Shown: positions 1 through 60,122 of the stretch, piece after piece
Layout of the letters: every line of letters begins with the position of its first letter
How positions within the stretch are numbered: position 1 is the stretch's first letter
Assembly (NCBI RefSeq): GCF_024609805.1
Contig: NZ_JANFVR010000001.1
Span: 1 to 60,122, forward strand
DNA: 60,122 nucleotides
Source of the DNA: Tahibacter caeni
Lineage (GTDB): Bacteria > Pseudomonadota > Gammaproteobacteria > Xanthomonadales > Rhodanobacteraceae
Direction: 5' to 3'
Translations under genes and position numbers: made by a program
Notes under the pieces: model-generated
The model's database searches: none
Seen by the model: the letters and a program-made list of their open reading frames with translations, nothing else
What the model was told of the DNA's origin: nothing

Positions 1-129
1 CTCGACGCGCTGGCCGCGGCCGGCCAGGTCCGCACGTTCGGCCGCGGCCGCGCGCGGCGCTGGATGATTCCGGCGCTGCCCGGATTCGCGACGATCTTGT
101 TACTCCCGGCGCCGCCGCCCGACGAGTGA
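1..129 (+). CDS. C-terminal tail of a possible winged-helix regulator (5' partial)
   Basis: An open frame enters from the left edge and stops at TGA 127-129. The 42 visible residues run from LDALAAAGQVRTFGRGRARR to a hydrophobic LPGFATILLLP stretch and end in PPPDE. The basic GRGRARRW segment followed by a proline-rich strand resembles the end of winged-helix (ArsR-like) regulators that I associate with propeller-type partner genes, but too little is visible to be sure. The next gene starts 36 bases downstream on the same strand, so the two are probably co-transcribed. The family call is an inference. Confidence 0.4.
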   Translation, partial: LDALAAAGQVRTFGRGRARRWMIPALPGFATILLLPAPPPDE

Positions 130-164
130 TCATTTCCCTACCTTTCCGCCGCAGGAGCCGCGCC

Positions 165-845
165 ATGAATCGACCGACCGCCGAAATCCTCCGCGAATAC
201 GGCCCGTTCGCCGACGGCGGCAACGTCGGCGGCGTGACCTACGACGGCCGTCGGGTCTGGTTCGCGGCCGGCAATGCGCTGAACACGCTCGATCCGGACA
301 GCGGCGCGATGCGGCGCGCGCTCGAGGTCGCCGCGCATGCGGGCACCGCGTTCGACGGCGAACATCTGTTCCAGATCGCCGAGGACCGCATCCACAAGAT
401 CGATCCGCACAGCGGCCGCGTGCTCGCGACGATTCCGGCGCCCGGCGGCGGCGGCGATTCGGGCATGGCCTGGGCCGAAGGCTCTCTCTGGGTCGGCCAC
501 TATCGCGAACGCAAGATCTATCAGGTCGATCCCGACACCGGTGCCGTGCTGCGCACGCTCGAATCGAACCGCTTCGTGACCGGCGTGACCTGGGTCGACG
601 GCGAACTCTGGCATGCGACCTGGGAAAACGACGAGAGCGAACTGCGCCGCGTCGACGCGGACAGCGGCGAAGTGCTCGAAAGCCTGCAGATGCCGGCGGG
701 CACCTACGTGTCCGGCCTCGAATCCGACGGCGCCGACCGCTTCTTCTGCGGCGGCGGACCGAGCGGCAAGATCCGCGCGGTCAAGCGGCCGCGACGCACG
801 CGTGCTGCGGCCGCAGCGCACGGCGCCGGCGGCAGGAAAGCCTGA
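165..845 (+). CDS. Beta-propeller protein of the glutamine-cyclotransferase / Vgb-like type
   Basis: The product is 226 aa. It is built from about five repeats of roughly 40-45 residues with the recurring pattern DGRRVWF...LDPDSG, DGEHLFQI...IDPHSG, EGSLWVGHY...VDPDTG and DGELWHATW...VDADSG, typical of propeller blades. There is no signal peptide, so it is probably cytoplasmic. The frame is open further upstream from GTG 126, but ATG 165 is preferred because a GCAGGAG ribosome-binding site lies 7 bases before it. The last 25 residues are Arg/Ala-rich and outside the repeats. No catalytic function can be assigned from sequence. It follows a probable regulator gene, which may respond to the same signal. 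Confidence 0.6.
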   Translation: MNRPTAEILREYGPFADGGNVGGVTYDGRRVWFAAGNALNTLDPDSGAMRRALEVAAHAGTAFDGEHLFQIAEDRIHKIDPHSGRVLATIPAPGGGGDSGMAWAEGSLWVGHYRERKIYQVDPDTGAVLRTLESNRFVTGVTWVDGELWHATWENDESELRRVDADSGEVLESLQMPAGTYVSGLESDGADRFFCGGGPSGKIRAVKRPRRTRAAAAAHGAGGRKA

Positions 846-942
846 GGCCGGACACCGTCGGCCGGGAGCCGGCAATCGGCTGCCGCTTCATCCGGCCGCA
901 ACGATCCGGGCGTGCCGAAAAACACGAACGCTGCTCGGAATA

Positions 943-972
943 CCGATGCCGGAGGCGATACCCCGGCATCGG
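943..972. repeat. Perfect hairpin between convergent genes
   Basis: CCGATGCCGG (943-952) pairs perfectly with CCGGCATCGG (963-972) around a 10-base loop. It sits between the convergent propeller gene and DJ-1/PfpI gene, where a terminator is expected, but neither side has a T-run, so it is recorded as a hairpin that may slow or end transcription. Confidence 0.35.
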
Positions 973-1003
973 CTCGCAGACATCCGGGATGCCCGCACCG
1001 TCG

Positions 1004-1819
1004 TCACTTTCCCGCGGGTTTCGCGAGCAGTTGATCGCGTATCGCCGCGCCGACGCCGGCGGCCGACTGCGGGTTCTGTCCCGTGACGAGGCGCCCGTCG
1101 ACGACGACCTTGGCCGTCCAGTCCGGGGCCGCGTGATGCGTCGCGCCGCGCTGCGTCAACGTCGTCGCGAGCAGGAACGGCACGACCTTGTCGAGCTTGA
1201 CCGCGCGTTCCTCGCTGTCGGTGAACGCGCTGACGTTCCTGCCGGCCACGAGATAGGATCCGTCGGCGAGCTTCACGTTGACCAGCGCCGCGGGACCGTG
1301 GCAGACCGCGCCGACGACGCCGCCGGCCTCGTAAATCGCCTGTGTCACGCGCGGCACGTCGGGGCTCGTCGGAAAATCCCACATCGCGCCGTGGCCGCCG
1401 GCGAAGAAGACCGCCGAATACCTCGCCGCCTCGACCTCGGCCACGCGCTGCGTGTGACGCACCGCATCGCGGAACGCCGCATCGTTCCAGTAGCGCGCAT
1501 TGATCGCGTCCTTGAGGTCCAGTCCGTCGACGGGCGGTTCGCCGCCCTGAATCGACGCGAACTCGACCGCGATGCCGGCTTCCTGCAGCTCGGCCAGCGG
1601 ATGCGTGACTTCGCCGAGGTAATAGCCGGTCGCCTCGCCGGTGCTGCCCTTGGTGCCATGGCTGGTCAGGACGAACAGGACGGGCTTGATGTCGGAACGG
1701 GGGGCAGCGCTCATGGTTTCGATACCTTTTTCGGGTTGGGAATCGACCGGCGTCCTGGCCGGAACCGGGGCGGCGATCGCGAACAGCAACAGGGGCAGCA
1801 CGTGGCGCAGGAGCTTCAT
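1004..1819 (-). CDS. Secreted DJ-1/PfpI family protein (type 1 glutamine amidotransferase-like)
   Basis: The product is 271 aa. Residues 1-21 form a signal peptide (MKLLRHVLPLLLFAIAAPVPA), then a DJ-1/PfpI domain from about residue 46. The nucleophile elbow is GAVCHGPAAL with Cys173-His174, and GGHGAMWDFP near 141 is the usual preceding loop. This arrangement matches the HchA/Hsp31-like branch, whose members act as glyoxalase III or deglycase-type enzymes; the exact reaction here is not known. A longer frame exists upstream, but ATG 1819 gives the signal peptide and has a GGAAGA-like site before it. It is transcribed divergently from a LysR regulator, which is the likely controller. A periplasmic location is unusual for this branch. 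Confidence 0.8.
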   Translation of the reverse strand: MKLLRHVLPLLLFAIAAPVPARTPVDSQPEKGIETMSAAPRSDIKPVLFVLTSHGTKGSTGEATGYYLGEVTHPLAELQEAGIAVEFASIQGGEPPVDGLDLKDAINARYWNDAAFRDAVRHTQRVAEVEAARYSAVFFAGGHGAMWDFPTSPDVPRVTQAIYEAGGVVGAVCHGPAALVNVKLADGSYLVAGRNVSAFTDSEERAVKLDKVVPFLLATTLTQRGATHHAAPDWTAKVVVDGRLVTGQNPQSAAGVGAAIRDQLLAKPAGK

Positions 1820-1840
1820 CGAGGTCTTCCGGATCGAACA

Positions 1841-1907
1841 CGGGAACGCACTGTATTGCGGCCATCCGAGTCGATAAATTAGCCACCAGGACATTCATTC
1901 GTTCCCG
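1841..1907. promoter_or_regulatory. Inverted repeat in the DJ-1 / LysR divergent promoter region
   Basis: CGGGAACG (1841-1848) is repeated in inverse orientation as CGTTCCCG (1900-1907), 51 bases apart in the 98-bp divergent intergenic region. LysR regulators usually bind palindromic sites in such regions, so this is a candidate operator; half-site identity is the only evidence. Confidence 0.3.
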
Positions 1908-1917
1908 GGAAGACAAG

Positions 1918-2844
1918 ATGAGCCGCCAATTCGACTACCTCGACGACGTCGAAGCGTTCCTGGCCGTGGCCGAGCACGGCTCGTTCACGGCCGGCGCGGT
2001 CGCGCTGTCGACGACGGCTTCGGTGCTCAGCCGCGCCGTCACGCGGCTCGAAGCGCGGCTCGGCAACCAACTGCTGCGCCGCACGACGCGGCGGCTCGGA
2101 CTGACCGAGGCCGGCCGGCTCTACCTCGAACAGGTGCGCACCGCGTTCCATCTGCTCGACGAAGCCGAGCGCGACGCCCAGGGCCAGCAGGCCGAGCTCA
2201 AGGGACGCGTGCGCCTGAGCGTGCCGACGACCTACGGCCACTACCGGCTGCCGCCGCTGCTCGCGCGGTTCGCGCGCCGGCATCCGGACGTCCGGATCGA
2301 GCTCAACATCACGAACCGCAACGTCGATCTCGTCGCCGAAGGCTTCGACCTCGCGATACGCCTGGGCCAGCTGCCCGACAGCGGGCTCGTCGCGCGCAAA
2401 CTGGAAGATGCCGCATTGTGCCTCGTGGCCTCGCCGGGGTACCTGCGCGAAGCCGGAACGCCGCAGACCCTCGACGATCTGCGCCGCCATGCCTGCCTGC
2501 CCTTCGTCATGCCGAGCACGGGCCGCATCGCCGCGTGGGCGTTCAAGGATGGAGAGAGCGACATCGACTGGCTGCCGTCGTCGGCGCTCCTGGTATCCGA
2601 CGACGTGCTCGGCGTCGTGTCGCTGGCCCGGCACGGCCTCGGCATCTGCCAGAGCTACGACTTCATCGTCCGCGAGCCGATCGCACGCGGCGATCTCGTC
2701 GAACTGCTGCCGCAGTTGCGCGGACGCACGCGGCCGTTCTCGATCGTCTACGCGCCGCATCGCCGCCAGTCGGCGGCGGCGCGGGCGCTGATCGCCGTGT
2801 TGACGGCGACGACCGAAGCATCCGCTCCGGCAGCGCACGCCTGA
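1918..2844 (+). CDS. LysR-family transcriptional regulator
   Basis: The product is 308 aa, the normal length. The winged helix-turn-helix spans about residues 5-65 (AFLAVAEHGSFTAGAVALST...VSRAVTRLEARLG, with the family-typical RRTTRRLGLTEAG). A LysR substrate-binding domain follows from about residue 92 (GRVRLSVPTTYG) to the end. The ATG directly follows the divergent DJ-1/PfpI gene region, the classical LysR arrangement, so it probably regulates that gene and itself. The effector is unknown. The domain composition resembles the CrgA-like regulators that control redox or aromatic-stress genes. Confidence 0.9.
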   Translation: MSRQFDYLDDVEAFLAVAEHGSFTAGAVALSTTASVLSRAVTRLEARLGNQLLRRTTRRLGLTEAGRLYLEQVRTAFHLLDEAERDAQGQQAELKGRVRLSVPTTYGHYRLPPLLARFARRHPDVRIELNITNRNVDLVAEGFDLAIRLGQLPDSGLVARKLEDAALCLVASPGYLREAGTPQTLDDLRRHACLPFVMPSTGRIAAWAFKDGESDIDWLPSSALLVSDDVLGVVSLARHGLGICQSYDFIVREPIARGDLVELLPQLRGRTRPFSIVYAPHRRQSAAARALIAVLTATTEASAPAAHA

Positions 2845-3046
2845 CCGCCGCGATCGCCGCCGGACCAGGCAGCGGTCCGTCGCATTCGCCGCTGTCGCGG
2901 CATGGTGACGGCGATCCCGGCGATTGCGCGACGACGGCCGCGAGCCTCGCCCCGGCGCCCCCGGCGCGCAGGCCGTCGGCAATCGACGGCATCGGGCACG
3001 CCCTGCGCACTCGCGCCCGCGCCGCCAGCTCGACGATCTCGCGACC

Positions 3047-3853
3047 TCAGGCCGCCAGCCGGTAGTAAGGCAAGATCAGCGTAGGCACGAAACCCAGCTG
3101 TTGCGCGAGTTCGTGCGACGCGACGTTCTCGCGCCGGCAGGACCATACCGGCGTGATGCCGGATTGCACCAGTTCGCCCACCATCCGCGCCGCGACGGCC
3201 CGTCCCAGTCCTTGCCGCCGCGCGGCGGCGAAGGTCTCTATGCCGAGCTCGAGTTCGTCGCCGCTGCGGAACGAGGTGAAGGCGATCGCGCCGACGCTGC
3301 CGTCGCGCTCGGCGCACCAGCCGCCGCCCGCGGCGAGGAACTGGTCCGCATCGCGCCAGAAATGCGCCGGCACCACGCTGCCGGCGAGCGCGAAATCCGA
3401 TGCGACGGCGCGGCGCAACTGCCAGCCGGCCGCCACCGCCGCCGGAGTACGCGCGAGGAAGCACGCCGCGTCGAAACGGAAATTGACCCGCGCGTACCGC
3501 GTGCAGGGCGCCGATTCGTCGGCACCCTCGGCCGGCACGGCGCCGAGCGCGCGGTCCCACGGCAGCGTGTCCCAGCGCGGATCGACCTGCAGCCACTCCG
3601 CGCGCCCGCGATACGCGCCTGCGCGCAGATGCGCGACGACCGCGTCGAAAGCCTCGTCGACGGCCTCGCCCCAGACCAGGGACATGCCGTAAGGATGCAG
3701 CGCATGCAGCACGCGCGGCGCCGACGCGCGGTCGCCCACGAGCGTTCCGTCGACCTTGCCGTCGAGCACGGCCCGCGCGAAGCCGGTATTGAGGCCCAGG
3801 CGATCCAGCGAAGCCAGCGCCGCACACATCGCGTCCGCGTCGAGCCGGATCAC
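3047..3853 (-). CDS. GNAT-family N-acetyltransferase
   Basis: The product is 268 aa with two halves. The N-terminal half (HPYGMSLVWGEAVDEAFDAV, about 53-72) resembles the N-terminal domain of the GNAT_acetyltran family (PF12746 type). The C-terminal half is the acetyl-CoA binding GNAT fold, with the RRQGLGRAVAARMVGEL signature near 212-228 matching the Q/RxxGxG/A motif and an ASHELAQQLGF helix after it. The substrate is unknown. It stands alone: about 200 bases from the convergent LysR gene and about 350 bases from the YCII gene. Confidence 0.8.
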   Translation of the reverse strand: MIRLDADAMCAALASLDRLGLNTGFARAVLDGKVDGTLVGDRASAPRVLHALHPYGMSLVWGEAVDEAFDAVVAHLRAGAYRGRAEWLQVDPRWDTLPWDRALGAVPAEGADESAPCTRYARVNFRFDAACFLARTPAAVAAGWQLRRAVASDFALAGSVVPAHFWRDADQFLAAGGGWCAERDGSVGAIAFTSFRSGDELELGIETFAAARRQGLGRAVAARMVGELVQSGITPVWSCRRENVASHELAQQLGFVPTLILPYYRLAA

Positions 3854-4206
3854 GCCGCGCTCCGCAGGATTGCGCGGCCAACGGGATTGGCGATGGCCGA
3901 CAGGGCCGCTGCCGTCGCCATGCTTTTTTTCGACAAGCGTTCAGTCCGTTACGGAAAGCCGGGAAAGGCGAGCGTCGACGGCTCCGCACGCGGCGCCGTC
4001 GGTCGCGCCTCAGGATACAGCAGCCGGCCGGGACTTCGCTTCGCGGTCGAACCCGCGAGTACGCGCGACCGCAGGGATCAATCCGGCGACACCGTCGATG
4101 CCTGTCATGCGTCCCGTCGAGCGCGCATTCGCCGTCGCCATGCGGCCGCGATGCGACAGCGACCGATGCGCCGATTTTCACCATCGACGCTTCTGCGGTC
4201 GCCTGT
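3854..4206. other. Intergenic region with no gene seen
   Basis: These 353 bases separate the GNAT gene from the YCII gene. No frame with convincing codon use, no RNA gene and no T-tailed hairpin was found. It probably includes the GNAT promoter and the YCII 3' end. Confidence 0.4.
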
Positions 4207-4602
4207 TTACCGGCCCGGCGCGGCGTCGTGGTCCGGCAGCAACTCCGCCAGCTCGTACAGCGGCCGGATCTCGATCTCGCTCGGTCCGGGCATCGGATTC
4301 GGACAGCGCTCGACCCAGGCGACGGCCTCGTCCATGTCCTTGACCTGCCAGAGCCAGAAACCCGCTACGAGTTCGCGCGTCTCGGCGAAAGGCCCGTCGA
4401 CGACCGTGCGGCGGGTGCCGTCGAACGCGATGCGCTTGCCCTGCGAGGACGGCGTCAGGCCGTCGGCGGCGAGCAGGATGCCGGCCGCGGCGAGTTCGTC
4501 GTTGAACCGGCCCATCGCTTCGAGCGACGCCATCGTTTCGGCGCCGGGCTCGAAACCCTTTTCGCTGTCTTCGGTTGCCTTTACCAGCACCATGACGCGC
4601 AT
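4207..4602 (-). CDS. YCII-related protein
   Basis: The product is 131 aa and begins MRVMVLVKATEDSEKG. It has the alpha/beta YCII fold organisation seen in small PhnB/DGPF-type proteins: an initial strand, a helix MASLEAMGRFNDELAAAGIL, the DGLTPS loop, a GPFAETRELVAGFWLWQVKD segment and a final EIRPLYELAEL strand. DGPF-like proteins are often linked to ECF sigma factors and have no settled biochemical role; no sigma gene is adjacent here. ATG 4602 is preceded by an excellent AAGGAGG site, which fixes the start although the frame stays open upstream. Confidence 0.85.
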   Translation of the reverse strand: MRVMVLVKATEDSEKGFEPGAETMASLEAMGRFNDELAAAGILLAADGLTPSSQGKRIAFDGTRRTVVDGPFAETRELVAGFWLWQVKDMDEAVAWVERCPNPMPGPSEIEIRPLYELAELLPDHDAAPGR

Positions 4603-4873
4603 CGTCTGCCTCCTTCGTTCAAATCGGCCGCATCGGCCTGACACGGGAACGACGAACGGGACTGCCGGAAATCGACAGCGCAGCCGGAACGAAAACCGCA
4701 GACGGCCGTCCCGACAGGCCGCCGAGACGCGGCAGCCGCAAGTCCGTCCCTGCATTTGACTTGCATCAGTAGACATCGCCGGCCGTTGGTATCCAATCGC
4801 CCACAGCGGGCGCGACGACGCCGATCCGCCCGCGCCGACCGTTCGCCGGTGCGAACGACTGCGACGGTGCCAC

Positions 4874-6220
4874 ATGCGAAACCTCAAGCGCGCGTTCTGG
4901 ACGATCCTGGCTGTCCTGGTCCTGCTTTGGCTCGTCGCCGAACCGGGCGTGTTCCAGTCGGCCACGTTCTTCGCCCTGCGCAGCGCCATGGTGCAACTGA
5001 CCGGCGTCGTCGCGATCGGCTGCATGAGCCTCGCCCTGCTGCTGGCGCTGCGGCCGCTCTGGCCGCAGGCCTGGCTCGGCGGCCTCGACAAGATGTACCG
5101 CCTGCATAAGTGGCTGGGCATCTCGGCGCTGGTCGTCTCCGTCATTCATTGGCTCTGGGCGAAGGGACCGAAATGGGCGGTCGGCTGGGGCTGGCTCGAA
5201 CGCCCGGCGCGCGGCGCGCGCAAGGCGATCGAGAATCCGCTGGCGGCCTGGCTGTCGGACCGGCGCGGACTGGCCGAAGACCTCGGCGAATGGGCGTTCT
5301 ATGCCGTCGTGGCGCTGATTGCCGTCGCGCTGATTCGCCGGTTCCCGTACCGGCTGTTCTACAAGACGCATCGCCTGTTGGCCGTCGCCTATCTGGTGCT
5401 GGCGTTCCACTCCGTCGTGCTGATGAATTTCAGCTACTGGTCGTCGCCGCTGGGCTGGCTGACGGCCCTGCTGCTCGCCGGCGCGATCTGGGCGGCGCTC
5501 GTGACGCTGGTCCGCCGGATCGGCGCGGGCCGCCGCGTGCAGGGCACGATCACGGCCATGCACTATTTCGCCGGCGTGAAAGCGCTGGAGATCGAGACCC
5601 GGACACCCGGCTGGCCGGGCCATCGGACCGGACAGTTCGCGTTCGTCACCTCGGATGCGGCGGAAGGCGCCCATCCCTATACCATCGCCTCGAGCTGGCG
5701 CACGGACAGTTCCCGGATCACCTTCGTGGTCAAGGAGCTCGGCGACCACACCCGGCGCCTGCGCGAGAAGCTGCGCGTCGGGCAGACGGTGACGATCGAA
5801 GGGCCGTACGGGTGCTTCACGTTCGACGACGGCCACACGCGCCAGATCTGGATCGGCGGCGGCATCGGCATCACGCCCTTCATCGGACGCATGCAGCACA
5901 TGGCGCTGGAAACGAACCCGGACTGGCCCGCGGACCAGCAGGTCGATCTGTTCCACACCACCGCGGAAGTCGACGAGGAAGCGCTGGCCAGGCTCGCCGC
6001 CGACGCGAAGTCCGCGGAAGTGCGGCTGCACGTGCTGATCGACGCGCGCGACGGCCGGCTGACCGGCGAGCGCCTGCGCGCTGCCGTTCCCGACTGGCGC
6101 GAGGCGAGCATCTGGTTCTGCGGACCGGCGGGCTTCGGCGAGGCCCTGAAACGCGATCTGGCGGCCCAGGGATTTCCGGTGGAACGGCATTTCCATCAGG
6201 AGCTTTTCGCGATGCGCTAG
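4874..6220 (+). CDS. Ferric-reductase-like transmembrane flavocytochrome
   Basis: The product is 448 aa. The first 200 residues hold about six membrane segments with two histidine pairs, His78/His92 and His165/His178, spaced 14 and 13 residues apart as expected for two b-type hemes. The C-terminal half is a ferredoxin-NADP reductase module: an FAD-binding HPYTIASSW motif near 261, a phosphate-binding GPYGCF loop, the NAD(P)-binding GGGIGITPFIGRM motif near 325 and a CGPAGF motif near 415. It should move electrons from NAD(P)H across the inner membrane to an acceptor such as ferric iron. Family members include Fre/NOX-type reductases; the acceptor is not evident. It is flanked by genes on the opposite strand, so it is probably monocistronic. 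Confidence 0.85.
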   Translation: MRNLKRAFWTILAVLVLLWLVAEPGVFQSATFFALRSAMVQLTGVVAIGCMSLALLLALRPLWPQAWLGGLDKMYRLHKWLGISALVVSVIHWLWAKGPKWAVGWGWLERPARGARKAIENPLAAWLSDRRGLAEDLGEWAFYAVVALIAVALIRRFPYRLFYKTHRLLAVAYLVLAFHSVVLMNFSYWSSPLGWLTALLLAGAIWAALVTLVRRIGAGRRVQGTITAMHYFAGVKALEIETRTPGWPGHRTGQFAFVTSDAAEGAHPYTIASSWRTDSSRITFVVKELGDHTRRLREKLRVGQTVTIEGPYGCFTFDDGHTRQIWIGGGIGITPFIGRMQHMALETNPDWPADQQVDLFHTTAEVDEEALARLAADAKSAEVRLHVLIDARDGRLTGERLRAAVPDWREASIWFCGPAGFGEALKRDLAAQGFPVERHFHQELFAMR

Positions 6221-6365
6221 GAACGGCGACGAAGGGCGATCGGGCAGCACATCGGATACGGCGGGTGCCCAGGGCGCTATCGCCGGTCGACAGGCACGAT
6301 CGATCGGACGTCGTCCGCGGCATATTCCTCGGCCAGCCCCATGCCGCACATCGTCGACGTGCCGT

Positions 6366-6403
6366 GAGCCGCCGGGGGCCGGCCAAGATCAGCCCGGCGG
6401 CTC
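6366..6403. repeat. Perfect inverted repeat downstream of the ferric-reductase gene
   Basis: GAGCCGCCGGG (6366-6376) and CCCGGCGGCTC (6393-6403) form an 11-bp stem with a 16-base loop, in the 235-bp space between two convergent genes. There is no T-run. It may act as a transcript end or be a dispersed palindromic repeat. Confidence 0.35.
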
Positions 6404-6455
6404 GCGCACTCATCGGGAACTGCGGTTCGGCCCCCGGCAAAGAGCGCTGCTCTTC

Positions 6456-7091
6456 TCATTGGTCGTTCCCTTCGCCCGTCGAGGCGGCGATCGCTGCCTG
6501 TGTCGCATCCAGGACGGCGCCGCGACCGTCCACAAGGGCGATTTCGATGCCAGCCGACGTACAGCGCCCAGCCAGCCGCTTGGCCAAGCGCAGCGTGACG
6601 TCGGTCAGGGGAACTACGGCGACCTGACGTCCCTGGGGCGGCGTCGCCATCAACAGCCCGACTGCCTCGCAAAGGCCGCGACGGAGCCGCGACACCTGAC
6701 CCGAATGCCGCGTGTTGATGATGCCGCCCTTGCACTCCGCCAACAGCACGCGGTCGCCGAGCTGCGCGACGACGTCGCCGACGCCCGATTTCGGATGGAC
6801 CGTTACGCTCTGGTTCGTCGCGCTTCGATAGACGCCGCCGTAAGCAGTGCTGCCCAGCCTCGAGGCCTTGATGAAACCTCTGCGTCCAAGCCACTCGCCG
6901 AAATCGAATTGCTTTCCGTGCTCACCGTCTGGGTGGATATGGACATCGTGTGCGCCTTGCGTGCGAAGCAGGTGCATGGCGTAGGCGAGCATGACCGCCC
7001 CCTCATGAAGATGCTGCTCATGGGAGCCGCCCGACTTTCCGACGCGATTCGGCGGCGGCTCCAGAACCGTGACGAGATCATCGAAGTCCAA
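6456..7091 (-). CDS. Uncharacterised protein with a PD-(D/E)XK nuclease signature
   Basis: The product is 211 aa and I do not recognise its family. Residues 101-123 contain an Asp106 followed 13 residues later by Glu119-Cys-Lys121 in a hydrophobic strand (VLLAECKGG), the D-(X)12-ExK core of restriction-endonuclease-like folds. Glu30 lies in an N-terminal helix and Gln132 in a helix after the core, both common positions in the fold. The region around 49-70 is His/Asp-rich. The start is probably TTG 7091, because GGGGGAGAAGAA precedes it and the next in-frame ATG would remove Glu30. Base composition is visibly less GC-extreme than in neighbouring core genes. It could be an orphan nuclease of a defence or repair system. 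Confidence 0.5.
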   Translation of the reverse strand: MDFDDLVTVLEPPPNRVGKSGGSHEQHLHEGAVMLAYAMHLLRTQGAHDVHIHPDGEHGKQFDFGEWLGRRGFIKASRLGSTAYGGVYRSATNQSVTVHPKSGVGDVVAQLGDRVLLAECKGGIINTRHSGQVSRLRRGLCEAVGLLMATPPQGRQVAVVPLTDVTLRLAKRLAGRCTSAGIEIALVDGRGAVLDATQAAIAASTGEGNDQ

Positions 7092-7251
7092 TTCTTCTCC
7101 CCCCGGTTAGCTGACATCACCAGGATAAGTCATGGCCGGCTTTCAGGCCGGGCAACCTTGCCTGGCAAAGAAATCGCATCGAGGTTGTCTGCGATCCCGG
7201 GAAGTTCGCGCTACTCTTGCGGCCGCGGCTCGCCGACCGCCAGCGTTCGGG

Positions 7252-7539
7252 ATGATCATGGGAAAGATCGCCGTCAACTCGGTGTTGCTGGTTGCTCTCG
7301 TCCTTCCGGTCGCGGCGTTCCTGCTGTTGTCTTCGCGCACGAATCTGAGCGCCCTGCCCGCGGCCGCCATTTCCGTTGCTTCCGGATGGGCGTTGAACGT
7401 GACGTGGGCCGCTGCTGCCGATCCACGGAACACGGAGAACTACCGCCCGATCGCGCTGCGTTTTGGCTGGGCATGCCCGGCAGTCCTGGTGCTTGCGACC
7501 TGGGCAATCCTGCACTTCTTTTTCCACACTTCCACATGA
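7252..7539 (+). CDS. Small two-helix membrane protein
   Basis: The product is 95 aa. Two hydrophobic helices are visible: residues about 7-25 (AVNSVLLVALVLPVAAFLLL) and about 72-90 (WACPAVLVLATWAILHFFF). The connecting loop contains NVTWAAAADPRNTENYRP. The frame extends upstream to 7132, but that part is Arg-rich and lacks the character of a protein; ATG 7252 or ATG 7258 are better starts. It is divergent from the nuclease-like gene and followed by another gene of unknown function on the same strand. No function can be assigned. Confidence 0.5.
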   Translation: MIMGKIAVNSVLLVALVLPVAAFLLLSSRTNLSALPAAAISVASGWALNVTWAAAADPRNTENYRPIALRFGWACPAVLVLATWAILHFFFHTST

Positions 7540-7655
7540 GACCAACAGGTGACCCAGGTCGATTCGCGTCGTTCCGGCCGAGCCGTGGCAGGTAAAAGGT
7601 CCGCTGCGGCCTGGCCTGCCCTAGGTTGGGCGCCCTGATCTGGCGCCGGCTTCCG

Positions 7656-8078
7656 ATGGCTGGTCCTCGCGATCTTCAAGGAATCGACGCCGCATGGCTC
7701 GCCGCCGATGCCACCGGGCAAGTCGCCGTCTTTACCACGGGCGGTGAGGGACCCGTGCCGGAGTCGGCCGTCGAGTCCGGCGAGGAGTCGGCTCTTGCGC
7801 TCCCGGAAATATCCGGCTTCGACTTGCTGACGCACGTCCACCGCCCCGACGACTTCATTGCGTTCGCCAGGCGCGGGCTGTTCGCCTATGACTGGTCGGA
7901 CGTCCACCGCCCCTACTCCCAAGTACTCGGCGGATACGAGCTCCAGGCCCGTCCTCTGCGACTGCGGCATCTGACCGAGCTCCCGGCTCCGCTGCAGGCC
8001 ATGGCTGCAGCGACCCGGCTCCCGGGTGTACTGTTCGGCATCTCGCTCGTGGTTCCGGTCCGGTTGGCCGGCGCCTGA
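7656..8078 (+). CDS. Conserved-looking hypothetical protein
   Basis: The product is 140 aa. It starts MAGPRDLQGIDAAWLAADAT and contains GQVAVFTTGGEGPVPESA, a central HRPDDFIAFARRGLFAYDWS segment and a C-terminal YELQARPLRL strand. The alternation of strands and a single helix suggests a small soluble alpha/beta domain. Similar proteins, as far as I recall, are scattered in xanthomonads and pseudomonads and may include immunity-like proteins, but no reliable function is known to me. The frame is open from TTG 7626; ATG 7656 is preferred. It is part of the less GC-extreme 6.4-8.1 kb stretch. Confidence 0.55.
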   Translation: MAGPRDLQGIDAAWLAADATGQVAVFTTGGEGPVPESAVESGEESALALPEISGFDLLTHVHRPDDFIAFARRGLFAYDWSDVHRPYSQVLGGYELQARPLRLRHLTELPAPLQAMAAATRLPGVLFGISLVVPVRLAGA

Positions 8079-8152
8079 CGATTCATTCACGCCGCGGCCT
8101 CTTCGGGGCCTGCTCTGACCAGGCGTCGGGCGCCTGAACCGGGTTTCGCGAT

Positions 8153-8488
8153 ATGACTAATCCACCGCCTGCTTTCTGTGCGATTTACCGCTGGCGCCTG
8201 CATCCCGGCTCGGAAGAATCTTTCGTGCAGGCGTGGTCGCGCATAACCCGGTTGCTGCGGGCCGAGCGCGGCTCGTTGGGGTCGCGCCTGCATCGCGGCC
8301 CCGACGACGTCTGGTACAGCTACACGCAATGGCCGTCGGCCGAAGCAAAGGCGGAGGGCCTCGCCCGGCCGTCGGTGGATCCGGAAGCCTGGCAACGGAT
8401 GCGCGAGGCCGTCGCCGAAAGTCTGCCCGAGATCATCCTCGAGCCGATCGCGGATCATCTGGCTCCGCTGCCCCGACCCGGCGCCTGA
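8153..8488 (+). CDS. Antibiotic biosynthesis monooxygenase (ABM) family protein
   Basis: The product is 111 aa, the usual size for a dimeric alpha/beta-barrel (ABM) protein. It opens with a beta strand, FCAIYRWRLHPGSEESFVQA, continues with a helix WSRITRLLRAERGSLG, the RLHRGPDDVWYSYTQWPSAE strand pair and a long C-terminal helix. The family covers heme-degrading enzymes and quinol or polyketide monooxygenases as well as proteins with no shown activity, so only the fold is assigned. It lies 74 bases after an unknown gene and converges on the small gene at 8538-8729. Confidence 0.75.
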   Translation: MTNPPPAFCAIYRWRLHPGSEESFVQAWSRITRLLRAERGSLGSRLHRGPDDVWYSYTQWPSAEAKAEGLARPSVDPEAWQRMREAVAESLPEIILEPIADHLAPLPRPGA

Positions 8489-8537
8489 TGAATCAGCCGA
8501 CTGTTTCGCTTCGTTGCATGCGGCCGGCGCCGCAGAA

Positions 8538-8729
8538 CTAGGCTCGCAGCGACGCCTGCAGCGCCGTCGCGAGCGCCGCATCGCCGCTGACGAGATCCGT
8601 CCATTTCAGTTCGAGGCCTTTTCGCTTGCCTTTCGGAACGAGCTTCAGGCCGTCGGGGCCGATCGTCAGCGTGTAGATCTCCTTGCCTATCGCCAGTTCG
8701 CGACGCAGGGGTTTGTCGAGCGGAGTCAT
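8538..8729 (-). CDS. Small conserved-type protein coupled to the glycosylase gene
   Basis: The product is 63 aa: an N-terminal MTPLDKPLRRELAIGKEIY strand region, a TIGPDGLKLVPKGKRKGLEL turn with basic residues, and a short C-terminal helix. I do not recognise the family; the size and basic hairpin would fit a small nucleic-acid-associated or accessory protein, but this is speculation. The ATG overlaps the stop of the upstream 3-methyladenine glycosylase gene as ATGA, so the two should be translated together. A longer frame to 8798 runs inside the glycosylase gene and is not credible. Confidence 0.55.
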   Translation of the reverse strand: MTPLDKPLRRELAIGKEIYTLTIGPDGLKLVPKGKRKGLELKWTDLVSGDAALATALQASLRA

Positions 8730-9352
8730 TGGCGCTCCCGGGAACGGCGGGAAGGATGGGCCGACACGTTCGGGTTTCCCGCAACGTGCCAGCGCCACAG
8801 ATGTTCGACGGCCTTGGAAATTCCGATACGGGGACCGGTCACGGGATGCGTCGGAGGCGACATCCCGTCATCGAGGATACCGATGCTCCGGTCCCCTTTG
8901 ACGAGATCCGCACCGTCGAGCGCGCGCGTTATGCCGAAAGCCTGTGCCAGGCGAGCGGGACCGCTGCCGATGTCGCGATCGCGACGCGGCCAGTTGCGCG
9001 CCTCGCGCATCGCATCCAGCCCCGCCACCGGTTCCATGGCGCGCAACAGGACGCCGACGCCTTGGCCGGCTCGGCCGCAGACCGCATTCGCACACCAGTG
9101 CATGCCGTAGGTGAAGTAGACGTACAGATGGCCGCCGTCACCGAACATCGTCGCATTGCGCGCGGTGAGGCCGCCGAAGGTATGAGCGGCCTGGTCTTCC
9201 TCGCCGCAATACGCTTCCACGTCGACGATGCGCCCGACACGGCCGTCATTCCTCGCCAGCAGCTTGTTCAGGAGCTCGGGCGCGACCACCCGGGGATCTC
9301 GCCGGTAGAAGGAGCGCGGAAGCGTCTTGCCGATTGAACTTCGACCGTTCAC
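8726..9352 (-). CDS. DNA-3-methyladenine glycosylase (AAG/MPG family)
   Basis: The product is 208 aa, typical of bacterial AAG-type glycosylases. It excises alkylated purines to start base-excision repair. Visible signatures are RSFYRRDPRVVAPELLNKLL near the start, the catalytic-region VDVEAYCGEEDQAAHTFGG (with the general-base Glu of the EAY motif), RNATMFGDGGHLYVYFTYGMHWCANAV, VLLRAMEPV and GSGPARLAQAFGI. The frame is open far upstream without protein character; GTG 9352 is chosen because GGGAAG lies six bases before it and it starts the conserved region. Its stop overlaps the next gene as ATGA. Confidence 0.9.
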   Translation of the reverse strand: MNGRSSIGKTLPRSFYRRDPRVVAPELLNKLLARNDGRVGRIVDVEAYCGEEDQAAHTFGGLTARNATMFGDGGHLYVYFTYGMHWCANAVCGRAGQGVGVLLRAMEPVAGLDAMREARNWPRRDRDIGSGPARLAQAFGITRALDGADLVKGDRSIGILDDGMSPPTHPVTGPRIGISKAVEHLWRWHVAGNPNVSAHPSRRSRERQ

Positions 9353-9726
9353 CGATGACTTCCCGTTCGCCTGCCGGCGCAGCCGCGTCTTGCAGGCGCA
9401 TTCATTGCATCGTTTCCAACCGCAACGGATCCGGCACCGAAGCCTCGTCGGGAATCGGTGATACCAGGCTGCGCATTTTTGCTTTTCCCGGGTGAAGGCT
9501 CCAGCAAACCGGAGCGGATCCGGGCTCGTCGGCGCGTTCCGCCGAAATTTCCTCGTGTCGGTTTTCGCTCGAAAGACGTCCGGCCGGACACTACGTTTCA
9601 AACACCGTCGAGACTCCAATACGCTCCGACATCCGGGTGCACATGGCATGCCACGGCAGCTCGCTCGACGCCTGCGCAGGCCGCGGACCCGGCCATTCGA
9701 TTGCGGTGCAAGCCGAAGGAGCCCCA
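9353..9726. other. Intergenic region with no gene seen
   Basis: These 374 bases lie between the divergent glycosylase and DinB-family genes. They should hold both promoters, but no convincing -35/-10 pair, RNA gene or repeat was recognised. Confidence 0.35.
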
Positions 9727-10230
9727 ATGAACGATATGCAGGTACTCACGCGCTACAAGGCGTGGGCGGACGAGGTCTTTCTGTCCGTCATCTCGACCGT
9801 CCCAGGCGCGGAACTCGCCGCTCCGCGCCCTATCGTCTTCGGCAGCCTGATCCGCACGCTCCATCACTCGTATGCGATGGACTACGTCTGGCAATGCCAT
9901 CTGCTCGGCAAAGCGCACGGACTGACGACGCGCAATCCCGAACATTGCCCTGGACTGGCGGAACTGATCGAGAACCAGCGCGCGATCGACGCATGGTACG
10001 TGGACTACGCCGATTCTCTCGCCGGAAACGAGCCGGCGCAGTCGGTCGACTTCGAGTTCATCGGCGGCGGTGCCGGCCGCATGAGCCGCCGCGACATCAT
10101 CCTGCATGTCGTCAACCACACCACCTACCACCGAGGTCATGCGGCGGGGATTCTCTATTACCTCGACATATTTCCGCCGACCACGGATCTGCCGGTATTC
10201 CTCCGGCAGCACCCGGTCGCCGGCAGCTGA
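9727..10230 (+). CDS. DinB-family (YfiT-like) metal-dependent protein
   Basis: The product is 167 aa with the four-helix DinB fold. The metal-binding histidines are visible: HH at 46-47 in helix 2 and the HVVNHTTYHRGHAAG motif with His131 and His135 (His-x3-His) in helix 4. Bacterial members include mycothiol- or bacillithiol-dependent S-transferases and damage-inducible proteins; the thiol partner in a proteobacterium is unclear, and most proteobacterial members are uncharacterised. This protein is unrelated to DNA polymerase IV (also called DinB) at 55244-56425. ATG 9727 has AAGGAG nine bases upstream. Confidence 0.85.
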   Translation: MNDMQVLTRYKAWADEVFLSVISTVPGAELAAPRPIVFGSLIRTLHHSYAMDYVWQCHLLGKAHGLTTRNPEHCPGLAELIENQRAIDAWYVDYADSLAGNEPAQSVDFEFIGGGAGRMSRRDIILHVVNHTTYHRGHAAGILYYLDIFPPTTDLPVFLRQHPVAGS

Positions 10231-10451
10231 GTGGGCCGCCGATGCGCCGTGACCGAGCGAATGGTTGCCTCGGGCCTCCGCCGGAAAACGGCGGCGCGCA
10301 GGGCGTCGACCGCACGGCGATGCCGCGCGACCTTGCCGCCAGTCGGCACGGCGCCTGCAAAGGTCGGAATCACCTCGGCGAGGCATTTCCGTCCGGCCGC
10401 TACGTCAAGTCAGGCTTCGGCTGCTGACGACAGTACCCGGAAGCCCCGGCC

Positions 10452-12098
<1,647 letters not shown>

Positions 12099-12110
12099 GG
12101 GGCCGGGAAT

Positions 12111-12232
12111 CGGGAATGGAGAATCGGGAATCGGAGAAGCAGGTCGCGGCTATCCGGGGCGCATCGTCGCCGGCAAATCGAAAACGTCGAACGTGCCGTC
12201 AGGCGCCTTCGATTCACGATTCCCCATTCCCG
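12111..12232. repeat. Long inverted repeat between guaB and guaA
   Basis: Two 23-base arms, 12111-12133 and 12210-12232, are inverse copies with two mismatches; both are made of GGGAATSG-type units (GGGAATCG occurs several times). The 76 bases between them form the loop. The element lies wholly inside the 148-bp guaB-guaA gap and would fold in the transcript. Repeats of GGGAATCGGGAAT type are, as far as I recall, common between genes in xanthomonads. Confidence 0.65.
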
Positions 12233-12246
12233 CCATCGTCCCGACC

Positions 12247-14006
<1,760 letters not shown>

Positions 14007-15290
14007 TCACCGCGCGAGCCAGAGCGACAGCCCGGGCCAGTAGGTGATGATCAGAGTCGCGGCCAGCATGATCAGGAAGAACGGCACGGCGGCGCGGACG
14101 AGCGTCATCACGGGCTGGCGGAAGCGCGCGCTCGCAATGTAGAGATTGATACCCAGCGGCGGCAGGAAGATGCCGAGCTGCAGGTTGGCCAGGAAGATGA
14201 TGCCCAGATGCACCGGATCGATGCCGTAGCGCACGGCGACCGGCAACACCAGCGGCACGAGCAGGATGATGGCCGGGAAGCCTTCGAGCAGCATGCCGAA
14301 CACGAGCAGGAACAGGTTCAGCGCGAGCAGGAACAGGAACGGCTTGCTCTCGGGAATGTGCGTGCGCAGGAACTGGAACAGCTTCTCCGGCACTTCGGCG
14401 TCGATGAGCCAGTTGGTCAGCGCCAGCGAGAAGCCGAGGATGACGAGGATGCCGCCGACCAGCACCATCGCGTGGCGGATCACGCGCGGCAGCTCGGCCA
14501 GCTTGATCTCGCGCCGGATCAGCACGGTCACGAGCAGCACGTAGAGCGCGGTCGCCGCCGCCGCCTCGGACGCGGCGAGCTTGCCCGAATAGATGCCGAC
14601 CAGGATCACGAACGGCAGCGGGATCTCCCAGGCCGCGTCCTTGACGGCGGCCCAGAGTTCTCCGGGCGCCGCAGCCCTGGGCCGCGCGACGCCGCGCACG
14701 TGCCAGGCGCTGTAGACGCCGAGCATCGCGACCATCAGCAGGCAGGGCAGCACGCCGGCCTTGAACAGCGCGTCGATGCTGACCGGCGGCGTGGTCTGGA
14801 ACTGCTGCGCGACGACGCCGTAGAGGATCAGCGGCATCGACGGCACGAGCAGCAGGCCGAGGCTGCCCGAGGCGGTCAGCAGGCCGAGGCTGAATTTCTC
14901 GCCGTAGTGCGCCTGGCGCAACGCCGGATACAGCACGGCGCCGAGCGCGATGATGGTCACGCCCGTAGCGCCGGTGAAGGCCGTGAACAGGGTGCAGGCG
15001 AGTACCGCGACGATCGCGAGTCCGCCGGGCAGCCAGCCGACCAGCGCGTTCGTGAGCCGCACGAGACGCTGCGGCGTCTTGCTCTCGGCGAGGATGTAGC
15101 CGGCCAGGGTGAACAGCGGGATCGCGATCAGCGCCGGCATGTCCGACAGGCGATAGAACTCCACCGCGACGGCGATGCCTTCCTGGCCGGCCAGGTGGAA
15201 GCCGATCAGCGCGATCGCGCCGAGGATCGCGAAAAGCGGCGCGCCGAGCGCCGCGAGCAGTATCAAAAGACCGACTATCAGCCAGATCAC
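14007..15290 (-). CDS. dctM: TRAP transporter large permease (DctM family)
   Basis: The product is 427 aa with about 12 hydrophobic segments over its whole length, as expected of the large TRAP subunit that carries the Na+-coupled translocation pathway. Recognisable DctM features include PLFTLAGYILAES near 70, FTGATGVTIIALGAVLYP, GSLGLLLVPSMPLILYG and LFLLVFGMLLEGFPAIILLVPL with LGIIFLANLQLG near the end. The start is GTG 15290, which overlaps the dctQ stop as GTGA; the longer open frame upstream is only the shadow of dctQ. It is the last gene of the folD-tatT-dctP-dctQ-dctM run. The substrate is unknown. Confidence 0.93.
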   Translation of the reverse strand: MIWLIVGLLILLAALGAPLFAILGAIALIGFHLAGQEGIAVAVEFYRLSDMPALIAIPLFTLAGYILAESKTPQRLVRLTNALVGWLPGGLAIVAVLACTLFTAFTGATGVTIIALGAVLYPALRQAHYGEKFSLGLLTASGSLGLLLVPSMPLILYGVVAQQFQTTPPVSIDALFKAGVLPCLLMVAMLGVYSAWHVRGVARPRAAAPGELWAAVKDAAWEIPLPFVILVGIYSGKLAASEAAAATALYVLLVTVLIRREIKLAELPRVIRHAMVLVGGILVILGFSLALTNWLIDAEVPEKLFQFLRTHIPESKPFLFLLALNLFLLVFGMLLEGFPAIILLVPLVLPVAVRYGIDPVHLGIIFLANLQLGIFLPPLGINLYIASARFRQPVMTLVRAAVPFFLIMLAATLIITYWPGLSLWLAR

Positions 15291-15790
15291 GCCTCGCCCT
15301 CCGGCAGCGGATCGTGCGATTTCGGCGGCAGCAGCGAACGGATCAGGAAACGCAGCGCCATCAGGCCGAAGCCCAGCGGCAGGATCAGTTCCAGCACCCA
15401 GGCCGGCAGGCCGAGCACGCCGGCCGTGCCGCCTTCGCGATCGAGCTCGACGAGGCCCCAGCTGTGCCAGGCCATCAGCGCGCAGAGCGCCGCGGCGAAG
15501 GCCAGCGCAACGAAGCGCGCGACGCGCAGCGCCGCGCCGCTGACGAAGCGCGCGATGAAGTCCAGGCCGATGTGCTGGTCCTCGCGCGTGGCGATGACCG
15601 CGCCGAGCATCGCGCTCCAGAGCACGAGCGCGCGCAGCATGGGTTCGGCCCAGGCGAAGCCGCTGTCGAACACGTTGCGCAGCAGGATCTGCGCACCGGC
15701 CAGCACGACCATGAACACGACGAGCACGGTCAGCACCCAGTCCTCGAAACGGTGCAGGCGCGCGAGATGACGCTGGTAGGCGGTAGTCAT
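15287..15790 (-). CDS. dctQ: TRAP transporter small permease (DctQ family)
   Basis: The product is 167 aa with four membrane segments: about 22-42 (VLTVLVVFMVVLAGAQILLR), 55-75, 95-118 and 135-155. The RFEDWVLTVLV opening and the LRNVFDSGFAWAEPMLRALVLW motif after helix 1 are characteristic of DctQ subunits, which partner with DctM. It ends in GTGA shared with the dctM start and begins 23 bases after the dctP stop, so expression is coupled. Confidence 0.92.
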   Translation of the reverse strand: MTTAYQRHLARLHRFEDWVLTVLVVFMVVLAGAQILLRNVFDSGFAWAEPMLRALVLWSAMLGAVIATREDQHIGLDFIARFVSGAALRVARFVALAFAAALCALMAWHSWGLVELDREGGTAGVLGLPAWVLELILPLGFGLMALRFLIRSLLPPKSHDPLPEGEA

Positions 15791-15813
15791 CGTGTCCTTC
15801 CGGAGCGCCGTGC

Positions 15814-16809
15814 TTACTGCTTGCGTACCGCGGCGATTTCGGCATCGATGGCCCGGATCAGCTCGGTCGACGGCGCCGTGTCGCCGGTGATCTGCTTGGC
15901 CGACTCGGGGCCGATCTTCTGCCAGTTCGCGACTTCCTCGGCGCTGGGCTGATAGATCGTGATGCCCTGCTTCTTCAGCGCGTCGACGGCCTTGGCGTTG
16001 TCCTCGATGCTGATCTGGTCCAGGCGCGCGAAGGCCTTGCCGATTTCGTCCTTGAGCACGGCCTGGTCGGCCGCGCTGACTTTGTCGAAGGCCTTCTTGT
16101 CCACGGCCATGACGCCGACGACGTAGCTGACCGGCAGGTCGACGATGTGCTTGACCTTGGTGTGCCACTGGAACGCGATCGCGCCGGCGAATGTGTTCGC
16201 GGCCGTGTCGATCAGGCCGGTCTGCAGGCTGGTGTAGACGTCGGCCAGCGGCAGCGAGATCGGCGTGACGCCGGCGGCCTTGAAAGCGATCTCGGCGATG
16301 AAGTCGCCCTGCGGCACCCAGACCTTGGCGGCCTTGAGCTCGTCGCGCGTCTTTATCTCGCGCGTGCTCATGATGTAGGCGAAGCCGCCGCCGGACAGGC
16401 CCAGTGCGACGAAGCCGCTCTTCTCGAACCCGGCCTTGATGCGCTCGTCGAACTTCGCACGCACGGCGTCGACTTCGGCCTGGGTGCGGAACAGGAACGG
16501 CAGGCCGTAGGCCTGCACGTCGGGATTGGCGTTGGCGATCTCGCCGCCGGTGAACGCGCCGCCCTGCAGTTGGCCGATCTTGATCTTGCGCTGCACCGTG
16601 GCCGAGTCGCCCATGACGCCGCCGGGGTAGTACTTGATCTCGACGCGGCCTTCGGTGCGCGCCTTGACCGCGTCGGCCCCGGCGCGCATTTCCTTCATCC
16701 AGGCGGTGCCGTCGGGCGCCGTCGTCGCGATCTTGATGACATCGGCCTGCGCGGCAGCCGCCGCGCTCAGGGTCAGCAGGACGGACAGAAAGGATTTACG
16801 CAGATTCAT
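15814..16809 (-). CDS. dctP: TRAP transporter periplasmic substrate-binding protein (DctP family)
   Basis: The product is 331 aa. A signal peptide (MNLRKSFLSVLLTLSAAAAAQA) directs it to the periplasm. The DctP domain follows: IKIATTAPDGTAWMKEMRAGADAV, EIKYYPGGVMGDSATVQRKIKIGQLQGG, the AYGLPFLFRTQAEVDAV motif and VWVPQGDF, and LPLADVYTSLQTGLIDTAANTF, which includes the helix that contacts the ligand. It binds the solute and delivers it to DctQM; the sequence does not reveal whether the ligand is an organic acid or something else. GGGAGT precedes ATG 16809. Confidence 0.93.
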   Translation of the reverse strand: MNLRKSFLSVLLTLSAAAAAQADVIKIATTAPDGTAWMKEMRAGADAVKARTEGRVEIKYYPGGVMGDSATVQRKIKIGQLQGGAFTGGEIANANPDVQAYGLPFLFRTQAEVDAVRAKFDERIKAGFEKSGFVALGLSGGGFAYIMSTREIKTRDELKAAKVWVPQGDFIAEIAFKAAGVTPISLPLADVYTSLQTGLIDTAANTFAGAIAFQWHTKVKHIVDLPVSYVVGVMAVDKKAFDKVSAADQAVLKDEIGKAFARLDQISIEDNAKAVDALKKQGITIYQPSAEEVANWQKIGPESAKQITGDTAPSTELIRAIDAEIAAVRKQ

Positions 16810-16868
16810 GTCGTACTCCCAGGGCACGGACGCCCGCAGTGCAATGAGGCGAAGCCGCCGCGGCGGCT

Positions 16869-17732
16869 TCAGAAATAGTCCTTGCCGGAGGCCAGCAGCG
16901 CCTTCGCGCGCTGCTGCGCCAGCACGTTCGTCAGGGTCAGCCGCGGTGCCTCGGGCGCGGCGGCGATGACCTCCCCGAGCAAACGGTCGTGCAGCTCCTG
17001 GTCGAACACCAGCCGCGCGTAGTACTGCGCGTAGAGCGTCTTGGCCATGAGGTTCCTGCCCTGCGACATCGCGATCGCGGTCTCGAAAGCGGCCTTGCCG
17101 AGCTCGGGCCTGCCGCCGAGCTGGGCCGGGCGCAGCGAATGCAGCACGCCGAGCACCATGTGCGGCTCGCCGGCGGCGTAGTCCGGGTTCAGCGCGAGTA
17201 CGCGCTCGACTAGCAGTTGCACCTTCGGCAGGTCGGCGATCGCGTTCCAGTCGCCGCTGTCCTGCTGGATGCGGCCGGCCCAGGCCGAAGCCAGCCCGTA
17301 AAGCAGGTCGATGTCCTTGGCGCCGACCTCGGCGACCACGCCGGAGAATGCCTCGAACGGCTGGTCGAGCACGCCGCAGAGCGCCGGGCTGCGCACGCAG
17401 GTCGCGCGCCGCGCATAGCCGAACGCGCGGCCGGCCAGGCGCCTGGCGCGCTCGGGCTCGGCGACGAAGCCGCCGGCATAGGCGCCGTAGAGCTTGGCCG
17501 CGGCGAGCAGGCTGCCGGCATTCTGCGGATCGCCTTCGATCAGCGAATCGAGCAGCAGCAGATACGCGGGCAGGCCTTCGCGCACGGTGCCCGGGTCGTC
17601 CTGGTTCAGCACGGCGCCGCCGAGGTTGTCGGCGAAACGCTGCGAGGCCTTGTTGACGATGCCGGCGCAGCCGGACAGCAGGGTCAGCGCGGCTGCGCAA
17701 AGCAGCAGCGGGAATCGGTGCATCGGTTTCAT
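16869..17732 (-). CDS. TRAP-associated lipoprotein TatT (T component)
   Basis: The product is 287 aa. The N-terminus is a lipoprotein signal with the lipobox LLSGC near residue 21, so it should be anchored to a membrane. The mature part is mostly helical and matches the TatT family (PF16811 type), described in Treponema as a trimer that associates with a TRAP periplasmic protein. Motifs seen include [42 protein letters not shown] and [20 protein letters not shown]. Its ATG overlaps the folD stop as ATGA, and dctP follows 59 bases later. Its presence suggests a ligand handled by the TatPT type of TRAP system, possibly hydrophobic. Confidence 0.85.
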
Positions 17733-18586
17733 CGGTCGAAAAAGGTTTCGGCGGCTTCGAGGGTGTTTTCGATCAGGGTCGCGACGGTCATGCGCCCCAC
17801 TCCGCCGGGCACCGGCGTGATCCAGGAGGCGCGCTGCGCGGCGACGTCGAATTCCACGTCGCCGACGAGGCTGCCGTCGTCGAGGCGGTTGATGCCGATG
17901 TCGACGACGATCGCGCCCGGCTTGATCCAGTCGCCCTTGACCAGGCCCGGACGGCCGACCGCGACGACGACGATGTCGGCCTGCGCGACGAAGCCCGGCA
18001 GGTCGCGCGTGAACTTGTGGCAGGAAGTCGTCGTGCAGCCGGCCAGCAGCAGCTCCAGCGCCATCGGCCGGCCGACGTGATTGGACACGCCGACGATGAC
18101 CGCGTGCTGGCCGCGCACCGGACGGTCGGTATGCGCGAGCAGGGTCATGACGCCCTTGGGCGTGCACGGCCGCAGGCCGCGCTGGCGCAGCACCAGAGCG
18201 CCCACGTTGGCGGCATGGAAGCCGTCGACGTCTTTGCGCGGGTCGATGCGGTTGATCAGCGCCGTCGCATCGATGTGCGCCGGCAGCGGCAGCTGCACGA
18301 GGATGCCGTGCACGCGCGCGTCGGCGTTGAGTCGGTCGATCAGCGCGTAGAGCTCGGCTTCGGAGGTTTCCGCCGGCAGGTCGTAGTCGAACGAACGGAT
18401 GTCGACTTCCTTGCAGGCCTTGCGCTTGTTCTTGACGTAGACCGCCGACGCCGGATCGGCGCCGACGAGCACGACCGCGAGACCCGGCCGCGACTGGCCG
18501 GCGGCGACGCGGGCGCTGACGCGGCCCTTGATGCGCTCCAGCAGTTCGTCGGCGATGTGTTTGCCGTCCAGTATCCGGGCGGTCAT
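17729..18586 (-). CDS. folD: Bifunctional methylenetetrahydrofolate dehydrogenase / cyclohydrolase
   Basis: The product is 285 aa, the usual length. It interconverts 5,10-methylene-, 5,10-methenyl- and 10-formyl-tetrahydrofolate with NADP(H). Landmarks are [14 protein letters not shown] with the catalytic Tyr and Lys near 50-54, [36 protein letters not shown] in the cofactor domain, and [18 protein letters not shown]. The C-terminal signature reads [10 protein letters not shown], where most FolD proteins have PVPGGVGPMT. The start at ATG 18586 matches other FolD N-termini ([12 protein letters not shown]). It is the first gene of the coupled run leading into tatT and the TRAP genes. Confidence 0.96.
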
Positions 18587-18684
18587 CGGTGAGCAGTTCC
18601 AGGACCGGCCCACGGCCGGAGATGCAGGGAGGTCACGCAGACGGCGCCGGGTGGAAGACGCCGGCCCGGCACGACAAGGCGCGC

Positions 18685-18713
18685 ATTATCCATGTCCGGC
18701 GGGGCCGCCTCAA
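18685..18713 (-). promoter_or_regulatory. Promoter of folD and the TRAP run
   Basis: On the minus strand, TTGAGG (18713-18708) and GATAAT (18690-18685) are separated by exactly 17 bases. The predicted start near 18678 gives a 5' leader of about 92 bases before the folD ATG. Confidence 0.6.
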
Positions 18714-18768
18714 ACCGCGCGGCGGCGGCGCTCAGCTACCATGCAGTTTTTCCGACCCGGAGCCGCCC

Positions 18769-19062
18769 ATGTCCGCCACCGTCGAGCTCGAAGCCGCCGC
18801 GTTCCGCCGCCTGCTCGCCCATCTGTCGGGACGCAGCGACGTGCAGAACATCGACCTCATGATCACGGCCGGCTTCTGCCGCAACTGCCTGGCCGACTGG
18901 TACCGCGAAGCCGCCGCCGAGCGCGGTATCGAACTCGACAAGGACGCGGCGCGCGAGCGGATCTACGGCATGCCGTTCGCGCAGTGGAAGGCGCAGCACC
19001 AGAAGGACGCCACGCCGGAACAGCTCGCCGCGTTCGAGCGGTCGCAGAAGGCGCATGGGTGA
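18769..19062 (+). CDS. DUF1244 small metal-binding-type protein
   Basis: The product is 97 aa and matches the DUF1244 family in length and pattern: a helix AAAFRRLLAHLSGRSDVQNIDLM, the AGFCRNCLADWYREAA motif with Cys37 and Cys40, and EAARERIYGMPFAQWK further on. A structure of a family member exists, but the biological role is not established; a CxxC pair suggests metal or redox use. ATG 18769 is chosen because it starts the conserved part; the frame is open upstream. It is divergent from folD and converges on serS. Confidence 0.88.
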   Translation: MSATVELEAAAFRRLLAHLSGRSDVQNIDLMITAGFCRNCLADWYREAAAERGIELDKDAARERIYGMPFAQWKAQHQKDATPEQLAAFERSQKAHG

Positions 19063-19238
19063 GGAGCGGTCCGGAGCGCCGCCGCCCTGGAAAACACCAG
19101 CGCTGCGGCTCCGGAAAACCCGTCCTTTCGAGAAGGTGAAAGGCCGCCGCCCGGAACCGCAGTTCCGACGGCCTCGAACCCCGACGGGCCGCAAGGTTTC
19201 GGCGGGACCGGGCTCGCAGCGACTGCTCCCCGTGAAAT

Positions 19239-20597
<1,359 letters not shown>

Positions 20598-21794
20598 CTA
20601 GGTTTCGGCGACACCTTCGACGGACACGCCGCGCCGCGCGCCGACCCAGAAGGCCAGCAGCACGGCGGCCAGCACGGCGCAGGCGGAGCCGAACGCGAAC
20701 GCGGCCAGCGGCGCCACATCGGACCAGAGCCAGCCGAACAGCAGCGAGGCCGGCAGCAGCAGCACGCCGGTCACGAGGTTGTACCAGCCGAATGCGGTGC
20801 CGGCCTGCTCGCCGGGCACGAGATCGGCGACGAGCGCCTTCTCGGCGCCTTCGGTCGCGGCGAGGAACAGGCCGTAGCCGGCAAACATGGGCCAGAGCAG
20901 CCAGGGCCGTGCCGGCAGCAGCCCGAACGCGAGATAGAACACCGCATACACGGTCCAGCCCACGACGATGAGCCGGCGCCGGTCGACGCGGTCGGACAGG
21001 GCCGACAGCGGCGGTCCGGCCAGCGCGGCGACGCCGCAGACCAGCGCCCAGATCAGCGGCACCTGCGCCTCGGCGAGGCCGAGATCGCGCGCGCGCAGCA
21101 GCAGGAACATGTTCGAGGAATTGCCGAGCGTGAACAGCGCGAGCACGAACAGATAGCGGCGCAGCGCGCGCGGCTGGTCGGACAGGTCCCAACGGAACGG
21201 CCGAGCCTTGAGCTCGGCGCGCTCGGGCTCGCGCACGAACAGGGTCAGCACGACGACGAGCACGGCCGGCACGATGGCCCAGAAGAACACGTCGCGCAGG
21301 CCGAAGCCGAGGCCGAGCAGGCCGGCCGCGATCAGCGGACCGACCACGGCGCCGAGATTGTCCATCGCGCGATGCAGCCCGAACGCGAGACCGCGCTGAC
21401 CCGGCGCGATGCTCAAGGTCAGCAGCGCATCGCGCGGCGCCGCGCGCAGACCCTTGCCGACACGGTCGCCGAAGCGGCAGGCCAGCACGCCGAGCCAGCT
21501 CGTGCTCACGGCGATCAGCGGCCGCACGAGGCCCGACAGCGCGTAACCGGCGATGACCCAGCCGCGCATGCGGCGCAGGCGGTCGGCCAGCACGCCGGCG
21601 AACAGCTTGAGCACGCTGCCGAACGCTTCGGCCAGGCCTTCGATCAGGCCCAGCGCCTTGGGGCCGGCCATCAGCACGCCGGCCAGATACAGCGGCACGA
21701 GCGGATAGATCATGTCGCTGGCCGCGTCGTTGGCGAAGCTGATCAGGCCGAGCAGCCAGACCGTGCGCGGCAGGGACAGCGCGTCGCGGATCAT
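20598..21794 (-). CDS. MFS transporter
   Basis: The product is 398 aa with 12 predicted membrane segments. The major-facilitator signature is visible after helix 2 (FAGVLADRLRRMRGWVIAG) and in the repeat-unit counterpart PLSALSDRVDRRRLIVVGW. The RVGKGLRAAPRDALL loop and FGLHRAMDNLGAVVGPLIA are typical of the MFS clade related to fosmidomycin-resistance-like and other exporter families. The substrate is unknown. Its ATG overlaps the rarA stop as ATGA, so it is translated from the rarA transcript. This pairing with a replication-recombination gene has no obvious functional logic. Confidence 0.88.
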   Translation of the reverse strand: MIRDALSLPRTVWLLGLISFANDAASDMIYPLVPLYLAGVLMAGPKALGLIEGLAEAFGSVLKLFAGVLADRLRRMRGWVIAGYALSGLVRPLIAVSTSWLGVLACRFGDRVGKGLRAAPRDALLTLSIAPGQRGLAFGLHRAMDNLGAVVGPLIAAGLLGLGFGLRDVFFWAIVPAVLVVVLTLFVREPERAELKARPFRWDLSDQPRALRRYLFVLALFTLGNSSNMFLLLRARDLGLAEAQVPLIWALVCGVAALAGPPLSALSDRVDRRRLIVVGWTVYAVFYLAFGLLPARPWLLWPMFAGYGLFLAATEGAEKALVADLVPGEQAGTAFGWYNLVTGVLLLPASLLFGWLWSDVAPLAAFAFGSACAVLAAVLLAFWVGARRGVSVEGVAET

Positions 21795-23155
21795 TCGCTC
21801 TTCCGGGCCGGCGGCCGCTGCACGAGCGCCGCCGCGCGCGCCGCCCGGAGTTCGCGCAGCTTTTCGGCGATGCGCGCTTCGAGACCGCGTTCGGTGGGCT
21901 GGTAGAACTCGCGTCCGACCAGCGCGTCGGGCAGGCACTGCTGGTCGAGCGCGACGCCGCCTTCGACGTCGTGGTCGTAGCGGTAGCCCTTGCCGTAGCC
22001 GAGATTCTTCATGAGCTTCGTCGGCGCGTTGCGGATGGCCATCGGCACGTCCAGGGTACCGCTCGCGCGGATCTCGCCGCGCACGGCGTCGAACGCGCTA
22101 TAGACCGCGTTGCTCTTGGCCGCGACGGCCATGTAGACGACGAGCTGGGCCAGCGCGAGATCGCCCTCGGGGCTGCCGAGGCGGTCGTAGGTCTCCCAGG
22201 CTTCGATGGCCATGCCGATCGCGCGCGCGTCGGCGAGGCCCACGTCCTCGACCGCCATGCGCGTGAGCCGGCGCGCGAGATAGGCCGGATCGCAGCCGCC
22301 GTCGAGCATGCGCGCGAACCAGTACAGCGCCGCGTCGGGATCCGACGAGCGCACGGACTTGTGCAGCGCCGAGATCTGGTCGTAGAACTGCTCGCCGCCC
22401 TTGTCGAAGCGGCGCGTGCGGTCGGCCAGCACCTGCGTGAGGGTAGCCTCGTCGACGACGCCGTCCTCGGCGAGCTCCGCGGCGATCTCCAGCAGGGTCA
22501 GCGCGCGGCGCACGTCGCCGTCGGCCGCCTGCGCGATGAGTCCGAGCGCCGCGTCGTCGACCTGCAGCGCGAGCGCGCCCAGGCCGCGCTCGCGGTCGGC
22601 CAGCGCGCGCTGCAGCGCCGCGACGATGTCGGCGGCGGCGACGGCTTCGAGCACGTGCACGCGGCAGCGCGACAGCAAGGCGGAGTTGAGCTCGAACGAC
22701 GGGTTCTCGGTCGTCGCGCCGACGAAGATGATGACGCCCTTTTCGATGTGCGGCAGGAACGCGTCCTGCTGCGCCTTGTTGAAGCGGTGCACCTCGTCGA
22801 CGAACAGCACGGTGCGCACGCCGCGCGCGAAGTTGGCCGCGGCCTCGTCGAGCGCGGCGCGCACGTCGGCGAGACCCGACAGCACGGCCGAGATCGCGCG
22901 GAACTGCGCGTCCGCGTAACGTGCGAGCAGCAGCGCCAGGGTGGTCTTGCCGCAGCCCGGCGGGCCCCAGAGGATCATCGAATGCACGTGGCCGGACTCG
23001 ACCGCGCGGCGCAGCGGCTTGCCGGCGGCGAGCAGGCGGCTCTGACCGACGATCTCGCCGAGCTCGCGCGGGCGCATGCGCTCGGCCAGCGGCTTGAGCC
23101 CTTCGGGTTCGGCGAACAGGCCGGCAGAGGCCGGCACGGTTTTCTTCGGAGACAT
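21791..23155 (-). CDS. rarA: Replication-associated recombination protein A (RarA/MgsA)
   Basis: The product is 454 aa. It is a AAA+ ATPase of the clamp-loader-like MgsA/WRNIP1 family that acts at stalled replication forks. Walker A is [17 protein letters not shown] near 66, Walker [22 protein letters not shown] near 118, and the sensor region [12 protein letters not shown] follows. The C-terminal tetramerisation part contains [41 protein letters not shown] and [14 protein letters not shown], all family-typical. ATG 23155 begins [17 protein letters not shown]. It follows the DUF1275 gene by about 110 bases and overlaps the MFS gene. Confidence 0.97.
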
Positions 23156-23263
23156 GGCGGCAGAGAGTAACGGTTGGCGATGTCTGCGTGCAGGGAGGCC
23201 GTTGTTTTACAAATGCACAAATACCGTGGCGGCGCCCTTCCCCGGCCGTCGCCGCGCCGCGGC

Positions 23264-23938
23264 TCACGCGCCGCGGCGCACGACGCGGTGGTGGTAGATC
23301 GCGTAGGCCAGGCCGACGGCGCCGGTCAGCAGCGCAGGGATCAGCAGCACGCGCTCGGCCAGCAGGCCGAAGCCGGCAGCGCCGCAGACGGCGCCGGCCG
23401 TGAAGCCCGCGACGATCAGCAGGTAGAGGTTGCGCCGCTGCGGATCGTGGCCGTGGCCGCCGAGACGCTGGCCGAGCATGATGCCGAGGTCGGTAAAGAT
23501 GCCCGAGACATGGGTCGTGCGCAGCACCGCGCCGCTGTAGGTGCTGGCCATCGCGTTCTGCAGTCCGCAGGCCGCCGTCGCGATGCAGATGCCGGCCGTG
23601 GAATGCGCGCGCAGCAGCGGGATCGCGAGCAACAGCAGCAGCGACTCGAGCATCAGCGCGACGCCGTAGCGCCGGCCCAGGCGCAGCGTGCTGTTGCGCA
23701 CGATCGCGCCACTGGCCGCCGCTCCGGCGATGAAGCTCAGCAGGAACAGCAGCAGGTTCAGCGCGATGCGGCCCTGGCCCTGGGCCAGGGCCACGCCGAA
23801 CATCGTCGTCGTGCCGGTCAGGTGCGTGATGGCCTGGTGTTCGAACGCGAGAAAGCCCACCGCGTTGACCATGCCCGCGATCAGGGCCAGCGCGAACGCG
23901 CCCGTGCCTACCCAGCGCGGCAACGACGAGACGATCAT
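23264..23938 (-). CDS. DUF1275 (YoaK-family) membrane protein
   Basis: The product is 224 aa with six hydrophobic segments. The features of the YoaK/DUF1275 family are visible: GMVNAVGFLAFEHQAITHLTGTTT in the first segment, FIAGAAASGAIV, AACGLQNAMASTYSGAVLRTTHVSGIFTDLGIMLGQRL in the middle and a final VGLAYAIYHH helix. The function of the family is not established. It starts at ATG 23938, whose first base is the last base of the lolA stop (TGATG), so it should be translationally coupled to lolA. Confidence 0.88.
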   Translation of the reverse strand: MIVSSLPRWVGTGAFALALIAGMVNAVGFLAFEHQAITHLTGTTTMFGVALAQGQGRIALNLLLFLLSFIAGAAASGAIVRNSTLRLGRRYGVALMLESLLLLLAIPLLRAHSTAGICIATAACGLQNAMASTYSGAVLRTTHVSGIFTDLGIMLGQRLGGHGHDPQRRNLYLLIVAGFTAGAVCGAAGFGLLAERVLLIPALLTGAVGLAYAIYHHRVVRRGA

Positions 23939-24621
23939 CAGTCTTTGATCGGGTGCACTTCCGCTTCGGGCTTGACCTCGCCGATCACGTCGACGCCGGG
24001 CGGCGGCGTGAAGCGGAAGCGGTCGGCCGGCAGGTCCGGATTGCGCTGCCAGTTCGAATAGCGCGTCTCGGTGCGGTTGCCGAGCGTGTCCTTGACGATC
24101 ATGCGCGAGAACACCACGGCGCCGCCGCAGTCGCTCTTGCCGGCCTCGGCGCAGGCGAAGCCGAGATCGGCGTAGTCGAACTCGGCCTCCCGGGCCTTGG
24201 ATTTCAGGCGCAGCCAGCTCAGGCCGTCGCGCTCGCCCTGCTCGCTCGCGGCGAAGTCGCGGTCGAGCTGGCTGACGTCGGTCAGCACGGTCAGCGGGCT
24301 GTGCGCCTCCTCCACGCCCTGGTTGCGCACGGTGACCTGCTCGAGGTCCGGGTCGTAGATCCAGACGTGCATGCCGTCGGCGACGACGAGCTGCTGATAC
24401 GGCTTGGCGACTTCCCAGCGCAGCTGGCGCGGCGCCTGCACCGCGAGCGTGCCGGTCGTGGTCTTGCCGGGCTTGTCATTCGCGTCGAACACGCGTTGCT
24501 CGAAGTCGGCGCTGACCGCGCGCAGGCTCCTGGCGAACGCATCGAGACGGCCGCGCGCGGTATCGGCCGCGGCCGTAGAGGCGGCGGCGGCGAGGCAAAC
24601 GGCGAGCAGGGGTTTCAGCAT
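23938..24621 (-). CDS. lolA: Outer-membrane lipoprotein carrier protein
   Basis: The product is 227 aa. It ferries lipoproteins across the periplasm from LolCDE to LolB. A signal peptide (MLKPLLAVCLAAAASTAAA) is followed by RLDAFARSLRAVSADFEQRVFD, KTTTGTLAVQAPRQLRWEVAKPYQQLVVADGMHVWIYDPDLEQV (the conserved arm) and PPPGVDVI at the C-terminus. ATG 24621 is used because it starts the signal peptide; the frame remains open upstream. It follows ftsK by 130 bases on the same strand, an order found in many gammaproteobacteria, and ends in TGATG with the DUF1275 gene. Confidence 0.96.
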   Translation of the reverse strand: MLKPLLAVCLAAAASTAAADTARGRLDAFARSLRAVSADFEQRVFDANDKPGKTTTGTLAVQAPRQLRWEVAKPYQQLVVADGMHVWIYDPDLEQVTVRNQGVEEAHSPLTVLTDVSQLDRDFAASEQGERDGLSWLRLKSKAREAEFDYADLGFACAEAGKSDCGGAVVFSRMIVKDTLGNRTETRYSNWQRNPDLPADRFRFTPPPGVDVIGEVKPEAEVHPIKD

Positions 24622-24751
24622 GGAATTCCTCGAAGGCAATCGCGCCGGCTCACTGGACCGGCAGGGCCGCAGTCGGTTCCCCGGCCGCACGCGGACATTC
24701 AGCTCGGCGAGCGGCGGCATTCGCGTCGGCGGCGACTTCGACGTCATCGCC

Positions 24752-27112
24752 TCAGAGATCCGGCGGCGGCGGCGCGAGCACGGTGCGGTTGCCGTTGTGC
24801 TCGGGCGGGCTGACCACGCCCTGCTGCTCCATGAGCTCGACGAGGCGCGCGGCGCGGTTGTAGCCGATCTTCAGCCGCCGCTGCACGCCCGAGATCGACG
24901 CGCGGCGCGACTCGGTGACGATGCGCACGGCCTGGTCGTAGAGCTCGTCGTAGTCGCTGTTGCCCTCGCTGATCTCCTCGGGCAGGCCGGTCTCGCCGAT
25001 GACCTTGCCGTCGTTGGTGGTCTGCACTTCCTCGAGCACGCCGGCGATGTATTCGGGACGGCCCTGGGCGCGCAGCCATTCGACGACGCGATGCACTTCG
25101 TGGTCGTCGACGAACGCGCCGTGCACGCGCTCGGGCGTGGCCGTGCCGGGCGGCAGGTAGAGCATGTCGCCGTGGCCGAGCAGCGCCTCGGCGCCGGACT
25201 GGTCGAGAATCGTGCGCGAGTCGATCTTGCTCGACACCTGGAACGCGATGCGCGTCGGAATGTTGGCCTTGATCAGGCCCGTGATCACGTCGACCGACGG
25301 GCGCTGCGTGGCGAGAATCAGATGCACGCCGGCCGCGCGCGCCTTCTGCGCGAGACGGGCGATGAGCTCCTCCACTTTCTTGCCGACTATCATCATCATG
25401 TCGGCGAATTCGTCGATGATGATGACGATGTACGGCAGCGGCTGCAGCGGCTCGGCGCGGCGCTCGGGCTGCGAGGCGTCGGGCCGGAACAGCGGGTCGA
25501 GCAGCGGCTGGCCGGCCTCCTCGGCTTCCCTGACCTTCTTGTTGAAGCCGGCCAGGTTGCGCACGCCGGTCGCCGCCATGAGCTTGTAGCGCCGCTCCAT
25601 CTCGGCCACGCACCAGCGCAGCGCGTTGGCCGCTTCCTTCATGTCGGTGACGACCGGCGCGAGCAGATGCGGTATGCCCTCGTAGACCGAGAGCTCGAGC
25701 ATCTTCGGATCGATCATGATCATGCGCACGTCGCGCGGGCTGGCCTTGTACAGGAGGCTCAGCACCATCGCGTTGACCGCGACCGACTTGCCCGAACCGG
25801 TGGTGCCGGCGACGAGCAGGTGCGGCATCTTGGCCAGATCGGCCACGGCCGGCCGGCCGCCGATGTCCTTGCCGAGCGCCAGCGACAGCGGCGACTTCGA
25901 CGCGTCGTACTTGTCCGAGCGCAGGATCTCCGACAGATAGACCATCTCGCGCTTGGCGTTCGGAATTTCCAGGCCGATGACGTTCTTGCCCGGAATCACG
26001 TCGACGACGCGCACGCTGACGACCGACAGGCCGCGCGCGATGTCCTTGTCGAGATTGCTGATCTGGCTGCCGCGTACGCCTGCCGCGGGCTCCATCTCGA
26101 AACGCGTGACCACCGGGCCCGGGAACACGCCGACGACCTGCGCGTCGATGCGGAAATCCTTGAGCTTGAGCTCGACCTGGCGCGACAGCACGGCCAGGGT
26201 TTCCTCGGAGTAGCCGGCGGCCTGCGGCTTGGGTTCGTCGAGCAGCGACAGCGGCGGCAGCTCGCCGTCGACGGGCGCGCCGACGAACAGCGGGATCTGC
26301 TGCTCGCGTTCGGCGCGTTCGCTTTTCTCGATCGCCGCGACCGCGGGCTTCTCGATGCGCACCGGTTCGCGCTTGGCCTGCTTGACCGTCTCGACCTTGC
26401 GCACTTCCTCGCGTTCGCTGCGCGCCGCGCGCGCGACGCGCGCGTCGTCGGCCTTGCGCAGGCGGGCGACGAGCCAGGCGCCGCCGGCGAGGATGCCGCG
26501 GCCGATGCTGTCCATGAGCTTGAACCAGGACAGGCCCGTGGCCAGGGTGACCGCGACGAGGAACACGGCCAGCAGGAAAAGCGTCGCGCCGAGGAAGCCG
26601 AAGCCGTGCAGCAGGCCGCCGCCGACCATCTTGCCGAGGATGCCGCCGGCCTTTTCGGGCAGCTGGCTCGGACCGGTGAAATGCAGATGGGCCAGGCCGC
26701 TGCCGCTCAGGAAGAACGCGACGAAGCCGATCAGGCGCAGCGAGGGCTCGAGCGCCGAGGTCGGCGCGTCCTCGCGCGGACGCAGGATGGCCGCGCCGAC
26801 GGCGAGCAGCAGCAGCGGAAACACGTAGGCGAGACCGCCGAAGAAATACAGCGACAGATCGGCGATCCAGGCGCCGACGGCGCCGCCGAAGTTGTGGATG
26901 CGCTCGGGCTCGCCCGCGTGCGACCAACCCGGATCCTGCGGGCTGTAGCTCAGCAGGCAGGCCAGCAGGTAGACGACGACCGGCAGCAGCAGCAGGAACG
27001 CGACTTCGCGCAGCCGCTTCTGCAGTTGCGAGGTTTCCTGCCAGGGCTTCTGCGCCGACCTGGAGGCCGGCTCGGCAGCGCTGGACGCATTGGCTCTGGA
27101 GTTGCGCGACAC
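24752..27112 (-). CDS. ftsK: DNA translocase FtsK
   Basis: The product is 786 aa from GTG 27112. It pumps chromosomal DNA through the division septum and activates XerCD. Four membrane segments occupy about residues 25-180, followed by a short linker and the motor. Walker A is [18 protein letters not shown] near 460 and Walker [13 protein letters not shown] near 590. The C-terminal gamma winged-helix domain ([41 protein letters not shown]) is complete. The linker is short compared with E. coli FtsK. TTG 27130 is an alternative start; a TATAGT hexamer six bases upstream of GTG 27112 would give a leaderless message. Confidence 0.96.
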
Positions 27113-27312
27113 CGCCGGACTATACCTCAAGAATCTGCTGCAAGATGTTGTTCAGGCAAACGATTGTGCCGAGCGTCCGAGGCTGGCCCGATGCTGGCCG
27201 CGGGCATTGCACCATGGCCGGCGCGAGTGCGCCAGCCAATGCGGCCCGGCTCGGCCGGCCGGAAACCGCGGCCCGGCTCGGGCAAGCGGACCCGGCCGTA
27301 CGACGCAACCCC

Positions 27313-27347
27313 AGAAAAACCGAATCCCCGCGACGGCGGGGATTCGG
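27313..27347 (-). terminator. Intrinsic terminator of ald
   Basis: A perfect 12-bp stem, CCGAATCCCCGC (27320-27331) against GCGGGGATTCGG (27336-27347) with a 4-base loop, is followed on the minus strand by TTTTT (27319-27315). It lies 60 bases beyond the ald stop, upstream of ftsK. Confidence 0.85.
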
Positions 27348-27409
27348 CTCTGCGGCGAACGGTGTCGCCGTCCGGAACGCGCCGGACTGCGGCCGCGCGG
27401 CGGCGGATC

Positions 27410-28477
27410 TCAGACCAGGCCCTTGAGCGCCGGGTGCACGATCTGGCCGCCGTCGACGTTGATGCCGCGCTTGAGCGCTGCATGCTCGCGCCACTGCGGA
27501 CCGGCCGCCATGCGCTGCACATACGGCAGGATCGCCGCGGAGATCGCCTGCGACGAGGTCTGCGGCACGGCGCCGGGCATGTTGGTCACGGCGAAATGGG
27601 TCACGCCGTCGACGAGGTAGGTCGGCTCGGCCCAGGTCGTCGGACGCGCGGTCTCGAAGCAGCCGCCCTGGTCGATCGAAATGTCGACGAGCACCGAACC
27701 GGGCTCCATCGACTTGACCATCTCGCGCGTGACCACGTGCGGCGCCTTCGCGCTCGGAATCAGCACGGCGCCGACGACGAGATCGGCCGTCGCGACTTCG
27801 CGCGCGACGTATTCCTCGTACGGATACAGCGCGGTCACGTTCGTGCCGAGACCCATCATCTGTGCGAGACGGTCCGGACGCTTGTCGAACACCACGACGT
27901 TGGCGCCGCCGGCCGCGGCCAGCGCCGCGGAATTGCCGCCGGCCGCGCCGGCGCCGAGCACCACGACCTTGCCGCGTTCGGTCGCCGGCAGGCCGCCGAG
28001 CAGCTTGCCCTTGCCGCCCATGGGCTGGTGCAGCAGATGCGTGCCGACCTGGATCGCGATGCGGCCGGCGATGATCGACATCGGCGCGAGCAGCGGCAGC
28101 GAGCCGTCGGTTTCCTCGACCGACTCGAACGCGACGCCGGTCAGGCCGATCTCGAGCAGGCGCCTGGTCAGCTCGGGCTCGGGCGCCAGGTGCAGATAGC
28201 AGAACAGCTGGTGATGCTTGCGCAGGCGCTCCAGGTCGCCCTTGATCGGCTCCTTGACCTTGACGATCAGCTCGCCGCATTCGTACAGCGCGTCCGCGTC
28301 CGCGGCGATCTTCACGCCGACGCGCGTGAAGTCCGCATCGGAGAAACCGCTCTTGACGCCGGCGCCGGACTGCACATAGACCTCGTGACCGCGCTTGACC
28401 AGATCGGCGCAGGCGGCGGGCACGAGCGCGACGCGGCCTTCAAGGGTCTTGGTTTCCGACGGAATACCGATACGCAT
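27410..28477 (-). CDS. ald: Alanine dehydrogenase
   Basis: The product is 355 aa, slightly shorter than the usual 370 but complete. It catalyses reversible NAD-dependent deamination of L-alanine to pyruvate. N-terminal signatures are IGIPSETKTLEGRVALVPAAC and GHEVYVQSGAGVKSGFSDADF; the active-site region contains FCYLHLAPEPELT, and the nucleotide-binding motif is VVVLGAGAAGGNSAALAAAGG near 165. VDISIDQGGCFETARPTTWAEPTYLVDGVTHFAVTNMPGAVP is also family-typical. GAGG lies seven bases before ATG 28477. It has its own terminator downstream and is divergent from trxB. Confidence 0.96.
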   Translation of the reverse strand: MRIGIPSETKTLEGRVALVPAACADLVKRGHEVYVQSGAGVKSGFSDADFTRVGVKIAADADALYECGELIVKVKEPIKGDLERLRKHHQLFCYLHLAPEPELTRRLLEIGLTGVAFESVEETDGSLPLLAPMSIIAGRIAIQVGTHLLHQPMGGKGKLLGGLPATERGKVVVLGAGAAGGNSAALAAAGGANVVVFDKRPDRLAQMMGLGTNVTALYPYEEYVAREVATADLVVGAVLIPSAKAPHVVTREMVKSMEPGSVLVDISIDQGGCFETARPTTWAEPTYLVDGVTHFAVTNMPGAVPQTSSQAISAAILPYVQRMAAGPQWREHAALKRGINVDGGQIVHPALKGLV

Positions 28478-28707
28478 TGCAAATCCTCGTGGTGTGAATA
28501 GCTCTTTGGTCTTTGACGCTGCGCGCGACGCCCTCCCGAGCTTCGCACCGACAACCCTTGAATCGCCGCCGCCTTCTCCCCATCCTTGCGGGCTCTTGGT
28601 GGCCCGAACGCCGTCGGCCCCGCAGCAGCGACTGCGACGCACCGGCGCTTGAGGACTGGTTAGGGACGGCAGGGACACGGCAGCGAATCGCCGCGCCCGC
28701 CGCATGA

Positions 28708-29712
<1,005 letters not shown>

Positions 29713-29729
29713 GGCCGGGCCGGCGCCGC

Positions 29730-30875
29730 ATGAGCGGCAGCGGCCGCAAGGCGGTCTTCCACGGGCGGCTGGCCGACATCGCGCCGGCCGCCTGGGATGC
29801 GCTGCGTCCCGACGACAATCCGTTCCTGTCGCATGCGTTTCTGGCCGGGCTCGAAGCGCACGGCTGCATCCGCCCTGAGCTCGGCTGGCAGCCGCATCAT
29901 CTCGCGCTGTATGCGCAGGACCGGCTGGTCGGCGCCGCGCCGGTCTATCTCAAATACAACTCCCACGGCGAATTCGTATTCGACTGGGCCTGGGCCGAGG
30001 CCTACGAGCGCCACGGCCTGGACTACTACCCCAAGCTGCTCTGCGCCGCGCCCTACTCGCCGGTCTGCGGCCCGCGCCTGCTCGGCGACGGCCACGCCGA
30101 GGACTTGCTGCGGGCCCTGTGCGAGGAATGCCAGCGCCGCGGCTTTTCGTCCGCGCATCTGAATTTCCCGCCGCCCGATGCGGCGGCGCCGGCCGATCGC
30201 GAGCTCTGGCTCGAACGCCACGACTGGCAGTTCCATTGGCACGACGCGGGTTATCGCGACTTCGACGACTTCCTCGCCGCGCTGCTGCCGAAGAAACGCA
30301 AGAACATCCGCCAGGAACGCGCGCGCGTCGCCGCGGCCGGCGTCGAGATCGATGCGCTGCACGGCGACGAACTCGACGCCGCCGACTGGCGCTTCGTGCA
30401 CGCGTGCTACGCGGCGACGTTCGAGCAGAAAGGCAATTATCCGGCGCTGACCGAAGATTTCCTGCGCCATCTCGGCCGCGCGATGCCGCGCCAGGTCGTC
30501 GTGTTCCTCGCGCGTGAACGCGGCGAGCGCGTCGCGATGGCGTTCTGCCTGCGCAGCGCGAGCACCCTGTACGGCCGCTACTGGGGCAGCCTGCGCGAGA
30601 TCCCGGGCCTGCATTTCGAGGCCTGCTACTACCAGGGCATAGCCTATTGCCTGCGCGAGGGACTGCGCCGCTTCGAACCCGGCGCGCAGGGCCAGCACAA
30701 GATCGCGCGCGGCTTCCTGCCGCAGCGCACGCGCTCGTTCCATTTCGTCGCGCGGCCGGAGTTCCGCGCCGCGATACGCCGCCACCTCGACGCCGAGCGC
30801 GCCGAAGTGCGGCGCTGGGGCGAATCGCTGCAGGCGCAGTCGCCGTTCGCGACACCGCCGGCGGGGGCGCCGTGA
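29730..30875 (+). CDS. COG3146 (DUF482) GNAT-like acyltransferase
   Basis: The product is 381 aa, typical of the peptidogalycan biosynthesis-related GNAT family COG3146. Family features seen are DDNPFLSHAFLAGLEAHGCI, GWQPHHLALYA, YLKYNSHGEFVFDWAWAEAYER, YYPKLLCAAPYSPVCGPRLL and LPKKRKNIRQERARV in the second half, with FEACYYQGIAYCLREGLRRFEPGAQGQHKIARGF near the C-terminus. The biochemical role is not firmly known. It starts 17 bases after trxB and overlaps aat as GTGA, the common gammaproteobacterial order. Confidence 0.9.
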   Translation: MSGSGRKAVFHGRLADIAPAAWDALRPDDNPFLSHAFLAGLEAHGCIRPELGWQPHHLALYAQDRLVGAAPVYLKYNSHGEFVFDWAWAEAYERHGLDYYPKLLCAAPYSPVCGPRLLGDGHAEDLLRALCEECQRRGFSSAHLNFPPPDAAAPADRELWLERHDWQFHWHDAGYRDFDDFLAALLPKKRKNIRQERARVAAAGVEIDALHGDELDAADWRFVHACYAATFEQKGNYPALTEDFLRHLGRAMPRQVVVFLARERGERVAMAFCLRSASTLYGRYWGSLREIPGLHFEACYYQGIAYCLREGLRRFEPGAQGQHKIARGFLPQRTRSFHFVARPEFRAAIRRHLDAERAEVRRWGESLQAQSPFATPPAGAP

Positions 30876-31603
30876 TCCGCATACCGATACTGCAGCCCGG
30901 CAGCGACGAGGCGTTTCCGGCCGTCGAGGCGGCGCTGCGCGAACCCAACGGCCTGCTCGCCGCCGGCGGCGACCTGAGTCCCGCGCGTCTGCTGCAGGCC
31001 TATGCGCACGGCATCTTTCCATGGTTCTCGCCGGGCGAGCCCATCCTCTGGTGGTCGCCCGATCCGCGCATGGTATTCGCGACCGACGCGATGCACGTGC
31101 CGCGGCGCCTCGCGCGCTGGCTGCGCGGCTGCGACTGGCGCATCGAGGCCGACCGCGATTTCGCCGGCATCATGCGCGCCTGCGCCGCGCCGCGCGCCGG
31201 CCACGACGGCACCTGGATCACGCGCAGCATGCTCGCGGCCTACGTGCGCCTGCACGAACTCGGCCATGCGCATTCGGTCGAGGTCTATGCAGGCGATACC
31301 CTCGTCGGCGGCATCTACGGCGTCGCGGTCGGGCGCATGTTCTACGGCGAATCCATGTTCAGCCGCGAAAGCGACGGTTCCAAGGTCGCCCTGCTCGCGC
31401 TGGCGCGGCGCCTGCGCGACTGGGGCTGGCCGCTGCTCGACGCCCAGGTCAGCTCGGCCCATCTGCAGACCCTCGGCGCGCGCGAGCTGCCGCGCGCCAC
31501 ATTCTGCGCGCGCGTCGCCGAACTCGCGCGGCAGCCCGGCCGCATCGGCTCCTGGCGCAGCGAGTTCGCCACGATCACCCCTGCCCTGCTCTCGACCGGC
31601 TGA
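30872..31603 (+). CDS. aat: Leucyl/phenylalanyl-tRNA-protein transferase
   Basis: The product is 243 aa. It adds Leu or Phe to N-terminal Lys or Arg of proteins, marking them for ClpS/ClpAP, so the presence of clpA and clpS 3-4 kb downstream fits one pathway. Signatures are GLLAAGGDLSPARLLQAYAHGIFPW, PILWWSPDPRMVF and the GIYGVAVGRMFYGESMFSRESDGSKVAL segment. The start is GTG 30872, overlapping the stop of the upstream gene as GTGA. Confidence 0.97.
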   Translation: MIRIPILQPGSDEAFPAVEAALREPNGLLAAGGDLSPARLLQAYAHGIFPWFSPGEPILWWSPDPRMVFATDAMHVPRRLARWLRGCDWRIEADRDFAGIMRACAAPRAGHDGTWITRSMLAAYVRLHELGHAHSVEVYAGDTLVGGIYGVAVGRMFYGESMFSRESDGSKVALLALARRLRDWGWPLLDAQVSSAHLQTLGARELPRATFCARVAELARQPGRIGSWRSEFATITPALLSTG

Positions 31604-31801
31604 GCGGCCCGGCGACGCGTCGGGGCCGGCCCGGCAGCGGCAGACAAGAGCCGGAACCGGACATGCGCCGACGGCCGGTCGTGCGCGTCGCGCGACACCT
31701 GCCTGCGGACCCGCAACGTCCGGCCCGCGCCCGGGCTCCCGCCGCTTGCTTCCCGTATCCGCGCCGACGTGGCATCATCCCGCGCCGTTCCGCCCGGGTA
31801 C

Positions 31802-31830
31802 TTGATAGGGTCGCCTGCGTCCCCTTATCT
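31802..31830 (+). promoter_or_regulatory. Promoter of infA
   Basis: TTGATA (31802-31807) and TTATCT (31825-31830) are separated by 17 bases. The predicted start near 31837 gives a leader of about 120 bases before the infA ATG. The remainder of the 352-base aat-infA gap (31604-31955) shows no gene or RNA. Confidence 0.6.
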
Positions 31831-31955
31831 CTGTGCCCGTCGCAGGCACCGCCTGCGCAGCCCGGCACCCATTTCGGGCGATTCACTCAAAGAGCGCGCC
31901 AGGAGACTGATTTCGTTTCGGTTTCCGGTCCGGTCACAGCCAATATGAAGGGCCA

Positions 31956-32174
31956 ATGTCCAAAGACGATGTCATCGAGATGGAAGGCACGGTGCTCGAA
32001 ACCCTGCCCAACACCATGTTCCGCGTGAAGCTGGAAAACGGCCACGTGGTCACCGCCCACATTTCGGGCCGCATGCGCAAGAACTACATCCGCATCCTGA
32101 CCGGCGACAAGGTCAAGTGCGAGATGACGCCTTACGACCTGACTAAGGGTCGCATCACCTACCGCATGAAGTAA
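31956..32174 (+). CDS. infA: Translation initiation factor IF-1
   Basis: The product is 72 aa, the exact usual length. It is a single S1/OB-fold domain that binds the A site of the 30S subunit during initiation. The sequence runs [19 protein letters not shown], then [18 protein letters not shown] and [25 protein letters not shown] lies five bases before the ATG. A secreted-protein gene starts two bases after its stop. Confidence 0.98.
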
Positions 32175-32176
32175 TC

Positions 32177-32722
32177 ATGCGGCTCGGCTGGCGTGTCGTC
32201 CTGCTGAGTGCCGCGGTCGCCTGCAGTTCCGCGGCGACGGCGGCAACGCCCGCGCCAGCCAATACGTCCGCCGCTGCGGACAAGCCGGGCGCCATTCCGA
32301 CGCCTGCCGCATCGGCAAACAGCCGCTCCCTCGTCGGCGCCTGGTACGGCGACGCTTCCACCGTCGACACCGTCGACACCGGCGATGCCGGCGACCATCT
32401 CACGGTCTTGAATGCCGACGGCACGTTCGTCAGCTATTTCCGCATCTGCAAGAACGGCATCGTGCAGCCGGCCGTCGTCGAAACCGGCCGCTGGAGCGTG
32501 GACGGAAACGTCGAACGCACCGACACACTGACCGTGAACGGACAGCGCGTCAAAGCCTCGGACTATTACGTCGAACACTACGCGCTGCGCTGGCTGTCGC
32601 CGGACACCGTGCAGAAGACTTCGCGCAAGAGCGGCGAGGTCCACCGGGCGCGCCGTCTGCAGACTGGCGTCGCCGTGCCGTCGGATCCCTGCCCCGCCGC
32701 TTCGCGACGTCCGCAGCACTGA
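32177..32722 (+). CDS. Secreted protein of unknown function, coupled to infA
   Basis: The product is 181 aa. Residues 1-23 form a signal peptide (MRLGWRVVLLSAAVACSSAATAA), followed by an Ala/Pro/Thr-rich linker to about 50. The remainder, starting SLVGAWYGD, looks like a small beta-barrel: GDHLTVLNADGTFVSYFRI, VVETGRWSVDG and YVEHYALRWLS. This resembles lipocalin-like surface or periplasmic proteins, but no family is recognised. It starts two bases after the infA stop. A strong bidirectional terminator follows. Confidence 0.65.
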   Translation: MRLGWRVVLLSAAVACSSAATAATPAPANTSAAADKPGAIPTPAASANSRSLVGAWYGDASTVDTVDTGDAGDHLTVLNADGTFVSYFRICKNGIVQPAVVETGRWSVDGNVERTDTLTVNGQRVKASDYYVEHYALRWLSPDTVQKTSRKSGEVHRARRLQTGVAVPSDPCPAASRRPQH

Positions 32723-32730
32723 TGCGCCGA

Positions 32731-32766
32731 AACGAAAAAGCCCGGGTTTCCCCGGGCTTTTTCGTT
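32731..32766. terminator. Bidirectional intrinsic terminator between the infA unit and clpA
   Basis: A perfect 16-bp stem, with arms at 32731-32746 and 32751-32766 and a TTTC loop, has a GC core CCCGGG and A/T-rich outer parts (AACGAAAAAG, CTTTTTCGTT). It provides a T-run on either strand and ends both the plus-strand gene and the convergent clpA. Confidence 0.92.
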
Positions 32767-32784
32767 ATTGCCGTGTGCCTGCGC

Positions 32785-35061
32785 TTATTCGACCACGGCC
32801 GCCAGCTTCTCGTCGGACGCCTCCACGCGCACGTCGATCTTGCCGTCCTTGGCCGACAGCAGCACGCGGCCGCCGTCGACGAGCTTGCCGAACAGCAGTT
32901 CGTCGGCCAGCGCGCGCTTGACGTTGTCCTGGATGACGCGCGCCATCGGCCGCGCCCCCATCTGCGGGTCGAAGCCGTTCTCGGCCAGCCAGCGCCGCGC
33001 CTCCTGGTCAACGTGCAGCGACACGTGCTTCTCGTGCAGCTGGGTCTCGAGCTCGATCAGGAACTTGTCGACGACGCGCAGGATGTGATCGAAGTCCAGC
33101 GCGCCGAACTGCACGATCGCATCGAGACGATTGCGGAATTCCGGCGAGAACTGGCGGCGTATCGCTTCCATCGCGTCGGTCGCGTGGTTCTGGGCGACGA
33201 AGCCGATCGTGCGCCGCGCGGCCTGGGTTGCACCGGCGTTCGTCGTCATGACCACGATGACGTTCTTGAAGTTGGCCTCGCGGCCGTTCGTGTCGGTCAG
33301 CGCACCGCGGTCCATGACCTGCAGCAGGATGTTGAACACGTCCGGATGCGCCTTCTCGATCTCGTCGAGCAGCAGCACGCAGTGCGGATGCTTGACGACC
33401 TGCTCGGTCAGCAGGCCGCCCTGGTCGAAGCCGACGTAGCCCGGCGGCGCGCCGATCAGACGCGACACCGAATGCGCTTCCATGTACTCGGACATGTCGA
33501 AGCGGATCAGTTCGATGCCGAGCTGCAGCGCGAGCTGGCGCGTGACCTCGGTCTTGCCGACGCCGGTCGGGCCGGCCAGCAGGAAGCAGCCGATCGGCTT
33601 GGACGAATTGCCAAGCCCGGAACGGGCCATCTTGATCGCGCCGGCCAGCGCGTCGATGGCCTGATCCTGGCCGAATACGACCATCTTGAGGTTGCGGTCG
33701 AGATTGCGCAGCACGTCGCGATCGGACGCCGACACCTGCTTGGGCGGAATCCGCGCCATGCGCGCGACGATGAATTCGATCTCCGGCACGTCGACGACGT
33801 TCTTGCGCTCGTCCTCGGGCACGAGGCGCTGGCGCGCGCCGGCTTCGTCGATGACGTCGATGGCCTTGTCCGGCAGCAGACGGTCGGCGATGTGCTTGAC
33901 CGACAGGTTGACCGCGGCCATCAGCGCGTCGTTCGTGTACTCGACGTTGTGGTGTTCCTCGAAGCGCGAGCGCAGGCCCTTGAGGATCTCGAACGAATCG
34001 GCGATCGACGGCTCGACGACGTCGATCTTCTGGAAGCGCCGCGCGAGCGCGCGGTCCTTCTCGAAGATCGCGCGGTATTCCTGGAACGTCGTGGAGCCGA
34101 TGCAGCGGATCTCGCCCGAGGCCAGCATCGGCTTGATCAGGTTCGACGCGTCCATCGTGCCGCCCGAGGCCGAGCCGGCGCCGATGATGGTGTGGATCTC
34201 GTCGATGAACAGGACCGCCTGCGGCTCTTTCTTGAGCTGGGCGATCACGGCCTTCAGGCGCTTCTCGAAATCACCGCGGTACTTGGTGCCGGCAACGAGC
34301 GCGCCGAGATCCAGCGCGTAGATCGTCGCTTCCTTGAGCACGTCGGGCACGTCGGCTTCGACGATGCGCTTGGCCAGGCCCTCGGCCAGCGCGGTCTTGC
34401 CGACGCCGGCTTCGCCGACGTAGAGCGGATTGTTCTTGCGCCGGCGGCAGAGCACCTGGATCGTGCGCTCGACCTCTTCGGTGCGGCCGATCAGCGGATC
34501 GATCTTGCCCTGGCGCGCGAGCTCGTTGAGGTTCGAGGCGAACTCGGTCAGCGGGTTGCCCTTGGGCTCGCCGCCCTCCTCGGCTTCACGCTCGCTGCCG
34601 CCGCCGGGCTGCTGCTGCGGCTCGTGGCCGATCTTGGCGATGCCGTGGGAGATGTAGTTGACGACGTCCAGGCGCGTGATTTCCTGCTGGTTGAGGAAAT
34701 ACACGGCGTGGGAATCCTTTTCGCCGAAGATCGCTACCAGCACGTTGGCGCCGGTGACTTCCTTGCGGCCCGAGGACTGCACGTGATAGACGGCGCGCTG
34801 AAGCACGCGCTGGAAGCCGAGCGTCGGCTGGGTGTCGCGCTCGTCGCTCGGCGGCAGCACCGGCACGGTCTCGGCGATGATCGCCTTGAGTTCCTTGCCG
34901 ATCTTGCCGATGTCCGCGCCGCAGGCGCGCAACACGGCGGCCGCGGACGGGTTTTCGAGAAGAGCCAGCAGCAAGTGCTCCACGGTCATGAATTCGTGGC
35001 GCTGCTCGCGCGCATCCTTGTAGCACTGGCCGATGGTGAGTTCGAGGTCTTTGCTGAACAT
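32785..35061 (-). CDS. clpA: ATP-dependent Clp protease ATP-binding subunit ClpA
   Basis: The product is 758 aa, the usual length. It unfolds substrates and feeds ClpP. The Clp N-domain (MFSKDLELTIGQCYKDAREQRHEF) occupies about 1-145, then two AAA+ modules: Walker A1 YVGEAGVGKTALAEGLA and Walker B1 AVLFIDEIHTIIGAG, and Walker A2 LLAGPTGVGKTEVTRQLA and Walker B2 VLLLDEIEKAHPDVFN. ClpS docks on the N-domain; clpS lies directly upstream, 41 bases away. Confidence 0.97.
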   Translation of the reverse strand: MFSKDLELTIGQCYKDAREQRHEFMTVEHLLLALLENPSAAAVLRACGADIGKIGKELKAIIAETVPVLPPSDERDTQPTLGFQRVLQRAVYHVQSSGRKEVTGANVLVAIFGEKDSHAVYFLNQQEITRLDVVNYISHGIAKIGHEPQQQPGGGSEREAEEGGEPKGNPLTEFASNLNELARQGKIDPLIGRTEEVERTIQVLCRRRKNNPLYVGEAGVGKTALAEGLAKRIVEADVPDVLKEATIYALDLGALVAGTKYRGDFEKRLKAVIAQLKKEPQAVLFIDEIHTIIGAGSASGGTMDASNLIKPMLASGEIRCIGSTTFQEYRAIFEKDRALARRFQKIDVVEPSIADSFEILKGLRSRFEEHHNVEYTNDALMAAVNLSVKHIADRLLPDKAIDVIDEAGARQRLVPEDERKNVVDVPEIEFIVARMARIPPKQVSASDRDVLRNLDRNLKMVVFGQDQAIDALAGAIKMARSGLGNSSKPIGCFLLAGPTGVGKTEVTRQLALQLGIELIRFDMSEYMEAHSVSRLIGAPPGYVGFDQGGLLTEQVVKHPHCVLLLDEIEKAHPDVFNILLQVMDRGALTDTNGREANFKNVIVVMTTNAGATQAARRTIGFVAQNHATDAMEAIRRQFSPEFRNRLDAIVQFGALDFDHILRVVDKFLIELETQLHEKHVSLHVDQEARRWLAENGFDPQMGARPMARVIQDNVKRALADELLFGKLVDGGRVLLSAKDGKIDVRVEASDEKLAAVVE

Positions 35062-35102
35062 GCCTTACCCCTGTATCAGGATGCGCCGGAGATGGGGATC
35101 AC

Positions 35103-35429
35103 TCAGGCTTTTTCCATGGTGCACAACAACGGATGGTGGTTGGAACGCGAAAACTCGTTGACCTGGGTGACCTTGGTCTCCGCCACCTCGCGCGTATACA
35201 GCCCGCAAACACCGCGTCCGCGCAAATGCACGTTGAGCATCACCTCATGGGCGCGCTCGTAGGCGAAGCCGAAAAAGCTCTGCAGGATATGGACCACGAA
35301 ATCCATCGGCGTGTAGTCGTCGTTCAGCAAGAGCACCTGGTACATCGGCGGACGCGCCACCTCGGGGCGCGCCTCCTCGACGGCCAGTCCGTGCTCGTGA
35401 TCCGGTCTGTGTTCGGTATTGCCTGACAT
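35103..35429 (-). CDS. clpS: ATP-dependent Clp protease adaptor ClpS
   Basis: The product is 108 aa. It delivers N-degron substrates to ClpAP. The conserved core is [23 protein letters not shown] with the N-degron-binding DDYTPM loop, then the [21 protein letters not shown] segment, where the His and the following residues contact ClpA. ATG 35429 is the correct start; the longer open frame upstream is not protein-like. It and aat (30872-31603) place the Leu/N-degron pathway within a few kilobases. Confidence 0.95.
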
Positions 35430-35457
35430 CGTCGCGCTGCATCCGTAAGCTGGGGCC

Positions 35458-35463
35458 AGTATA
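35458..35463 (-). promoter_or_regulatory. -10 element upstream of clpS
   Basis: TATACT on the minus strand lies 29 bases before the clpS ATG. No good -35 hexamer was seen at the expected distance, so it may be activator-dependent or weak. Confidence 0.4.
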
Positions 35464-35540
35464 GCGCCGCTAGTGGTGACGACGACGTGGTTTGCAAGGG
35501 CTGACAAAGGCTTGGCGGCGGCTCGTGTAACATTCTGTGG

Positions 35541-36044
35541 ATGATCCCGGACCTTTCCAGACCGGCGACCGACGACGACGTCGTCTGGCGCCCCCGCGTC
35601 ACCGTGGCAACTATCGTGCCCAGGGACGACCGTTACCTGCTCGTCGAGGAGGAAATCCGCGGCCGCCTGCTGCTGAACCAGCCGGCCGGCCACCTCGAAC
35701 CCGGCGAATCCCTGCTCGAGGCCGCGCTCCGCGAAACCCGCGAGGAAACCGGCTGGGACGTAGCGCTGGACTGCCTCGTCGGCATCCATCAATGGGTCAA
35801 CCCCGAGCTCGACCGCCATTTCCTGCGCTTCACGTTCGCCGCGCAGCCGCTGCGCCACCACCCGGAACAGGCCCTCGACACCGGCATCCGCGCGGCGGTC
35901 TGGATGAGCCGTGCCGAGATCGCCGCGGCCGCCGACCGCCTGCGCAGCCCGCTGATACTGGCCAGCATCGACGCCTGGACCGGCGGCCGGCGCCTGCCGC
36001 TCACGCTGCTGCAGCAGCTCGAACCCGGGCCGGCGCGCGCATGA
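35541..36044 (+). CDS. nudJ: Nudix hydrolase NudJ
   Basis: The product is 167 aa. The Nudix box spans residues 50-72, [20 protein letters not shown] followed by TG, exactly matching Gx5Ex7REUxEExGU. NudJ hydrolyses nucleoside tri- and diphosphates and thiamine-type pyrophosphates in E. coli; the gene order nudJ-mnmA-hflD is the same there, which supports the name. Its TGA overlaps the mnmA ATG as ATGA. ATG 35541 is preceded by TTCTGTGG, not a strong ribosome-binding site. Confidence 0.9.
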
Positions 36045-37153
36045 GCCGCGGCCTGGTCATGGTCGGCGTGTCCGGCGGTGTGGATTCCTCGGTCGCGGCG
36101 CTGCTGCTCAAGCGCCAGGGGCGCGAGGTCGCCGGGCTGTTCATGAAGAACTGGGAAGACGACGGCCGGCTCGGCGAATGCGACGCCGACCGCGACCGCC
36201 TCGATGCGCTGCGCGTCTGCGCCGCACTGGACCTGCCGTTCCATGCGTGCAATTTCTCCGGCGAATACTGGGACCAGGTGTTCACCCATTTCCTGGCCGA
36301 GTATCGTGCCGGGCGCACGCCGAATCCGGACGTGCTCTGCAATCGCGAGATCAAGTTCCGCACCTTCCTCGAGCAGGCGCGCACGCTGGGCGCACGGACG
36401 ATCGCGACCGGCCACTACGCACGCACCGATGCGCGCGACGGCCGCCACCGCCTGCTGCGCGGCCGCGACGACAACAAGGACCAGAGCTATTTCCTCTACA
36501 CGCTCGGCCAGGAACAGCTAGCAGCGACCGAGTTCCCGATCGGCGAGCTGCCCAAACCGCAGGTGCGCGAACTCGCGCGCGAGGCCGGCCTCGCCACGCA
36601 CGCGAAGAAGGACTCGACCGGCATCTGCTTCATCGGCGAGCGCGACTTCCGCGCGTTCCTCGCCCAGTACATCCCGGCCCAGGCCGGCGAGATCGCGACC
36701 CCCGAGGGCGCCGTGCTCGGCACGCACCAGGGCGTCATGTACTACACCCTCGGCCAGCGCCAGGGCCTGGGCATCGGCGGGCGCCGCGATGCCGACGGCC
36801 AGCCCTGGTACGTGGTCGGCAAGGACATCGCGCGGCGCCGGCTCATCGTCGCGCAGGGCAACAGCAATCACTGGCTGGACTCGCGCCGGCTGCGCGCGAA
36901 CGAAGCCAGCTGGACCGCGGGCCGGCCGCCGCCGGACGGACTGCGCTGCACGGCCAAGACGCGCTACCGCCAAGCCGACCAGTCCTGCACGCTGGAATTC
37001 GCCGGGGACGGCCTCATGGTCCATTTCGACGTTGCGCAGCGCGCCGTCACGCCGGGACAGTCCATCGTGTTCTACGACGGCGAGGAATGCCTCGGAGGCG
37101 CGGTGATCGCGGCGACCGACGCGCCCTATGGCGGACTGGCGGCACAAGGATGA
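36041..37153 (+). CDS. mnmA: tRNA-specific 2-thiouridylase MnmA
   Basis: The product is 370 aa, the usual length. It makes s2U34 in the anticodons of tRNA Lys, Glu and Gln. The ATP pyrophosphatase P-loop is [17 protein letters not shown] at about 8-24. The catalytic cysteines are Cys100 in [12 protein letters not shown] and Cys196 in [27 protein letters not shown] is another family signature. It overlaps nudJ and is followed by hflD after four bases. Confidence 0.97.
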
Positions 37154-37157
37154 GGGC

Positions 37158-37781
37158 ATGAACGAAGCACAGGTGATCGCGCTGGCCGGCGTGTTCCAGG
37201 CCGCCGCGCTGGTACGCGCGACGGCGACCACGGGCAGCCAGGACGCGACGGCGCTCGAAGCCAGCGTCGCGAGCGTGATGCGCATCGACGTCGACGAGGC
37301 GGCCGACGCGTTCGGCGGCGTCGCGCGTCTGCGCCTGGGGCTGGAAACCCTCGTGCAGCAGCTCGACCGCGCGCCCGGCGATCTGAGCGTGAGCCAGATC
37401 GCCGTCAGCGTGTTGCGCGTCGAGCGCAAGCTCGTCGCGCGGCCGGCCATGCTGCAGACCCTGCGGGAAGGCCTCGAAGCGATACAGCGCCAGGTCGACC
37501 ATCTGGGCGTGACCCATGCCAGCGTGCTCGCGCGGCTGTCCGAGCTCTATGCAAGTACGCTGTCCAACCTGCGCCCGCGCGTGATCGTGCAGGGCAATCC
37601 GCTGTATCTGCAGCAGCCGGCCCAGGTCGAGCGCATCCGCGCGACCCTGCTGGCCGGCGTGCGCGCGGCGGTGCTCTGGCGCCAGCTCGGCGGCAGCCAG
37701 TGGCATCTGCTGTTCAAGCGCAGCCACGCCGTCATGCTGGCCCGTGGCCTGCTGAGCCGCGCCCGCCTCGACGGCGGCTGA
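37158..37781 (+). CDS. hflD: High frequency lysogenization protein HflD homologue
   Basis: The product is 207 aa, all-helical as in the HflD family. It begins MNEAQVIALAGVFQAAALVR, continues with RLRLGLETLVQQLD, VLRVERKL and the LSELYASTLSNLRPRVIVQGNPLYLQ segment, and ends RSHAVMLARGLLSR. In E. coli HflD affects lambda CII; its chromosomal role is not settled, but the mnmA-hflD linkage is widely conserved. It starts four bases after the mnmA stop and is the last gene of the unit. Confidence 0.92.
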   Translation: MNEAQVIALAGVFQAAALVRATATTGSQDATALEASVASVMRIDVDEAADAFGGVARLRLGLETLVQQLDRAPGDLSVSQIAVSVLRVERKLVARPAMLQTLREGLEAIQRQVDHLGVTHASVLARLSELYASTLSNLRPRVIVQGNPLYLQQPAQVERIRATLLAGVRAAVLWRQLGGSQWHLLFKRSHAVMLARGLLSRARLDGG

Positions 37782-38054
37782 TCCGGACGGCGGTGCGGCA
37801 GGCCGTGGCGGAGCCTGCCTGTCGCCGGCGCGAGCGCCGCGCGACGGTCCCGCGAGCGGTCCGGCCTATGCCGCCGCGTTATCGCCGTCGTCCCCGTTGC
37901 GCGACCAAAGTCGCGCGCGATCGGTGCCGTCAAACGCGCGTTTCAGGCATAATGTGGCGCTTTTTTTCGCGGTAGCCGCGGCACGGCCGTATTCCGCCGC
38001 CGCCTGCGGGCCGCCGTCACATCGGTTCCAGCCGCTGCATGCCAGGAGAACGGA

Positions 38055-40751
<2,697 letters not shown>

Positions 40752-40793
40752 CCCGCGCGGTGCCGGGACACCGGCATCGCTCCGGCTTTCCAC

Positions 40794-40824
40794 ACACGCG
40801 CCGCATCCGCGGCGCGTGTCGTTT
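40794..40824 (+). terminator. Probable terminator of acnA
   Basis: A perfect 11-bp stem, ACACGCGCCGC (40794-40804) and GCGGCGCGTGT (40809-40819), has a 4-base loop. Only a short CGTTTCC follows, so termination may be incomplete. It sits between acnA and the convergent gene at 40836. Confidence 0.6.
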
Positions 40825-40835
40825 CCGGACCTGCC

Positions 40836-41384
40836 TCAGCGGATTCGCGTATCCGTCGCGATCCAGTTGGTTTCCCAGGTCCTGCCGTCGTCGGCCGAGT
40901 AGGCCTGCTCGAAACGCGCGCTGTCGCGCGTGATCTCCGAAATCACGAAACGCACGCGGATCGGACGGCCGTCGAGCTCGTCGCGGCCGTGGAACTCGCC
41001 GCGGCCGTCGCGAAAAGCGCCGACGACCGGCGCCGTCAGCACGCCGCTGCGCAGGTTGGCGAAGTTCAGGCTCCACTGTTTCGCGGCCGGTTCGTAGAGC
41101 CGCAGGCTCACACCGTCTATGCGTCCCGACGCGCCTTCGATCGAAAGCTCGGCAACGTTCGAGCGTCCGCCGAGCAGCGGCCGGACGACCGTAGTGCCGC
41201 TGTACGCGATCCATTCCTGCGATCCCGACAGCGGCTTGGCGAGGCGCCGCACCTCGGTCTTCCAGGTGCCGAACTCGAAATCGAAATCCCGCTGCGCGTC
41301 CTGCGCCGCGACGGGCGTCAGGGCGAACACCGCGGCGAACAGCGCGCTGCCGCGTAGCAGCCGCATCGGCGAACGTCTCTGCAT
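40836..41384 (-). CDS. Secreted protein with a DUF1579-like domain
   Basis: The product is 182 aa. A signal peptide spans about residues 1-29 (RLLRGSALFAAVFALTPVAA). The mature part is beta-rich, with the FDFEFGTWKTEVRRL opening, EWIAYSGTTVVRPLLGGRSNV and DGVSLRLYEPAAKQWSLNFAN. This pattern is like DUF1579/lipocalin-type proteins (FxFxxGxW opening, then EGxSxxRPLLGG). The function is unknown. ATG 41384 with a GGAGG four bases upstream is preferred; ATG 41366 would also give a signal peptide. Confidence 0.7.
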   Translation of the reverse strand: MQRRSPMRLLRGSALFAAVFALTPVAAQDAQRDFDFEFGTWKTEVRRLAKPLSGSQEWIAYSGTTVVRPLLGGRSNVAELSIEGASGRIDGVSLRLYEPAAKQWSLNFANLRSGVLTAPVVGAFRDGRGEFHGRDELDGRPIRVRFVISEITRDSARFEQAYSADDGRTWETNWIATDTRIR

Positions 41385-41503
41385 GGAGCCTCCGGCATTG
41401 CGCATGACCGGCGGCGAGCTTGAAAGACCGCGACACTCCGGCGCAAGAGCCGTGGCTGGGCCCCTGGCCCGGCCGCGGCCGGACAGCCTGGCTCGGCCAG
41501 CGC

Positions 41504-41528
41504 CAACCGATTGGCAATCAATCGGTTG
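41504..41528. repeat. Palindrome next to the secreted-protein gene
   Basis: CAACCGATTG (41504-41513) and CAATCGGTTG (41519-41528) form a perfect 10-bp palindrome with a 5-base GCAAT loop. It lies 120 bases upstream of the gene at 40836-41384 (read on the minus strand) in the 331-bp gap at 41385-41715, which also holds an IS fragment. It could be an operator of the minus-strand gene or a relic of the mobile element. Confidence 0.4.
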
Positions 41529-41614
41529 CCACGGAATTGGATCCAGAACAAACGGGCAGGATGGCCCGGGGCGAATACCGTCGGCAGGCGGGGGCTGTCG
41601 TGAAACCGGCCGGC

Positions 41615-41710
41615 CGTACATTCACCGTGATCGACGGCTTCGCGCGCGATGCGCTGGACATCGAGATCGACTTCAGCGCCAGCGTCAGCGGCGGCCGCGC
41701 GGCGCGCGTT
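41615..41710 (+). pseudogene. Remnant of an IS3-family transposase (OrfB)
   Basis: The plus-strand frame reads RTFTVIDGFARDALDIEIDF and then SASVSGGRAARV. This matches the well-known segment of IS3-family OrfB proteins (RxFxVxDDFxRExLxIEVDxSLSGxRVxRV) that lies between the first and second catalytic acidic residues. Only about 32 residues are recognisable: the second Asp of the usual DDF is Gly here, upstream sequence degenerates, and the frame continues antisense into the end of the halogenase gene. It is therefore a decayed fragment. Inverted repeats of the element were not recognised. Confidence 0.6.
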
Positions 41711-41715
41711 CGCAC

Positions 41716-43272
41716 TCAGGCCGTCGCCCGCTGCGCGGTGCGGGATCCGGAGAGAACCTCGACGAGATCGCGGTGTGCAGGCAGGTCCCTGATGGCGTGC
41801 TGGCTGACGGCGCGCAGCATGGCGAATTCGCGACGCGCATCCTCGGCGCGCGGATAGCGTCCGCGCTGATCGCGCAGGTCGGTCCGGAATTCCATGCCGT
41901 AGAGAATGAACTGCCAGCTCGCCGGCATGAACATTTCCAGGTCGGTGACGAAGTCGAGACGGTGCGGTGGACGCCGGCGCCATTCGGCGAGGCGGTCGCG
42001 CAGCGACGGCGGAACGGTGGCCGTATCGGCGTTGTCGATCCAGAACGCGCTGTCGCGGCGCTGGGTCAGGCAGTAGTGAAGCTTGAGAAAATCGACGATG
42101 CGCGTGTAGCGCTCGCTCATCATGCGGTTGAAATGCGCCGCCGCGCGATCGAAGCAGGCGTCCATCGGCAGCAGGTGGGCGAGCAGATAGGTGCCCATCT
42201 CGATCAGACCGATGCCGGTCGCTTCGAGGGGCTCGAGGAAACCGGCCGAGAGTCCGATCGCCACGCAGTTGTGCCGCCACTGCACTCGCCGAAAACCGGT
42301 TTCAAACGGCAGGCGGCGCGCATTCAATCCCTGCGCCGCGGGACCGATGTACTGGCGCAGCACGGCTTCGGCGCGATCATCGCTGGTGTGCCGGCTCGAG
42401 TAGACGTAGCCGACGCCACGACGCTCCTGCAGGCCGATGTCCCAAGTCCAGCCGGCTTCGTGCGCGGTGGAGATCGTATGCGATGCGATGGGCGTGTCCG
42501 GACCTGCGTTGGGCACCTGGATGGCCACGGCGCGGTCGGCGAAGAGCACGTCGCTCACCGACTCGAGCGGCTGCCCGAGTGCCTTGCCGATCAGGGCCGC
42601 GCGCATGCCGGTGCAATCGACGTAGAGGTCGGCCTGCAGGGTGCCGATTTCCCGCGTGACGACGCCGGCGATCCCGCCGTTCGCGGCGAGCGTCACGTCG
42701 CAGATGGTCGCGAGCCGATGGTCGACGCCGAGTGCGCGCCCTTCCTCGGCGAGCAGCGCGGCGACCTTCATGGCATCGAAGTGGTAGGCGTAATTCATGG
42801 GCCCCTCGTAGTCGGGGTCCTGGCGACGCTTCGGCGCACGGCCGGCGCCGGCGACTGCGGCCTGCAAGGTCACCGCGTCGGCGAATGCCATGCCTTCGCC
42901 GGCATCGCCGAGCAGCCAGTAAGGGACCAGATCGAGTCCGTCGACGCGCGAACTGGGCAGGTTGAAGGGGTGGAAGTAATGATCGCGACCCGGTGAGCCC
43001 GCCGGCCGGACCCAGTCGACGAAGCGGATGCCCTGCTTGAAGGTGGCTTGGGTTTCGCGGATGAAGCGCGCCTCACTGATGCCGATCTGCGAGAGCGCGC
43101 CGCGGATCGACGGGAACGTGCCCTCGCCGACACCGAGGATGCCGATGTCGGGCGACTCGACGAGCTGGATGCGCACGCTCCCCGGTGACCGGATGTTGAG
43201 GGTCTTCGCCAAGTAGCAGGCGCACAGCCAGCCTGCCGTTCCGCCACCCGCGATCAATACGCTCCGCAGCAT
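41716..43272 (-). CDS. Flavin-dependent tryptophan-halogenase-like protein
   Basis: The product is 518 aa, the length of flavin-dependent halogenases (PrnA/RebH family). The FAD site is IAGGGTAGW at 7-15, and VGEGTFPSIRGALSQIGI follows. Lys79 in TFKQGIRFVDW aligns by motif and number with the catalytic Lys79 of PrnA and RebH. The WxWxIP motif is altered: residues 275-280 read WTWDIG. A GFLEPLEATGIGLIE segment near 345 is also family-typical. It is divergent from a TonB-dependent receptor, an arrangement often seen in xanthomonads and Caulobacter, and shares its operators. True substrate and halogenating activity are uncertain. The start is ATG 43272, which begins the FAD-binding strand. Confidence 0.85.
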   Translation of the reverse strand: MLRSVLIAGGGTAGWLCACYLAKTLNIRSPGSVRIQLVESPDIGILGVGEGTFPSIRGALSQIGISEARFIRETQATFKQGIRFVDWVRPAGSPGRDHYFHPFNLPSSRVDGLDLVPYWLLGDAGEGMAFADAVTLQAAVAGAGRAPKRRQDPDYEGPMNYAYHFDAMKVAALLAEEGRALGVDHRLATICDVTLAANGGIAGVVTREIGTLQADLYVDCTGMRAALIGKALGQPLESVSDVLFADRAVAIQVPNAGPDTPIASHTISTAHEAGWTWDIGLQERRGVGYVYSSRHTSDDRAEAVLRQYIGPAAQGLNARRLPFETGFRRVQWRHNCVAIGLSAGFLEPLEATGIGLIEMGTYLLAHLLPMDACFDRAAAHFNRMMSERYTRIVDFLKLHYCLTQRRDSAFWIDNADTATVPPSLRDRLAEWRRRPPHRLDFVTDLEMFMPASWQFILYGMEFRTDLRDQRGRYPRAEDARREFAMLRAVSQHAIRDLPAHRDLVEVLSGSRTAQRATA

Positions 43273-43341
43273 GGTTGCAGCTCCCGATTCGTGCGCTGAC
43301 GGCGCGCCGGTTGACACCAAGCCGCGCACCGTACGCTCGGA

Positions 43342-43355
43342 TGACTGCGCTGTCA
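43342..43355. promoter_or_regulatory. LacI-type operator, box 1
   Basis: TGACTGCGCTGTCA, a near-perfect palindrome with central GC. It is 70 bases upstream of the halogenase ATG (minus strand). It matches the other two boxes at 12 or more of 14 positions. Confidence 0.75.
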
Positions 43356-43385
43356 TTTTGCATCGCAGCAGCGATTTTCTTCGAA

Positions 43386-43399
43386 TGACAGCGCTATCA
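43386..43399. promoter_or_regulatory. LacI-type operator, box 2
   Basis: TGACAGCGCTATCA, the second copy, centred 44 bases from box 1. The consensus TGACAGCGCTGTCA fits the general LacI-family pattern with a central CG/GC core. Confidence 0.75.
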
Positions 43400-43408
43400 A
43401 TTTTCGAT

Positions 43409-43422
43409 TGACAGCGCTGCCA
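43409..43422. promoter_or_regulatory. LacI-type operator, box 3
   Basis: TGACAGCGCTGCCA, the third copy, 23 bases from box 2. Its left end overlaps a TTGACA hexamer (43408-43413), a possible -35 element for the receptor gene. It lies 86 bases upstream of the receptor ATG. Confidence 0.75.
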
Positions 43423-43507
43423 TCGGTATGCACCCTGCGTCGCCAGCAGGTATTCAAGACGCTCCGGGACTGGCTCAGAGGGCGTCATCAACGGGAGGGT
43501 GGCACCC

Positions 43508-45946
43508 ATGTTCATTCGCAAGACCTTGCTTCACCGTTCCATCGCCGCGGTGCTCGCGGCCAGTTCGGCCATGGCGGCGGCGCAGGACGGCGCCAGCGCG
43601 GATTCGAAGTCGGCGCCGGACGCCGGCGGCGATGTCGAGACCACCGCGCTCGACCTGGTCACGGTGACGGCGACCAAGCGCAGCACGCCGCTGCAGAAAA
43701 CCCCGGTAGCGATCACCGCGATCAGTGCGCAGGCGCTGGACAAGGAACGCGTGATCACGGTGCAGGACATCACCAGCCTGGTGCCCGGCCTGGCCGCGAC
43801 CACTCAGGGCGACCACGGCGTGATCACGCTGACCCTGCGCGGCATCGGCAACGACAGCGCCAAGACCGAATACGCCGATCCGGAGGTCGCCCTGTTCGTC
43901 GACGGCATCTACACGCCGCGCGCGGAGGGTGCCGCCTCGCTGTTGCTCGATCTCGAATCGGTCGAGGTGCTGCGCGGACCGCAAGGCACGCTGTGGGGCC
44001 GCAACTCGACGGTCGGCGCGGTCAACATGCAGACCGCCAAGCCCGTGATCGGCGACAGCTCGGGCAATCTGCAGTTCGGCTTCGGCAACTACGCGCGCCT
44101 GGGCGGCCGCGGCGCGTTCAACCTGCCCATCAGCGATACCTGGGCGATGCGCGTCGCCTTCGCCCACGAACAGCACGAGGGCTACGTCGACTACCAGAAT
44201 CCCGGCGCGCTGCTGCCCTCGATGGATTCGCAGCGCGCCGCCTACCTGGCGTCGGGCGGCGATCCGGCCGCGTTCCAGCCCATCAATCCCAATCTGTTCG
44301 TCGCCGGCGGCGACAAGTACAACGCGCAGAACCAGACCGCGATCCGGATCAGCAGCCTGCTCCAGCCGAGCGACGCATTCAGCTGGAACGTCGCCTACGA
44401 ATACTTCCGCGATACCGGCACGCCGAACATGAACCTGATGCAGAGGCCGCGCGCGGGCCAGGATTTCTGGTCCGCGCTGATCGACACGGCGCCGTCGCTG
44501 GATCGCGAGGTGAACACCTTGCGCAGCCGCATGGATTGGCAGCTCAGCGATTACCTGTCGTTGTCCTACATTGCCGGCGTCAGCCGCTTCGAAGGTTCGG
44601 CGGACTTCGATCAGGACGGCGGCGTGCAGGTGCCGACCAGTTTCACGACCGGTGCAACGTACCAGCAAGACCGCACCAACTACTCCGTGTATCGCAATCA
44701 CAGCCACGAACTGAATCTGACGTCGAACGGCGAGAACACCGTCGACTGGATCCTCGGGCTCTACTACGCCGCCGAGAAGAACAAGATCCGTTTCGACATC
44801 CCGATCTTCAATGGCACTCAGCAGGGCACGGTCGCCTGGCAAGGCTCGTTCATCCAGCCCAAGCAGACCGTCGATTCCAAGGCCATCTTCGGCCAAGCCA
44901 CCTGGAATGTGTCGGACGCGTTCCGCCTCACCGGCGGCCTGCGCTACACCGATGACGCGAAGGAAAACGTCGGCGGTCGCGGCTGGGGCTGGCAAGGCTC
45001 CGGCAATCCGGACATTCCGCAGGTACCGATCGCCCCGGGCACGATTCCGAGCAACGCGAACGGTTTCGGATTCGGCGTCGGCGGCATCAACGACGGCCAG
45101 TACGACCACGGGCAGTTGACCTGGCTGGCGCGCGCGGACTACGACGTGGCTCCGGGCTTCCTGCTCTACGCCAGCGTTTCGACCGGCTACAAATCCGGCG
45201 GCCTGCAGGACGGCGGCGTCCCGTACGGGCACGAGGAGCTGACCAATTTCGAGATCGGCGCCAAGTCGTCCTTCCTCGACGGACAGGTGATCTGGAACAA
45301 CGCCGTCTACTACGAAGATTTCAAGGATTTCCAGCTTGCCGCACCGATCACGTTCGTCGACGGCAGCCGCGGACTCGGCTTCTCGAACGTGAAAGGCAGC
45401 ACCAAGGTCTGGGGATTCGAATCCGAACTGAATGCGCGCCTGAGCGACGACGACCGCCTGCAGTTCGTGTTCTCGGCGATTCCGCACAAAAAGCTGGGCA
45501 CGCTGCGGTACGCCGGCTCCAACGACTATCAGGGACTGCCGCCCTGCCCGGCCGAATCGGGCATCGGCAACTGTCTCGACGTGTCGGGCAACGAACTCGC
45601 GCATGCTCCCGATGCCGCGTTCACCCTGGTCTACGAACACGATTTCCGCTTCGCGAGCGGTGCCCGGCTGACCCCGCGCATCAGTACCCACTACGAGACC
45701 GAAAGCTGGCTCAGTGCATTCAACCTCGGCGACGGCGACAAACAGGCCAGCTATTTCCGCACGGATCTGAGCGCGCGCTATCTCAATCCGAACGGCACCT
45801 GGTACATCGACTTCTACGTCGACAACGCCGAGGACAAGAAAGTGCGCACGAGCGCAGGCCGGACAGCCGTCGGCAGCGGCTTCGAATACATCTCGCAATA
45901 CCTGCCGCCACGAACCGTCGGGATGAATTTCGGCGTCTGGTTCTAG
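43508..45946 (+). CDS. TonB-dependent outer-membrane receptor
   Basis: The product is 812 aa. A signal peptide (MFIRKTLLHRSIAAVLAASSAMAAA) leads to a TonB-box-like LDLVTVTATKR, then the plug domain with TPVAITAISAQALDKERV, LTLRGIGND, ALFVDGIYTPRAEGA and VEVLRGPQGTLWGRNSTVGAVNMQTAKP. The 22-strand barrel occupies the rest, ending in VGMNFGVWF with a C-terminal aromatic residue as needed for outer-membrane insertion. GGGAGG lies ten bases before ATG 43508. Position in a LacI-controlled locus with a beta-glucosidase and sugar symporter suggests it imports a glycoside or oligosaccharide. Confidence 0.93.
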   Translation: MFIRKTLLHRSIAAVLAASSAMAAAQDGASADSKSAPDAGGDVETTALDLVTVTATKRSTPLQKTPVAITAISAQALDKERVITVQDITSLVPGLAATTQGDHGVITLTLRGIGNDSAKTEYADPEVALFVDGIYTPRAEGAASLLLDLESVEVLRGPQGTLWGRNSTVGAVNMQTAKPVIGDSSGNLQFGFGNYARLGGRGAFNLPISDTWAMRVAFAHEQHEGYVDYQNPGALLPSMDSQRAAYLASGGDPAAFQPINPNLFVAGGDKYNAQNQTAIRISSLLQPSDAFSWNVAYEYFRDTGTPNMNLMQRPRAGQDFWSALIDTAPSLDREVNTLRSRMDWQLSDYLSLSYIAGVSRFEGSADFDQDGGVQVPTSFTTGATYQQDRTNYSVYRNHSHELNLTSNGENTVDWILGLYYAAEKNKIRFDIPIFNGTQQGTVAWQGSFIQPKQTVDSKAIFGQATWNVSDAFRLTGGLRYTDDAKENVGGRGWGWQGSGNPDIPQVPIAPGTIPSNANGFGFGVGGINDGQYDHGQLTWLARADYDVAPGFLLYASVSTGYKSGGLQDGGVPYGHEELTNFEIGAKSSFLDGQVIWNNAVYYEDFKDFQLAAPITFVDGSRGLGFSNVKGSTKVWGFESELNARLSDDDRLQFVFSAIPHKKLGTLRYAGSNDYQGLPPCPAESGIGNCLDVSGNELAHAPDAAFTLVYEHDFRFASGARLTPRISTHYETESWLSAFNLGDGDKQASYFRTDLSARYLNPNGTWYIDFYVDNAEDKKVRTSAGRTAVGSGFEYISQYLPPRTVGMNFGVWF

Positions 45947-46160
45947 CGTCTTGCCGTGTAACTGCGTTGAAGAAACCCGGTGGATTTCGTCGCGAGAGCG
46001 GGCGAGTCGAGGAGACGCAGCCGCATTGGCACGATCAGCCGCAACGACGTATCGCGGCGAAAAGACACCGGAATCATTCAATGGCGATTGCGAGACAGGA
46101 CACCTGGCACCCGCCGCGCTGCTCGTCCGACGCATCGGACAAACCCCATCCCGGCGATGA

Positions 46161-47684
<1,524 letters not shown>

Positions 47685-47728
47685 CGTGCGCCTCGCCGGC
47701 AGCCGGCCGGCCGCTACCATCACGAAAC

Positions 47729-47755
47729 AGGCGGCGCGGCGCTGTCGCGCCGCCT
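47729..47755. repeat. Hairpin between the glucosidase and symporter genes
   Basis: AGGCGGCGCG (47729-47738) and CGCGCCGCCT (47746-47755) form a perfect 10-bp stem with a 7-base loop. It is in the 102-base gap before the symporter gene. No T-run follows, so it is more likely to act on mRNA stability or partial termination than as a full terminator. Confidence 0.4.
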
Positions 47756-47786
47756 CGTCGTCTCCAGCCGGAGTGAACCCGAAACC

Positions 47787-49172
47787 ATGAACGCAATTCC
47801 TCTCGCGGCACATCCGGAGCGGCTGCCGACGCGACGCTACCTCGGCTATGGCCTCGGCGATTTCGCCTTCAATTTCTACTGGCTGCCGCTGCAGGTCTTT
47901 CTTCTCAAGTACTACACCGACGTGCTCGGCCTCGACAGCGGCGCGGCCGGCATCATCGTCATGATCTGCCTGATCTGGGACGGCCTGGTCGATCCGCTGA
48001 TAGGCATCGTCGCCAACAAGACGCGCACGCGCTTCGGACGCTATCGCCCGTACATGCTGTTCGGCGCGGTTCCGCTGGCCGTGACCTTCAGCTTCGTGTT
48101 CCTGCCGGTGCCGTTCCACGATACCGCCCTGGTCGTGTATGCGCTGGTGACCCAGCTCTTGTTCCGCACGGTCTACGCCGCCGTCAACATCCCCTACGGC
48201 GCCATGATGGCGTCGATGACACGTGACTCGATGGAGCGAAACTGGCTGGCCGGCGCGCGCATGCTGTTCGCCTTCAGCGGCTCGGCCGTGGTCGGCTTTG
48301 CGACGCCGCGGCTGGTGGCATGGATCGGCATCGGCAGTCCCGACTCGGCCTATTTCTGGTCGGCGGCGATCCTGTCGTCGCTCGCGACCCTGATCATCTT
48401 CGCCAGCTACGGGTTGACCGAGGAACGCCTCGAAACGGTCGCCGAGCAGCAGGCTCATCCGCCGCTGGGCGTACTGCTGCGCATGCTGGCCAAGAACACG
48501 CCTTTCCTGCAGGCGGCCGCGGCGATCGCCCTGTTCGGATTCGCCAGCACGGTCACCAGCGCGAGCCTGCCCTACTTCGTGCAGTACTACATGCGCGGCG
48601 AGCCGACCATGACCGGCGACCTCGCCAGCATGATCCCGTTCGTGCAGATGCTGGCGATCCTGCCGTGGACGCTGATCAGCCGCCATACCGGCAAGCGGGC
48701 GGCGTGGATCATCGGCCTGCTCGTCGCAACGGCCGCGCTCGGCGTGCTGATTCTGGTCGACAGACCCGATCCGACCACGGTGTTCGTGCTGGTCGCGGTC
48801 ACCGCGTTCGGCTCGGCCGCGATCGCCGTCAACTTCTGGTCGATCGTGCCGGACACGGTCGAATACGGCGAGTGGCGATCCGGCGTGCGCGTCGAGGGGT
48901 TCGTGTTCGGCCTGGTCACCCTGATCCAGAAGTCGGCGCTCGGCCTTTCCTCCGCCTTCGTCGGCCTTTATCTGGTCTGGATCGGCTACGTGCCGAACCA
49001 GGAACAGGCGCCGTCGACGGTCGAGGGACTCCGGTACCTGTTCACGCTGTTCCCGATGTTCGGCATGCTCGCCTCGTGTGCGGTCATGCTGTTCTACCGG
49101 CTGGACGCCGGCACGCACGCGCGGCTGGTCGCCGAAATCGCCGCACGCGCGCCGGTGCGATCCGCTCCATGA
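47787..49172 (+). CDS. GPH-family sugar:cation symporter
   Basis: The product is 461 aa with 12 hydrophobic segments and the features of the glycoside-pentoside-hexuronide (MelB-like) branch of the MFS: YGLGDFAFNFYWLPLQVFLLKYYTDVLG at the N-terminus, WDGLVDPLIGIVANKTRTRFGRYRPYMLFGA with the conserved Asp and Arg, and NIPYGAMMASMTRDSMER. The C-terminal part contains DTVEYGEWRSGVRVEGFVFGLVTLIQKSALG, a typical GPH signature. It should bring beta-glucosides into the cytoplasm with Na+ or H+. It lies 102 bases after the glucosidase gene. Confidence 0.92.
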   Translation: MNAIPLAAHPERLPTRRYLGYGLGDFAFNFYWLPLQVFLLKYYTDVLGLDSGAAGIIVMICLIWDGLVDPLIGIVANKTRTRFGRYRPYMLFGAVPLAVTFSFVFLPVPFHDTALVVYALVTQLLFRTVYAAVNIPYGAMMASMTRDSMERNWLAGARMLFAFSGSAVVGFATPRLVAWIGIGSPDSAYFWSAAILSSLATLIIFASYGLTEERLETVAEQQAHPPLGVLLRMLAKNTPFLQAAAAIALFGFASTVTSASLPYFVQYYMRGEPTMTGDLASMIPFVQMLAILPWTLISRHTGKRAAWIIGLLVATAALGVLILVDRPDPTTVFVLVAVTAFGSAAIAVNFWSIVPDTVEYGEWRSGVRVEGFVFGLVTLIQKSALGLSSAFVGLYLVWIGYVPNQEQAPSTVEGLRYLFTLFPMFGMLASCAVMLFYRLDAGTHARLVAEIAARAPVRSAP

Positions 49173-49254
49173 CCGATCGCGCCACGCCGGCCCGCCGAGG
49201 TGCTTGCCTATACAATCGGGGCAGACAAAGCGCTTCGGCGTGGAGGCCGAACCG

Positions 49255-50280
49255 ATGAGCAAGGCGATCATCGACGATGTGGCGGCCAGGGCGGGCGTGT
49301 CGATCAAGACCGTCTCCCGCGTCGTCAATCGCGAACCCAACGTCAGGCAACGGACGCGCGAGCGAGTCGAGGCGGCGATCGCCGAGCTCAACTACCGGCC
49401 GCGACTGTCAGCGCGCAGCCTCGCCGCCAATCGCTCCTTCATGCTCGGCCTGATCTACGGCAAGCCCGGTGCTCACTATGTGCTCGACATCCAGGAGGGC
49501 GTGCTCGAGATGTGCCGGCCGCACGGTTACGAGCTCGTCATCCATCCGGGCGAGTTTCGCGATGGCGATCTGGCCGATGAAATCTCCGAGCTGATTCTCG
49601 ACCGGCGCATCGACGGCGTGCTGCTGTCGCCCCCCATCTCCGACCACATGGAGGCGATCGCATTGCTCAAGGACGCCGGCATTCCGCTGGTCCGGATCGC
49701 ACCGACCGTCGACAAGGCCGCGCACCCGTTCGTCGAGACGAACGATCTCGACGCCTCGTTCGACCTGACCGAAGTGCTGATCGGCCTCGGCCACCGCCGC
49801 ATCGGCTTCATCACCGGCCATCCCGATCACCGCGCTGTCGGCTTGCGTTTCGAGGGCTATCGCAAGGCCCTGCGCGCGAACGGCATCGCCTTCCAGGGCG
49901 AGCTGGTGGCGGTCGGCGACAACCTCTTTCATGCCGGTGAGGAGGGCGCGCGCCAGTTGCTGAAACTGGCGTCGCCGCCGACGGCGATCTTCGCCGCCAA
50001 CGACGAGATGGCCGGCGGCGTGATCAAGACGGCGCTCGTCCACGGTCTGCGCATCCCCGAACAGCTTTCCGTGGTCGGCTTCGACGATGCGCCGATTTCG
50101 CGCCAGGTCTGGCCGTCGATCAGCACGATCCAGCAGCCGATCCGCGACATGGCCAAGACCGCGACCAGCATCCTGCTCGAGCAGTTGCGTGCCGGCGAGT
50201 CCGAGCAGCATCCGAGCATGCATCCGGCCCGGCTCGTGCTGCGCGAATCGATCGCGCCGCCACCGTCCGGCAAAGCCTGA
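49255..50280 (+). CDS. LacI-family transcriptional regulator
   Basis: The product is 341 aa. The helix-turn-helix is IIDDVAARAGVSIKTVSRVVN at about 4-24, with the hinge helix ending RLSARSLAANRS. The ligand-binding domain runs from about 62, with LIGLGHRRIGFITG, FEGYRKALRANGI, IFAANDEMAGGVIKTA and VVGFDDAPISRQVWPSISTIQQP. GGAGG precedes ATG 49255. A TATACAAT stretch at about 49209-49216 may be its own -10 region. It is the likely protein that binds the three TGACAGCGCTGTCA boxes at 43342-43422. The inducer is probably a product of the glucosidase. Confidence 0.95.
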   Translation: MSKAIIDDVAARAGVSIKTVSRVVNREPNVRQRTRERVEAAIAELNYRPRLSARSLAANRSFMLGLIYGKPGAHYVLDIQEGVLEMCRPHGYELVIHPGEFRDGDLADEISELILDRRIDGVLLSPPISDHMEAIALLKDAGIPLVRIAPTVDKAAHPFVETNDLDASFDLTEVLIGLGHRRIGFITGHPDHRAVGLRFEGYRKALRANGIAFQGELVAVGDNLFHAGEEGARQLLKLASPPTAIFAANDEMAGGVIKTALVHGLRIPEQLSVVGFDDAPISRQVWPSISTIQQPIRDMAKTATSILLEQLRAGESEQHPSMHPARLVLRESIAPPPSGKA

Positions 50281-50284
50281 ACCC

Positions 50285-51208
50285 GTGGCGACCCGGATCA
50301 TCGCCAGTTTCGACATCGGCGGCGCCAACATGCGCGCGGCCGTCGTCGCCGTGGACGGCCGCCGTGCGGAAGTGCTCGAACAGCAGCGCCGGCCGACACC
50401 CAGCCACCTGCTCGTCCCGGAAGTCACCGCGCAGGAGCGGCTCGACGACGTGATCGGCTTCATGGTGGCATTCGCCGACCAGGCCCGTCGGCGTGTGGGA
50501 GCCGATGCCGTGGCCGCGGCCTTTCCCGGTCCGCTCGATGCACAAGGGCGCGTCGCCGCCCTGCCGACCCTGTGGGGCAGCGAAGGCGCGAGTCTGTGCC
50601 CGCTGGCGCTCGACCTTCTGCTCGCCGGGCGACTGCAGGACATGCCGGTGCGCATCTACAACGACGTCAGCGCGGCCGGTTTCCGCTTCGTCGCCGAGCA
50701 TCCCGATTTCGCCCTGTTCACGCTCGGAAGCGGCGTCGGCCTCAAGGTGTTCATCAACGGCCAGCCCCAGGTGGGCCCGCACGGCCGCGGCGGCGAACTG
50801 ACCCACATGGTCTTCGACAGGTCGGCCGACGCCCCGACGTGCGACTGCGGCGGTCGCGGCCATCTGGGTGCACTGGCGTCCGGTCGCGCCTGGCAGCGCC
50901 GGATCGGACACGCCGCCGCGGGCGACGGCGCCGCGGTCGAACTCGACGCCTTCGCCGAGCCGCTGGCGCGAGCGGTCGCCATGATCCACTACACGCTCGG
51001 CATGGAAAGGTTCCTGTTCGCCGGCGGCCTGGCCGAAGGGCTCGGCGAACCGCTGCGCGCGGCGATCGTCCGGTGCCTTCCCGGGCAGGGCTGGCAGCAG
51101 GGGCAGAACTGGGACGCGATGATCCGGCTCGCTCCGGCCGACGATTCGCATGCGCTGATCGGCGGCGCGCTCGCACTTGCCGGCGAACCGGCACCTGCCG
51201 CCGGCTGA
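50285..51208 (+). CDS. ROK-family sugar kinase, divergent
   Basis: The product is 307 aa. The ATP phosphate loop is SFDIGGANMRAA at 8-19, and the catalytic base is Asp127 in IYNDVSAAG. GSGVGLKVFINGQ near 148-160 and GGELTHM (His174) are family motifs. The zinc motif is altered: Cys186-x-Cys188-Gly and His193 in CDCGGRGHLGALASG, where most ROK kinases have CxCGxxGCxE. It probably phosphorylates glucose released by the glucosidase. Start is GTG 50285, four bases after the LacI stop; the frame is open further upstream without a better start. No neighbour has glucokinase-type sequence, so this may replace it for this pathway. Confidence 0.8.
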   Translation: MATRIIASFDIGGANMRAAVVAVDGRRAEVLEQQRRPTPSHLLVPEVTAQERLDDVIGFMVAFADQARRRVGADAVAAAFPGPLDAQGRVAALPTLWGSEGASLCPLALDLLLAGRLQDMPVRIYNDVSAAGFRFVAEHPDFALFTLGSGVGLKVFINGQPQVGPHGRGGELTHMVFDRSADAPTCDCGGRGHLGALASGRAWQRRIGHAAAGDGAAVELDAFAEPLARAVAMIHYTLGMERFLFAGGLAEGLGEPLRAAIVRCLPGQGWQQGQNWDAMIRLAPADDSHALIGGALALAGEPAPAAG

Positions 51209-51375
51209 CGGCATGCGCGTTTCGTCAGTCACTCAGGCGTGCCACGAACCGCGCGCCGGAACCGTGCATGCCGGCACAGCGGATCAGGACACCCACATGC
51301 CGCTACAGCCGGCGGTGGCGCCTGGCGCCTGCGCGGCTCCGCTCGCGCCGCGGCGCTGAACCGACCGCGCTGCGC

Positions 51376-51870
51376 TCAGCGCGTGCGCTTCTGCGTGGCG
51401 CGCGTCTCCGCCTTCCACATGCGCTCGTCGTAGAGGAAAGGTTCGGTAGCGAGGATCTTCAGCTGGGCGAACTGCGGCGAATCCGCGCGCAGCAGCACGT
51501 TGCGCTCGCTCGAGGACAGCACGCTCGGAACGCTGAGGCCCAGCGCAGCCGATTCGCGCGCCCAGCGATCGCCGAGCGCTCGCGCGGCCGTCGGATCGGC
51601 GTTGCGCCAGTCGACCGGCCTGGTCGCGACCGTCTCGAAGGTTTCGACGACGGCATCGGCCGGCAGCTCGATGCAGAGCTTCACGTGTGGGATCGTACGG
51701 AACTCCAGCGCGAGGTGGACGAATTTCTCGAGCAGCGCGAGCGACTCGGTCGACGCCGTGTACAGGATGGCGGTGCCAGCCGAATGCCAGCGGCCGGGCC
51801 AGGCCTTGGCGCCTTCGACCGACAGCGGCGAGGCGAGGAATTCCTGACGGATGATGCGCCAGACGATCAC
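51376..51870 (-). CDS. RES-domain toxin (ParT/MbcT family)
   Basis: The product is 164 aa. RES-domain toxins degrade or modify NAD+ (phosphorolysis or ADP-ribosylation-type reactions). The RES fold is visible: VWRIIRQEFLASPLSVEGAKAWPGRWHSAGTAILYTAS with Arg27 and Tyr37, the helix with Glu48 (ALLEKF), and the SERNVLLRADSPQF segment near 140. The start is GTG 51870, overlapping the antitoxin stop as GTGA, so the toxin is translated after its antitoxin, the usual order for Xre-RES pairs. Confidence 0.88.
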   Translation of the reverse strand: MIVWRIIRQEFLASPLSVEGAKAWPGRWHSAGTAILYTASTESLALLEKFVHLALEFRTIPHVKLCIELPADAVVETFETVATRPVDWRNADPTAARALGDRWARESAALGLSVPSVLSSSERNVLLRADSPQFAQLKILATEPFLYDERMWKAETRATQKRTR

Positions 51871-52313
51871 GGCGCGATGCCGTGATAGATCTGTTCGAGG
51901 AGCAGGATCACCGCTTCGGTGCCGGCGGCGTTGTCGAGCAGCTCCAGCGGCGTGCGTCCGTCCAGGCCCGGCTGCGGCCGGCTCATCCACGAGCGCACGT
52001 TGTCCTCGCTGACCAGCACGCGCTGGGCCACGCCGAGCACGCCGATGATGCGGTAGAGCGCGTCCGCCTCGGCACCGGTCAGGTCGGCCTTGTCCTTGAA
52101 GCGGCGTTCCAGGGTCGACGGGCTCACGCGCAGCAGGCGCGCGAGCCGCTCGCGCGCGATGCCGAGGTGGCTGGCCGCCGCGTCGGCGACCGACAGCGCC
52201 AGGCCTTTGCGCAGCAACGCGTCGAACTGCAGCGCCGTCGCGGGGACGCGGAACCGGGCGGTGCCGCGGTTGGACTGCAGGAAGCGCGAGACGTCTTCGG
52301 CCGTGGCGCTCAT
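51867..52313 (-). CDS. Xre/MbcA/ParS-family antitoxin (DUF2384)
   Basis: The product is 148 aa. An Xre-like helix-turn-helix covers about 35-85 (HLGIARERLARLLRVSPSTLERRF) and the MbcA/ParS toxin-binding domain follows (DALYRIIGVLGVAQRVLVSEDNVRSWMSRPQPGLDGRTPLELL). It neutralises the RES toxin and probably represses the operon. The start at ATG 52313 is chosen because the upstream in-frame sequence overlaps the promoter and operator. Confidence 0.88.
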   Translation of the reverse strand: MSATAEDVSRFLQSNRGTARFRVPATALQFDALLRKGLALSVADAAASHLGIARERLARLLRVSPSTLERRFKDKADLTGAEADALYRIIGVLGVAQRVLVSEDNVRSWMSRPQPGLDGRTPLELLDNAAGTEAVILLLEQIYHGIAP

Positions 52314-52334
52314 CCGATCTCTCCCAAATGACAG

Positions 52335-52374
52335 TGGAACGGCTATCAGATGGGGACTATACGCGGCCGTTCCA
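52335..52374 (-). promoter_or_regulatory. Promoter and operator of the Xre-RES operon
   Basis: TGGAACGGC (52335-52343) and GCCGTTCCA (52366-52374) are perfect 9-base inverted arms, 22 bases apart, so their centres are 31 bases apart (three helical turns). A minus-strand -10 hexamer TATAGT (52361-52356) lies between them. The arrangement suits autorepression by the antitoxin. Confidence 0.6.
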
Positions 52375-52393
52375 GGCCGCGCCACGCGGCGGC

Positions 52394-52828
52394 TCAGCGC
52401 TGCTGCCAGCGCGCGCTGAGGCAGCGCCAGTCGCCGCCGACCTTCTTCCAGCCGGTTTCGACCTCGTAGATCGCGCCGCGCTCGGGCAGCAGTCCGCCGG
52501 CGCCGCCGGCCAGGGTGACGGTCATCGAGGCCGTCGCGCGGTCGCCCTGCACGGCCACGTCGATGGGCCCGATCAGCACCGACACCGAATCGTTGCGCAG
52601 GAACTGCGCGCGCAGCAGGTTGTGCAGGGCGTTGCGGTCGAAACTGCTGTCCTGGCCGGCGAAATCCTCGGTCACATTCGCCATGAAGTCGCGCGGATTG
52701 CGCGTTTCGACCGCGGATTCCATCGCCGCGATCGCGTCGCGGATGCGGGTTTCGTCGGGCGTGCGGCTACAGGCGGCGAGCAGCAGCAGCAGCGCCAGGA
52801 CGGCGGCAAATCGCAGGGCGTGGCGCAT
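52394..52828 (-). CDS. Lipoprotein with a SnoaL/NTF2-like domain
   Basis: The product is 144 aa. A lipoprotein signal with lipobox LAAC (residues about 16-20) is followed by [30 protein letters not shown], the helical opening of SnoaL/NTF2-like domains, and then strands [27 protein letters not shown] and [15 protein letters not shown]. The domain often binds small ligands or serves as an accessory protein; no activity can be assigned. It is divergent from fadD. Confidence 0.75.
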
Positions 52829-52982
52829 GGCGTCATCCGGAAATCGTGGAAATGCGATTGGCGCACAGCAGCCGCCTCGCTGCAATGCGGCTTGCTGCAT
52901 TTTCCGCGCCTGTGCTCCAATCGGGCGGAATCCGCCGCGGTACAGCGGCCAATACGCCAATCCAGCCCGAGGCTTCCACGAA

Positions 52983-54665
52983 ATGAGCAACCAACGACCC
53001 TGGCTCGCGAACTATCCATCCGGCGTTCCGGCCGAGATCGATCTTCACGAGTTCGCGTCGGTCGTCGCCGTGCTCGAATCGGCCTGCGAACGCTTCCGCG
53101 ACCGGCCGGCGTTCTCGAACATGGGCAAGGTGCTCAGCTACGACGACGTCGATCGCCTGAGCCGCCAGTTCGCCGCGTTCCTGACCGGCGACCTCGGCCT
53201 CAAGCGCGGCGACCGCGTCGCGCTGATGATGCCCAACGTGCTGCAGTATCCGATCGCGATCTTCGGCGTGCTGCGCGCCGGCCTGACCGTCGTCAACACG
53301 AATCCGATGTACACGCCGCGCGAGCTCAAGCACCAGCTCGTGGATTCCGGCGCCGCGGCGATCGTCGTGCTCGACAACTTCGCCGCGACCGTGGCCGAGG
53401 TGCTGGCCGACACGCCGGTCAAGCACGTGATCACGACGGGACTCGGCGATCTGCTCGGCTTTCCGAAGGCGCTGATCACGAACCTCGTCGTCAAGTACGT
53501 CAAGAAGCTCGTGCCGGCGTTCCGCATCGACCATCAGATCCGCTTCAACGACGCGCTCGCGCGCGGCGCGCGGCAGACTTTCCGCCGCACCGAGCTCGGT
53601 CACGAGGACATCGCATTCCTGCAGTACACGGGCGGCACGACCGGCGTGGCCAAAGGCGCGATGCTGACCCACGGCAATCTCGTCGCGAACATGCAGCAGG
53701 CATCGATCTGGATCGGCCGCAACGCGAAGCTCGGCCAGGAAATCATCATCACGGCGCTGCCGCTGTATCACATCTTCGCGCTGACCGCGAACGGCCTCGT
53801 GTTCATGAAATTCGGCGGCCTGAACTACCTGATCACGAACCCGCGCGACATGCCCGGCTTCGTCAAGGAGCTGAGCCAGGTCCGCTTCACGGCAATCACC
53901 GGCGTCAACACGCTGTTCAACGGCCTGCTCAACACGCCGGGCTTCGACCGGGTCGACTTCTCCAGCCTGCACCTGACCCTCGGTGGCGGCATGGCCGTGC
54001 AACGCGCGGTGGCCGAGCGCTGGAAGAAGGTCACCGGCGTGACCCTGGTCGAGGCCTACGGCCTGACCGAGACCTCGCCGGCGGCGTGCATGAATCCGCT
54101 GGACCTGCCCGAATACAACGGTTCGATCGGCCTGCCGATTCCGTCGACCGAGGTCTCCATCCAGGACGACAACGGCAACGAACTGCCGATCGGCGACATC
54201 GGCGAGCTCTGCGTGCGCGGGCCGCAGGTCATGAAGGGCTATTGGAACCGGCCGGAGGAAACCGCGAAGGTGCTGACGGCCGACGGCTGGCTGCACACCG
54301 GCGACATCGCGCGCATGGACGAGAAAGGCTACGTCTACATCGTCGACCGCAAGAAGGACATGATCCTGGTGTCGGGCTTCAACGTCTATCCGAACGAGGT
54401 CGAGGACGTCGTCGCGACGCATCCGGGGGTGCTCGAAGTCGCCGCGATCGGCGTGCCGGACGAAAAATCCGGCGAGGCGGTCAAGATCGTCGTCGTGCGC
54501 AAAGATCCGAGCCTCACGGCCGAGGATCTGCGCCAGCACTGCAAGGCCAACCTGACCGGCTACAAGCTGCCGCGCTACATCGAGTTCCGCGATTCGCTGC
54601 CCAAGAGCAACGTCGGCAAGATCCTGCGCCGCGAGCTGCGCGACGCGCCGAAGACCGCCGCCTGA
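52983..54665 (+). CDS. fadD: Long-chain fatty acid-CoA ligase
   Basis: The product is 560 aa, like E. coli FadD (561). It activates fatty acids to acyl-CoA. The adenylation signature is [22 protein letters not shown] near 218, followed by [18 protein letters not shown] and the motif [14 protein letters not shown]. The C-terminal domain begins near 420 with [44 protein letters not shown] and ends [14 protein letters not shown] with the catalytic Lys. It has its own terminator at 54711-54735 and is otherwise alone. Confidence 0.96.
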
Positions 54666-54710
54666 AGCAGGCCGCAGCGCGGCAGCTGACAACGAACGGC
54701 CCAACGAAAA

Positions 54711-54735
54711 AGCCCGCCTTGCGGCGGGCTTTCGT
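54711..54735. terminator. Intrinsic terminator between fadD and the PilZ gene
   Basis: AGCCCGCC (54711-54718) and GGCGGGCT (54723-54730) form a GC-rich stem with a TTGC loop. It is preceded by AACGAAAA and followed by TTCGT, so a short T-run exists on either strand. It lies 46 bases after the fadD stop and serves convergent genes. Confidence 0.8.
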
Positions 54736-54778
54736 CGTGGAACGGCGTTCGCGGCTGCCGGGCGCCGGCGCGGCGCGC

Positions 54779-55135
54779 TCAGTTGCGGTAGGACTCGATC
54801 GAGTCGGCGTAGCCGCCAAGCAGGTTCCACAGCGGCTCTTCCTTGTTCTCCGGGATCCGCGCATAGGCGAAGCCGACGCTGTCGGTCGTGACGCGCGCAA
54901 CCGTGGCCTCGAGATGAATGTTGAGCTCATCGCCGATCATCATGTCGAGCACGAACATGTCGCCGGCCTTGCCGGTGAAATCGTCCGGCCGGCGCACCAG
55001 CACCCCGGTTGCAGAAATGTCCTCGAGCTCGCTGGACCACGCATCGCCGCCGTGCATCATGAGCACGGCCGAGCGGATCTTCATGCGAGCTGGGCGCATT
55101 CCCGCGCGTACGTTGCGATCATTCATGCGAAGCAT
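54779..55135 (-). CDS. PilZ-domain protein
   Basis: The product is 118 aa. The c-di-GMP-binding motifs are both present: RxxxR as Arg17-Met-Lys-Ile-Arg21 and D/NxSxxG as Asp39-Ile-Ser41-Ala-Thr-Gly44. The rest is the beta-barrel of the domain. It probably acts as a c-di-GMP receptor in motility, pili or polysaccharide control. ATG 55135 is preceded by AGGGGG; ATG 55126 is an alternative. Confidence 0.88.
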   Translation of the reverse strand: MLRMNDRNVRAGMRPARMKIRSAVLMMHGGDAWSSELEDISATGVLVRRPDDFTGKAGDMFVLDMMIGDELNIHLEATVARVTTDSVGFAYARIPENKEEPLWNLLGGYADSIESYRN

Positions 55136-55243
55136 CCTGCAACCCCCTGCGGGCTGGCACTCTTTCTAGCGGAGCGGTAACGCAAAATCAAACAACGGCG
55201 AATCACGAATCGTGCCAGATTGTGGATCGCATCACGGCAGCGC

Positions 55244-56425
55244 TCATTTTTCTTCGGTTTGGCCGCGGCGCGATTTCAACACCACGCCGCGTACCAGGCT
55301 GCCGCCGCCGAAGCGCCGGTTGATCCGGTCGGCCAGCTGATCCTTGCCGCCGGCGGCCGGCGCGAACAGGCCGCTCTGGAGCTCGGGAGCGAACTGGCTC
55401 ATGCCGATGCCGAGCAGCCGAAGACGCGGATTTTCCTCGCTTTCCCACCAGCGCCGCAGCAACGCGCGGCCGGCCTGCAGTAGCTCGGCCGTCGAATCCG
55501 TCGGCTGCCCCAGGCTGAGCTGGCGCGTATGCGTCTCGAACGGCGGCTTGCGCAATTTGACGGTGACCGTGCGGCCGCGCAGTTCGTGCGCGCGCAGGCG
55601 CTCGCCGACGCGCTCGCCGAGACGGGCCAGCCAGGACTCGGCCTGATCCAAACGGGTCAGGTCTGTGACAAAAGTCGTCTCCGCACTGACCGATTTTTCC
55701 GCGCTGTCGGCATCGACCGTGCGCTCGTCGATGCCGCGCGCGAGCCGCTGCCAGTGTTCGGCCTGATTGCCGCAGGCCTGGCGCAGCCGGCGCGAATCGC
55801 TGAAACGCAGCTCGCCGACCGTGCGGATGCCGAGCCGGTGCAGCTGCGCCTCGGCGACCTTGCCGACGGTCCAGAGCCGGCCCACCGGCAACGGATCGAG
55901 CATCGCATGCACCTGCTCGGGCCGGATATGCAGGAAACCGTCGGGCTTGGACAATTCGCTGCCGAGTTTGGCCAGCAGCTTGTTGTGCGCCATCCCGACC
56001 GAGGCGACGAGGCCGGTGCGCCGGAGTATCTCCTGTTTGAGGAAGCGGCCGATGTTCTCCACGTCGCCGCCGAACAGGCGCAGGCTGCGGGTCACATCGA
56101 GAAAGGCCTCGTCGAGCGACAGGCCTTCGATTTCCGGCGTGGCTTCGCCGAACACGGCGAAGACCTCGGCCGAAAGTTCGCGGTAGCGGCCCATACGTAC
56201 GGGCACGAACAACGCGTGCGGGCAGAGCTTCTTCGCGGTCATCGTCGGCATCGCCGAACGCACGCCGTAGCGGCGCGCCTCGTAGCTGGCCGTGGTCACG
56301 ACGCTGCGCGGACCGAGCTCGCCGACGATCAGCGGCAGGCCGCGCCACTGCGGGTGATCGAGCGCTTCGATCGCCGCATAGAAGGCGTCCATGTCGACGT
56401 GGATGATGGCGCGCGCCGCAGTCAT
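55244..56425 (-). CDS. dinB: DNA polymerase IV
   Basis: The product is 393 aa, slightly longer than E. coli DinB. It is a Y-family translesion polymerase. The catalytic acids are Asp11 in HVDMDAFYA and Asp105-Glu106 in GLSLDEAFLDV. The steric-gate position (Phe13 in E. coli) is Tyr16. ASYEARRYGVRSAMP is the nucleotide-binding motif. The little-finger domain is present to about 350, followed by an Arg/Lys-rich tail ending in KSRRGQTEEK that lacks an obvious beta-clamp motif by eye. ATG 56425 is used rather than the GTG two codons upstream. Confidence 0.96.
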   Translation of the reverse strand: MTAARAIIHVDMDAFYAAIEALDHPQWRGLPLIVGELGPRSVVTTASYEARRYGVRSAMPTMTAKKLCPHALFVPVRMGRYRELSAEVFAVFGEATPEIEGLSLDEAFLDVTRSLRLFGGDVENIGRFLKQEILRRTGLVASVGMAHNKLLAKLGSELSKPDGFLHIRPEQVHAMLDPLPVGRLWTVGKVAEAQLHRLGIRTVGELRFSDSRRLRQACGNQAEHWQRLARGIDERTVDADSAEKSVSAETTFVTDLTRLDQAESWLARLGERVGERLRAHELRGRTVTVKLRKPPFETHTRQLSLGQPTDSTAELLQAGRALLRRWWESEENPRLRLLGIGMSQFAPELQSGLFAPAAGGKDQLADRINRRFGGGSLVRGVVLKSRRGQTEEK

Positions 56426-56478
56426 GCCCACAGTCTGCCTCGCTTGACGAACTTCGTCGCCATGCGCAGGCTCGGCCG

Positions 56479-57096
56479 ATGAGCCTGCGCATCCACATCC
56501 ACCCCGACAATCCGCAGCCCCGGCTGATCAACCAGGCCGTCGCCGTACTCGACCAAGGCGGGCTCATCGCCTACCCGACCGATTCGGGTTATGCGCTGGG
56601 CTGGCGCCTGAACGCCCAGGCCGCCCAGGAACGCGTCGTGCGCCTGCGAAAGCTGGACAGCAGGCACAACTTCACTTTAATCTGTCGCCACTTGAGCGAG
56701 GTCGGCGCGTACGCCCGCATGCACGATGCGGCGTTCCGAATCGTCCGATCCCTGACTCCCGGCCCCTACACCTTCCTTCTCCCTGCGGCTGCCGAAGTAC
56801 CTCGGCACCTGAAGCAGGCCAAGAAACGTTCCGTAGGCGTCCGCATTCCGGACCATCGCGTTGCACTCGCGCTGGTCGAAGCATCGGGCGAGCCGCTGTC
56901 GAGCTCCAGCCTGATACTGCCGGACGAGGACATGGCAGGCTGGGAAGTCGACGACCTGTACGACCATGTAAGTTCCGCCGTCGACCTGTTCGTCGACAGC
57001 GGTTTCTGCGGCAACGAACCGACGACCGTGATCGACCTGCTGGACGACACGCCGCGACTCGTACGCCAGGGCAAGGGCGAAGTGCCGTTCGCCTGA
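56479..57096 (+). CDS. yciO: Threonylcarbamoyl-AMP synthase family protein (YciO/YrdC/Sua5)
   Basis: The product is 205 aa, matching YciO. It has the YrdC-like fold: INQAVAVLDQGGLIAYPTDSGYALGWRL, LRKLDSRHNFTLICRHLSEVGAYARM, LTPGPYTFLLPA and KRSVGVRIPDHRVALALVEASGEPLSSSSL. YciO's own activity is less established than that of TsaC/YrdC, which makes threonylcarbamoyl-AMP for t6A. Its position just before scpA-scpB-rluB is common in xanthomonads. Confidence 0.88.
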   Translation: MSLRIHIHPDNPQPRLINQAVAVLDQGGLIAYPTDSGYALGWRLNAQAAQERVVRLRKLDSRHNFTLICRHLSEVGAYARMHDAAFRIVRSLTPGPYTFLLPAAAEVPRHLKQAKKRSVGVRIPDHRVALALVEASGEPLSSSSLILPDEDMAGWEVDDLYDHVSSAVDLFVDSGFCGNEPTTVIDLLDDTPRLVRQGKGEVPFA

Positions 57097-57172
57097 AGAC
57101 CAAGGAATCGGCCCCCCGGGCCCGCATGCCGCGGTGAACGCGGCGAACAGCGTAGAGACCTGCATCCCTTAG

Positions 57173-58081
57173 ATGAGCACCGAGCCTGCCGAGCAACTCG
57201 CGCCCAGCGAGGGCCAGGGCATTTTCACGCCCGTACCGCAGCAGCAAGAGATGCCGCTGGCGATCGTGAAAGGCCAGCCCGTGCTGCAGATGCCGCAGGA
57301 TCTGTACATCCCGCCGGATGCGCTGGAAGTCATTCTCGAGGCGTTCGAAGGTCCGCTGGACCTGCTGCTCTACCTGATCCGCCGGCAGAACCTCGACATC
57401 CTGGACATTCCGGTCGCCGAGATCACGCGCCAGTACGTCGACTACATCGAACTGATGCAGAACCTCAAGCTCGAGCTGGCCGCCGAATACCTGGTCATGG
57501 CCGCGATCCTCGCCGAGATCAAATCGCGCCTGCTGCTGCCGCGGCCGCCGGACGCCGAGGGAATCGAGGAAGACCCGCGCGCCGAACTGGTGCGCCGGCT
57601 GCAGGAATACGAGCGTTTCAAGAAGGCCGCGGCCGACATCGAGGCCATGCCGCGGCTGGAACGCGACATCTCGCTGGCCTCGGCCTTCGTGCCCGACCGC
57701 AGCGTCGTGCGCCTGCCGCCGCCGGTGGAGCTCAAGGAGCTGCTGCTCGCGCTCAAGGACGTGCTGCGCCGCGCCGACCTGACCGGCCATCACGCGATCC
57801 AGCGCGAGGCGCTGTCGGTGCGCCACCGCATGAGCGACGTGCTCGGCCGCCTCGGCGACGGCGAGTTCCACAGCTTCGAAAGCCTGTTCAACCCGGAGGA
57901 AGGCCGCCGCGGCGTCGTCGTGACCTTCCTCGCGATGCTGGAGCTGGCCAAGGAAACCCTGATCGAGATCGTGCAGAACGAGGTGCCCGGTCCGATCTAC
58001 CTCAAAGCGCTCATCGTCGACGGTGAACAGCCGGCCCTGGCAGACGGCGACGAGCCGGCCGACGCAACGGAATACACCTGA
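57173..58081 (+). CDS. scpA: Segregation and condensation protein A
   Basis: The product is 302 aa. It is the kleisin subunit of the SMC condensin. An N-terminal extension of about 50 residues precedes the family core, which begins EVILEAFEGPLDLLLYLIRRQNLDILDIPVAEITRQYVDYI. The middle contains AAEYLVMAAILAEIKSRLLLP and the C-terminus VTFLAMLELAKETLIEIVQNE, the winged-helix that binds the SMC head. Its stop shares one base with the scpB start (TGATG). Confidence 0.96.
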   Translation: MSTEPAEQLAPSEGQGIFTPVPQQQEMPLAIVKGQPVLQMPQDLYIPPDALEVILEAFEGPLDLLLYLIRRQNLDILDIPVAEITRQYVDYIELMQNLKLELAAEYLVMAAILAEIKSRLLLPRPPDAEGIEEDPRAELVRRLQEYERFKKAAADIEAMPRLERDISLASAFVPDRSVVRLPPPVELKELLLALKDVLRRADLTGHHAIQREALSVRHRMSDVLGRLGDGEFHSFESLFNPEEGRRGVVVTFLAMLELAKETLIEIVQNEVPGPIYLKALIVDGEQPALADGDEPADATEYT

Positions 58082-59148
58082 TGGACCTGCAGCAGCTCAA
58101 GCGCGTGATCGAGGCCATATTGCTCGCGGCGGCGCAGCCGCTGTCGCTGGCCCAGCTCGCCGCGCTGTTCACGGAAGAGGAAGCGGTGACCGGCGAGCAG
58201 CTGCTCGAAGCGCTGCAGGCGCTGGCCGATGACTGCGCCGAGCGCGGCATCGAGCTCAAGGAAGTCGCCTCGGGCTACCGTTACCAGATCCGCGAGGACG
58301 TGCATCCCTGGGTCACCCGCCTGTGGACCGAGCGCCAGACCAAGTATTCGCGTGCGCTGCTGGAGACGCTGGCGCTGATCGCCTATCGCCAGCCGATCAC
58401 GCGCGCGGAGATCGAGCAGATCCGCGGCGTCGCCGTGTCCTCGTCGATCATCAAGACTCTCGAAGAACGCGAATGGGTGCGCGTCGTCGGCTATCGCGAC
58501 GTGCCGGGCCGTCCGGCCCTGTTCGGCACGTCGCGCAGCTTCCTCGACTACTTCAATCTCAAGTCGCTCGACGAGCTGCCGCCGCTGGCCGAGATCCGCG
58601 ATCTCGACGAATACGATCCGCAGCTCGATCTCGCGCCGGTGGTTCCGCCGTCGCTGGAACTGCCGCCCGAGGACGAGGAAGAAGCCGCGGCCGACGCCGA
58701 GCGCGCCGCCGGAATAGCCGCCGCGCCGGGCCAGGCCGCTGACGAAACCGCTGCCGGCGCCCTGCCCGGCGACGCCGGAGCGGACGCCGGCACCGCGGCG
58801 CAGGCCGAAGCCGACATGAGGCCGATCGTCGAAGCCGCGTCCGCAGTCGCTACCGATACCGGCGCGGCATCGGCGCAGGACGGCGACACGCTCACCCCGG
58901 CCGACGATTTCGACGCCGGCGCCGACGAGGGCGCAGAAACCCGCGGCGGCGGCGACGCGGCCGACGACACCGTCGACGAACTCGACGACGCCGAGGCCGA
59001 CGACGGCGGCGACGACTACGCGGCCGAGACCGACGAACGCTGGTCCGACGCCGGCAGCCTTTCCGATTCCGATTTCCCCCCGGACGACGACGACGTCGAT
59101 CCGAACGACACCACGACGTCCGACGACGTCCCGGAGCACACTGCATGA
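58081..59148 (+). CDS. scpB: Segregation and condensation protein B
   Basis: The product is 355 aa. It is the winged-helix partner of ScpA. The core, residues 1-175, contains LKRVIEAILLAAAQPLSLAQLAALF, LVEDCAERG-like and RYQIREDVHPWVTRLWTERQTKYSRALLETLALIAYRQPITRAEIEQIRGVAVSSSIIKTLEEREWVRVVGYRDVPGRPALFGTSRSFLDYFNL. About 155 residues after that form a very acidic, Ala/Gly/Asp-rich tail that is unlikely to be folded. The core alone would be a typical ScpB. Its ATG shares a base with the scpA stop and its own stop overlaps rluB as ATGA. Confidence 0.93.
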   Translation: MDLQQLKRVIEAILLAAAQPLSLAQLAALFTEEEAVTGEQLLEALQALADDCAERGIELKEVASGYRYQIREDVHPWVTRLWTERQTKYSRALLETLALIAYRQPITRAEIEQIRGVAVSSSIIKTLEEREWVRVVGYRDVPGRPALFGTSRSFLDYFNLKSLDELPPLAEIRDLDEYDPQLDLAPVVPPSLELPPEDEEEAAADAERAAGIAAAPGQAADETAAGALPGDAGADAGTAAQAEADMRPIVEAASAVATDTGAASAQDGDTLTPADDFDAGADEGAETRGGGDAADDTVDELDDAEADDGGDDYAAETDERWSDAGSLSDSDFPPDDDDVDPNDTTTSDDVPEHTA

Positions 59149-60122
59149 CCGCTGCACCCCGCCGTACCCTCACTCTCAAACGCCCGCAGACAGACGAAGC
59201 CGCGCCGGCGATCGAGGAACGCCTGCACAAGGTCCTGGCCAATGCGGGACTCGGCTCGCGCCGTCTGCTGGAGCAGCGCATCCAGAACGGCGAGATCTCG
59301 GTCAACGGCACGCCCGCGACGATCGGCGTCAGCGTCAAGAGCGGCGACCGTGTCGAGCTCGACGGCAAGCTGTTCGTGGTGATCCGCGACGACGCCGAGC
59401 AGGCGCAGGTGCTGGTCTATCACAAGCCCGAGGGCGTGGTGACCACGCGCGAAGATCCCGAAGGCCGCCCGACCGTGTTCGAACAGCTGCCGCGCCTCAA
59501 GGGCCAACGCTGGATCGCCGTGGGCCGCCTCGACATCAACACCACCGGCCTGCTGCTGCTGACCACCGACGGCAATCTCGCCAATGCGCTGATGCATCCG
59601 TCGAGCGAGATCGAGCGCGAATACATCTGCCGCGTGCACGGCGAGGTGCCCGATGAAGTGCTCGAACGGCTCAAGGCCGGCATCGAGCTCGACGATGGCC
59701 CGGCGCATTTCGACGACATCGGCGTGATCAGCCGCAGCGGAAGCCATTCCTGGTTCCGCGTCGTCATCCGCGAAGGCCGCAACCGGGAAGTGCGCCGTCT
59801 CTGGGACGCCGCCGGCTTCCTCGTCAGCCGCCTCAAGCGCGTGCGCTACGGCAACGTGGAGCTGCCGCGACCGCTCAAGCGCGGCCATTCGCAGGAACTG
59901 GACGCCGACGACACCAAGGCGCTGCGCGAACTCTGCGGCGCGACGCAGAGCGAACCGACCCTGACCCTGCAGCCAGTCATCCATCAGCGCCGCGCGAGCC
60001 AGAGCGCGATTACCGAATACCGGCCGGCGCCGCGCGGCGGCGCGCAGCAGGCCTGGACCGGCGCCGACCGCGCCGAGGCGCGCGAGCTGACCCGCTTCGA
60101 CCGCATCCGCGACGACGGCCCG
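59145..60122 (+). CDS. rluB: 23S rRNA pseudouridine(2605) synthase (3' partial)
   Basis: 326 codons are visible and the frame runs off the right edge. The S4-like RNA-binding domain is at about 25-75 (LHKVLANAGLGSRRLLEQRIQNGEISVNG). The catalytic Asp130 is in VGRLDINTTGLLLLTTDG, followed by EREYICRVHGEVPDEVLERLKAGIELDDG and FRVVIREGRNREVRRLWDAAG. The C-terminal extension is the usual Arg-rich, low-complexity type of RluB. It is the last of the yciO-scpA-scpB-rluB series and overlaps scpB as ATGA. Confidence 0.92.
   Translation, partial: MTAAPRRTLTLKRPQTDEAAPAIEERLHKVLANAGLGSRRLLEQRIQNGEISVNGTPATIGVSVKSGDRVELDGKLFVVIRDDAEQAQVLVYHKPEGVVTTREDPEGRPTVFEQLPRLKGQRWIAVGRLDINTTGLLLLTTDGNLANALMHPSSEIEREYICRVHGEVPDEVLERLKAGIELDDGPAHFDDIGVISRSGSHSWFRVVIREGRNREVRRLWDAAGFLVSRLKRVRYGNVELPRPLKRGHSQELDADDTKALRELCGATQSEPTLTLQPVIHQRRASQSAITEYRPAPRGGAQQAWTGADRAEARELTRFDRIRDDGP

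Follow-up and report, generated by a model that had tools for sequence, protein, structure and literature searches.

A PF04820 halogenase-type flavoenzyme paired with a TonB-dependent receptor in a predicted beta-glucoside uptake locus of Tahibacter caeni

The window, a stretch of 60,122 nucleotides of Tahibacter caeni DNA, carries a gene for a halogenase-type flavoenzyme and, divergent from it, a plus-strand row of genes for a TonB-dependent receptor, a GH1 beta-glucosidase, a GPH-family symporter, a LacI-family regulator and an ROK-family kinase (Table 1). The initial annotation, made from the letters of the sequence, had placed a halogenase-like ORF in a sugar locus opposite a TonB receptor. 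The ORF was intact, on the minus strand (no strand had been given), and the profile matches of the neighbors agreed with the proposed setting. The plus-strand row reads as a set of genes for the import and use of a glucose-containing sugar. No genes for aromatic breakdown were indicated within this row, and no secondary-metabolite genes were found among the six window neighbors scanned. The 261-aa ORF downstream of the halogenase (40836-41621) had no Pfam match at E 0.001.

The combination characteristic of a TonB-receptor carbohydrate utilization (CUT) locus is present here: a receptor, an inner-membrane transporter for sugars, a glycosidase and a regulator. The CUT loci of Xanthomonas campestris, e.g., sux (PMC1790865), have the same combination of receptor, inner-membrane transporter, glycosidase and LacI regulator; the window locus differs in having, in addition, a gene for a halogenase-type enzyme that shares the control region, and the word "halogenase" is absent from the main text of the X. 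campestris paper. Among the matches listed in the open-access literature (PMC11337851 and PMC1790865 included), which leaves most subscription papers outside its scope, none was a paper on the pairing of receptor and halogenase.

Table 1. Genes, protein motifs and operator-like sites of the halogenase-receptor locus in the window
Feature	Position	Strand	Basis or remark
Halogenase-type flavoenzyme, PF04820, 518 aa	41716..43272	-	Intact ORF and profile match
FLEPLE, residues 345-350; E350 aligns with PrnA E346	42223..42240	-	Fits FX[DE]PX[EFL] halogenase motif
WTWDIG, residues 275-280, at WxWxIP position, P replaced by G	42433..42450	-	Alignment with PrnA
K79 codon, aligns with PrnA K79, context ATFKQGIRF	43036..43038	-	Alignment via L031; K in 111/113 rows
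FAD-binding motif GGGTAGW, residues 9-15	43228..43248	-	G9, G10, G11, A13, G14 and W15 invariant in 47 rows
Operator-like palindrome TGACTGCGCTGTCA, 1 mismatch	43342..43355	.	Palindrome scan
Operator-like palindrome TGACAGCGCTATCA, 1 mismatch	43386..43399	.	Palindrome scan
Operator-like palindrome TGACAGCGCTGCCA, 1 mismatch	43409..43422	.	Palindrome scan
TonB-dependent receptor, 812 aa	43508..45946	+	PF00593, PF07715
GH1 beta-glucosidase	46299..47684	+	PF00232; TIGR03356 over cut-off; start codon chosen by eye
GPH-family sugar symporter	47787..49172	+	PF13347; TIGR00792 over cut-off
LacI-family regulator	49255..50280	+	PF00356, PF13377
ROK-family sugar kinase ORF	50087..51208	+	PF00480 at residues 74-364; start probably past lacI stop, near 50290

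In the Pfam profile search, the 518-aa protein matched PF04820 with 435.9 bits against a curated cut-off of 21, in agreement with its first reading as a halogenase-type flavoenzyme. The FAD motif noted there was found as well, and its part GGGTAG (residues 9-14) represents the GxGxxG motif of PF04820 halogenases. Because this motif begins at residue 9, no signal peptide is expected and the enzyme is presumably cytosolic. At E 0.001, no aromatic-hydroxylase Pfam family was matched; the only matches were PF04820 and a below-cut-off DAO. The dN/dS of the gene against six orthologues was about 0.10-0.16, so the protein is maintained under purifying selection. Weaker PF04820 matches were present at two more places in the window's own genome (G000:C205:598-1641 and G000:C57:22356-23015).

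The numbering of PrnA was reached via a bridge sequence from the same bacterial family, the PrnA-like halogenase L031, which matches PrnA with 762 bits. Residues K79, H101, F103, E350 and H399 correspond to PrnA K79, H101, F103, E346 and H395, the tryptophans W275 and W277 to W272 and W274, and G280 to P277. The PrnA E346 position was checked on 2JKC, an E346D entry, which shows D there. The earlier proposal that Lys79 takes the position of the catalytic lysine of PrnA was borne out by this alignment. K79, E350, W275, W277 and I279 were invariant in 47 aligned rows, and the two rows devoid of the catalytic Lys among 113 (query included) were degenerate paralogues. The motif around E350 is another halogenase mark, which PMC8407142 attributes to Lewis and coworkers. 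From the Fx.Px.Sx.G motif, F, P and G are present, and the position of S is taken by A351; S occurred in 30 and A in 13 of 43 rows, these being the 47-row alignment minus the bridge L031, which was used in full, and minus the truncated or divergent L033, L034 and L113. The bridge halogenase itself, found in L031 and L137 (same region of genome G009), is PrnA/RebH-like, reads GWTWKIPM and adjoins a 2247-aa NRPS ORF (Condensation, AMP-binding and PP-binding), which is likely a halogenated-peptide cluster in the same bacterial family.

A structure model, proposed as a check in the initial annotation, had a mean pLDDT of 93.7 and superposed on known halogenases with Z 47.6-52.2: AbeH (52.2, rmsd 1.9), Xcc4156 (51.4), 9LTB (50.9, rmsd 1.4), 9LU2 (50.7, rmsd 1.5), 2PYX (49.9), BrvH (48.7) and PrnA (47.6), with MibH following at 41.4. 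In both fold comparisons, all 50 of 50 rows among the matches listed were halogenase entries, with Foldseek TM by query length of 0.86-0.92. The best solved relatives by sequence were 2PYX (403 bits), 9LTB (401) and 9LU2 (372), then Tar14 (6NSD) and AbeH (8FOV). Entry 2PYX, tryptophan halogenase YP_750003.1 of Shewanella frigidimarina, was the best match both by sequence, at about 40% identity, and by Foldseek; it is a structural-genomics entry, referred to as an unnamed halogenase from unpublished work in the relevant part of PMC7336383, and no assay of it was found in the open-access literature searched, as far as its text was accessible. The putative tryptophan halogenases 9LTB (Altererythrobacter sp. 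S1-5) and 9LU2 (Pseudoalteromonas sp. L11-2), released in 2026, have the same fold and the catalytic Lys in FKQG; no paper on them was found in the open-access literature searched. BrvH (6FRL, Brevundimonas) and Xcc4156 (6Y1W, Xanthomonas) share the family and fold. BrvH, a brominating enzyme by preference according to the title of PMC5945002, retains WxWxIP, and its halide site carries T-S (PMC5945002), whereas the window enzyme has WTWDIG and T352-G353.

The catalytic Lys, Glu and two shielding Trp of PrnA, which together with RebH represents the tryptophan 7-halogenases, align with the window halogenase, but PrnA Y443, Y444 and W455 have no counterpart in it. These three residues, which we take to be the ones gripping the amino-acid part of free tryptophan, fell into gaps in 43 of 43 rows, the 518-aa protein included. 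The aromatic shelf is retained as H101, F103 and F448 (PrnA F454). Since the lid positions are gapped and the shelf is kept, the pocket appears to be that of a halogenase without a free-tryptophan lid of the PrnA/RebH type, and we infer that its target is aromatic but is not free tryptophan.

The motif WTWDIG was present at the WxWxIP position, as had been noticed from the sequence, with both W and the I kept and P to G as the sole change. The accompanying statement that WxWxIP is conserved in the known halogenases did not hold: 2PYX (GWIWDIGL), 9LTB (GWLWDIAL) and 9LU2 (GWIWDIAL) deviate from it, the former with the same WxWDIG as the window enzyme and the latter two with A in place of G at the proline position, and WxWxIP or its variants are reported absent from several halogenases in the accessible text of PMC8407142. 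In a tally of 113 rows, which includes the query and a few loci entered twice, the motif read GWTWDIGL in 73 rows, GWIWDIGL in 20, GWVWDIGL in 2, and GWTWDIAL and GWIWNIGL in one each; 13 rows had IP, one had GWRWHIAL, and two were degenerate. In a tree of 119 thinned rows computed by a quick method, from which 2PYX, 9LTB and 9LU2 were left out, 69 WxWxI(G/A) rows with G and one with A formed one clade of 70 (SH-aLRT 99), and the other A row was placed elsewhere.

Judged from the aligned rows, WTWDIG is thus a clade signature and not peculiar to this halogenase, and it says little about monooxygenation. The initial annotation had suggested that the enzyme may be a monooxygenase; here the loss of the proline would open the shield and the peroxyflavin would hydroxylate the substrate directly. 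WxWxIP has indeed been proposed to bar the substrate from the flavin and so to prevent hydroxylation (PMC8407142 and PMC10696468, in the parts available), and the sixth residue here is G. The roles of certain WxWxIP residues are called unclear in a passage of the review PMC10696468. Against the monooxygenase reading, the shielding tryptophans, the isoleucine and the catalytic Lys/Glu are among the invariant residues listed above, only P to G differs and does so clade-wide, the best fold matches are halogenases and the aromatic-hydroxylase search was negative. The exchange of P for G by itself does not convert a halogenase-type enzyme to a monooxygenase. Since the exchange characterizes the whole clade and is seen in 2PYX too, the motif alone was dismissed as evidence for a monooxygenase, and direct hydroxylation is considered quite unlikely. 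In the open-access literature searched, to the extent that its text was available and with most subscription papers outside its scope, no published assay of any member of the WxWDIG clade was found. Separately, tandem arrays of PF04820 genes lacking GWxWxI were observed, two in L121 (L121:9662-11287) and three in L122 (L122:8338-9972) and L124 (L124:9393-10940); in related rows of L023 and L024, the catalytic Lys is replaced by R or S, and these tandem-array proteins are possibly non-catalytic partners.

Between halogenase and receptor, the palindrome TGACAGCGCTGTCA occurs in three copies with one mismatch each; at this threshold the window holds no others, and none arose in 100 shuffles. The LacI-type operators said at first reading to be shared by the two genes are therefore present as predicted sites. 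The surroundings of the gene were compared in 81 loci, i.e., the best 80 of 267 confirmed relatives plus the window. Sites of TGACAGCGCTGTCA with at most two mismatches numbered 59 in 34,020 bases upstream of the halogenase versus 20 in 1,552,347 bases elsewhere. A second palindrome type, TGAAAWCGWTTTCA, was found 67 times upstream of the halogenase and 35 times elsewhere; the former type was present upstream in 31 loci and the latter in 42 others, so that one of them occurred in 73 of 81 loci and both in none. The LacI gene was found, within the stretch examined, in 23 of 25 long loci with TGACAGCGCTGTCA versus 16 of 34 with TGAAAWCGWTTTCA.

Genome scans for TGACAGCGCTGTCA with at most one mismatch gave two places each in G027 and G510, both single-contig genomes, each of them no farther than about 3 kb from the receptor, four in G481 (three at the locus), five in G592 and four in the window's own genome (three in the window), compared with 0-1 occurrences per genome for the control pattern read backwards. 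The two genes are separated in two genomes, lying megabases apart in G592 and on different contigs in G594. The separated halogenase of G592 (match start 608827) has an exact site 75 bp before it, at 608752, which is the sole exact site away from the receptor; the other site away from it is a one-mismatch copy at 1660351. An exact site also lies about 85 bp upstream of the separated gene in G594, and hence both separated genomes (2/2) have one. When a gene located elsewhere still carries a rare operator, this argues strongly that it belongs to the regulon; the palindrome is presumably bound by the encoded LacI.

The receptor was divergent from and adjoining the halogenase in 78 of 81 loci (exceptions L078, L081 and L107), as judged from strand and distance of stop-to-stop ORFs. 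In the 65 loci longer than 20 kb, GH1 was found in 41, GH3 in 11, either of them in 52, and a LacI gene in 45. Exop_C domains were detected in four GH3 proteins near the receptor; in L197, L201, L228 and L230, a GH3 glycosidase with Exop_C lies near the same receptor type and no GH1 was found in these stretches, an exchange of the enzyme around a constant receptor. In G020, G027 and G510 of the same family, the halogenase is downstream of the receptor on the same strand.

Within the 233 genomes of the window's family, the receptor was detected in 85 (E 1e-120) and the halogenase in 76 (E 1e-150), and all 76 halogenase-bearing genomes also carry the receptor; owing to the kinship of the family's genomes, the 76 cases cannot be counted as independent. 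Nine genomes had the receptor only. In two of them, G519 and G601, the halogenase is cut by a contig end. G034 retains a remnant with 42 matching residues (L197:10243-10617) directly 3' of an intact receptor, an apparent loss in progress, and in G007, G499-G502 and G597 no halogenase was found near the receptor or genome-wide at E 1e-150. Uptake therefore does not strictly need the halogenase, given these seven genomes with a receptor and no intact halogenase. They would also fit a passenger gene that travels with the receptor locus and plays no part in it, but the separated copies keep their operator, every halogenase-bearing genome has the receptor and dN/dS is about 0.1, which makes a passenger very improbable. 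The class-wide sample of 369 genomes contained no other receptor orthologue at E 1e-120, and six genomes beside the window's own had sister-group halogenases with 42-46% identity (E 1e-100). Mirror-tree correlation was 0.83 for halogenase and receptor (75 loci) and 0.72 for halogenase and GH1 (50 loci), with partial correlations of 0.40 and 0.37, respectively, on 47 loci that do not separate the two pairings.

The wider family was sampled in 40 stretches around non-orthologous relatives, drawn from a longer list. A receptor was located at most 800 bp from the halogenase-type gene in 23 of 40 stretches and at most 1.6 kb from it in 25, and the receptor profile of the window's clade matched no receptor in any of the 40. 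The receptor-type matches among 32 scanned ORFs were to PF00593 (16), TIGR01782 (10) and PF25183 (6), where the assignment of matches to ORFs and the other nine receptors are inferred from clusters and several of the 32 ORFs were wrong choices. Sugar genes near these halogenases included GH97 in L147 and GH3 in L116; pullulanases adjoin the halogenase in L131 and L152, in which no receptor was confirmed. A module of a PF25183-type receptor and a QWRIP halogenase was seen in L130, L133, L134, L138 and L139, as far as scanned with a PF10091 enzyme in L130, L133 and L134 and ABC sugar-transport parts in L130, L134, L138 and L139. Across the 40 stretches, the most often shared element is the receptor rather than one sugar.

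These surroundings bear on the possible target of the enzyme. One candidate, also put forward in the initial annotation, is an aromatic aglycone, or an aryl beta-glucoside entering via the receptor and cut by the beta-glucosidase, a reading that overlaps the explanation favored below and names its target. The frequency of GH1 or GH3 in the long loci and the aromatic-binding H101, F103 and F448 in the pocket speak for it. The gene row, however, ends in an ROK kinase, none of its genes indicates aromatic breakdown, and other PF04820 subclades lie beside other receptor types with GH97 (L147) or with PF10091 and ABC transport (L130 and L134), neighbors with which no aromatic aglycone would be expected. 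An aglycone target is possible but doubtful.

Another candidate, which likewise names a target within the favored explanation, is a protein: before export, the TonB receptor or some other exported protein would have one of its aromatic side chains halogenated or oxidized by the enzyme. The lack of the free-tryptophan lid and co-inheritance with one receptor are consistent with this, as is the fold shared with MibH, a peptide-tryptophan halogenase whose substrate is a peptide (PMC5945002, in the part available). In sister loci, receptor-halogenase pairs are joined by Cupin_8, SapC or DUF6445 genes, found in 8, 4 and 2 of the 40 non-orthologous loci, respectively, but each in 0 of 81 loci of the window's clade. 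The receptors themselves were compared in 116 halogenase-locus rows, with some loci entered twice and the two rows from separated-gene genomes kept apart. Aromatic residues with at least 95% conservation across these rows were all kept in the seven rows from genomes without an intact halogenase; at 13 sites conserved in at least 95%, at least one of the seven differed, and 0 of 13 were aromatic. This comparison weakens the idea of protein modification but does not kill it, and we regard it as rather unlikely. In a broader form, the enzyme would belong to a group of several modifiers linked to receptors (halogenase-type, Cupin_8, SapC and DUF6445) and maturing Gram-negative sugar receptors by side-chain halogenation or oxidation before export; this is less likely still, and no such class of receptor-linked outer-membrane protein modification was found in the open-access literature searched. 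As a separate observation, L115, L116, L117 and L153 bring together a TIGR01782-type TonB receptor, a halogenase-type gene, SapC (PF07277) and Cupin_8 (PF13621); in L115-L117, a WxWDIG halogenase is paired with a QWRIP halogenase, and L117 also has DUF6445.

On balance we favor, with a little more than even confidence, a halogenase-type enzyme that is dedicated to a small LacI-controlled beta-glucoside-uptake regulon and whose target is aromatic but is not free tryptophan. The regulon would comprise the halogenase, TonB receptor, beta-glucosidase, symporter, LacI and ROK kinase, with the encoded LacI controlling halogenase and receptor. FADH2 from a separate reductase would react with O2 and halide, HOX would travel to K79/E350, and an electron-rich aromatic near H101, F103 and F448 would be halogenated in the pocket lacking the tryptophan lid of PrnA. 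Either an aromatic molecule that the receptor lets in or one of the uptake system's own proteins may be the target. The analyses do not distinguish halogenation from other uses of HOX or of the peroxyflavin.

The proline of WxWxIP is an unreliable mark for telling a halogenase from a monooxygenase. Halogenase-type genes without an assigned substrate occur in many proteobacterial genomes; here one halogenase clade is tied by neighborhood, co-occurrence and operator to a single receptor. The regulon is small, as all sites found in two single-contig genomes lie at the halogenase-receptor locus. As the pairing holds across many related bacteria, the halogenase probably has a dedicated job in the receptor/beta-glucosidase uptake system, and the question of what these enzymes are for is narrowed to one locus with a likely inducer class, β-glucosides.
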